A DNA stretch of 52,637 nt from Mesaphorura yosii (taxonomy: Eukaryota > Arthropoda > Collembola > Poduromorpha > Tullbergiidae), in NCBI GenBank assembly GCA_009869945.1, contig WIXG01000468.1:1-52637 (forward strand), given 5' to 3'. A program made the translations under genes and the position numbers. Shown piece after piece: positions 1 to 52,637 of this stretch. The notes beneath the pieces are model-generated. The model was given only the letters and a program-made list of their open reading frames with translations, ran no database searches and was not told the origin of the DNA. Numbering within the stretch: the first letter of the stretch is position 1; each line of letters begins with the position of its first letter.

Positions 1-435
1 AATGAATATTTTAAGTGCGAAAATCTATTTTATAATTTCTGTATTTTTTAAGTGTTGAACCTATATAAATGATGAAGATATAAAAGGTGTTGGAATGTGT
101 ATTTTTGAAATCCTATGTTCTTTTGATATGATTCCTATAAAAAAGGTGAGGCGAAAAATACACCCCATTACTAATTAATATTAATATTCTGTCTGACAGC
201 CAACAGCCTGCCTTCGGCAATAAATTGCCAATTGCGCTAAACACAATTAAGTGGGTGGCGTAACGAGCTTCAACCGCCACCACCGCACCGAGATGAAATT
301 GCTATTAACGTTCTATTGATTTTATGAGTATCCAGCATGAGCATTCAAGCAGTGTGAATTTGCATTGGGAATCGTGACGGTGACAGACAAGCCACAGCCA
401 CAGCCACAAGGAAAATAGAAAGCATTACGTCGAGA
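1..435. other. AT-rich 5' flank of the hydroxyisourate hydrolase gene
   Basis: I see no coding sequence here. A TATATAAA-like run lies near position 61, too far from the start codon at 436 to be assigned as its promoter. A CCACAG-type short repeat (ccacagccacagccacaag) lies shortly before the start codon and is probably 5' UTR. Confidence 0.4.
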
Positions 436-910
436 ATGTTTCGAATCGTGCCGAGCCTGCTTCTGGCGTTCGCGTTTGCATTATTTGCTGTACTCGCCCA
501 GGTTAAAATTTAAATACACAATTAAATATCTCGCGACCTTACCGAAGACCGAACTTGCTTTTCAGGCAACTCGACCGCTTTCGGTGCACGTGCTGGACAC
601 GACGAGCGGTGGAAACGGGCCTGGGATCGAGTGCAAGGGCTACTTTCAAGGCGAGGACGGTGAATTTAGGCTTGTCGGGAGCTCCGTGACCGACGCCGGC
701 GGGAGAGTGCGTGCACTTGTCCCAGCGAAGGACTACGAGCCAGGCACGTACCGCATCTGGCTGAATACGAAGGAGTACTTTGCCGCAAAGAACATGACTA
801 CGTTCTGGCCCGCGATCGAAATCACCTTCCGCGTTCGGGATACGGGTCGAGACCACCACATTCCGGTCGCGCTGAGCCCGTTTGGGTTCCAAACGTATCG
901 CGGAGCCTAA
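436..910 (+). CDS. secreted 5-hydroxyisourate hydrolase (transthyretin-fold)
   Basis: Two exons, 436-501 and 566-910, joined in phase 0 across a 64-bp intron, give 136 residues. HIU hydrolase converts the urate-oxidase product 5-hydroxyisourate to OHCU in purine breakdown. The family's catalytic set is present: H30 in VHVLD, R69 in DAGGR, H120 in HHIPV, and a C-terminal YRG(A). Exon 1 encodes MFRIVPSLLLAFAFALFAVL, a convincing signal peptide placed directly before the enzyme domain. Animal HIU hydrolases are usually peroxisomal or cytosolic, so secretion is unusual. The C-terminus is not an SKL-type peroxisomal signal. A diverged paralogue lies at 3521-3976. An AATAAA at 975-980 is a likely poly(A) signal. 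Confidence 0.85.
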
Positions 911-1003
911 AATTCAAACGAGAATCTGGTCTCCATTTCACATTCACGTTTATTAAGCCATCTTCTTCGTTCGTAATAAATTGAAGACGCAGACGTATAA
1001 GCA

Positions 1004-1880
1004 TTAAGATAAAGCATCGTTAATTTTCTTGGCAAGCTCGGTCTCCTTGTAGCACGGAGGCGGGGTGATGCTCCGATTGTGGACTGCAGCTGGGTCACAG
1101 AATTCGACGTTGGCAATGGCGTCGTCGCCGAGCCGCATGACTTCGCTGTACGGCGGTGGTGCCGCCGTCAGGCATTCGTTCGGAAGATTGGGATACGAAT
1201 AAGAATCGATCGAGTCCGCTGGCACTTGCACTGGCACGGACATCTGTTGATTGTCAACAGTGACTGTTGCCGTCGTGCCAATCCTAAGTCGTTCATGCCT
1301 GCCTCTGCCCCCATGCGCCGTAACCATCGCCCTCTCCAGTACCACGACTCGCGAGTGCATGTAGTGCAGCCAGATGTAAATCCCGAAGAAATTCACCCCC
1401 GCCATCACCGCCCGAGTGACCCAGTTCACACCCTCCTCCATGATGTACGCCTGAGCGAGGAGGAGACAGCAAGCACCGATGACGGCGTAAATTATCAGCG
1501 AGCACAGCCGACGACATTTGTACAGAACCTCGGCGTTGTGCTCCTCCGTCATCTTGCCGTGCACTCGAGTGATGGCGAGGAGCGTGAGCCCGCTGAGAAG
1601 AATCACGCCACTGAGCCCGAGCTGGGGAAGCAGTTTCTTGACCGTGGACGCAAAGTGATTAAGTAGGAGCGCAAACTTTTCGTTGGTCGTCATGACAAAC
1701 ACGATCACGCCGACTCCGAGAATGTAGGAGCAGAAAATCTGTGGTAGGACATTCAAAGACCAAGTTAGAGCAGTGATTCTCCTCCTCAGAGGACGATATT
1801 CAGTACGCTAAATGACTTACCAATGCTCCGGTCCCGTAGGCGTTTCCTCCTGCACGGCTGCTCGAGGTGGGGATCCACAT
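1004..1880 (-). CDS. four-helix membrane protein with PY-motif tail, unknown function
   Basis: Exon 1 (1880-1821) and exon 2 (1738-1004) join in phase 0 across an 82-bp intron (gtaagt...ccacag) and give 264 residues. Four hydrophobic stretches lie at about residues 21-37, 58-76, 93-115 and 120-140. A hydrophilic, proline-rich tail of about 115 residues follows. It contains PPPYSEV (a PPxY motif) and a related PPPCY near the C-terminus. PPxY motifs bind WW domains of NEDD4-type ubiquitin ligases, so ubiquitin-controlled trafficking is possible. I do not recognise the family. The topology resembles small tetraspan (MARVEL or claudin-like) proteins, but I see no diagnostic motif. It is convergent with the HIU hydrolase gene. 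A minus-strand AATAAA (949-954) lies past the other gene's poly(A) signal, so the 3' UTRs probably overlap. Confidence 0.65.
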
Positions 1881-2620
1881 TTTGTGATAAGACTGATGAG
1901 CACTAAGCGAGAAGCGGTTACTTATTGTCTATTCCAGCAAATAATTAATTGAATTCGGCTCGGCCCTGAACAGACCGTCGTAAAGCAAATAGCAAATTGA
2001 AAAAAACCGTAATTTTCGAACTAAATACCAGTCTTTGGAGCGCAATTACTTAATTACAGCTACAGTACCGACAAATTACGTTAGAAAAATGGACCGTTTT
2101 ATAAAAGCAACTGCTACGAGCTTTAACCAAGCATGGCGACAGCTGATTTCCGTGGTTGACTTGCTTTTGTATACTTTGCAAGTAGGAATTTTCATGAAAT
2201 ATCGATTGGTCGGCTCCAGTCGGCGAGGCAGGCGCCTTGCACGCAGACTTCTCAGTGGTTCAGTTCTGCTTTGTTGGAACTCGCACTGTTCCATCACACA
2301 TCGCGAATTGAATTGGTGAATTATTCATGAATTTTATGCTCCAGGAATAGATTAAGCCTTGGGCAATGAACACTGCACACTGCATTCATTTATTGGCAAC
2401 TTTTCCGTTCAGGGTTGCGTTCGCGTCGGTCGGCCAGTAAAAGCAAGTTCACTACACCAGCAGTTGTTTCCTTTGGAATAATTAGACCCAGCGATTCACT
2501 CGAATAGGAGGAAAATCGTGGTCCACGACTGCTGGTCTAATGAGTCAAGATAATGAAGGCAGGGAGATTAAACTCGAGTTCATGGAAAACTCAGAGTTTC
2601 TAGAAGAAATAACAGTGTAG
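1881..2620. other. intergenic, AT-rich
   Basis: Contains the upstream region of the minus-strand membrane protein and of the small plus-strand gene. Short open frames exist, for example 2035-2319, but their codon use is unlike the real genes and they match nothing I know. Confidence 0.4.
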
Positions 2621-3247
2621 ATGGACTCTGACTCTAAATTCCTTGAGGCTGAGGCTAAGAAGGAGAGCAGGTAACTTTACGACTCGAGCGATCTTCAATC
2701 AAAATTTAAAGTTGTTGTGACGTGCAAATTGTGCATTATTGACTATATTATTTCGTTTTCCAGCCTTGGCGCCGTGGCAGGAGCGAGTTCCGGTGGAATC
2801 GGAAATTCAGTAGCCCCAGCGTTGGGTAACTTCACTTTTGTTGCATTCGTGGCAGGCACCATCGAAACAGATATAGGAAGAAAATTCAGAAATGAGTTAA
2901 TCTGTCCTGCTATAACGGCAAAGCTCGCGGTAATTAGTCAGAGTTCTCTGTTAGATTGACCGGTTCATTTCCATTCGCCACGAATTTGCATTTTCAGGCA
3001 AGTCAGGCGCTGAGTACATAAAAGCAGTGTATACTCCTGCACTAGAATTCCTTGCAAAAACAAGAGCTGGAAAGACTTTACAAAGAAAAAGAACGGCTCA
3101 TGGAGATTCTTGACAAAGTTTATAAAAAGGAGATGACGAGGAGAAGTCAGTAAGTCAGGTTCCTGACTGCCTTCATCAACATTTTTCGATAATAAAGACC
3201 TTTACTCTTTTCTTTGCAGGCAACAAGAAATAAAAAGGCAAACTTAA
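2621..3247 (+). CDS. small protein with hydrophobic middle and charged helical tail, hypothetical
   Basis: Four short segments join with consistent phases: 2621-2670, 2764-2929, 3046-3149 and 3220-3247. Each is bounded by GT/AG sites (gtaact, ttccag; gtaatt, cactag; gtaagt, tttgcag). The product is 115 residues. It starts MDSDSKFLEAEAKKES, continues through a Gly/Ala/Val-rich stretch that could be one membrane segment, and ends in a highly charged helix beginning LQKQELERLYKEKERLMEIL. The layout recalls small mitochondrial inner-membrane assembly proteins, but I cannot match it to one. The second acceptor (cactag) is weak, and it is needed to avoid an in-frame TAG. Treat the model as a proposal. 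Confidence 0.4.
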
Positions 3248-3520
3248 TTGAAGGCTGTTATCACTGGACAACGGAGAATAAATTCTAAAATGCCTGAGGT
3301 CGGTTTAATTAATTCACGCCTAATTAAGCTCCGCAATTAGCGGAATTTTCAATCCTTTGAAATGATTCGTACTCACTGGCGTTAATCAAATTAACTTCGC
3401 ACCACTTTCAATTAAAACTCGACAATTGAGCTTTCGGCCCACGAGTTTCTTCGTGTGCGATCTCAATTCTCGGCGCAGCGCAGCAAAGACTCGACTCCGA
3501 CTCGAATCCGGTGTTTGAAA

Positions 3521-3976
3521 ATGGTGTCAACCCTGAAAATGACGCTCTCTTGTGTTCTCCTTGCGGCACTGCTGCCCTGTGGCGACTTTTCGCACCGTGG
3601 GCGGGCGCCGGCGCGGAGTCGCAGCAGCAACACCGGGGCACTTGCCTTCATTCGGGACAACGTGCACGGGACCGGAGCGGGTGGAATTTCATGCACGCTG
3701 TACAAACTCGAGCCCAAGTCTGGCAACGGCAGCTGGACGTTGGTGGGGTCGAGACGGGTGGGCGGAGGAGGTGGTGCTTACTTTCAAATCGGCGATCCGG
3801 TCGGGACGAGCTATAAGTTTGAGCTGGACACTGAGAGCTACTACGCGGGAAAGAATCTGTCCACCTTTTACCCGTACGTTGAGGTCGTGTTTGAGAAGGT
3901 GGACACGGACACGCACCTCGTCCCGATTATTATTAGCCCGTACTTGTATTCGGCCTACAGGGGCCACATTGGGTAA
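3521..3976 (+). CDS. secreted transthyretin-like pseudoenzyme (HIU hydrolase paralogue)
   Basis: A single exon encodes 151 residues. MVSTLKMTLSCVLLAALLPC is a probable signal peptide, followed by a basic linker and a transthyretin/HIUase fold. It aligns throughout with the gene at 436-910: both have GTYxF/I-type and YxAxKNxxTFxP blocks and end in SPxxxxxYRG. The catalytic positions are changed: His to F43 (in LAFIRD), Arg to a glycine run (near G85) and His to L133 (THLVP). It should therefore not hydrolyse hydroxyisourate. A ligand-binding or carrier role, as in vertebrate transthyretin, is an inference. Unlike its neighbour it has no intron between signal peptide and domain, so it may be a retrocopy or may have lost the intron. 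A GGGGGA loop replaces the active-site arginine loop. Confidence 0.75.
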   Translation: MVSTLKMTLSCVLLAALLPCGDFSHRGRAPARSRSSNTGALAFIRDNVHGTGAGGISCTLYKLEPKSGNGSWTLVGSRRVGGGGGAYFQIGDPVGTSYKFELDTESYYAGKNLSTFYPYVEVVFEKVDTDTHLVPIIISPYLYSAYRGHIG

Positions 3977-4081
3977 GATCAAGAAGACACAGACTAGTAA
4001 AACACTACCACCCGAATTGCACACTTTCGCCTCGACTCGGTGGTGAAGGTGATAATTCAGTCGACTAATTCGGACGATCAC

Positions 4082-7000
4082 TCAGAGATTAGTGATCGTC
4101 TTGAGCAGAAGTTCCAATTGCGAGCTTAGTACCTTCAATTCGGACCTGGGATCTTTGATCATCTTCCTTGTGCTGGCAATTATACCTTCAAAATGCTCAA
4201 TTTGGGCCTTGCCGCCTCCGTCTTCTTCGCCACCGTCGCCGTCGTTGTCTGGCTTGTGCCCAAGCCGTCGTGCCTCCACAGCTGCTTCCAAATGCACGAG
4301 ATAGTCTTGCAATTCATTTTTCGTGTTTTGAGTCTGAACGTGCTCAATTTCCAATGGCTTCCCGCCTTTTAGGTGCAGGAATCCAGTCACCGCCTGCTGA
4401 CAAGCTGCGAAGGAGTGTGAGTCTGGGGCGCCCAAGTTGAGTTTGTCCGTCCGCTCCAGTTCGCATTCACGACCGCCTTGAGTCAGTCTGACGCCCAAAA
4501 TTCCCTTTGAATCCAGTTCAAATTCGCCAGTCACCGGAATCGAGGGTGGCAGCGGCAATTTGGCGGTGTAGCAGCCTAAGCACATGGCCAGGCCAAGCTG
4601 GTCCTTCAACCTGGAGTCGTTGATCTGAAACTGTAGAGAACCCGCCTTGTACGCAAAGTTGAGTGGTTTCTGTACGGAGAGCGGTAAAGGCGAGTTGTGT
4701 TTAAAGAGTACGAGAGTCTCCACTCCTTCAGACGCAGACGCAGGCCTGACAAGCCTGAGCTGAATCTCTCCAGGGATGCATTCTCGAAGGAGGCACGACC
4801 AAAGCTTGTTGCTGCCACTGCTGCTGAGCTGCCCGTGCCCGCAGTATAAAGACGCCAGCTCGTGGGCGCCCTGCATGAGCACCTCGTCCGAGGGCGTCTC
4901 GCCCAAGTGGTACTGTTTGCGGCCGAACCCACCGCCCAGGAGAAGCTTCGAGCCCGCCCTCTTCGAGTCCACGTCGGAGGCGACGAGGACCCGAGAAATG
5001 TCGCCGTGCGACTCGATGCACGCCTGCTTCATCAGATCGCGAACGCACTTTTCGTCGCTGGAGCTTACATCGACGGGCACCAGCCCTTGCGTGAGGGCGA
5101 ATGCGAACGCTGAAGATGCTGACTGGTGGGCCTCGCATCCGGTGCGGGCGCCGGAGATCGCTTCCATAACCACGGAAGCCTTGCTGGGCGATGCAGGTCC
5201 AGGGGAAAGGCGGTAAATTGCAAATTCGTCGGCGCTGCCGCCGACAGCATCAGCGCCAAAGTACGAAACCAGCAGCGTTTCCTTCTCCGGCTGTGCATGA
5301 CGATGGCGATGGTGGGACAGAAATGCCTCGTGAAAGTAGTGGAATGCGGCTGCGGTGAGTTGGCTGACCAGCCGCAAGTGCGTGAAGCCAGCAAGCAGCG
5401 CCGAGTCACTGATGGCTCCGCACTGTACACTGGAACTCATCGCGGGGATGACGACGAGGAGGTCGGTAATCGGACTCGCGTCTGCCCGCCCTTCGGCTTC
5501 GGCGTCTCCTTCGGCCTGCTGCTTGCACTTGGCAAGAAAAAGAGCGAGGATTTCTTCGTACCGCATTCGCACAAATTCGTCGCCCTTCACACGAACGGGA
5601 AACCTCGCCCTTCCTGCGTGAACTTGCTGGAGGCTGACTGCACGTTCTTCGAGTACGCGTGCCGCGTCGCCAATCACGCACTCGCCGTCCGGTGCGAAGG
5701 CGAGGTAGGCTGCCAATCTTTCGGGGCGGCGTGGCTCTTGGAATCTGGAGACGGTCGTATACTGAATTGTGCGGCCCCGGCCAATGTGGACAACAAGCAG
5801 CTGCGGCTGCGGCTCCGGCTCCGCTGACGCGGTGGATTTGCCGGAGAAGACGTGCGGGGAATTTGTGGGTGGTGGTGGCGAAGGAGGAGTTGGAGGGGTT
5901 TTGGCTTGTGGATGCGGGTCTTTCGACTTGCTGCCGCTGACCTTGAGGGACTTGAGTCTAGCTGCAGCCTGAGCAGCAGAAGCAGCAGAAGCAGCACTTT
6001 GAATTGGCTTGCTTGACTCGTGCGCGAAGGAGAAAATCCAACCTTTGTCTGTAGCCGACTGCTCGCTGACGGATGAAGGCCGGGACGGCGGTGGCGTTTT
6101 CGGTAACGGAGGCGGTTTTTCTTCTGCCTCTGCGTCTTCTTCTGCTGCCAGAAGTGCTCGCATCTTCTGAATCCCTTCGTCCATATCCCGCTGTATTTCC
6201 TGCAGGGTGGTGTTCACCCTGTCTTTCTGGCTGGTGTGGGGGATCTCGGCCAGTAATTTGTGGCAGCCGTCACGAAACTCTGCGTTCGTTACCTGCAGGC
6301 GGTCCAAAGCGGCTTTGTCTGGTTGCGCCCGCATTTTTGCTTGGATTTGATTGAGTTGTGTCGAGTATCGGGAAAATAACTCGTCAACCATCGCTCTCTC
6401 CGTCGCGTCGCGTTGACGCTGAAGTCGGTCGAGCTCGCGGTCGCGATCAAGGCGGGCCTGCTCTGCTTTTTCAACTTTGGCGAGGGCAGTGAGCTGGCTT
6501 TCGCGACACCGATCAGCCTCCTGCCGCAGCCGGTCGATGTATGGCTGAAGGAAGGATGGGTCCCTGTGACTGTCGTTGGTTTCGACGCTCTTCCGGAACT
6601 CCTCCGTGACTAACTGCAGAATGCGGTCGACCTCTTTCTCAAGAGCGTACGAACTCAGAAGCGAATCTGTACAGATTTGAAGATCAATCGCCAAGAGCCT
6701 GTCCGAAAGTTCCACAATTGCGTTGGCCAGCGAGTTGTCTGTCTGACGCCTGAGAGTTTTCAATCGCTCGGCAGCCTCAGCGGTTTCCTTCTGTTTCTGC
6801 CTTGTCTCCGTCTCGTGCTGCTGCTTTTGTTCCTGTGCCTGAGCCCGGAGAACAGACGCCGAGCGGAATCCACATTCCAGTTTGTCCCTCTCCGCCTTGC
6901 GCAACGCCAGCAGCCGAACGTGGAGCTCTGTGAACACCTCCGTATTCAGGTCAAAGTCGAAGCTGCTACTGTTTTTGCTTTGTAGACTCGCTCTCTTCTC

Positions 7001-8199
7001 CCGTAAAAGAGCAGAGGCTATTTTTTTTGCTTCCTGTGCCGCTTTGTCGAATTCATCCAAAGAGAGCTGGCCGAACTCGTCGGACGTCGAGGTCGCCTGT
7101 GTCTGCGTGTGCGTTTGCTGTTCATCCGCCCAGCGGACGAGGTGTGCTGTGAACGCAGAGGTCGCTGCATTCAGATACTCTTCTTCTTCAGGGCTTATGA
7201 CAGCATTGTTGTTGTTCCAATCTGAGTCTGCCCGCAATCCTAAATTGTCTTCGTGCATGGCAGCCTCTTTCGCATTCCCATTCCCCGATGTCGGCGTCGA
7301 CTGCTTCGCATGCGCCTCTTCCCGCAGCTTATCGTTCACTTTCCTCTTGTATTCAAAGTACCAGTTTTCAATTTCCTTCTCCAACAGCTCCTGATAGCAG
7401 CGAAAAACCCGGTAGTGTGTTCGGTGGTCGAAATCGTGGCTCGCGTACTCGTCGCATGCATCCTTCTTCAGCTTGATGTGCAGGGCGTACAGGGACCAGG
7501 GTTGGAGGAACGTTTGCCCGGTGTCGTTGACCCCGGCCCGGAAATTGTTGCGGTACGACGATAAGAGTTTTTGGTACAATTTTCTCGCCCTCTCCCTATT
7601 TGCTGCTACGACTTCTCGCGGGTGTTGGGCGTACTCGTCTTCATCTTTCTCTGATAAAAGGCAGTGGTTTTTGAATTTTGGACGAGCTGGGCCACGGCCA
7701 GTTTCGGGGTTCAGCGGAGTCCTGGCTCGCTCGAGAAGAATTTTTTCTACGGAGTAACCAAATTATGTGTACAAGTTTCCGGGCCGGAGAATTCAGTCCA
7801 GACGTGACTTACCCATGAGTGTGTTGAGTCCAATCATTTCCAGAACTTTGAGCAGGTCGGCTCCCTGCGTTCCCCGCGCCTCCCAAAGCTCGAGTGATCG
7901 TAGCACGATTTCGGCATAGTTTGGGTCCCTGTCATCCAGTCTCCGCTTTAGCGCGTGGGCATCCAGGGGCAGGTCTACGATGCGGTCGATCACACGGGAC
8001 CACTTTTCAAGGGCGACCGCGTCTTGAATCACGAGATCCCGGATGGCCATCACCTCTGCTCGGGTTACCGCCACGGTGGTAGTGGCGGTGGGAAGGACAG
8101 GGGCAGTGTCCATCAGGGCCGATGTACCTACAGACCCAGAAGTAATATTCTTAGACAGGAAGCATGCTACATTTAATTGACTAATAATTCACTTGCCAT
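4082..8199 (-). CDS. gene A: Death domain - coiled coil - HSP70-like pseudo-ATPase fusion
   Basis: Exons 8199-8193, 8127-7813 and 7746-4082 give 1328 residues with matching phases. The 7-nt first exon (MA, then AS|TSALM) is tentative; the ATG at 8113 is the fallback. Residues about 15-110 fit a Death domain: a W in ALEKWSRVIDRI, then AEIVLRSLELWEARG and LLKVLEMIGLNTLMG, completed across the intron by EKIL. Residues 164-650 are helical/coiled coil and 650-755 are Pro/Ser-rich. An HSP70 nucleotide-binding fold starts near 757, where the phosphate loop DLGTT is replaced by HIGRGRT. A beta substrate-binding-like part and a charged helical tail follow. It should not hydrolyse ATP. Death domains recruit partners in NF-kB and apoptosis signalling. 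There is no G domain here or in the 600 bp upstream, unlike genes B and C. Confidence 0.75.
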
Positions 8200-8826
8200 T
8201 GTTCTGATGGTATTCAGCCATGGGCCTGCTACTGCCTGGTATTGGCTTCCGTACTCGCAGGTGCTGTCAGCTGCACACGAAATGAGCACGAATTTGCGCC
8301 CGGCTCATCTGAGGCTCCACCAGAACGCAGCGGAGCCCGACGACGGCACTTGAATCGTTATTCGTGTGTTGATTAAAAAAGTGTAAAAGATAAGCTCACG
8401 CAACAAAGTAAGGCATAGATAGAATACAGAAGAGCTTTTCTGATTGTGCTGCCAGCTGGTCTGGTCTTCACGTACGCGATGGGCGATGAGCTTGTTAATC
8501 GCGACCCCGGGAATTTGAATTATGTTGCATGCATGCCCTGTCAGAGCTCAATCGATCATGCCGCAATACATTTTCAAGCAGTCGAGTCCGAGTGCTGATA
8601 AGATTCACTGCCTTCAGACAGATTAACAGGCTTCTGGTGAAGACTTTTATTCACACTTCAAAATTATATAAATTCACAAATCTCTCGAAAATAAAAAGGC
8701 TTTAAATGCTAAAAGCTCCCGGTTTGTTTTAAATCAACAGGCATTCGTCAATCGTCGGGCAAGGTCCGTGCATTAGAATCAAGTATCACGTCTCATGCGA
8801 TGTGTCAACGTCGACGGTGAGTTGGA
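8200..8826. other. intergenic between fusion genes A and B
   Basis: About 630 bp of mostly AT-rich sequence. It should hold the promoter of gene A and the 3' UTR of gene B. I found no G-domain exon, no other coding exon and no clear heat-shock element. Confidence 0.4.
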
Positions 8827-11800
8827 CTACTTGGCTGCCAGTTTATCTCGAAGTAAAATGATGTCCCCCCTCGGCAGTCTTCCTTTCTCTTCTTTGACAT
8901 TGATCATAATGTCATTCGAGCCACCGGTGCTGTCCAGCTTTGCAGTGCAGTGCAGAATCCCCTCTCCGTTCATCTCCACCGTCACTTCCAACGTCTCTTT
9001 GCCCTTCGGGCCGGGCGGCACGTCCAGAAGCTCGAATGAGCCCAAGAAGTGATTTTTCTTGGCCACCGGATCCTCCCCCTCAAATATTCGAATGGAGACG
9101 GTTGTTTGGTTATCGTTTACTGTGGCGTAGCCCTTCCTTGTCAATTTGCAGGGGACTTTCTCGTTCTTGGCCACCACGACAGACATGCTTCCGTCGACCA
9201 GCTCGATACCGACCGACAGCGGATTGACGTCCTTGAATTTCATATCGATCAGGCTCTGCTCGGCCGCTCCGTTCAGTTTGGCTGCCAGAATCGCAGCGCC
9301 TCGCGCCACCGCCTCGTCCGCGTTCAGCGTCTGATTGAGTGGTCGCCCGGAGAAGAAGTCCGACAGCAGCTTTCGAATTCTGGGAATCCGCGTTGATCCG
9401 CCGACAAGCACAATTTCGTGAATGTCATCCGCCTTCAGCTTTTCCGGCTTTGCGTCCTTCAGCGTCTTCTCCACAATTTCGATTGTTTGCTCGAATTTGG
9501 CTCGATTAATAAACTCAAAGTCGGTTCGTGTCATCTTCACATTCAGATCGTGCCCGTAAATTTCGTCAACGACGATTGTGGTTTGGTCGGCTTCGGACAA
9601 GTCTCTTTTGCGCTCCTCGCACTCGTTTCGCAGACGGCGGAGATGCCTCGCGGCTGCGACCTGCTCGACCTTGCTGGGGGAGCACCGGCGCTGGGCGAGA
9701 TCGACACCAGTCTTGGCCTTGAACTGTTCGATGCAAAACTCGACCATCGCGCCGTCGAAATCCTCGCCGCCGAGGTGCGTATCGCCGCCGACTCCCAAAA
9801 CTTCAAGGTTGTCCTGCCGAATCTCCAAGATCGAGACGTCAAACGTCCCGCCGCCGAGGTCGTACACCAAAATCTTCTCTTTCTTGTTGCTCGCGCCTCG
9901 GTGATGAAGAAAGTACGCCATCGCGGCAGCCGTCGGTTCGTTGATGATCCGCAACACGTCGAGCCCCGCGATTTCGCCAGCGTCCCTCGTCGCCTGCCGC
10001 TGTCCGTCAGTGAAGTACGCGGGCACGGTGATGACGACCTTCTCGATGCTCTTCACGTTCAGGTAATTCTGAGCCATCGTTCGCAGGTGCTTGAGCACTT
10101 TGGCCGAGATGACTTCCGGGTCCGTCGGGTGGCCTCGGCACACGACGCTGGGTTTTCCGGTCCCGGGTTTCTCGACGACTTTGAATGGCCAGAGTTTCAT
10201 GTCGGCTTGCACGACAGGGTCCTTGAAGTCACGTCCAATCAGCCGCTTGGCGTCGAAGATTGTGTCCACGGGGTTCTCGTGAGCCTGGTTCTTGGCCGAC
10301 TTGCCCACCAACTCCGTTCCCTCGACGTAGCCCACATAGCTCGGTACGGTGGTTCCACTGAGTCCACTCGGGACGATCTGCACTTGTCCGTTGTGGTAGA
10401 CGGCCACGCACGAATACGTCGTGCCCAGGTCGATCCCGATCGCCATGTCCTTCGTGGGAGTGTTCATCGTGTTTTGGTCGACGAATTGAGAGCATCTCGA
10501 TTCCAAGTCCTCCAACAGCGTCCTGCGGCCAGTCTCCGTTAGCATCGACCCAAACTCCGAGACGACGTGCATCATAATTCGCTCGATCGCCAGGCGAAAC
10601 TGTCGCTGAGGCAAGAAAGGTTTTGTCTCAAAGTGCTTCCTCATTCGCTCCTCGAATGCTTTCGACGCGGCGCCGACTTGACCCTCAATTTGAAGCTTCT
10701 GCCTTTCCAGCTGCATTTCCAAGAGCCCCAGCTGTTTTTCATACGCGATGTTCGCCTCAGCCTCCAGCTGGTCGACGTACGACGCGAGGAATGCCACATC
10801 GGATATGTCGACGCTTTCGTTAAAGTCTTGGATTGCTCTCGCCAGAATCTGGCGGTGGTACTTAGCGAGATCCGATGTGGTGGCCCATTCTTGCAAGCCA
10901 ACCGAATGCAGCCTCTGCTGGTATCGTTCGGAAGCTTTCCTGAGGCTCTCTTTCGTCTCCCGCTTGCGCGCTTTCAGCTGGGCAGCGGCCTTCCTTTGGA
11001 AGTCGGCGTAGGGCTCTCCTGAAATCAAGTCCAAAATTAATTACGCAATTCTGACTGGGGAAATTTGAATTTGGCGCTCTCACCTGCAAGTTTCTGCCTC
11101 AGGTTGGACCGGATTTCAGGACCGTCCTCGCCGCCTTCGGTCTCCGCCAGAATTTCCTTCACAGTCTCCGCATGAAAGTCGTCCAGTGCCTCGGGAGTCG
11201 GTAGCTGAGAAGACTGGAGTCTCCTGTTCATGAGGTCTCTGTACTTGGCCGTCAGCGTCTCCATTTTCTGCTGCCTTCCTTCCTGCTGCTGTGTAAGCTT
11301 CTTCAGCTCTTCGCGGTGCAGCTCGTCGATGGCATCGTTGAGCTCGGTGAAGAGCGTAGTAACCACGGCGGCCAGCGAGTCGCCGTCGTCGTCTTCGTCG
11401 TCGGCTAGCTGCATTGTCTTCTCCTTCAGCACAGCCTTGGCCTGCTGCTTCGCCTCGCTCGCCGCGTGCTCGTACTTTGTTGTCGTCGCCCCTGCCGCCC
11501 CGTTTCCCAGTTCCTGTCTCCAGTCCTTCAAGTAAGACTTGTATGCTTTCAGAGCCGGCTGCAGCCACTCCTGCCTCTTTTCCTTCAGTTGATTTTCCTT
11601 CGCCTGAGCCTGGCTTTCCTTCGCTCGCGCTCCGCTGCGCTCGGAAGCAGTCGGAATCAGAGAATGGACCGTTTTTTCTACTCTGACCAAGCTTCTACGC
11701 CGGGCGGAAACCTGGTACGACGACGCCAAATCGTCTCCCGAACCTTCGTCTTCATCTTCGTGGGCCGAGGCCGCCGTAGCGGTGGCGGCAGCTGCTCTAC

Positions 11801-13511
11801 CTTGAAGCAGATCTTCCATCACTTCCATGTGAGCCGGGACGCGCTGGAAGGGGACAGTCGCAGTCGCATCCTTTCCGCGGCGTAGATTCCTGCCCCACCC
11901 GCCTTTTCCCCGCTCGGCCGCTGCCGCCTGTTCTTCTGCGTACGTCTCTCCGAAGGCCTCTGACAAATTCTGCGAGTAAATCGCGTACAGGTCTTTCTCA
12001 TGCCCATCCGCGCCTGCGCCTGCTTCGACCATCAACATAAACTTGTTTCGTGTTCTCAAAACGAGCTGGGCGTTCATCGCTCGTTGCTGACCCGGCTCGA
12101 CGTTGCTAAACATGCTCCGTACTTCTCGGCGGTAGATTTCGATCGCTCGAGACACGGCGTTCTCCCACTTTCCCAGACAAGCAGCGCGGGCCTCGTCGTT
12201 GAGCTTCCTGAATCGCACGTGCACTTGCTCGAGTTGAGCTTCCAGCGTTTGCTGGTACAGGCGTGAAACGGAGGCGTCGTCAGCCTGCAGATTGCTGCGC
12301 GCGTACTTCTCCAGTGCGGTGCCCCTCAACTCGCTGTGAAGCGCGTCGAAGGAGGCGGGCGTAAGGAATTTGTTGGGCGGGGTTTCCAGTGCCCGGGACT
12401 GCAGCTGAGCCGTGTAATCGTCGACGAGTGTCTGCGTGAGGGTCTTCAGCCTTGTCTCGGTTGTGACTGTGGCTGTGGCCCTCCGCCTTGGAATTGGAGC
12501 AGAGAGGTCGTTGTTGTTGAGCCTCGCCCTCGCCGCTGGTTGCTCGAAACCGAAGGAGGCTTCAAATAGCGCGATGCAATCTGCGCCAGTCCTTCGAGCG
12601 GCAGCTCCCGAACCACGGCATTGAATGCTGAGCAGGAACGATTCAAGCGCGGTGGTAAATTTAGTGCTCAGGCTCGTCAGGCTTCCGTTGAAATCATGCT
12701 GCTTCGAGGTAGTAGCCGAAGGTCCGGGCGACGGGAGCAGAAAACATTCGAGGAGACCCACGTTGGCGTCGATTGTTTGTCTCGCGTCTCTGCTGGCGTC
12801 CGAGTGGTGTTCCTGAATCTGCAGCCTCCTCTCCTTGTACAGGCGGCCCCCATCTTGGCCGTGCGGGAAACGGTCTGTCTGCGACCAGTCTCGAACCACG
12901 ACGTAAATGTGGGAGCAGGGGCTTCTCGCCTCCGCAGCAGCGGCGATGGCGTCGGCGAGCCCCAGCAGCTTATCCTCGTGGAGCTCAAAGGCCGACGAGA
13001 AGACGAGCGTTGTCGAGAGCCGAAGGCAGAGGCTCAGTATCTTGCTGGACTGGGCGGCGCTGCTGAATTCGTCCAGGACGCCCTGCGTGTCGACCAAGTA
13101 CACTGCCACCACGTCCCTGACGCCGCCCGATGCGGGGGCGGGAACGAGAATGGGCCTGTTCGTTACCCAGATCCCAGTCGTTCTCCGCTCGTCGCCCGAG
13201 CCCCAGGCCGACCCTATCAACGGGTCCGTGGGTCGGTCCCAACCGAGCATGTCGTCCTCCTCGCCAGCTTCGAGTGACGTCAAATAGCGAAGAATAAAGT
13301 TAAGAAGGAAGGAGCGCCCTTGCCGTGCCGCACCGCAGACGGAAATCACCGCCACGTTCTTGTCCCGTGATTCCTCGAAGATGGAGCCAAGCGCTTCGTG
13401 ATTAAGCTCAAACTCGGGCCCCGGGCGCGTGCCGGGGCCGCCACCTGCCTTCGGGCGAAAGGTCACAATTTGCCGAAACTGCACGGACGAGCTGATATTC
13501 AAGTCGTCCAT
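8827..13511 (-). CDS. gene B: atlastin-like G domain - helical - lidless HSP70 fusion
   Basis: Exons 13511-11084 and 11018-8827 join (phase 1, 65-bp intron) into 1539 residues. Residues 50-290 match the atlastin/GBP GTPase: G1 GAARQGRS (60-67), switch TTG (111-113), G3 DTQG (141-144), VVVRDW (R207-D208), then GxDGG and FLLPxPG. The P-loop lysine is arginine (R66), so GTP hydrolysis is doubtful. Residues 340-990 are helical. From about 1000 comes a canonical HSP70: IDLGTTYSC, FDAKRLIGR, INEPTAAAMAY, DLGGGTFD, GGSTRIP, then a complete beta substrate-binding domain. The protein stops just after KGRLPRGDI, so the alpha-helical lid and any EEVD tail are missing. It lies head-to-tail between genes C and A. 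A gtaagt near 13573 suggests a 5' UTR intron. Confidence 0.85.
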
Positions 13512-13887
13512 TTTCTTGTCAAGTTGCCAAATCTATTGGCCTCACGAAGCACTGCGAATAAAAGGCGTAAACTTACCTCCAGCACCGCCCCATGTCAATC
13601 GTGCGTTGAAACAAAAGCTTCGAATTAAATTCACATAAAGCTTAATCAGAATGACAGGCGCAAGCACATTTATCAAAAGCTTATCGCATCTCGTAAAATA
13701 ATTGCACGCTCACTTTGATGGTGTGATTGCAATAAAATGTGATGACTTAATTCGCAAGTCGCCACGTCAACCAATATTCAATATTTATTAGGATTCAATC
13801 AAAGGAATGCATTTGCAGAATCTGCTGCCTTATCTCACAGGACAAATGAAGCTCATGTCTCTTTCGCAATCTCAATTTGCTAATTCG
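13512..13887. other. intergenic between fusion genes B and C
   Basis: This short AT-rich gap must contain gene B's promoter and gene C's 3' UTR. On the minus strand, a donor-like GAG|gtaagt near 13573-13578 points to a short 5' UTR intron in gene B. I looked for tandem nGAAn heat-shock elements and saw only partial matches. Confidence 0.35.
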
Positions 13888-16800
13888 CTAATTCTCACCC
13901 AACCCCGCAATCAGCTTTTGCAACGCCAGCTTCTGTGATACGATCGAATCCAAATCGATGTATTCGTCCTGAAGTGCACTCGTCGTCGAGGCCAGCTCGG
14001 CCTGAATGATTTGGGCTCGCTGTGACGTCCCGGCTTCCACGTCCACGTTCCCAAGCGCTCTTTGCTTAAGCTGACTCATGCACTCCTGCAATTCTTCCTT
14101 TGCCAGCCGCCTCGCCCGTTCTTCAGGGCCCTTCAGGACATCTGCAATATACTTCCTGTACTTTCCGACCTCTGCCTTGTCCAAATTGAGCTTGTCGGTC
14201 CGGTAGACATTCAGCGGGTAGATCTTTTTTCCGCATGTGCGTGTGAGTGGGCTTTGGCTTTGCTGGATCAGCTGAGCCCCACATTTCAGAGTGCCGATCT
14301 CACTCGCGTCCACCAAACATCGTACAAAGAAGGTAGAGTCCGAGTCTGTTGGTGGTGGTTTCGGAAACTGCAGGTTGATGGAGTGCGTACCCAGTGTTGT
14401 CCCGAGTTCCTGGCTGAAGAGCCCGACTGCCATGCTTCGGTCGTCGTACGTAGTCAGCTGCAGGTCAAGTTTAGCCCGGGCCGGGAGCCTGGCGTTTCTC
14501 TGCAACAGCGCTGCGTAGTTGTTTGTGAATCCGCTCGGGAGTCGAAGTGCAACGGGCAGACCGACGATTTCGGAACACAAAGCGTGCAATTTTACGTCAC
14601 CGCTTGCCCTCAGTTGATTTACGATCCCTACGGCGCCTTGCAGGGCCGATTCGCTGGTGTCATATCGCGTGAATTCGCATCTGTGCCTCTTCCTAGTATG
14701 GGCCAAATCCGGGTCCGCTGCCAACTGCCAAACATGTCGGTGGTCGTCTCCGGCCATCACCAGTGTTGCGCCTTCGAGCATCACCGAAATCCCGGCGCCT
14801 TTTGCCACCTCGCTAACGTACATCTCGCAGTCAGTGGCGGGTCTCGAGCCCCAATAGCTCCTAATCGTGTACTTTGCCATGAAGGGAAGAAACAGGCTAC
14901 CGGACAGAGCCTTCATCTCGACCGCAGGCTGCTGCTTCTTGGGCGTGGTCGACAGTTCGTAAAGGCCCAACTCCTTGTCGCCGTTGCCCGCAGCGTACAG
15001 TATCAACACGAGTGCGGATGCGGCGGCGGCAGGCGAGTGACCTCTCAGCGAGTGCTTCTCGGTCAAATAATCAAAGGCGACCGCGCTCGTCTCGGAGAGC
15101 AGACTGATTTTCTTGAACCCGGCTACGTTCGCTGCGTCGTGGATGGCTTCGCGCTCCACGCTGGAGCTAGTGGCTCGAATTACGATCAGGCACGTGTCGA
15201 AGGGCTGCTGCCTGGCCTCCCGCTCAACGTGCTCCTTGCACTTGGCAAAGAAAAGGCCCATCAGCAGCTCGTACCGGAACTCTTTAAAGTCATGACCCAT
15301 GCCCATAAGAAAAGGGGTGCTGCCCGCCTGAATTTGGTTCAGATAAATGCAGCCAGGTGTGTTCTTCGCAGTGTCGCCAATGACAAACTCCCCGTCGGTG
15401 AAAGCGATGTACGCTGGAATGGCGTAAATGTTGGAGCGCACTGGGCGACTGCAAACGAGGGCGAGTCGAACGGCTGAGCCTCGGGCGAGATGGAGCACCA
15501 AAGTGGCGTTGTCGTTGACGACACCAACTGCAGCTGAGTCGCTGGGTTTTTGGGCAGGCGGCGTCGGCGCGGTGGGCTTAGCGAATGGCCGTTTGGGTTG
15601 CTTCTGGCTCGGACCTGCGTTCTCCTCGACATGAACTGACTTCGAGTTCGGACGGCTGCTTTGATTACGACCCTCCTCTTCTAACTTCTGCTTCTCCCTC
15701 ATTGCTTCGACACCCTCGTCCTTCAACTTGTGCTTTTGTGGCAGGAGATTTATTGCTGCCCGAATTCGGGCGGTCACCTCAACGCTGTAGTACTCCACCA
15801 TCATGGCTTTCAGCTCCGCCTTCACGCTTGTATCCTCTTCCCGGTACTGCTTAATCTCCCCGAGGATCTTCATGCAGTCCGCCACCAGCAGGACGTTTGC
15901 TTCGCTCACCCGAAATTCGTCGGAAGCCCTCTGCTCGCCTCCGCCGAACAACTCCGTCAGCTCGGTCTTGTAAAAGCCAAACACATTCTGTACTGCAATT
16001 TCGTTGATGCTCTGCTCGTACGTGCGAATCTGTGCGTTGCGGAATTCGATGCCCGTCTGAACTGCCGCCCACCACAATTCCAACAGCTTGGCGTGCTCTT
16101 TGTGTCGTGCCTCGAATCTCTGCGATGCAAACCGCTTGCCTCGCGCGAGCAGCCGGTCGAGTTCGGCGGCGTCAGGAAAATAGATTTCCGAGTCAAACTC
16201 GGTGTCAATCAGATTCCGACCTTTGTCCAGGGCTTCAGTGATGTATAGCACCTGCGTCAGCCAAACATCGACGAGCTGGCCGATGTACTGGCCGGCGTAT
16301 TTCTTCTTCGTACGTGCATCGCCATCGTCGCCGCCGCCTTCAAAGTGTCTGCATATAATCAGCTCGCCGACGAGTTGCGCTGCAGCCACGTGAGTCATGC
16401 TGGAAGCCATAAAGTTTGGTAGGTACTTTTCATTCAGAAGACGCTCAAACTCGGGCATGCACCTATTTTCAAGAAAGCGATCGATGTCCGGCCGATTTTG
16501 AAATTCTGGCAAGTCTGGCTGGGTGGTCGATCTCGCTGCAACTGTGACTTCATCCGGATGGTTCTCTTGTGTGTCCTCCAGGCCCCGCTCCGGCAGACTT
16601 TTAATGATCACTTCTTCCTCGGACTTGTACGTGGCAGCAGCAATTGGAGCTTCCAAGCAGGCCTCTTGTGTTTTGGGCGATCGTCGAGGTCGTGGCACAG
16701 GCTGCTCCGGCGCCTGTGCCTGTGCCGGCGTTGGTGCCAATTCATGACGCCCTTGGTTGTCCAAAGGTTTTGGGCTCGGCTCATTTGGCGTTGCCGTCGA

Positions 16801-18097
16801 AGTGGCATTTATCGGGGCAGTAGCAGAAGTTGGAGCAGATGAAGCCGTTTCTGTAGCAGGTTCAGATCCTTGGTCTTGCTTGTCATCGCCCACGTCCACT
16901 TTTTGTGTCAATCGAGTCAATTCTTGCCAAGCGGTGGTGGCTGTGATGGCTATATTAATCTTGTTAAGGGTATCACAAATCCGCTGACAAACCTCAGAAA
17001 AGGACTGCCCAGGCTTCGCGAGTGATTCGCCCACATTCACCATGCGCGTCAGCGCCAAGTGCAGCTCCACTTTGTCCATGTGCTCCAACGCCCCGAGAAA
17101 CTCACCCTTCGTCTTGGATTTGAGGGTCGGAAGTTCGTGGCGGGCGAAAGCAATTTTCCGAGCAAGGAAGAACGGCTCGAAGTTGTCGGTTGTGTTGGCG
17201 GCTGCAACTTCGGTCGCAACTGCAGCGTGCTTCTGGAAATGCAGATGCCGATTCGTCATGCAAACCACGTCTGGCCTTCTCGAGTGGGGGTCTGCTCCAG
17301 AAATTGCCTTGTCCAGGAGCGCAAGCAGTAGCTGTGAGTTGTAGAGCTCCTGAAGGAGGATTCGATTAGGATGTTAGAGGTTTCTTAGGCCAGGACAATC
17401 CTAAGCTGTATATATATGAGAAAGGATTGATTTTCCTGATTTTCAGCTCCAGCGTACTTACTCGCTGCTGGTCGGTCCCATCAGCGCCAACGTCAATGAA
17501 AATGGCGACCGTAGCCACAAGCATGCAACTGGCCGCCAGGGCCGCGTAGTAATTTTGAAATTCGGAGTCACGTGTCGGGTCGCGAATGCCCGTGCCCGCA
17601 TCAATGTCGAGAAGAATGATCTTTACACACTTCTCTACTTGACATCCCTCCACGTCCACGCCAACGCCTGCAGACTCGCTGAACAGGCGCACGACGGGCA
17701 TATTCCGCAACAGACGAATCCCGCGAGGTGGAGTCTGATCGACGTCTTCTTCGTCTTCCCCCATCGCCTCCGCTTCGTTCGGCCTCGGGTTCCAGCTGAA
17801 TCCTGGCAAGGGTGCCTTCTGATCCACGACGTCCATCCAATTCGGCTCCGGCCCACCGCCAGAAGCCAAGTACCTCGCGATCCAATTGGCTAGGAACGAC
17901 TTGCCTGAGCACGGCGGTCCCACCACAGAAATGACATGAAACTGAGTGCAATTTCTATCTGTTTCCGGCAACGGCAACGGTACCCCTTGTCCACTTCCAC
18001 CGGCCTCCAATAAAACGGAAAATAGTTCCGAGGCGGGCGTGAGCTGACCATTCTTCATGGAAATTACGAGCGGAGTCTCCTTTTCTTGTTCACACAT
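13888..18097 (-). CDS. gene C: degenerate atlastin/GBP-like G domain - helical - HSP70 pseudo-ATPase fusion
   Basis: Exons 18097-17462 and 17349-13888 join in phase 0 across a 112-bp intron, giving 1365 residues. The N-terminus has an intact P-loop, GPPCSGKS at 60-67, the same position as in gene B. The other G motifs are lost: the TTG switch reads PPRGI, G3 reads LLDIDAG, and the VVRDW motif reads VVCMTN. A low-complexity Pro/Ala/Thr linker (about 370-430) and a helical block (about 500-770) follow. The HSP70-like part begins near residue 828, where DLGTT is replaced by HLARGS. Later blocks still follow the NBD order (AYIAFTDGEFVIGD, SSVEREAIHDAANVAGF, LLSETSAVAFDYL). A beta domain and a helical C-terminus complete it. 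Nucleotide binding by the G domain is possible; hydrolysis at either site is unlikely. It is closest to gene A in its HSP70 part and to gene B in its N-terminus. Confidence 0.75.
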
Positions 18098-18665
18098 CCT
18101 GCTGAACTAAAGCGAATTAAGAACAAGTGTGGTAAACCCGGACTGAATACTTGACACTTGACGTACCCTGAATTTATTGTTGTTAGAAGTTGAATAAATT
18201 ACAGATTTGTGCACTTTCCTGGGCTTTGTTGCCTATTTCCAGTTGATTTTGCATGGAATGTTCATGCCGACGTATTTTGCATGTTGGCGAATGAAATATT
18301 TGAGGCAAAGTCTGAATCTTCTACACTGTAAAATCATTCGTGATTCGTGGCGTTGCTAATAAATACTGATATTATCAAGCTCGTTCTAATCTCTGTGATG
18401 AAATTTGTTGATCCACTCAAGACTCGTGAACCGAGCGATGCAATGCTCTTATCAGGAGTTGACGGTTCGATGCTCTTGAAATCAGTCGGTCGACTCTAAG
18501 CAGGAGCAGGCGCAGCTTAATTGACTAAAATATCTTTAATTGTGGCCTAAGTCGGTTCGAATTGATTGAGCATTTTATTCCAGCATGATGAGGTTCAGTG
18601 TAATTAAGTATTAATTAGCTTTGGATATTTGAATGCATTTTGGATTAAAGATTGAAGCGGTTGTC
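18098..18665. other. intergenic, AT-rich
   Basis: The 5' flank of gene C and 3' flank of the frame-broken gene. I see no coding sequence, no RNA gene and no repeat. Confidence 0.4.
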
Positions 18666-19339
18666 TTAGGGCTCCACGTCCTCGTCCTCGTCAGCGAGGC
18701 TGCACCCAAACCGGAAGGATTTGATGTCCCCGAGCCCCAAGCCTAGACTGGCTCCATCCCAGTGCTTTGTATGGTGTCTCGCTTCGGGGCGTGGATCCGT
18801 ATGCACGCACACGGAAAAGCCAGCGAAATCCGAAAAACTGCAACGACTCCTTCCCGAAGAAGATGGAGGAGCTGAAGTCGGTCAGGGTTATGCCGCACGG
18901 AGACCGTGTGGGAGACGACGGGACCGTCGAAGTACTGAGAAAGGAAGAGATGGATGCTCGACTCTTCAGCGGGCACAATCGGCCCAATGCGGCGGGCCGA
19001 AGCAGGAACGGTTGCTTATGTCCAGGCTCTCACAGGCAGAGCTTGGCTCGAGAAGCTGGCATTTGTGTACACGAGCCATAAATCGTCCGGGTCGCTGTAC
19101 TCCGCACAAACGGGCCTTCTCCACCCCCCGTCTTCCACGTACGGCGCCAAATTGGGAAGTTCCCGCATGTCGCTTGAGATCGTCACGCTGATGTTCGCTT
19201 CCTCGAAGAAACATCTGTAAATTGTGAGCGTGTTGCTGTTGCCATCCAAATCCGAGTCGTAAGTCGCCAAACTCGCGGCAGCAACAATCAGCATCGAAAA
19301 GTAGAACTGCCCCCAAATTCTTGTACAGAACCCAGCCAT
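18666..19339 (-). pseudogene. frame-broken secreted-protein gene, possibly beta/gamma-crystallin-like
   Basis: An intact start region (19339 down to about 19040) encodes a hydrophobic leader, FYFSMLIVAAASLATY, then a Cys-containing domain with DDLWLVYTNASF. Coding character (GC-rich third positions, sensible residues) then continues but changes frame several times: SLDISNRSCFGPPHWADC ends at 18966; SSIHLFLSQYFDGPVVSH starts near 18976; ITLTDFSSSIFFGKESLQF lies near 18890-18837; and SVCVHTDP ... GDIKSFRFGCSLADEDEDVEP ends with a stop at 18668-18666. No introns would fit, because the breaks lie in continuous GC-rich sequence. One break coincides with an A5/T5 run (18833-18837). This is either a young pseudogene or sequence error. 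The FGKESLQF and IKSFRFGC patterns faintly recall beta/gamma-crystallin repeats; that call is weak. Confidence 0.5.
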
Positions 19340-20105
19340 TTCTTTTTCTAGCCTTATTCTGTGGGTACTGCTGCTGTCATATCAGCTTGAAATCTGTGAA
19401 ATGAATTGCAATCATGCAACAAAAATCGCAATTCGCAATGCAATCGAAACTGCACACTTGAACACGCTTAAAATTAATTGTATTTTCCAAGAAAATCCAG
19501 GTCAAGTAAGGCCAGGCTGCTGAAGAGCTGAAGTGCATGTAAAATGTAAATTGTAAAATCCGACATTATCAAATTTAGTAAATTAATTTAAAACCCATTG
19601 AGTTTTGTTCTTGTTCTCGATTTGTTCTACTTACTCGATATTATCATCAGTTCTTGAGGCTTGAAACGAAATTACATAATTACCCTAGTTAATATAAGTT
19701 AATAATACAAGTTGCTGCCCCCTCGTATCGCGTCAAAATACTGGATTCGTAATCGTTTGGCATGACATTGTAAAACTGAATTTTATTTTACACACTCTGT
19801 AAGCTGAAGCTGAAGAAAGAAAAGCTCGCGATCATGCCGCATCGACCGAAAATTAATACAAAACGCAAAACGGCAAGAGAAAATTCAGTTGCAAAATTGC
19901 TGTACAAAATGATTTACATTGAATTTCTGTACTTTGTACGGTAAAATAATTAACTTAACCTATCTTATTACTATGCTTGTCGTTGCTGTCTTATCTGTAA
20001 ATTGATTAATTATTGTTCATAAATTAAGGCCGTAAGCAGACTGACAGTCGAAAGTCGCCGCTCAAAGTGAAGTCTTGGAATTGCGAACAGGACAGGAATG
20101 CTGGA
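19340..20105. other. intergenic, AT-rich
   Basis: The 3' UTR of the PIAS gene and the upstream region of the frame-broken gene. No open frame of note and no recognisable RNA gene. Confidence 0.4.
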
Positions 20106-23100
20106 TTAACGCCACTGATGGGTGTATCCGCCTCCGCCTCGTCCGTTGTAGGTCGAGCCTGTGCTCGTGTGCGTGTTTGAGGATCCGTAGGATGGACCCT
20201 GATTGAAGTACTCCATCGAAGGAAAGTCGAGGGAACCAAAATCCGTTATGGAACTGCGCATGGCATAAAATCAAGCATCAAGATTAGAGATTAATTAAGT
20301 ATAGGCGAAAGCAGGGCAAAAGCGGGTAAAAATCCGACGTAAGGAAAACTTACGAGAAGGCGTTCGGATCCCAACTTTCGTAGGGCATGCTATAGCCCGC
20401 CGAGTAAGGGTCCATTGGAGGCTGGCGCAACACTGGAGGCGGTGGAGCCGCTGCGTTGGCTGCTCGGTAGGCCGCCCCAGACTATAAAAATGACAGAAAA
20501 GAATTGGAATTAGAAGTGACCGCCCGCACTGGCACCGCTAGCCAAGCGCCAAGGCAATACATGAATGCAAGTCGTAAATCGTAAATACTTACCTGATAGC
20601 CTCCACTTCCGGAATATCCTCCATCGTTATAGCGTGGGGTTGGTAACACGTTTGGATAGCTTAAAGAGGTCGAGTAGTTGTTGCTTGAGCCTGCTGCAGC
20701 GATTGCGGGCTGTGCCCCTGCTGTCGACGACGAAGTGCCGCTGGAGGACCCCGAGCCACCGCCGAAAACTGACCCTGACGACAGGAAACTGTTCACCACA
20801 GCACTCGAAGCAGAGCCTGAGCCTCCTCCTCCGCCTCCGCTGCTGCCTTTGCTGCCACTGTCGTGCTGAGAAGCCCTTCTTCCCCTGCTTGACTCACGTC
20901 GCGGCTCCGGGCTAAGCGTCCCAGAAGAAGAATCGCTTTCCAGCGTGATGCACTGCGGGCTGTCTGGCGCTCGAGTCGACGCCGAAGAATCTGAGCTGTT
21001 TGAGTTTGAGGAGGATTCATCGTGCAAAAAGGTTGGGCGAGCTTGACGGACGGGTTGTCGGCGAACTGGGCGGATGTTGTCTTCCTCGTCTGAGGTGTCG
21101 TTCTCCTCACCGTGCCCGTCTTTCTTGCCATTGTTGCTGGAGCGGCGGGATGCTGACGCCTTCGCGGGAGATTTTTCCCTTTCCCTCTCGAGTTCCTTCT
21201 CCTTCGCAAGCTGTGGCTGAGGCGGTGGTGAAATGTCTTCAATAATTTTCTTCTGCAGAGGTAACGGCGTAGGCAAGGGTTCGTAATCAGACTTTTTCAC
21301 TGGGCTTTTGGCAGGAGCGGGCATGGCAGTTATCACCTCTTCTTCGGCCTCGTCCTCAGTTGAGCTCAGCGTTAAGTCGACGATATCGACGACGCCGGGT
21401 TTCTCAGGTCTGCTGTTCTCTTTACCCGATGAAGACGAGGTAGATTTTTCACTCGCTTTGCGCATCGAGTCCGAAATGTCGTCATCCTCGTCCTCGTCTT
21501 CGTCTTCGTCATCAATTACAATGTCATCATCGTCGAGGCAAATTGTCTTGTTTGTAGATTTGGCTGGGGCGGGTGCAGATCGCGATTTCTGGAAAGAAAG
21601 TACGTAAAGACAATTTTATATTTTGAATAGAATTGCGAATGCGAATATTGCGTTACTGAACAATTTACCTTTGCTGGAGGCTCATCGTTCTTGACGGCGA
21701 CGCTCCACTCCGCGTCGGGGCTGATTTCAATGTCGTTACCCTCTCTAATTGGCACTTTCGAAATGACGTCTTCAAAGTATCCGTCGATTCCCAGATTATC
21801 GAACAGCGTTGGCTTATCGCAGACTGGACACACCCAAGTCGGTTTCTTCTCGTTCATTTGGATAAAGAGATTTGCGTCGAAACATTGAAGGTGGGAGCAG
21901 GTCGAGGCTCGGCAGGGGATCGCCATTCGGGATTTACCGAGTGGACAAGCCAGCGAGACTTTGAGACTTGTTGTGGCAACGCAGCAGTCGGAATCGTCCT
22001 TCTGGCAAATTTCCTTGACTGGAAAGCAGAAAGGAAAGGTGAGCACAGAAAAACTTGGATTGGAATTTCGAAATTCGCAACGAATTTGTGAATTTATTTT
22101 ATGCACTTACTCATTCCCCGAGTGAAATCAGCCGGTCGAGACCCCTTCGCCTTCAATCTGTTCAGCAAATCCTTCGAGCAGAGCTTCTTGACAATGTAAA
22201 CGCTTATGCAGTAAGATTTCCCGCTCGGATCGGGAGACCAATTCACCTGTGAAAGAAAGAGAAATGGAGATTAAAAATAATTTAAACCACGCAGTTGATT
22301 GCATTTGCTTAATTATTTATCGGTTTAATATAATATTTACGTACCTGGATATTATTTGATACGGTCGGACTCAGTTTGCAGTAATTTGTGACATTCAGCG
22401 GTCTGGACGGACGTTTGGGTTCCACTCCCGGCCGGTTGCTCGGGATCGGAGGTGGAAGCGGGATCATCTTGCTGTTCACCTTGACCACAAGAGACGGAGG
22501 AAACGCGTCGTCTTGATCAGTGCCATTGGCATCCGCCACACAAAACCGGAGCTGAACCTGTGTCGAGTACTGCAGTTTGTTCTCGATACCAGCAGCCAGG
22601 CCGACGTTGATCTCTTTCGATGAGGAGACTTGACTTGCTTCCGACGGCTTGAAGCTGAACGTGAAAAGCGCATCCTGAATTCCCCGGTGTCCCTGATTGG
22701 AGATGAGTGTTGTGGGTTTGTAGAGTACGGAGAGAATGTCGTAAAAGGGCAGTTTCTTTAGCTGCACGTCGGGACAGATGGGCATGCTGTTGATTGTTGT
22801 AAGTCGGTTGACTCCGCCGACTGGTTGCCAGCTGCCAGTGTACAGACCACGTCCCTGCAGCACCTTATCGGCGGCTCCCGTGAAATTGCCTGTTGTGAAC
22901 ATTCGGTTCAGGTTTGGATTGTTGTAGGCGCTTTGGCGTTGTTGCTGCAGGAGACCACTGGCTGTTGTTCCTCCAAGCGGTGTGCCGGAATTTATTATTC
23001 CTGTTGATGCCGGGGGTTGTTGAGCTAGGTTAGAAAGCCTGTAGCAAGTAGCAAGAAAAAGAAGCTTTAGACCTTCTAAAGCCAAGATCACGCTTAGCTT

Positions 23101-23414
23101 ATGCAGATAGCAGATTAGGATCTTACTGGATTGACTGGTACAGTTCACGAATTTTTGCATTAACGGCACTCTTATTTGACTTCATGAGCTCCATGGCCCT
23201 AGCTTGCAACTCATTCTTCCTACCACTGCGATTCTTGCCAGCGTACGATAAGAGAGTTTGCAGCTCCGTAACTCGGAATGCGAGGATCATCGCCTGTGAA
23301 CGTGCATAATTGAAGACGTAATGTAATGCGCCGTTAAGATAGTTCAGAACACTCATCAGAATCAGAATCTTAGGTACGGCTTATTATTACCTTCAGACTG
23401 ACTTCTTGATCCAT
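20106..23414 (-). CDS. PIAS-family E3 SUMO-protein ligase
   Basis: Eight exons join without a frame conflict: 23414-23391, 23293-23127, 23038-22345, 22246-22111, 22018-21669, 21588-20593, 20481-20354 and 20253-20106. The product is 880 residues. PIAS proteins promote SUMO transfer from UBC9 to nuclear targets such as transcription factors. In order: SAP DNA-binding domain (FRVTELQTLLSYAGKNRSGR), PINIT domain (LKKLPFYDILSVLYKPT; GVEPKRPSRPLNVT), and SP-RING (CPLGKSRMAIPCRASTCSHL ... CFDANLFIQMNEKKPTWVC, PVCDKP). An acidic SUMO-interacting motif, VVDIVDLTLSSTEDE, follows, then a long Ser/Gly-rich C-terminus. The domain order and the SIM are those of vertebrate PIAS1 and Drosophila Su(var)2-10. 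The tail is longer than in human PIAS1 (about 650 residues). Confidence 0.95.
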
Positions 23415-24196
23415 TCTTGCCTCACCGATTATTCAGAACGTTTGGATCTAAAAAAAAAATAAGACAACTACCAGTACCAATTAGAATTCCGCCCATTCAA
23501 ATTCACTGATTACTGATAGCAATAATGGCCGAGCGGCCAAGCAATCTGCAAAGTTAATTTACTTACCGTTTCCCGTCTCCTTTCTAATTTCTTATCAGTT
23601 CATTCGTCTTGAGAATTTCAAATTCCAACTTGCAAATTCCATGTTCAAGTTCCACAAAAGTTGATTTACTGATTAGATCACTGGTCCGATATTTGCACTG
23701 CTTGCTCGATCAATTATCGAATCTGCTGAACTTGCCGAACTCAACTGCAAAAACAAAAACCAAAATCGGACCTGACTGGACTGCAGAAAAGTCTTGATTT
23801 TTCTGCACGCTCGCTCTGCACGACAATTTCGACACAACGCGAACGTGAACACGAGTGCCCTGAAAATCGAAAGTCCAGTGCAGTGTAGAAAACGAAGACA
23901 GAACGACACAGCACGACTCACAGCCAGAGCAAACAGGCAGATTCGACGTTGATGTTACTGGCCTCTTGCAACGGCCCGCGGGAGCCAGCTGAGAGGCGCG
24001 GTAAACCTGACATTTGAATCACGACGAGGACGGCGACGTCGAGGCTTTGTTCTTGCCGTGTCGTCATAGTAAATGGGCATCAATTTAATCAGTTTCGACG
24101 CCACGAAATTGAGTGTGTCAATTTATTGTCAAAAATCAGTATAGGCACAATTTATTTGCAAAATTCAAAAAATTGCATTTGCAAAAAGTCAATTGA
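23415..24196. other. intergenic, 5' flank of PIAS
   Basis: AT-rich upstream sequence with an A-run near 23450. A donor-like cttacc near 23571 may mark a 5' UTR intron of the PIAS gene. No coding sequence. Confidence 0.35.
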
Positions 24197-25684
24197 TTAG
24201 GGAAATGATCTGCGATCGCCTCCAGGCCCAGGATCCGGATCGTAAGGCGTCACTACGGGAGAAAGATTACAGAAAGGCATGAGACAATTAACTTTACAGT
24301 TAGCAAGTTTAAATTTCTTACCTTCCTCCATCTCCTCCAAGTCCAGATTTTCAAACGGATCCTCCTCCTCCGCCCGAGTCTGTTCTTGCTCCTCGTCATC
24401 CTGATGCTCTTGCTCTTCCCGGCGCTTACCATGCTTGTACGGCACTGGAGAAGGCGAAGGGGACTTCGAACAAGACCGTGACCGTGACTGCGAGCGTGAC
24501 ACCCGCGCCCTGGCGCGGGCGAGGGCCCGCGCCCCATCTGGCTCACTCACCCTCCTCCGCACTTTTATCAGCAAGTCCGGTCGTCCACGCTTGAAGTACT
24601 TGTGCACGAACCGACACTCGGCGTCCAGGCCAGGATATTTGCGAAATCCATCTAAAACAAGTCAGCATTTTGTATTTATTTTCCAGTTTTGCAATTTTGG
24701 CCAAGCTGACCAGAATTTGCTTTTCCCAAACTTAAACTTACACCAATTCAGCTGCCTCACAAAACTCGCGATGTTATTGTGCTTGAAATTGACCGGAAGC
24801 AAATCTTGTGCTAGAATGAATTGATCGTGAATCAGGAAACCACTGCCGTCTGAGCCCCATTCAATGATCTGATTCGTAGCCGGTTCGTCAACCATCCTCC
24901 ACAATTTTCGGACGAAGGGAGTCACACTGGGAGGTTGTGTTGGAGGACCACGCTTGGCTCTGCTTCGCGATCGCTCGCGCCAAGCCTGGCGTTGGTGGTG
25001 CTGGAGCTGCGATGACTCGAGGCTGGAACCGGAGCTGGTGCTGCCTCGCCTTCGCTTCACTGGCTTCACCCGAGAACTGGATCGGCGGGTATTCGCTGCC
25101 ACTGGTACCAGGCTGTGGCCATGATCTTCAGCCGCAGCTGCGCGGACGTCGAAATCTGGATCCTTCTCCCGGTCGTCTTCGCCTTCCTCGGGTTCGGAGT
25201 TACCGAGTGCTTCTTCTGTTTCAAGGCTTGGAGTTGGATTAGAGACTTGTGCTGGTCTTTCTGATTTAGCCGTTTGTGCACTCTTCTGTAGTGGCAGCGC
25301 CAGGCTCCTCTTCATTGCCGTAATTTCGTCGCTTCCAAGGTCATGATGGATGTGTTTGTAAATCTGGGATTCTTTATTGATCAGCTCCACACCTACGAGA
25401 ACAGAGAAAATGTTTGACTTTCCGTTTAATATTTTGGTTTACTTCAGCTAATTAATATACCTACCGAACTTATCCTTGATCCAGTCGAGCACCAGACCAA
25501 TTTCGACGAGGAGGAACTTAAAGTCGTGACCAAGGCGATACAGCTCTTCGTCGGTTGTTTCAATGCCCTCTTCTAGAACCGACACTCGGCTCTCCAGGTC
25601 GACGTCAACGGGGCCGTGACCGTCTCCGTGAAGCGACGAATTGAGCACGTCTGTTATTCTTTTTCTGCCGTCGATGTCAGTCAT
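24197..25684 (-). CDS. divergent heat-shock-factor-type transcription factor
   Basis: Four exons (25684-25465, 25392-24742, 24651-24322, 24252-24197) give 418 residues. An HSF DNA-binding domain spans about 232-340: TPFVRKLWRMVDEP, IIEWGSDGSGFLIHD, NNIASFVRQLNW|YGFRKYPG, FVHKYFKRGRPDLL, ending KVRRRV. The intron splits the recognition-helix region at LNW|Y. Classical HSF1-type proteins have the DBD at the N-terminus followed by an HR-A/B leucine-zipper trimerisation region. Here about 230 residues precede it, including a helical stretch (ESRVSVLEEGIETTDEELYR) and a Ser/Arg-rich basic part. An RS-like and acidic tail follows, with no heptad array that I can see. It may act like the HSF5/HSFY-type relatives rather than as the general stress regulator. 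Binding sites and targets are unknown. Confidence 0.8.
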
Positions 25685-27372
25685 TCTCCTGACTTCGACT
25701 TGACTTAACTGGGCCGCCCGTTGTCAGATCTTACCTTCTTTGTCCTTAAACGCCTTTGAATTCGATTCCTTTGTCTTGCCTTCTCTTGTCAATCAGAAAT
25801 CAGATTCCGAATTCCTTAATCTTCTCTTCTCGTCTTTTGCAGAAAAGACGAGAATTTGATATACGTATCTTCAGTTAGCTTAAGCCAGTACGCACGAATG
25901 TGATTACTGACCACTGAATACAGATGAAATTAAGACGGTATACCTGTTTTGCTGAAGTGTGTAGTGTAAGAAAATTAAATACAATCATCTGACTCTCTTT
26001 CAACGCAACGCACGTTTTCCGCCTCGGCTCGGCTCAACGGAGGCAGGATGTGCTTCATTTCATCCTTGCCTTGTTGAACGGGCACAGCAAGTACAGAGAG
26101 TAGATTGAATTGAGTGAGCTGAGTTGCAGATTTCGTTCTCGTTCTAGAATGTGCGAGAGATGGAACGGAATATGCTGTGCGGGATCTTTTACACCTTTTA
26201 ATGCTGAATCTTCTGTGTCATCTGCCTCGTAGGTGCGTGAAAACAATTTACTACTTTACAGAAAGGCGTCCAGGATCTCGCCAACATGCAATTCGGCAAA
26301 TTGGGATGAATTTTTGCGCCGGCACTCAACTCAAAGCATTCTGGAGGCCCCGATCGGCCGATCGACCATCCGCAGTTTAATAATTCGGTTTCGAAGTTCA
26401 GAAGTGGCTGAATTCGAATTACAGTTCATCCCACGACAATCTGGACTTGGTGTCCATCACAGTCAGTCGTCCGCCAACATGGGAAGAAGCTACATTCGAG
26501 TTTTTATTCCATTGTGGTTTAATTCGTGGTCTGAGAGTCTGACGTGACGACTGCGATGCAACTGTGAGCTGTGGATTGTGGATCTGTCGCTCTACTCTGC
26601 TGTAATTATGTAAATGCTAATGCTAATTGCATAGATGCTCGTGACAAAAATGTGGTCACGCACATTGAAACTGTCGCAGTCGGCAGTCGTCTCTCGTAAC
26701 TCATCTGTGTAGATCTGGAATGTTAAATGCATGAAAAGAATCCAGTGCGGTGCAGTGGTTTGGACTTCCTCCCGCAAGTGTTTCGGTCTCCAACTTGTCT
26801 CTTTCATCGTGATTGACTGGCACGGCATACAAATGCGAATGCAAAGAGCTACCTCTGGAACCGTCGTAAAAATCGATATGACAACTCAGCTTGCGGCTTA
26901 CATGCTGGCTGGCTGCTCTCGCTTTTGTCTTCAGTTGTGTAATTTTTCCAGCAGCTGCGGCTCTGCTCTGGCTCGATTGCAGAAACGAGAGACGAGAAAC
27001 GTGGAAACTGTAAATTCTACGTTCTGCTTCTCGTCTACTCCACTGCAATTTTTGCAATTACGGCCCATATTGCCATTAATTTCGATATTCGATTACAAAC
27101 TAGTGAATTCGTGAGTTGGAATAGTGAATTGGACCGCACCTGATCAAATAATCAGCAAGAGAAAACAAGTAAGGCCAGCAGCAAAGGAGTACAGAGGAAG
27201 CAACGGAAGAGAATCAGCACAAATTTTAACTAAACCCCGTCGATCACTAAAATCAGTCACGATTGAACTGCTGAGCTGTTTCAGCACCTTCTCCAACAAA
27301 GGCAGCAACCGAGACGTCGACGGCGACAGCGCTTCGTGCTCGGGCTCCGGTCGACGTCGCCTTTGGAGAAGA
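25685..27372. other. shared upstream region of the HSF-type gene and HID1 (head-to-head)
   Basis: A 1.7-kb divergent intergenic region. The frame of HID1 is open upstream to 27124 without a stop, but that stretch (83 codons) has no HID1 similarity and is more likely 5' UTR. Other small frames look random. No RNA gene or repeat was recognised. Confidence 0.4.
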
Positions 27373-30144
27373 ATGGGCAGCGCCGACTCCAAACTGCACT
27401 TCCGCAAGGCCTTTGTCGAACTCTCGACCAAGACGAGGCCCATCGACCCCGCAGACGATGGATTCTGGGATCAGTTCTGGTCGGACACAACCTGCGCCGC
27501 CGCAGACATCTTCACGCTCGTTCCGGCTACAGAAATACGGCAGCTGCGGGATGAATCGCCCAATAATCTGGCGACGCTGTGCTACAAGGCGGTGGAGAAG
27601 CTCGTGCAGGCCGTCGACAGCAGCTGCAGGACGGCCGACGAGCAGCAGACGGCCCTCAACTGCGTACGACTCCTGACCCGCATAATTCCGTACATGTTTG
27701 AGGACCCCGACTGGCGAAGCTTCTTCTGGTCAAGTCTTCCGGGCTCTGGGAATTCGAATTCGGTCGCGGGGTCACTCCAGTCACCGTCTTCGCACGAAGA
27801 TAAGCCCCCAGGGGCATCGGGGCCGACGGAGGACGAAGACGAAGACACGCTTCCGCTCGCCAAGGCGCTTATCAGCGCGCTCTGCGACCTGCTCTTCTGT
27901 CCAGACTTTACCGTCTCCCCAAACAAAAAGTCTGGGCCCGACCGGGCGGAGGACCTCCAATCAATCGACAGCTGCGAGTACATTTGGGAGGCGGGAGTCG
28001 GTTTCGCGCACTCTCCGCCTCAAGTCCCCGCTCAGGACTGCAACCGGACGGAGATCCTCAAACTCCTCCTGGCCTGCTTCAGCGAAACTATTTATGTGTC
28101 CCCCGCCGGCGACGCCCTCACCCCCAACAAGTGGATCGAATACTTTTCGTCTTCAGAGAACCGGCACGCTCTCCCGCTCTTCACGTCGCTTATGAACGTC
28201 GTCTGCGCGTACGAGCCGGTGGGCTTCGTGCCGTACAACCATCTCCTCTTCCACGACTCACGTGAGGGGCTCGTCGAGGCGGCCGTGCAGGTGCTCATCG
28301 TCGTGCTGGACCACGATACGAATAACAGTTGCGAGGAGGACACGCCGCCCAACATGGACAACCTCTTCATCAACTACGTGAGCCGCATCCACCGCGAGGA
28401 GGATTTTACCTTCATCCTGAAAGGCTTCACGCGGCTCCTGAACAACCCACTCGCCCAAACGTACCTGCCCGGCTCGACGAAGAAGATTCAATTCCACCAG
28501 GAGCTTCTGATTCTCTTCTGGAAGCTGGCCGACTACAACAAGAAATTCCTGTATTTTCTTCTGAAGAGCGCCGACGTACTCGAGATCCTCGTCCCGATCC
28601 TTTATCACCTGAACGACTCGCGGGCGGATCAGTCCCGCGTGGGACTCATGCACATTGGCGTCTTTATTCTGCTTCTCCTCAGCGGAGAGCGGAACTTTGG
28701 AGTCCGGCTTAACAAGCCTTACACGGCGACAGCACTCCCGCCGATGGACATCCCCGTTTTCTCGGGGACGCATGCGGATCTGCTGATTATCGTGTTTCAC
28801 AAAATTATTACGACAGGCCACCAGCGTCTTCAGCCCCTCTTCGACTGTCTGCTCACGATTCTCGTCAACGTCTCGCCGTACCTCAAAACGCTGTCGATGG
28901 TGGCGAGTACGAAGCTCCTTCATTTTCTGGAAGCCTTCTCCACGCCGTGGTTCCTCTTCTCAGGCCCGAGCAACCACCACCTTGTCTTCTTCCTCCTCGA
29001 GATCTTTAACAACATTGTCCAGTACCAGTTTGATGGGAATTCGAACCTCGTCTACACAATCATCCGGAAGCGACAGGTTTTTCATGGTCTCGCGAATCTG
29101 CCGACGGACCCCTGCAGCATCAACAAGAGCCTAGCGGCGAAAAAGAGCCCGAGCCGCCTCGTGAAGAGACCGAGCACAGAAAAGGCTCCAAAGGAGAGGA
29201 TTGAGCGGAAAAATTCGGCGAGCAGCAACGCCAGTGCTACGACTTCGAGCGCAGCCGTCGCAGCGGCCCAGCCGCAGCCGACCGACACCCCAACAACGCC
29301 TTCAATGGAGGGCTCTCGTCCCGCCCTCCCCGCCGAGCCGGGCACGCTCGAAGTGAGTCTCGCGAGCATGCCGGGCATCGACAAGATCACCGAACGGGAG
29401 TCGGCCCACCCGTCACAGCAGCAGCTGAATCAACTTACGGCTGGCGTGGCAAGCATGGGCATGGGTTTGGGCGGGCTCGGCTTAGACGATCAGGCGCAGC
29501 TGCCGAGCAGCCTGCTGAATGCCAGCCCAACTGGTGCAACAGCAGCGGCCAACCCGCAGCAGCAAACGAGGGAGCATGCTGAGGGGGAGGAGAATGAGAA
29601 TGAAGATGAGGACGATCCTCCTCTTTCTCTGGAGCAGTCGCCCGCATCGGGCTCGGGCGCAAAACCCCGACTGCCAAGATCCCAAAGCTTTCCTGCCCCC
29701 GGCGGCGGGATCATCGGCGCGGGCGCGGGAAAAAGAAATCCGACCGTTCAAAGCGCTGGTCGGTCCTTCTCCGTGCTTTCTGGCGGCGATGCAGCAGGCG
29801 GTACGAAATGGAAGCCTACCTCAGAATGGGTTCAGAGCTGGAAATCAAAGCTGCCGCTCCAGACGCTGATGCGGCTCCTCCAGGTCCTCGTCCCGCAAGT
29901 AGAGAAGATCTGCATCGACAAGGGGCTGACGGACGAGAGCGAGATCCTCAAATTTCTGCAGCACGGGACCCTCGTCGGTCTCCTCCCCGTCCCGCACCCG
30001 ATCCTCATCAGGAAGTACCAGGCCAACTCCGGCACGACGATGTGGTTCCGCACGTACATGTGGGGCGTCATTTACCTCCGAAATACCGACCCGCCCGTTT
30101 GGTACGACACGGAGGTCAAGCTGTTTGAGATTCAGAGAGTGTGA
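27373..30144 (+). CDS. HID1 homologue, dense-core-vesicle/Golgi trafficking factor
   Basis: A single uninterrupted exon encodes 923 residues. HID1 acts at the trans-Golgi in sorting of neuropeptide/hormone cargo and dense-core-vesicle formation. The start is set by MGSADSKLHFRKAF: the family begins MGSxDSKLxFRK, and the second-residue glycine is its N-myristoylation site. Characteristic blocks are present: FWDQFWSDTTC, SPNNLATLCYKAVEKLVQ, RIIPYMFEDPDWRSFFWS, NKWIEYFSS, and near the end LQTLMRLLQVLVPQVEKIC and PIIRKYQ-like ILIRKYQANSGTTMWFRTYM. A Ser/Pro/Gln-rich insertion at about 600-790 is lineage-specific low complexity. The length is near the family's. HID1 genes usually have many introns, so the lack of any is odd and would fit a retrogene that replaced the original. 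Confidence 0.95.
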   Translation: MGSADSKLHFRKAFVELSTKTRPIDPADDGFWDQFWSDTTCAAADIFTLVPATEIRQLRDESPNNLATLCYKAVEKLVQAVDSSCRTADEQQTALNCVRLLTRIIPYMFEDPDWRSFFWSSLPGSGNSNSVAGSLQSPSSHEDKPPGASGPTEDEDEDTLPLAKALISALCDLLFCPDFTVSPNKKSGPDRAEDLQSIDSCEYIWEAGVGFAHSPPQVPAQDCNRTEILKLLLACFSETIYVSPAGDALTPNKWIEYFSSSENRHALPLFTSLMNVVCAYEPVGFVPYNHLLFHDSREGLVEAAVQVLIVVLDHDTNNSCEEDTPPNMDNLFINYVSRIHREEDFTFILKGFTRLLNNPLAQTYLPGSTKKIQFHQELLILFWKLADYNKKFLYFLLKSADVLEILVPILYHLNDSRADQSRVGLMHIGVFILLLLSGERNFGVRLNKPYTATALPPMDIPVFSGTHADLLIIVFHKIITTGHQRLQPLFDCLLTILVNVSPYLKTLSMVASTKLLHFLEAFSTPWFLFSGPSNHHLVFFLLEIFNNIVQYQFDGNSNLVYTIIRKRQVFHGLANLPTDPCSINKSLAAKKSPSRLVKRPSTEKAPKERIERKNSASSNASATTSSAAVAAAQPQPTDTPTTPSMEGSRPALPAEPGTLEVSLASMPGIDKITERESAHPSQQQLNQLTAGVASMGMGLGGLGLDDQAQLPSSLLNASPTGATAAANPQQQTREHAEGEENENEDEDDPPLSLEQSPASGSGAKPRLPRSQSFPAPGGGIIGAGAGKRNPTVQSAGRSFSVLSGGDAAGGTKWKPTSEWVQSWKSKLPLQTLMRLLQVLVPQVEKICIDKGLTDESEILKFLQHGTLVGLLPVPHPILIRKYQANSGTTMWFRTYMWGVIYLRNTDPPVWYDTEVKLFEIQRV

Positions 30145-30596
30145 GCACTGTAAATACGAACGGACGAGCATTTGACGTGGAATTATTGTAAAATTAACTC
30201 ATATCAGGGTGAAAATGTATTAAAATCAATAATTATTGATTCCAGGAGCCTTTTTTCTTCTTTGTCTCCAGCAGGCATCATCCTTGACTCTTTCATCCAG
30301 CTAAACTCAAATCTCGCATTCGCGATAGTCGACTTATCGTTGCTGGCTTTCATTCATTCCTTATCTGCTCTGCTGAATTTGCTGATTCTTTGTGACTCGC
30401 GAAGAAAGCGTACTGAAACTGAAATCAACGCCCTGAAGATTAAACTGAATCGACGCTGACTTACTGACTGCATTTGATTTCTGTCTGTTCCATTGAACTG
30501 TTTATATTGTCGTGGATTATTTCATTTGTGATTCTTGTTTCTTGTGATTGTGATCGCAAAATTCGTGATAACTCAGTCGCAGTGCAGAGATAAGGA
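30145..30596. other. intergenic between HID1 and the aminopeptidase
   Basis: A 450-bp gap holding the HID1 3' UTR and the aminopeptidase 5' flank. AT-rich, with no conserved coding sequence. Confidence 0.4.
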
Positions 30597-33441
30597 ATGA
30601 CCTCCTCCGACACGATTTCCAAGCAACCATTCGAGCGACTGCCAAAGAATGCTGTCCCCGTCAATTATTCTATCCGCGTCAAACCGGATCTGGAAAAGTT
30701 TGTCTTCGAAGGAGAAGAGGAGATTACAATCGAGGTAAGCAGACGGAGGTTAATTAATTACGCAGAAGAATTAATACGGTCTTGTTTCAATCAGGTCAAA
30801 GAATCGTCTCCTCGCTTGGTTCTGAATGCTCGTGAACTCCAAGTTCAGCATTGTCTTTGGAAAGCAGCCACCGCCGGCTGTCAACAACAACAGCAGCCTA
30901 CGAAGTGGACCTTCAACAAGACGACGGAGTGGTTCGAGATCTTCTTCGACCCACCGCTGCCTCCTGGCACTGGAACTCTTCATATTTCGTACACTGGCAT
31001 TCTCAATGATAAGATGAAGGGGTTTTACCGGTCAAAGTTCAAGAGCGCCGCCGATGGAAAGGAATACTACAACGGGGTGACTCAATTCGAGGCGACGGAC
31101 GCTCGGCGTGCGTTTTTGTGCTGGGACGAACCCGCGATCAAGGCGACATTCGACATAACACTCGTTGTGCCGGCTAATAAGGTGGCCCTCTCCAACATGC
31201 CTGTGAAGAAGGTGCAGGTGACCCCGAACAATCTGCAAGTCGTCAGTTTCGAGCGCACGCCAATCATGTCGACATTCATCGTCGCGTGGATCGTCGGTGA
31301 CTTCGACTACGTCGAGACGACAACTTCGGACGGTGTCCTCTGTCGAGTGTACACTCCACCCGGGAAGAAGGACCAGGGCCGCTTCGCCCTGCGAGTCGCC
31401 GCCGAAGTGCTGCCTTACTACAAGGAATATTTCGGCATCGCGTACCCGCTGACGAAGATGGATCTCGTCGCCGTGGCCGATTTTAGCTTTGGAGCCATGG
31501 AAAATTGGGGTCTGCTCGTCTTCCGCGAGACGTGCCTCCTCGTCGACGAAAAAACGACCAGCGCCGGAAGTCGACAGGCCGTCGCGCTCGTTGTGGGCCA
31601 CGAAATCGCCCATCAGTGGTTCGGGAACCTCGTCACCCCTGAATGGTGGACTCACCTCTGGCTGAAGGAGGGCTATGCGACCTTCATCGAATTCCTCTGC
31701 GTCGACTTCATTTTCCCAGAGTACGACATTTGGAGCCAATTCGTGACCGACTGCGACATCTTCGCGAAGGAGCTCGACTGCCTCCAAAACAGCCACCCGA
31801 TCGAAGTGCAGGTTGGCCACCCGTCCGAGATCGATTCGATATTCGACGAGATTTCCTACAACAAAGGAGCGGCTGTCATCCGAATGCTGCATAATTACAT
31901 TGGGGACGATCTATTCAGAAAGGGAATGGAAATCTACTTGAAGAGGCATGCGTACGCGAATGCATTCACCGAAGACTTGTGGGAGGCCCTGGAAGAGGCC
32001 AGCTCCAAGCCGGTCGGGGCCGTGATGAAGACGTGGACCGAGCAAATGGGCTTCCCCCTGATTCGAGTCACGGAGGCCGCGAGCAAAGGGGAGGTAAATG
32101 CGAGGGAACTCGTCCTGACTCAAGAACGATTTGTGCTTGGCGCTGGGGCTGTTGCAGTCGACTCCAAGTCGCAGTGGATCGTTCCAATCAAGTTCAGCTC
32201 GGAGGCGGATGCGGATCCAAAGAAAATTGTCCAGGAGGTTTTGCTGAATACGAGAAGCATGCAAGCCGTGCTTCCAGGCGTCAAGCCTGAACATTGGGTC
32301 AAAGTAAGCTGCTTTAAACTTGTTTTACTTGGGCCAGTCAACTTTTTAACAGATTACGATGCTTTTTTGCATATTTCAGTTGAACCCTGGCATCACCGGC
32401 TTCTACCGAGTGCAGTATCCGAGTCAGATGCTCGCCCGCTTCATTCCAGCCATAAAATCGCGCTCACTGCCGCCGCTGGACCGGCTTGGGATTCTGGACG
32501 ATGTCTTTGCCCTGGCGCAAGCGAATCACTGCCCAACGGCGGATCTCTTCAAGCTCCTCCCGAGTTTCGTGAACGAGACGAGCTACACGGTTTGGGCCTG
32601 CATCGCCAATGTCGTGGATCGGCTCGACTCGCTGATCGTCCACTCCGTGCATAAGGCTTATTACAACAAATTCGTCGCCTTCGGCCTGGAGCTTTTTCGA
32701 ACAATTGCGGGTCACGTTGGCTGGGAGTCTGCCGGCGGGCTTCGGCTTGAAGTCGAGCTCGGGCTGCCGAGCCACTTGGAGGCTCTTCTTCGTCGAGTCG
32801 TTCTCCAGCGAATGGTGCACTTCCACGACGCAGGCGTGGTCGCCGAAGCGCTCCGCCGCTTCAAACTGCACGTGAGCGGAGGAGCTCAACTCGCCGCTGA
32901 TCTCCGCGCCGTCGTTTACCGGGCAGTCTTCAGCTCGTGCGGCGGCGACAGTGACCCTGAAACATTCGACGTAATGCTGCAACTCTACCGCGACAGCGAC
33001 ACGATGGAGGAAAAGCAGAGGATCGGGGCCGCGATGGAGGCGCTTCGCGACCCGAGCCTGATTCGACGGGCCCTGGAATTTGCCATCTCCGACGACGTCC
33101 GGAGCCAGGACACGGCGGGGCTCGTGGCGGCGCTCGCGTCTGCGGGAGGCGTCGGTCGCCAGACCACGTGGGAGTTTTTCAAGGGCCACATGGAACTTTT
33201 CCATGCACGATACACTGGACAGCTCTACGTCGGCTCACAGTTGGTCAAGGACCTTTGCAAGTATTTCACGACGGCGGAGCAGGCGGAGGACGTGAAGGAA
33301 TTCTTCAGACAGCATCCACTCGGAGGGACCGAGCGAGCTGTGGAGCAGGCACTGGAGACGATCGCATTGAATGTGGCGTGGCTGCGTCGGATTGAAGAGT
33401 ACTTTGAGAATGCAGAGATAGCGAGTTTGGGGAATTCTTAA
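30597..33441 (+). CDS. puromycin-sensitive-type aminopeptidase (M1 family)
   Basis: Exons 30597-30734, 30795-32303 and 32380-33441 give 902 residues, close to human NPEPPS. M1 zinc aminopeptidases remove N-terminal residues from peptides; this subfamily is mainly cytosolic, and no signal peptide is seen. The exopeptidase motif GAMEN is at 279-283, zinc site HEIAH at 315-319, and the third ligand is E338 in KEGYA (NEGFA in most relatives). Family blocks include GVTQFEATDARRAFLCWDEP, SHPIEVQVGHPSEIDSIFDE, WTEQMGFPLIRV and GITGFYRVQY. The C-terminal ERAP-type helical domain is complete. The first intron (60 bp) has a length divisible by three and no in-frame stop, so its retention would add 20 residues without breaking the frame. 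Confidence 0.95.
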
Positions 33442-34167
33442 ATAATTACTGTACTCATGCTTTATTAAACCAACACTCACACCTCATTAAAGATGCTTGA
33501 AACGATTGCAAGTATGTATTTGCTAGAGAAATGTGAGAAGAAGGCATGGTACGAAGAGAAGGAAAACTTCCAAAGCATCTGGCCGGCCAGCCCGATTGTC
33601 CTCATCCTCAACCCGGTGCTCCAACTTGACATCCCACATCCGTTTCTCGGTTCATCTACATTTAGTTGGTTGAATCTTGAACGAACCATAGTTTCTCACG
33701 AGTTGATAAAAGTAGGCCTAAACGAAACGACGTTTTGGCGTTTCTGAAACCTAAAATATAGCCGTATTTATTGTGAACTCATTAAACGTACACCACCAAT
33801 CTACCTCATGCCGTCAACAATGGAGCAAGCCCACTTCAATACAGAATCACGTGGTGAAAATTCTTTTCTAACTCTTTTCTCAAAACAACTTTAAGTAAAA
33901 CACTTTCGTCCAGTCGCCGGGCCTTGACTAGTCTTCAAAGCTAAACGTGCACTCGTGGTTCGATTGCACTTAGCTCTTCTGCAAATTTTTGCTTGGACTT
34001 CTACCTCATGTTGTTAAAGTTTAATTACATGCTGAGGTCACAAAAATGCTTGTTTTGTGGTAGTATATACGTTTTGTCTCAAACTGGATAGCATTTTAAT
34101 TAAATTAACAATTTAAGATACAATAATAAGAGAAAAATTTAAGTCCAAAAGACAAATGTCCTAGTTG
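33442..34167. other. intergenic, AT-rich
   Basis: Open frames of 70-84 codons occur on both strands at 33477-33747, overlap each other and match nothing I know. A poly(A)-type ATTAAA-rich stretch follows the aminopeptidase stop. No RNA gene was recognised. Confidence 0.4.
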
Positions 34168-35367
34168 TTATAGTTTAAACGTAACAAGAAGATTTATTAC
34201 ATTATCAAGTACGTTACTCATGAGAGTGATGTACGTCTCCTTTGTAATGGGAAATAGTTTCGCTGCTGTGAACTCTATTCGCCGACAAGTCGGAAACCTC
34301 AACCGCTCGTACTTCCCTAGACTCAGTTCATTCCTGAGGTACGAGGCTCCAAACCCTCCTGAGGCGTCTGTGAGTTCAGCCGTGAGTCTAATGAGGACCG
34401 CAGAGTTGATGCACGTGAGGCAGGTGATGAGCACGGTGCCAAAGAGTAATAACGGTTGGAGTTGTCTTCCGTACCCAATAATTGCAAATAGGGTTGAAGT
34501 GAGGATCACCACCGAAAATATTAGAGTGAGTAGGATCGGAACTTCAGCAAAGTCCATGGTCAGTGTGTGTAGGATTCTGTAGGCATTGTACGATGTGATC
34601 AGTGGTTGTCTCAATTCATGCGTTGTCACAAAGTTGCTGTCTGATTTCCAACTCATTCGAGTCAACATTCGATACTGAGAACTGCAGTAAAGCAGGGAGA
34701 AGGAAATAGCATGAACTACGGCCACCCACAATGCGAAAATCATGAAGGAAAGTACACAACCCAAAAGAGATGTCATGGCCAGCCCATCAGGATGAAGAAA
34801 GCGAAAAGTATGCACCTCGAAGTGAATTAGAATAATCCAGCCTGGGACGTTAAGGACCAAGCTGCCGACTGCCAGTCTAGTCATCATTCTCAGGTAGAAA
34901 TCAATTCCGCTTCCATTCTTGTCCTGGGATTTTAAAGTCCTCGCATGTTGTTTGTGAGACAGTAAGAAGAAAGTATTTTGAAAGGTCGCAATCGTGGACG
35001 GACAGACCGCGATGAGTACTTGGAATGGGAGAGCGAACCCAATTCCTGAGCAGATCATGTAAAATTGTATACTCTCGTACATTTGAAACTCAACCCCAAC
35101 GAACTGATCGTAAAATCCCCCAACATAAAGGAAAGTTGCCTCCAGGGAAATCATGAGCACATTCATAATGAGACAGGCCAACTGGTGGCTGGTCGATCCA
35201 AATTCTAATACGTCTCTTTTTTTCTCGTTGTCCAGCCTTTGAGGATCTGTACTTGCAAGATGACGAAGGCGTCGGTCCACGTCCAGATTGTAGTGGTAGG
35301 GCACGAGGCCGAGGTGATACCCAAAATTAGTGAGCCAGAGCAATTTCATTGACTCTTCGGACACCAT
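34168..35367 (-). CDS. seven-helix chemoreceptor, gustatory-receptor-like
   Basis: A single exon encodes 399 residues from the ATG at 35367. The frame is open further upstream (to 35400), but without a better ATG. About seven hydrophobic segments span the protein, for example LIMNVLMISLEATFLYVGGF, SLLGCVLSFMIFALWVAVV, VPILLTLIFSVVILTSTLFA and LLLFGTVLITCLTCINSAVL. The C-terminal end KETYITLMSNVLDNVINLL resembles the TYhhhhhQF signature of the insect gustatory receptor superfamily. It has a Ser/Asn instead of Gln-Phe, as in divergent non-insect members. Such receptors are ligand-gated cation channels of chemosensory neurons. Codon use is clearly more AT-rich than that of neighbouring genes, as is common for fast-evolving receptors. 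An extra 5' exon cannot be excluded. Confidence 0.7.
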   Translation of the reverse strand: MVSEESMKLLWLTNFGYHLGLVPYHYNLDVDRRLRHLASTDPQRLDNEKKRDVLEFGSTSHQLACLIMNVLMISLEATFLYVGGFYDQFVGVEFQMYESIQFYMICSGIGFALPFQVLIAVCPSTIATFQNTFFLLSHKQHARTLKSQDKNGSGIDFYLRMMTRLAVGSLVLNVPGWIILIHFEVHTFRFLHPDGLAMTSLLGCVLSFMIFALWVAVVHAISFSLLYCSSQYRMLTRMSWKSDSNFVTTHELRQPLITSYNAYRILHTLTMDFAEVPILLTLIFSVVILTSTLFAIIGYGRQLQPLLLFGTVLITCLTCINSAVLIRLTAELTDASGGFGASYLRNELSLGKYERLRFPTCRRIEFTAAKLFPITKETYITLMSNVLDNVINLLVTFKL

Positions 35368-35762
35368 AACTATATTGGTGATGGAATTTGACAGAAACAA
35401 TGAGAAAAGAACGAAGCAGTGTTACAAACTCAAGTACAAACAAGCTGAGAGAACAGTTTGCCATGAAATGAGTCAAAATTTGAAGAACTAGTCGAGTTAC
35501 GTGACGTGGACGTCAGCTTGAACAAGTAAAATAGAATTTTCAAAGGAAGTCCACTACAAGCTTTTGGTGGACTGCTTGTAAATTGCGACTCATATTCGGT
35601 CGGAAATGAAGCGTGAAACTGGGAACGACTTCTGGAAAGCTATACAACAAGTAACTTATCAATTATTATAAAACGATGAGTGAAGTTACTCGGTGGAATT
35701 GGAACTTAGGACTTGACTGGGCGGGCTCGGAGGCTTGTTTTGAAAAAAAAGACAGTTTAATT
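35368..35762. other. intergenic
   Basis: Upstream region of the chemoreceptor gene. No coding sequence seen. Confidence 0.35.
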
Positions 35763-36257
35763 TCACTCAAATCCGTTGAATTTTTCAAAATTGACAGCTT
35801 TGAGGTTTTTGGTAAAACCGTTTCTGCAGATATTCTGAAGCCGTAGATCGCGGGAAGACGGAGTCAATTTGTTTGAGGTGCTCCCGGCTCGTGAGTCCGC
35901 AGGGAAGCTGAAACGTCTCCAATCTCTCATGGCGTTTGTTGACCCAATCTCCCATTCCTGCCGGTCCGGACCACCAGGCGGCCACATCAAAAGAACAGCC
36001 AGCAACCTCTATATATTCCTGAAGTTCGGGTCCGGCGTGGCGATACATGATTAGTTGATTAGAGTCTTCAGACTGGGCAGGTCGACAACTGAGCGCAGGG
36101 ATTCCCTCACAAACAAGGTGGTGCCCCTGCAGGGACTGCAATAGACCTCGAGTGTCTCCAGTCGTGTCATTGCGACTCGGTATCCTGACCTCACAAGTAT
36201 ACCTGTTGTCTTTGAAGTCAGGATCTTCCGAGAGGATAAGGAATTGGTATATGCAGG
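35763..36257 (-). CDS. 3' exon of an unrecognised gene
   Basis: An open stretch of 165 codons begins at a good acceptor (cgtccag, with the exon starting at 36257) and runs to a stop at 35763. Visible features are several cysteines, AAWWSGPAGMGDWVNKR and ERLETFQLPCGLTSREHL. I do not recognise the family. The upstream exon or exons were not found with confidence. A candidate on the same strand lies at 36445-36708, with an acceptable reading (MTQSCADCAFDSSMY) but no firm splice pair. It may be a fragment of a lineage-specific gene. It has no visible membrane segment and no catalytic motif. Confidence 0.35.
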
Positions 36258-37325
36258 CTGGACGGGGCACGGACAAAGATAACAATTATGGACTCTTAAA
36301 AGACTCGGGCCGGACTAACGAACCCGAATTGTGAATGACGAATTGACAATAACTGACGAAAATGACGATATTTGCAGATTAATCAATTACTGGACTTTTA
36401 TTTCACCTTTCTCGGATTCGAACAACTAATTCATGACGAATTACTCAATTTACTAAATTTACTTGACAAGGCGAATTAGTGCAGGATTTTTCTATGAACG
36501 TCTCGGCTCCGCATTTCCATGCAACAACAATGGAGCTGTACATGCTTGAATCGAAAGCACAATCTGCACATGATTGGGTCATTGGTATCAGTGAACGGGG
36601 CCTCTTCGGTGACGATCGAGGTGGCCCGGGGGTGGGTTCAGCCATGGCTGGAGTGCTGGCGGCGGGTTCTATTTTCCAACTGCTAGTCCTGGACCGCGTG
36701 TCATACATGAGGTGAAGGGAATAAAGTTCAGAACTGCTTACGGCTGTGGCGCCTCAAGTGGGCCCGGCAAAATTGCGTCATTCAGCTGTCTACTGCACTT
36801 AACTTAACAATGGCTCCGTTACGTTTACAGTTTCGTTACGAAATCGGTTCAGACAATGCAGTAAGCCTGTGAAGACTAATTAAATGAGTCAATACGTGAT
36901 TTACTTTCCTGTCCTGCGACTCCTCACGTCCCCCAACACGAATTCCAATCCCACGTTTGTACGTTAGTTCTTGCGATCGAGAACGCATGCGTGCCTTCAT
37001 TAACATGTTTCCTTATCACTTGTTTTTGCAATCGGGTCATCGTCGTCTGGAGCCAGCACAATGCACAATCGCGAATTCGAGTTCGATTACAAAACATGTC
37101 ATGTCAATCACACGTCAAAGTCAAGTAGCCAGAAGCCAGGCGGTGATGCTCCAGTTCTATTCGCCAGTAAAAATGTCAAACCAGCAATGGGCTGAGCTCT
37201 TAGTGTTAGCCACTTGTACTTAGCCTACTTAATGCAATGAAACTTAAGTACGCTTGCGTAATTACGATCTGTCCGTCACCTGGTCAAGTTCAAGCTCAAT
37301 TTCGAGGTGAAGGCTCACAGTAAAA
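36258..37325. other. intergenic, with possible missing exon of the upstream gene
   Basis: 36445-36715 is open on both strands (87 codons minus, 78 codons plus) and moderately GC-rich, so it may contain an exon. I could not decide the strand. The rest is AT-rich flank of the alkaline phosphatase gene. Confidence 0.3.
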
Positions 37326-39132
37326 ATGTACAGGTTCAAACGGCTAATTTGCCTCTGTGCGTACATTGCTGTTGTCCTTGCTCTTTCTTTGGGAGAAGGT
37401 GTCCAAGGCGATGAAATGCATCCTGGTCGGGTTGGCCCAAAGGCCAACGGTGTGCGGAGTCCTAAAACAGGCCTAATTACACCATTTGAAGGTACGGCGG
37501 GAGGCTTGGGCTATGCGGAATCCTTGATTTATTCTTATCCTTGGCATTACCATACTCATAGACAAGGACTTTTGGTTTGCGGACGCACAGGACGCCCTAA
37601 AACGCAAACTGGAGGTCGGAGCGCGCCAAATCGAACGCGTCGCCAAGAATGTCGTATTTTTCCTTGGTGACGGGATGAGCGTCGCGACCGTCACGGCGGC
37701 GCGAATTCTCAAAGGCCAGCAGGAAAACTCGGAGCTCGGCGGTGAAGAAGCACAGCTTCACATGGACACTTTCCCCCACATTGGCGTGAGCCGGACGTTC
37801 TGCACGGACTCGCAGGTGGCAGACTCGGCGTGCTCGGCGACGGCCTACCTCTGCGGCACGAAAGCGAATGACGGAACGATGGGCGTCACGCCGACCGTGA
37901 AGAAGGGCGACAACTGCTTGCTGCACATGGACCCAGCGAACCAAGTCAGCTCCGTGCTCGCTTGGGCGCAGGCGGCGGGGAAGGCGACGGGTATCGTCAC
38001 AACGACGCGTGTCACGCACGCCTCCCCGGGGGGCACGTACGCCCACATCGGCCACCGCGACTGGGAGAACGACTCCGTCATGGTGGCGCACGAGCAGAAC
38101 GCGACCGCCTGCGACGATATTGCCGAGCAACTCATCCTGCGGGAGCCCGGACGGAGCATCGACGTGATTCTCGGCGGAGGGCGGCGTGAATTCACTCCCA
38201 ACACGAAGCCGGATGTCGAGAATGCTACCCAATTCGGTCGGCGGCTGGACGGAAAGGATTTGATTGCCGAGTGGATTGCTGCAAACGAAGCGGACGCGGA
38301 CACGCCCACTGCCGGCCGGGCTCGATACTTGTATTTGAGGGAGCACCTTCTGGCAGCCGACAACGACGCGGGCGGCGTCGACCGCCTCCTCGGCCTTTTC
38401 GAGTATGACCACGTCAGTTACGCAGACGAGCACACCGACAAGCGCGACCCGTCGCTGCAGGAGATGACGCAGGCGGCGATCAAAGTGCTGAGCAAAAACC
38501 CCAACGGCTTCTTCCTCTTCGTGGAGGGCGGCCGCATCGACCACGCCCATCACGACACGATGGGAAAGCGGGCACTCGTCGAAACGATCGAGTTTGACAA
38601 GGCCATCAAAATTGCCGACGAGCTAACGAACGACGAAGACACGCTTATCCTCGTCACGTCCGACCACTCGCACACGATGACCATTTCCGGCTACCCGAAG
38701 CGGGGGACGAACATTCTTAGCTACGACGAAGACGAGCAGATCGCCGACGACAAACTTCCGTACTCGACGATCAGCTACGCAAATGGGCCGGGCTACAAGA
38801 AGAATGAGGACAATAACATGAGGTACAACATTTCGGGTGACCCTTTCGGAAACGAAGCCTACCTGTACATGGCCACGGCGCCGATTAACTCCGAAACGCA
38901 CGGCGGAGACGATGTCCTCATTTTTAGCAAGGGACCCTTCGCCCACCTCCTGACTGGCGTTCAGATGCAGAGCTACATTCCTCACGTGATTGGGTACGCC
39001 GCTTGTATTGGCGAACGGTCGGTGTACGCTGGGTGCTCGAACGGAGCCGCCCCCGCTGCGCTGCAAGGCGGCACGGCGATGGGAATGGCGGCGGCGTTGG
39101 CGCTGTCCTTGACGTTTTCCCTTCGGCGCTGA
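37326..39132 (+). CDS. membrane-bound (GPI-type) alkaline phosphatase
   Basis: Exons 37326-37491 and 37562-39132 (70-bp intron) give 578 residues. Alkaline phosphatases hydrolyse phosphomonoesters outside the cell, with two zinc ions and one magnesium ion. A hydrophobic leader (LICLCAYIAVVLALSLGEG) precedes the enzyme. D92 in VFFLGDGMS starts the metal site. The nucleophile is S144 in VADSACSATA. Later metal-binding blocks are FVEGGRIDHAHHD, VTSDHSHTMTISGYPKRG and SETHGGDDVLIFSKGP. The protein ends in an Ala/Leu-rich hydrophobic tail (AMGMAAALALSLTFSLRR) after small residues, as expected for GPI-anchor addition. The length fits animal ALPs, with about 40 extra residues at the N-terminus. Gut or brush-border placement is inference from insect relatives. 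Confidence 0.95.
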
Positions 39133-39966
39133 TTTTAGTTGCCGGCCTTATGTGCGCAAGGCGGCACTTCAAAGTAGAAGTCTAATTAAATCAGGAAGGC
39201 AATTAATTAACTAATTGCGCAATTAATCAACAATTTACACCAAGCCATTTCACATTTAAGCGTATTTCAGGCTAGAAGCTCTGATTTTGACGATTAGATT
39301 CGAGTGACCGCGGCCGCGGCTGAGAATTCTTGGAAATTCGGCTTGCATACTTGAATAAATTGGTAAATTTTGCTTATCACTACCTACTGCCTCGCCACTT
39401 GTGCATTCTGATTACAATGATGAATCACTACTTATTAGTTGCTAATTTACTGATTCTCGCATTCTCACTTCATTTCGTCCCCGTATCTATACGAATACAA
39501 AGTGCGATGGAAAGAACAATGCAAGCATTATGCGAAAGCTCACGTTTTGGCCTCGTGGACTTTGTTAAACTTTGCTTTAACACGATGCACGCAAGCACAC
39601 GCACGCCGGAAAAGCTAGCAAAAAATCGACCGACTCAGCTGATTTCTTGTTTTCGCGTTCGTGAAATTCGTGTATTGCGATCCGATTTACATTCCCCACG
39701 AAATCACGATATTCGAGTAGCACAAATTGCGTCTGGAAGTTTTGACTCTTGTTGAATTGCATTAACATATTTAGTGCTTATTAACTAAATCGTGCGTATC
39801 TACGACGCACGTGATAATTAAGTGTTGTGTGAACTGATAAGTTAATTGTTGTGGTTGCTGATTGCTCAATAGACTCACTCGGTTCGTTTTATGGTTCTTC
39901 CTGCTCTGAATTCCTGACCTGAAGACTGGAGATTGATTGATTCCAATGCATTAATTGACTAGAGCC
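39133..39966. other. intergenic, AT-rich
   Basis: A 141-codon plus frame at 39330-39755 is AT-rich, lacks the codon bias of real genes and matches nothing; I do not call it. A CGCGGCCGCGG run lies near 39309. Confidence 0.4.
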
Positions 39967-41684
39967 ATGCTCTCTACACCCGCCGCCGTCCTCATTTTGG
40001 CCGGCACGCTCCTGATTTTCGTGCTGGCCGTGGCGGTGCTCTCTTGGCGAAGGCGCCAGCAGGTAAACAAGCTAAACTGACTAAACGCATCTGTAACGAC
40101 TTTATTAAGGATTGTTTGTAATGACTGAATTTATTTCCAGTTATGGAAGATTGACGAAGATTTCATCTCCGCCCGCGGCTCTCAGCCGTGGTACAGCATC
40201 GGGCTCTCGCTCTTCGCTGGTGCCATGGGCTCATGGTGCCTGACAGCCCCGGCCGAGACAGCCGCTCTCGCTGGCTGCTGGGCGCTGATAGGCTACGCCG
40301 TCGCCATGGCCATGCCCTGGTCCCTCTTTCTCTGGGCTGGGCCCACAATGCGAGAGTTGATGGGCCGGCGTGGATTCACGGCGCTGGAGTTCCTCGAAGA
40401 GCGCTACGGGCGCCCCGTTCAATTCACTGTGGCCGCCGGCTCCGTGCTGACGATGTGGGTCTTCCTGGTCGCTGAACTTTCCACGATTGGACTCTGTCTC
40501 GAATCCCTGTCGGCCGACACTTCAGCGGCTGTCGCCACGTTCTCGATCGCAATTATAACAATGCTCTACTCGGCGCTTGGCGGGCTTCAGGCTTCTTTAC
40601 TGACTGATAAGTAAGAAAAATTGCTTTGCTTGGCTATCTTTTTTCAGTAATTTATTCATTGATTTATTGCTCCCGCTTTAGAATTCAAGGACTGATGACC
40701 ATTTTACTGGTTGTGACGTGCTACACGGCGACCTTTACCCTCGTCGCGCCGGAAGTCTCCTCAGACGACTGGTCGAAAGCTTTTCATTGGGACAGTGAAG
40801 GAATTGTGACCGGCCTCTCACTCGCTCTCGGCGCGCTCTTCGTCGAGCTCCTCAACCAAGCGACGTGGCAGCGTGTTTTCGCGTCCAAGAACCAAAAGCA
40901 CATGACCGTCGGCTTCGTGCTGGGAATGGCACTCGTGCTCGCAGTGATGATCGTCTTTGGCGTGGTGGGCAATTTCGCCAAGGCGGCTGCCCTTTCAGGC
41001 TACATCGAAATGGAGGACGGGGAAGAGTTCAATTCGCTCTTTCTCCTGCTCGCCAAGCTGCCTCCAGTCTGGCTGGGCGTCGTGCTCGTGATGGGCACGG
41101 GGCTTGTGGCTTCGACCGTCGACTCGCTGCAGACAGGCATGGCAGCCATGATCGCATCGAATCTTATCAGGCACGGCCATTCGCTCAACTGGGCCCGACT
41201 CCTCTGCGTGGTGCTCAACATCCCCGCTGTTATCTACGCATCGTTCAACCCTCCGTCCATTCTGCAGCTCCTCGTCGCTGGAAACGTCGTCTCGACGGCC
41301 ATCGGGCCCGCCATCCTGCTTGGCTTCTCTTCTCGCGTCACGTCGAGTGGAATCCTTGCCGGCATCCTTGCTGCTCTGCTGGCGGTGCCCTGCGTCGGTT
41401 GGTGGAGGACGGACACATTCGTAGAAGGGCTGAAGTGGTTTCAGTTCCCAAACGGCTACAATTGGGAGTGCCTGCTCACCTTCGCCCTGGAGATTGTTGT
41501 CGCCGTCGTGTTTACGTTGCTGGTGTCGAGCATGGAGAAGCTCCTCCGTCCAGAAGCGTTCAAGGAGAACTCCGAGCGACTCCAGCGAGTAAAGGACAAG
41601 ACGGCCAAAGAAAATCGCGAGGCGCACAACAACAATTCGATTGCGAACTTGACTTCGAGCAGAGATGAAATTATTCTGAGTTGA
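39967..41684 (+). CDS. sodium:solute symporter (SSS) family transporter
   Basis: Exons 39967-40062, 40141-40610 and 40682-41684 give 522 residues with about 13 membrane segments. SSS proteins couple Na+ (or H+) to uptake of urea, sugars, choline and similar solutes. Family signs: WYSIGLSLFAGAMGSW in the first core helices; ALGGLQASLLTDKIQG, equivalent to the conserved GGLxAVxxTDxxQ block; NQATWQRVFASK; and GTGLVASTVDSLQTGMAA, the Na2-site region of the family. Overall it looks closer to the fungal/plant DUR3-type urea transporters than to the animal SLC5 carriers I know, so the substrate is not assigned. The C-terminus is charged and cytosolic. It is convergent with the SnoaL-like gene, about 100 bp away. 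Confidence 0.85.
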
Positions 41685-41780
41685 AATGTTTAATATTTTT
41701 CATAGCCAATTAAATATATTTTACAACACGGGCACAGTCAATTTCCTTGATAAGGCAGACAAAGCAGCGCGGGTCCAATT

Positions 41781-42458
41781 TTAAAAGTACGGGTGTGGGT
41801 TGACGGTGCTCGGGACCATTTCCTGCTGCACGTCCCAGTGCTCGACAATTTTGCCGCATTCGACCCGGAAAATGTCGGCGAGCACAAAGTCTTTGCCGAA
41901 GACTGGCAGTTTGGAGTGGAGCCAGACGAGGTTGCCGTCTGCGGCCGACTGGGCGATGACGAGCGAGCCTTTGGGCGTTTGGGAGAGGAGGACGGGGATG
42001 TTGTTCTTGAACTCCTCGCGACCGTCACGCTCGTTGGGGTTGTGCTCAATCAAGTTCTCTGCCATGAAACGGTCGATCTGCGAGAATTCTTGGCGGTTGA
42101 AGACAGTCTGGTAGAAATCGATGACGAGGCGCTTGTTTTGTTCGGGCGTGGTGACGGGGCAGCTTGGGTTGGAGGGGACTGGCAGCGGTGGAGGACGGGG
42201 CGGACCACCCATTGGGCCCCCGAAAGGAGGAGGGCCTCCGAACGGAGGACGGGGACCTCCCGGACCGCCGAGTGGAGGACGAGGGCCAGGACCGCCTGGC
42301 GGCCCGCCGAATGGCGGTGGACGCTGAGCCTCCTGAAATTGAGCATACCAAATCATAAATAATGGCAATGCTTCAAATTCGTCGATCCTCGACGAATCAT
42401 TGCTTACCAGGCCCGACACGGCGAAAAGCGTGAAGACGAGAATTATTGAAGGGTTCAT
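41781..42458 (-). CDS. secreted Pro/Gly-rich protein with SnoaL-like (NTF2-fold) domain
   Basis: Exons 42458-42408 and 42332-41781 give 200 residues. Exon 1 is exactly the signal peptide (MNPSIILVFTLFAVSGL). Residues about 18-75 are a Pro/Gly repeat (RPPPFGGPPGG, PPFGGPPPFGGPMGG). From about 80 to the end comes a SnoaL-like domain: NKRLVIDFYQTVFN, MAENLIEHNPNERDGREEF, LVWLHSKLPVFG, and the typical final strand GKIVEHWDVQQEM. SnoaL-like folds bind small hydrophobic ligands or act as cyclases and isomerases. In bacteria this exact type is a stand-alone cytosolic protein of about 120 residues. Fusion to a secretion signal and a Pro/Gly linker is unusual. The 75-bp intron has a length divisible by three and no stop. 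A TATA box precedes the gene. Confidence 0.8.
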   Translation of the reverse strand: MNPSIILVFTLFAVSGLVSNDSSRIDEFEALPLFMIWYAQFQEAQRPPPFGGPPGGPGPRPPLGGPGGPRPPFGGPPPFGGPMGGPPRPPPLPVPSNPSCPVTTPEQNKRLVIDFYQTVFNRQEFSQIDRFMAENLIEHNPNERDGREEFKNNIPVLLSQTPKGSLVIAQSAADGNLVWLHSKLPVFGKDFVLADIFRVECGKIVEHWDVQQEMVPSTVNPHPYF

Positions 42459-43550
42459 GATTGACGGATGAGTGATGATGCTGGATTGTCTTGGAGTACG
42501 ATGGAAGAATCTGGACAAGCGAGAGAGAAGAGTGTCTTCAGTTTTCAACAGTTGCTGTTGTGATTGCTTCGGAAGCTGATCTGTGCCGATGAGTTTCCCG
42601 GACGATGAATTTATACCCAAACACTGAACACCGGCCAGAGCTCGTTACAATCACAAAACCCCGCGCTGGTTTGCTGGAAGATGGGAAAACTCGTAACTTC
42701 GGTTCGTGTCGTGCGCAGATTACGAATTACAATTTTCACTGAAATAAGAGTATGTTTGATCAGTTGGGTTTACAGTACGTAACTTGACGTGACGTTACTG
42801 AGAAGGAGGCACATGTCGTCTGCAGTGGTGTCGTGTCAGTCGTATCTTCATTGCGAAAAATATTTTGCACACCACACGACAGCGATAGCATCCATTCACG
42901 ACGTTTTTCTGAACGGGCTCTCTGAAATACGTCATGTGCAGCTAAAAGGAGAGACGCCCGTGTTTTGATGAAGCAAAAGTGTAAAGAAGCTGTGTCCCGT
43001 GTGCAAATCGCAAATAGCATTTGGACCTAAATGGTTAACTTGCTTTCGTTCCTCATATTCCCGATTCCCGAGTAGCTTGAACTTTGAGCCCTCATCAGAT
43101 TTTGCCCATATTGCACTCGCTTCGCCTCAACCCAATCACTGTTCATTTCTCGATGTGATCACCTGAGAAGGATGCTGATCAAACAAAAGCAGCTGAGTGC
43201 AAAACACTGTTTTTTTTTTGCATACGTCGAAACATGAATGAAACCTTTCTATCCCGCTGGACTTTGTTCAATTCTCTCAAGAACCAAGCAGCCTTCTTCA
43301 ATTCTTCTCCTACTTTCCCAAGAATTTGACATCAAAACGTGTACCATCAAATCTATGAATCCATGCATTTAGTATTCTTACTGATTTCCATTTGACTCTC
43401 GAAATCAGTAGTATTTAAGAAATGAAGAAATGATGCGACTTGCGAACCAAATTCGCTTTGGTCGAAAACATATTACAATTGTGCCCTGAAGGGTTTATTT
43501 AACCTTGACACTTGCACCAATTTGCACAGGTTAATAAGTGCTTAAATGTA
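42459..43550. other. intergenic between SnoaL-like and metalloprotease genes
   Basis: Holds the TATA box of the SnoaL-like gene and the 3' UTR of the metalloprotease gene. A run of T lies near 43210. I see nothing else. Confidence 0.4.
42610..42615 (-). promoter_or_regulatory. TATA box of the SnoaL-like gene
   Basis: GGGTATAAATTC on the minus strand, about 150 bp before the start codon at 42458. Position and sequence fit a core promoter with a long leader. Confidence 0.5.
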
Positions 43551-45540
43551 TTACATCCACCGTTCCCAGCGCATGTCAGCATTATTTGCATCACATCCGT
43601 TGTAGGTCGCGATTCCATCCCCAGCCGTATGTGACGCTGGCTTCGCGCATCTCCCAGTGATCTTGTGCACCAGCAGAAACTGTCCGTTCCCCAGGCCGGC
43701 ATCCCTCAACTCCCAGCCATGCCAGCCATTTGTGTGGTCACCACATCGGTCAGTCCATATCCAATCCCCGTTTGACCCGCCAGTCCACGCGCACGCATCA
43801 CCTGACTCCGTGGCCCCATTGTAAGAGTACGGTGTCTCCAGCGTCGTGCCTTGACTTGGGTTCGTATCACGGACAACGATGCGGTCCAGGGCGGTGGCAG
43901 CAGCCGAGTTCGAGGGACAGTCAAACATCTGGAGGGGTGTCATGTACTCACGTGGGTCAGAGACACGCATGCAGAGGTTAGCTCCTACGTTCTTGAAGAG
44001 GTAGCCCACTGGGCGGCAGTTGCCCCTGAAACATCTTCCTCCTCCCGCGCAAATGGTGTTGTCGACTGGAGCGATTTGATAGATCCACCAGCCACCACCG
44101 TCCGCCATCGGGACCACACAACGCATACTTGTGCAGACAGCTGTGTCTTTCTCTTCAATGAAAGCAGTAGGTCCAAGATGAAGCTTACACTGCGCGTCCA
44201 TTGTCGGTGCACTTGGAGATGCGTAGCCAGGATCGATAATTGCACTCCCATCCAGCCGCTGGAGGCAAGATGCTCCGGACGATCGTACAAAATTGTTGAT
44301 GGTACGATCTGAGCATGAGGAAAAGTACCACCGGAGTGTATCGGTGCCTCCGCTCATTATGTAACCCCGGTCACTGCAACCGCCTGGGTAATTTGAATCG
44401 TCGTCATGTGGTGCGCCGAGATTGTGCCCCAATTCATGGGCGCCGACCGTCAGACTGCCCCAGTCGCCTCCGTCGTTCCAGACTGCCGTCCCAAGCGCGC
44501 GACCACCGTTCGTGTCCACCCAGCAAGCAGCATTCATGTACGCCAACCCTCCGCCCCACTCGAGTGCAGTGTTAGTGATCAGTGGAGCCAGATCGAATGC
44601 TGGCCATGAGCCAATTTGGGTGTACACCCAGGTCGAATACCTGTCCAAGATCCGCCCGAATTCAGCACGTCCATCTGATGCACGTGCCTCCTCGATAAAG
44701 GGTTGCCCGCTAAAGTCAGAGATCATCACGACTCCGTTGACGCGAAAGGAGATTGAGTTACTCGGTAGGGTCTTGTAGCGCAGGTTGAGGTCATACATGT
44801 ACACCGTCAAGTAATCAAGGACTCGTTGACGATCATGGCCGAATTTGTCGCCAAACTCTTTGTCGCACACAATTACGAGTTCAACTACCGCCTCGACTCC
44901 AGTGGCGAAAGGCGAGATGGAATCCGTCCCGTCTCCGGTCAGGTTCCGGTCGAGATCAATGAAATCAGGCCGATTGTGATGCGTAGCATGAGAAGCGTGA
45001 GTTTCTGATGCTCGTGAGTGATCCACAGCGATGTGCTCGATGCCATTGTGAGTAATCGCAACTCCATCGACAAGCCCGGTCACACGGAACTGGCCGGAGA
45101 CTGAGTCAGGACGCACGTGGAAGACGGCCTTGGATTCGACGTCGGTGTACAGATTTTGGGCGTGCTCCACTTCTTGTTTCGAAGGTGTCCACCGATCGTA
45201 TTGCTCCTCGCCGGTGACGGAGTCCACTCCTTTAACCGTGAGGATCTGAATAAAAAAATACATATTTCTTTCACACCTTTCCAGAAATCAAATTAAAAAT
45301 TGCTGAACACACTTGGAAGCTCTCGCTGAGTAGAGCGGTCGCTCCTGTGCGGGCAGCTGATGTCAGGTGGAGGTCATGCTTGAGGCTGGCATCGGGGGCA
45401 GTTAAGGCCACTCGGTATCCGCCTGGGGTGGATGAAGAAGGCTCGATGTGGACGTGAATTCTGTCGCCAGACGGGCCAAGGCTCTGAGCCGGAGAAAGGG
45501 CGACTACAAGAAATGCCAGAAGGGGCAAGAACTCTGTCAT
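43551..45540 (-). CDS. secreted ADAMTS-like (M12B) metalloprotease with beta-trefoil-like C-terminus
   Basis: Exons 45540-45313 and 45245-43551 (67-bp intron) give 640 residues. A signal peptide (FLPLLAFLVVALSPAQS) and a propeptide of about 170 residues come first. The M12B catalytic domain spans about 195-410. Its zinc site is HELGHNLGAPHD at 346-357, and YIMSGG is the Met-turn. Next is an ADAMTS-type cysteine-rich part: DAQCKLHLGPTAF, AVCTSMRCV, then CAGGGRCFRGNC. Instead of thrombospondin repeats, the last 200 residues look like a ricin-type beta-trefoil: ANLCMRVSDPREYMTPLQMF, then FLLVHKITGRCAKPAS, and finally NADMRWERWM. That would give an extracellular protease with a carbohydrate-binding tail. 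I see no disintegrin loop and no membrane anchor. A TATA box lies about 90 bp upstream. Confidence 0.85.
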
Positions 45541-46382
45541 TATTATTTTAGATTCAGAATTCAGACAAATAAAATTCAAAAACCACGGATCGTGACTGTT
45601 GTTTGTATACTACTTAGGCTCATGTATTTATATCATCACGATCAGACTACCTGGAATTGAACTTGACACTGGAGTTTGTGGAATTCACCACTTTCAACGA
45701 CAATCGGCAACTGTGCAAACAATTCTCCCGAATTTGAAGCTCTACGCGGCCATAAATCATTCACGTGTGCGTGAACCAGAATGGTGGACTCAGAAAATAA
45801 TTCGCGCAATTTAAAATTATTCTAAGTATTTTTATATTTAGGTTGGGGGGACATGTCATTATTTTCCCAAATGGGGATCTTATCTGACAATTTTTTGGTA
45901 GATTCTCGCCCCCAATTCCGTGAAATTCGACCAATCCATTAATGCCAGACGACTTTAGTTCCATTATCAAATAATTCGCACAAATTCACGTTTATGACCA
46001 CAGAATTGATTTGGTTTACTCTTGCGCACCAGTTGGACGAGTTGGAATTGGACTACGATGCCTCCATTAAATCCTTCTTTCGAGTGCACAGTTTTTCACT
46101 TTATCCCACGTTAGAGGACACACCTGCGACCCACGACCCGTGTGCACAGAATCGTCCACGTCCTCCTTTATGCACTTTGAATTACTTGTTGTACTTGTAC
46201 ACTTGTGTGTTGTTTGCTTCCTCCTTGCCTGGATAGTAATTCTTGCCTTGTAATTAAAGTGATTAGAGTTTTGTAATTTTAATTAAATTAAACTGGACAT
46301 CAGTGACAGTTACAGTAAGATAGAATTTTCTAAGAAAATAAAGCTCCTTATATTTTTCTAAAAATCTCTATTTTTGTGGATT
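45541..46382. other. intergenic, AT-rich
   Basis: Upstream region of the metalloprotease and 3' flank of the beta-galactosidase. Open frames are short and random-looking. Confidence 0.4.
45625..45632 (-). promoter_or_regulatory. TATA box of the metalloprotease gene
   Basis: TATAAATA on the minus strand, 85-92 bp before the start codon at 45540, a spacing compatible with a core promoter and a short leader. Confidence 0.5.
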
Positions 46383-48885
46383 TCAATTGTGTCCCCAAAT
46401 CGGCAGGCCAGAAAATTGAATCCTGGTTCCCGGTTCCAATTGCTCAAATATGGTGATCTGGAAATTGAAAATATTCGCCAATGAACATATTGTCATAATT
46501 CGGGGGATCAAACCGAACTTACGGTATTTGTGCCGGTTCGGAGGACCGGCCCTGGAACGTAAAGTGTCTGTTGGGGACCCGCTTTGAAATACCGCCCCAG
46601 ATTGAAGCCATTGACAAAGACAATTCCCTTGTGCCACGTCCTCATGTCCAAGAATGTGTCTGTGGGGCTTCCGGAGATCTCAAAGGTAGACTGGAACATG
46701 GCCGGGCCGGTGATGGCGCCCGCGCCCTCCACATGTCGCCAGTTGGACAACCTCTGAACCCATTCAGACTTGAACTCCAGGGCAATCACTTGGAAACCCG
46801 CGACTGGAACTCCGTCGAGTGAAATGTCCCCGTACCCGATCCCCTTCTTCTGGTTGTAGTCCGACCACCCATTAAATCGGCCCAGACATTCGACCAGAAC
46901 GTCGATCATGTAACTCTGAGTGCTGTCGAGCGATATGTGAAACTCCAGTGCCCTGAAAATGAGGAGAGCCAGTACAAAATGAAGGAATGTTCGAGTTCAG
47001 TCGGGGTCATTTGGACATGATGCTCACTCATTCATCCAATAGTCCGAATTGTGAGTGCTTGGTAGCGGTTCAATTCGGCCATCAATCATCAGGATTCCAA
47101 AGTCATTCACTGGACCAACCTGTGACACAAAAGGTCATTGAAGGTCAAGTTGCCAGTCCTCTTGAATGGAATCTTACCTTGAGTTTTGCCTCCTCTGTCA
47201 AATTGCTAAACACTTTCCTGTACACAATGTACCCGTAACTTTGTCCATTGCCATTGTTCATGTCCAGTAGTTCCATGGGCTCGGTAGATTCCAGGGAGAA
47301 ACGAGCCGATGCAGGCACCCTGGCCAAGATGTCTTGATACGTGAGGTAATTCTGAAGGGGCACCGGCGCGTAGGCGACTTTGGCCACCTGAGGGGATAGA
47401 ACAGGACGACGCAGAACAGGCACCTGATACCGCTCAATGAGTGACATGGCGAGCATATACTTCCAGGTGTAGTCCCCCGCCTCGGTCAACGGTGCATCGT
47501 AATCTGCACCATTTTGGGAGTTGGCAATCAATTGTTCTTAACAATCTTGGCCGGGGAAACTTACCATAGCTCGTGACGTACGACCAGTAATACGGATACT
47601 CATGATGGGGGCCAGCCCCGGCCATAAACCCTGAGTAGACACAAGAAATGTATGACAATTAACGAACCAGACCACTTGAAGTTTAAATTTTAACTCACCA
47701 AAATTTGTGCCGCCATGAAACATGTAGAAATTGACAGATGCGTTGTATTGTGAGAAGAGTATCTCGAGAACATCAGCAAAATCTATCAAAAGTTTTATTT
47801 TTTTAGTGACGAACACATTTTACACATATTCTTTGATTTTGACTAACCGTCTGGATCCGTCGTCGCGTGCTCATGGAACCACGGAGTAAACCAGCCAGCC
47901 CAGTACTCGGCGATCATCACTGGACGATGGGGTTGATACTCCAGCAATCTGTCCAGGTGCACGGAAGGATCCGATTGCAAATTTGCAGTGACCAGTGCAC
48001 CCTCGAGCGTCCCACGGAATCCGGCGTCTCGGATGTTGTCAGATGTGAATGGCAGTGATTCTCCGAACCCATTGCTGTCATACGCGGCCTTGATGGATTC
48101 CATGTACTCCGTGGAAGTATTCGCAAAATGTCCGTACTCGTTTTCCAGCTGCAGATAGATTCAAACGTTTGACTGCTTGACCGATTGATTTGGGGGCAAG
48201 GGTTTGTCTGATGTACCTGAATGGCGATAATCGACCCGCCTCGTGTAAACTGCAAATCCGCCACTTGCGGCAGAAGATTATCGAAGTAGATTTTCACCCG
48301 GTCCAGGAATGGTTGGTAACCAGTCCGGAATTGCATGCCAGGGTCACGCTGAAGCCAGCTTGGAAATCCACCGTATTCCCACTCCGCACAAATGTATGGG
48401 CCCGGGCGGAAGATGACGAGCAGATCTTCTTCTTGGGCAATTTCTATAAAGCGTCTTACATTGAGGAATGTCGAAAAGTCGCGGCCGCCATCGCCAAAGT
48501 CAAACACGTCCCTTTCGGGCTCATGCAGATTCCAAGCCACGTATGTCTCAACCGAGTTTGCTCCAGTCGCCCTCAATTTACGGAGTCTGTCGCGCCAGTG
48601 GTCAGGGTGCACTCGAAAGTAGTGAATCGCTCCGGATATGATACGGAGGTCCTTTCCGTTCAATCTGAAACCCCCAGGGAGCAAATTAGGAAAATGTGGC
48701 CTGCCGCTCATGACCATGTGTAATTCCAGAACTTACTTGAAGAAATAAGGGGCGTCCGCAGTCAGGCCAGACTGGATTCCTCCTTCCGTGAAGTATTCGT
48801 AAGTTGTGGGGAGGTCTTGTGCAAAAATGCAATGAAAGCAGGCAAACAGTGCTAATAGAGACAAAAAGAAGGAAGCAGGCCTCAT
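46383..48885 (-). CDS. secreted beta-galactosidase, glycoside hydrolase family 35
   Basis: Nine exons join in frame: 48885-48737, 48664-48217, 48148-47848, 47782-47699, 47630-47565, 47503-47178, 47119-47028, 46952-46523 and 46457-46383. The product is 656 residues, the usual animal GH35 length. GH35 enzymes release terminal beta-galactose in lysosome or gut. MRPASFFLSLLALFACFHC is the signal peptide. Conserved blocks are LNGKDLRIISGAIHYFRVHP, GANSVETYVAWNLHEP, LLVIFRPGPYICAEWEYGG, IAIQLENEYG (acid/base E203), MIAEYWAGWF (nucleophile E280), MFHGGTNFG and SYDYDAPLTEAGDYTWKY. Near the end comes GIVFVNGFNLGRYFKAGPQQ with LYVPGPVL, the second beta-sandwich. Nothing essential is missing. Most introns are 50-90 bp. 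Confidence 0.95.
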
Positions 48886-50641
48886 TTTGACAGAGAACTT
48901 CCAGAAATTGTGAGGTAAAGATACTTATTTAGAATTTGCTAAGCTATGGAAAGGTGACCGGCTGCTCAACTCAAATTGTTGAACTGCTCGTTTGTTACTG
49001 ATGCTCATTAATTACAATATTGGTCAGACATCAAGCAGATTCTGCCTTGCTAAGTGGCTTCCATGCCATATTCCATTACATGTATGCGATTACCAAATTC
49101 AGAAAAAAATGTGCTATACTTGACAAGTGAATGCTTATCAGGATCAGATGCACCTGCCCAGATTCAACCTTGCGAGACCTGCGACAAGTTCAAGCGTAAT
49201 TTTTGCAGCTGCTTGCAATTGCAGTGTGAAAAGTGTTGACCTGGGTTGTTGAGGACGCATGACCAGCGCCAGAGAAGCACCCAGCCGTTTAGTAAGTCCA
49301 GGTGCAACCATTCCGCCACTATCAACATCAACGTCTTAATCTGGTTTATTAAATTAAGTTCAATAATTATTTATAAAATGCTCTGAAAATTCTACATCCT
49401 TTCTAAAAATTGAACCCTGATCAGGATATATAGAAATTCGGAATCCAAGATCGCTGTGGGCAACGCCAAATGACCCTTTTTCTTTATCTTTTTAAAAATT
49501 GTAGCATCGAATCGACTATTATGTGTTAAGAGACCTGATGATGATGAAGAGGCTACTATGGAATTCGCTGGCAATTTTAATACTGAAAACCCTCCAGGTT
49601 TCGCTGTGTAGTTAACAAAGCACTTGAATGACGGAAACAGCTGCGGCAGTGCTCCAATTCAAGGTCAGTTCTCGGATTATTTGCAAATAGTTTAAGCTAT
49701 AAAACTCACGCCAGGGCGTCTGGTGACATGCACGGATTAGATGATGCACTAACCCATGCCTACATTGAATGTTTAGTGTGCTTGCTCAATATTATTCGAG
49801 TACCATAAACTCGAATTTCTCAACTGGTTGCAATTTTCGAATAAAAGCTGGAAAAACGTTGCCTGCTGAAACATTTTTTATGGTATTTGATTCAGCATAA
49901 CTCATCAAAATTCCATCTTGTTTATGCTTGATTCTGGCTCTGCTTTGTTTACTCAGTTTGGCAGGATGGTTGTACACAATTTTTCGGTCTTGAAGCCCGG
50001 ATTGAATTGAGTAAGGTTGCAAGTTGTCGACAATCTTCATTGCATTTTCATTGACCAATAATCTGCAGTGCAAGTGCAGATGTTGACGAAGATTTCAGGT
50101 TAACAAAAACTCGCCCCATAAATTTTGAATTTAACCTACTCGAGTTTGGTTTCATTTTCAGAAATGAGTTGGACATTGTCCTTCCAACGTAATCCGATGG
50201 TATTTCAGCCCCCACTCGCAGTTGGAGAATTACAAAGAGAAGATACTGACCAGGAGTCAGAGCCACTCATTCCAAAGCTAATCGAATTGGCATCCGAAGA
50301 AGACGAAGATGAAAACAGAATTGAAAGGAAGCCCAAAGTGGCTGCCATCTTGAAAAAGCTGAGTTCCACTGGAGGCGAAATTTGAAGCAAAAGTTCATAT
50401 CCATCATGGCAGCAATGAATTTGATTAACCTGAGCTGCTTGGCTCGTTCTCGTTCACACGTATTAATTTGTATGGTAAAGAGAAGTTCACGTATCAAATC
50501 CGTAACTGATAAGGATAAAGAGATGAGAGAGATGTGCGTGTGTAAAGATCAACTGAAAGGCGATAAGTGGAAACTAGTACGTAAATAGAATAGGATTTAT
50601 TTTTATTTAGAATATTGTAATTATTTATCCGAACCTCAAGA
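48886..50641. other. intergenic, AT-rich, two weak small-gene candidates
   Basis: A 61-codon plus frame at 49054-49239 ends in a Cys-rich stretch (CETCDKFKRNFCSC). A plus frame at 50164-50385 begins after a good acceptor-like ttttcag and reads MSWTLSFQRNPMVFQPPLAV, then an acidic segment. Neither has a recognised homologue or a convincing splice partner, so I do not call them genes. Confidence 0.3.
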
Positions 50642-51413
50642 CTAATCTTTTCTTAACTGCCTAAGCTCATCGAGCAGTGATCCAAGCTCAACGTCTGTAT
50701 CCGTAGCTTCGTTGACATAACAGCACATGCTGCAGATATTTTCGAAAGTACTTCTTGAAAAGGATTGCCCATGCGTAAGCCATGCGGACCTTGGTCCATG
50801 GAGTACTTTGCCAAGTCTATGGCTACTGAATAGTGGCCGTAACGTATCAGGCAAATAGCCAATAGTATTAAAGATCTAAAGTTAACAACGACCTCAACCT
50901 CAACTGATCGACTGAACTGATTGGCTAAGTAATTTGCCAAAGATTGCATCATGATTTGCAGACATTCATTCACATTAGCTAAGTTCCCGATGAACTCAAG
51001 GGATTGCTCGCCAAATTGCAAAATTAGATACAGTTGTCTTACGCAATTGTCACCATGGAAACTTAGTTTTCTCAGACCATCTTCCCAGACCCCCTTGGCT
51101 TCTTCTAGCTTCTCCATGTCCATAGCATAACTTGGCATTGACAGTTGTGCATATAAATAAGAAATTCTAGTATTTAGCCCGGCTTTGGCTGGTCTTCGCC
51201 AGACTGTGGTCACGGTCACCCGACCGCGTTGGGTTGGGAGAGAAGGATATAGAATGAAGATCCGGGCTGCATGACGCCACGAAACTGTAGACTATAAACA
51301 AAGTCGATGTAGAACACGTTCCACTGCTGCCTCGTTTCAAGGTTCCACTCTAACGAATGCGTCAACGGGCAATAGACGCTGTTGAGCGAATGGAGCATAG
51401 TAAATAAGAACAT
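50642..51413 (-). pseudogene. frame-broken gene of unknown family
   Basis: Three consecutive open segments on the minus strand look like one protein in changing frames. The first, 51413 to about 51220, reads WNVFYIDFVYSLQFRGVMQP. The second, about 51230-50790, reads RVTVTTVWRRPAKAG and then helical sequence such as LEEAKGVWEDGLRKL and LILQFGEQSLEFIGNL. The third, about 50790-50642, ends EATDTDVELGSLLDELRQLR and a stop. There is no room for introns at either switch, so two single-base shifts are needed. The RVTVTTVWRR block faintly resembles RIRVTT of Sec23 beta-sandwich/helical proteins; I give this little weight. It starts only 85 bp after the TTLL stop on the same strand, and could also be part of a longer transcript. 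Codon use is AT-rich. Confidence 0.35.
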
Positions 51414-51498
51414 TCACGTCAAATTTCACGAAGAATTCGACGTTTTATTGGTACATTGTTAGATTCGCCTCGCATTTAACTAACTGGAACACAGTGAC

Positions 51499-52637
51499 TT
51501 ATTGCAAATGAAAGCCAGATTCCGCAAGCTCCTTCAGTAGACGCAAATCTTGCCCGTGCTTTCGCGTATACGCCTCATACAGTGCGTAGTAGTAAAGCGC
51601 CGACGTCGCAGGAGCATTGATTGGTGCAGTGCCCAAAGCCGGTGCATTTGTCGTGGGTTTCCAATCATCTAAGAGCACTTTGGCGTAGTATTTCATCCTT
51701 GAGTACACGTCCTTCCATTCCTGCGGCCGTGTTAACCAGGGGTCGGAGCTCGCGGTACGGATCCGCAGGGGAAGCAGCTGCAAGAAATACGACTCGGTCC
51801 TCACTTCCTCGTTGATAAGCGTTATCAGGTATCGGACGTCGTCAGAAGTCAACTCGTCGGGTTGAATGATGTCGTTCATGATTTTGTCCATCTCGTTCTC
51901 GAATTCGAAATTCGGATTGCTGGAGTTCACGTTTGAGTTTCGGTAAGCCGCCAGAAGAGCTCTCAAAACACGTTCCTGCTTCTTGAGCTCGGCTTGGCTC
52001 AATTCCAGCTTGTATAGTCTCTTGTCGAAAACAGCGGCAGATGAATTCAGTGCTGGTTGACATTTCTGAAGCAGCATCGACTGTTCACTGGACAAAGGCG
52101 GCAGATGGTAGCCTACAAGGTTCAGCACGGCGATGGGCACGTGTCCCACTTCGACCTCGGAGTGAACTGCACAGAAACTGTTAATTTCGTTGAAGTAGAC
52201 GGTGACATTCCCGTCCTGCTTGCTCTTGTCGAGGAAGAAGTCAAACGTCATTGGATGGTAACCCGAGTATCGATTAAGCAGAACGTGTTTCGTCATGGTC
52301 CAAGCTTGATTCTGCATCAGCAGGAGGAGCCCCGCGATGATCCCCTCGATTCTGTTATAGATGGCCCCGAATTGCACCTTGCTCAGGTCCTCCGTGCTGA
52401 GTCGTTCCATTCTGGTGTGCGTGCCTGTATTTCCGCAGCCATGCCTCGAAACCGTGTGCACACACTTGTTGCTGAGGGAGCCGGGGTCCATTGTGAACGG
52501 CCGAAGCCCGTTCTTGACCACAGCGGCTGCAGGGGTTGACAAGTAAGCCCGAAGGGGCGTTGTGCTCGTGACGACGACGTACATTCGGAGCTCCGCCTTT
52601 CGGCCCCTTATCAAGAACGGATCCGGCACGTACTCTT
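51499..52637 (-). CDS. tubulin tyrosine ligase-like (TTLL) protein, C-terminal part
   Basis: The open frame enters from the right edge and runs to a stop at 51499, giving about 379 residues; the 5' part lies outside the window. TTLL enzymes add Tyr, Glu or Gly to tubulin tails using an ATP-grasp fold. The visible piece begins EYVPDPFLIRGRKAELRMYV, matching the family's PLLI-GRKFDLRxYVLVT block. LRAYLSTPAAAVV and a later NLSDK-like SLSNKCVH follow. The ATP-grasp end, usually a D-x-x-V/L-K-P-x-E-V-N type region, may correspond to VYFNEINSFCAVHSEVEV. It carries an unusual His/Gly insertion and a long helical tail. The subfamily, and so the amino acid added, cannot be told from this part. Several catalytic residues look altered, so activity is uncertain. 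Confidence 0.75.
   Translation of the reverse strand, partial: EYVPDPFLIRGRKAELRMYVVVTSTTPLRAYLSTPAAAVVKNGLRPFTMDPGSLSNKCVHTVSRHGCGNTGTHTRMERLSTEDLSKVQFGAIYNRIEGIIAGLLLLMQNQAWTMTKHVLLNRYSGYHPMTFDFFLDKSKQDGNVTVYFNEINSFCAVHSEVEVGHVPIAVLNLVGYHLPPLSSEQSMLLQKCQPALNSSAAVFDKRLYKLELSQAELKKQERVLRALLAAYRNSNVNSSNPNFEFENEMDKIMNDIIQPDELTSDDVRYLITLINEEVRTESYFLQLLPLRIRTASSDPWLTRPQEWKDVYSRMKYYAKVLLDDWKPTTNAPALGTAPINAPATSALYYYALYEAYTRKHGQDLRLLKELAESGFHLQ

Follow-up and report, generated by a model that had tools for sequence, protein, structure and literature searches.

Three tandem paralogues in a springtail are predicted to join an HSP70 or pseudo-HSP70 module to an atlastin-type or Death-like head

In a contig of the springtail Mesaphorura yosii (WIXG01000468.1), a first-pass annotation had described three large minus-strand genes in a head-to-tail array, each ending in an HSP70-like module behind a G domain or a Death domain. 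The locus raises the question of whether such fusions are real, how they are related to each other, and what an HSP70 might do at the end of such proteins. The window, i.e., the whole stretch of 52,637 nucleotides that was analyzed, is eukaryotic, and an animal-type HID1, a gene with an HSF DNA-binding domain, an M1 peptidase and a TTL gene were identified in it by Pfam. A tRNA search of the window found none.

Minus-strand ORFs of 1226, 737, 831, 1161 and 246 codons were present within 4082-18106. Joining them across in-frame GT-AG introns predicted three two-exon genes on the minus strand, C, B and A, with the following features:

18097-13888, minus strand: gene C, two exons, intron of 112 nt, 1365 aa
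17462..18097, minus strand: exon 1 of gene C, with the start codon and the P-loop half of an eroded atlastin/GBP-type G domain, from ORF and splice
17350..17461, minus strand: predicted intron of gene C, 112 nt, GT-AG, phase 0
13888..17349, minus strand: exon 2 of gene C, with the remainder of the head, the middle region and a pseudo-HSP70 (about 15300-13888)
13784..13789, minus strand: AATAAA of gene C, ∼100 nt past its stop codon
13511-8827, minus strand: gene B, two exons, intron of 65 nt, 1539 aa
11084..13511, minus strand: exon 1 of gene B, with the atlastin-type G domain and three-helix bundle (13415-12198) and the start of the stalk
11019..11083, minus strand: predicted intron of gene B, 65 nt; homologue alignments pass straight through it
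8827..11018, minus strand: exon 2 of gene B, with the final stalk units and a catalytically intact, lidless HSP70 (10443-8887)
8646..8651, minus strand: AATAAA of gene B, ∼175 nt past its stop codon
8113-4082, minus strand: gene A, two exons, intron of 66 nt, 1321 aa
7813..8113, minus strand: exon 1 of gene A, a likely Death domain, the end of its last helix being supplied by exon 2
7747..7812, minus strand: predicted intron of gene A, 66 nt, GT-AG
4082..7746, minus strand: exon 2 of gene A, with the stalk, a Pro-rich linker and a pseudo-HSP70 (about 5860-4082)
about 7570-7349, and a weak one at 6667-6518, minus strand: stalk units of gene A, by the stalk profile

Around the array, a HIUase/transthyretin-family gene is located just downstream of A (3512-3976, plus strand; Pfam 1.6e-14), and the ORF at 419-907 (plus strand) was recognized by eye as a second HIUase/transthyretin-like gene. 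The HSF-type DNA-binding gene (24665-25438, minus strand; 1.9e-17) lies ∼6.5 kb upstream of C, and a gene that is PIAS-like by eye lies between them. Further along the window, 34168-35421 (minus strand) encodes a membrane protein of 417 aa that is arthropod chemoreceptor-like by eye (Pfam DUF7807 at 0.0032, below the cut-off), and 43554-45287 (minus strand) encodes a reprolysin-type metalloprotease with an ADAMTS-like Cys-rich piece, followed by what appears by eye to be a ricin-B type lectin tail.

Because an AATAAA follows both C and B, the three were treated as separate genes and one long gene was ruled out; 3' of gene A, no AATAAA was found within 1.6 kb. Only ∼530 nt separate the signal of B from the ATG of A, which is too short for a missing G domain, and in A the Death-like exon occupies the place of the G domain. 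Third-position GC is 0.61 to 0.67 for A and C, compared to 0.70 to 0.72 for B. No three-box heat-shock element with at most one mismatch was found in the spacers of the array or close upstream of any of its genes; heat-shock elements numbered 22, against 22 expected.

The splice joins of A, B and C are predicted ones, and the homologue alignment of B passes unbroken over its junction. The fusions of head to stalk in B and of stalk to HSP70 in A and B are read within single ORFs, and an artefact of the assembly or of the gene models was ruled out on this ground. It is also countered by the recurrence of the domain order in proteins of Orchesella and Medioppia and in the ENA protein P0142 (contig of 5.6 kb), and by the ENA protein P0170 (contig of 4.8 kb), in which stalk and HSP70 are joined without a Pfam G domain. 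Three unrelated fusions were likewise ruled out, since pairwise matches in the stalk, the G domain and the HSP70 link A, B and C; judged by these matches, the genes are diverged paralogues, copies of one gene.

The HSP70 module of B was matched by Pfam at 2.8e-165 over profile positions 1-501 of 599, and both the nucleotide-binding and the beta substrate-binding domains are present. The array of three fusion genes described by the first-pass annotation was confirmed. Eight catalytic positions of the ATP site (D10, T13, K71, E175, D199, T204, D206 and D366 in Hsc70 numbering) are all conserved in B, as they are in 15 of the 19 relatives (see below). In A and C, six or more of them are lost: K71, D199, T204 and D206 are altered in both, and D10 and T13 are changed in C and gapped in A. 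This agrees with one intact HSP70 and two pseudo-HSP70s, as had been proposed. The C-terminal helical lid is absent from B, where the alignment stops by Hsc70 position 540, and 14 of the 19 relatives also have no alignment past this position, a count that includes possibly incomplete gene models and P0024, which is cut where its second HSP70 starts.

For A and C, the Pfam HSP70 scores were 25 and 22 bits, and the HSP70 profile match reached 95 and 93%, respectively, over ∼125 columns, compared to 0.3% for reversed controls. A structure prediction, which had been suggested as a check along with the profile searches, gave a model of A that matches HSP70s, so that an HSP70 fold is predicted for A in a low-confidence model (pLDDT 59.8, with HSP70 rows in its alignment). 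The two pseudo-HSP70s are 35% identical over 272 aa. In A (4082-5860) and C (13888-15300), unlike in B, the substrate-binding domain is followed by a helical tail, with RTDKLNL as a common motif.

The N-terminal head had been described as atlastin/GBP-like. Atlastin is a dynamin superfamily GTPase of the endoplasmic reticulum and belongs to a membrane-remodelling/fusion family. Pfam found GBP in B at 3.5e-30, and when compared with solved structures, residues 33-438 of B matched atlastin-3 at 4.5e-40 across the G domain and the three-helix bundle, whereas the best non-atlastin match, 9jju (‘LOC432253 protein’), reached 2e-25. For the ENA relative P0142, atlastin-3 scored 236.8 bits, 9jju 109.8 and rows named GBP at most 37.2. 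Because both B and P0142 score best against atlastin-3, the head of B and its first stalk unit are assigned an atlastin origin by similarity. The atlastin half of the earlier description therefore stands for B, which is nearer to atlastins than to GBPs and falls outside the GBPs proper; in C, the domain is eroded.

No transmembrane hairpin was found in B (maximum 19-residue hydropathy, KD19, of 1.32), and by hydropathy neither A nor B has a membrane anchor; a hydrophobic stretch is present in C (KD19 of 2.22). The P-loop of B is GAARQGRS, and since its lysine is replaced by arginine, the GTPase of B may be weak or dead. C keeps its P-loop (GPPCSGKS at 17897-17920), and its G domain is 40% identical to that of B over 57 aa (1e-5). 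The Pfam GBP matches of C were at 0.09 and 0.19, so that no whole G domain was found above the Pfam cut-off, and ∼50 residues of C matched atlastin-3 at 0.0075. Among the relatives, the P-loop GxxxxGKS is intact in 7 of the 17 surveyed, the headless P0131 and P0170 being left out.

Between head and HSP70, units of the atlastin-type bundle are repeated. A stalk profile seeded from this bundle and iterated identified five units in B (one of them weak, 0.09), two in A (the second weak, 0.006) and none in C, and in 13 of the 16 Orchesella rows it gave seven matches at ∼90 aa spacing, some of them weak. When each of 22 stalks was shuffled five times, the best match was 0.055, compared to 3e-18 for the best real unit. 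Single weak units are uncertain because the profile was iterated, and the even spacing of ∼90 aa is the stronger evidence that the stalks are built of repeats.

For exon 1 of A, the proposed Death domain stood only in part. Pfam Death was matched at E 0.013 and in none of eight shuffles, at 16.1 bits compared to a curated cut-off of 22.6, and the match is lost without the splice that joins exon 1 to exon 2. A phmmer search of the region against the PDB gave no matches, and among the best 50 of 103 Foldseek rows for its model there was no death domain; these were mostly bromodomains, with E of 2.4 or more. Exon 1 of A is therefore called a likely, borderline Death domain. No Death-headed relative was found among the 19 family rows, nine of which, including P0117, were freshly scanned with Pfam and the others covered by precomputed domains.

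The fusion architecture is not private to the window. In a first search with the HSP70 of B, restricted to proteins of ∼850-2700 aa, GBP and HSP70 occurred together in one protein (P0024 of Orchesella cincta) among the best 120 of 4927 matches. A search with P0024 yielded 56 matches, 13 of which carry both Pfam domains, and the same domain order was thus recovered in other species: O. cincta and O. dallaii account for 11, the oribatid mite Medioppia subpectinata for one, and the last is an unnamed ENA protein. In six more rows, stalk and HSP70 are preceded by a head that is degenerate, ankyrin-like, cut or missing. Together, these 19 of the 56 matches (16 Orchesella, one Medioppia, two ENA) are taken as the family, and the remaining 37 are other HSP70-containing proteins, some serving as tree comparison only. 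B aligns with P0134 and P0135 at 39-40% identity across ∼800 aa spanning stalk and HSP70, and these orthologues with a degenerate P-loop are retained in both Orchesella species. The ankyrin-like N-terminus was found in P0136 (E 0.067). The partial O. cincta protein P0117 has a VWA domain between two HSP70 pieces; its contig has the same size (56,727) as that of P0024, and either a domain was swapped in this member as well or its gene model is a join. Six of the seven O. dallaii members form three pairs on equal-sized contigs and therefore probably lie in clusters.

In a tree of 37 rows with 12 of the 19 relatives, the 13 fusion HSP70s formed one clade (SH-aLRT 97) and B adjoined P0142 (SH-aLRT 87); in a tree of 47 rows with all 19 relatives and two more HSP70 copies, the support for the fusion clade was weaker (SH-aLRT 67). 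Both trees were built by quick searches, with SH-aLRT as the only measure of support, and ‘canonical’ in them denotes rows that are not known fusions of this kind. The HSP70 clade is consistent with a single fusion event, without proving it. In the 37-row tree, the Entrophospora row P0173 sat on a long branch close to the fusion clade, unlike the other fungal rows, a placement from which we draw no conclusion. The occurrence in springtails and a mite may reflect an old origin with losses, transfer or contamination. In a search with residues 1-1020 of B, none of the 7989 candidates scored reached an E of 0.001 or better; as it needs shared 5-residue words and draws on limited candidates, this null is not evidence of absence.

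What might such proteins do? The reading that we tentatively prefer, at somewhat less than an even chance, is that A, B and C work together inside the cell to sense foreign or damaged protein, and that in them a stalk-HSP70 body is combined with a swappable head. The lidless, ATP-driven HSP70 of B would sample clients, either misfolded or bound by an invader. The common stalk, and the G domain where GTP binding persists, would drive the assembly of copies, B with A and perhaps C, in which the catalytically dead copies would bind or scaffold and not refold. The clustered Death domains of A could then recruit a Death-fold adaptor or kinase, and the client load would be converted to a defence or stress signal. 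In favour of this are the paralogy of the three genes, the atlastin head and bundle in B and P0142 with repeated units in B and A, the catalytic positions kept in B and most relatives, the architecture shared by 13 of the 56 matches and the single HSP70 clade. Also in favour are the swapped or dead heads within the family (the P-loop survey, ankyrin-like P0136, VWA in P0117 and Death in A), the completion of the Death match by the splice, the anchorless A and B, the probable clustering of O. dallaii members, and the parallels in zebrafish and oysters (see below). It is held below an even chance because the Death match is borderline, the P-loop of B is altered, C has no stalk units, which leaves nothing to support its assembling with A and B, and there is no clear heat-shock element. 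The hydrophobic stretch of C, the negative PDB and Foldseek results for the Death region and the lack of a Death head among the 19 family rows also count against it. The immune or stress role that the first-pass annotation had proposed is in the same way inferred.

The best surviving alternative, although unlikely, is a proteostasis machine without signalling, in which a lidless HSP70 is tethered through the G domain and the long stalk and brought by them to aggregates or membranes, with A and C as pseudo-chaperones of regulatory function and the helical exon of A as no more than an interaction domain. Such a machine would fit the catalytic positions conserved in B and most of the family (15 of 19 relatives), a head from a membrane-remodelling family and the borderline Death call, but no three-box heat-shock element was found in the spacers of the array or close upstream of its genes, A and B have no membrane anchor, and the Death match of A depends on the splice. 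The swapped and dead heads of the family also speak against it, as these are commoner in defence families. Because of the swapped N-termini and dead-enzyme copies, a sensor family is favoured over plain proteostasis.

A variant of the sensor reading, in which HSP70 and pseudo-HSP70 are baits for invader proteins that target chaperones and the folding state of clients is irrelevant, is improbable. Two of the three HSP70 modules are catalytically dead yet encoded in long ORFs, and HSP70 domains occur in oyster defence-type proteins according to the accessible part of PMC8195603, but a bait would have no need of the catalytic residues that B and 15 of 19 relatives keep. About as improbable is neutral drift, with B as the sole working gene and A and C as decaying tandem duplicates that gained or lost exons: lost catalytic residues and HSP70 scores of merely 25 and 22 bits in A and C, and the eroded head and stalk of C, would suit decay, but the ORFs of 1226 and 1161 codons are unbroken, third-position GC in A and C is close to that of B, the reading frame is kept through the splice, which also completes the Death match, A and C still share 35% identity in their pseudo-HSP70s, and orthologues with degenerate P-loops are retained in two species.

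The sensor reading can be carried further, to a proposal that we regard as doubtful: an undescribed class of arthropod immune receptors, in which an ER-fusion GTPase without its anchor, its bundle multiplied to a stalk, and a lidless HSP70 would read protein damage or invaders that target chaperones. The window would then hold a complete set, made up of a live receptor, a dead scaffold and a signalling arm with a Death domain, and would be analogous to a receptor-adaptor gene cluster with a chaperone as the ligand-binding domain. If true, the substrate domain of an HSP70 would be the sensing end of a receptor-like protein, one chain would hold two NTPase engines of unrelated folds, soil arthropods would have turned the membrane-fusion enzyme atlastin into a soluble sensor, and the swap of a single exon could wire a chaperone to Death-fold signalling. 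Tests of expression and knockdown can be carried out, as the databases contain at least 16 members from two Orchesella springtails.

In line with the first-pass annotation, which knew of no such family, no description of an atlastin-HSP70 architecture was found in full-text searches of one library of open-licence papers. The accessible text of the O. dallaii genome paper has no mention of HSP70, heat shock, guanylate, GBP or atlastin, and that of the Holacanthella paper none of HSP70, heat shock, guanylate, dynamin, death domain or atlastin. The F. candida paper, in its accessible part, lists 18 ‘Hsp70/90 co-chaperone’ horizontal-transfer calls from Rhizophagus and is otherwise silent on such terms.

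The closest known proteins are the GBP-HSP70 proteins of O. cincta and O. dallaii and P0161 of Medioppia, which like B run from G domain over stalk to HSP70. They are uncharacterised and annotated merely as heat shock, GBP/RHD3-type or unnamed products, and neither a Death head nor a pseudo-HSP70 like that of A or C was found among the 19 rows. With atlastin, B shares the G domain and the first three-helix bundle, but it differs in the missing transmembrane stretch, the Lys to Arg change in the P-loop, the multiplication of the bundle to a stalk and the C-terminal HSP70. With HSP70/Hsc70, it shares the nucleotide-binding and beta substrate-binding domains and the eight catalytic positions, but its module has no lid and sits C-terminal to an atlastin head and stalk, and in A and C the module is catalytically dead. 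Two defence systems, each known here from part of its source paper, may be parallels by analogy. The TRADD-N expansions of oysters are lineage-specific animal proteins with variable domains, including HSP70, GTPase and Death-like ones; they differ in being molluscan and TRADD-N based, and an atlastin head or stalk is unmentioned in that part of the source (PMC8195603). Zebrafish Gbp4, a defence protein that feeds an inflammasome, combines a dynamin-superfamily GTPase with a death-fold domain, a CARD (PMC4932187); in the springtail array, the putative death-fold domain takes the place of the G domain rather than trailing it, and an HSP70 is added.
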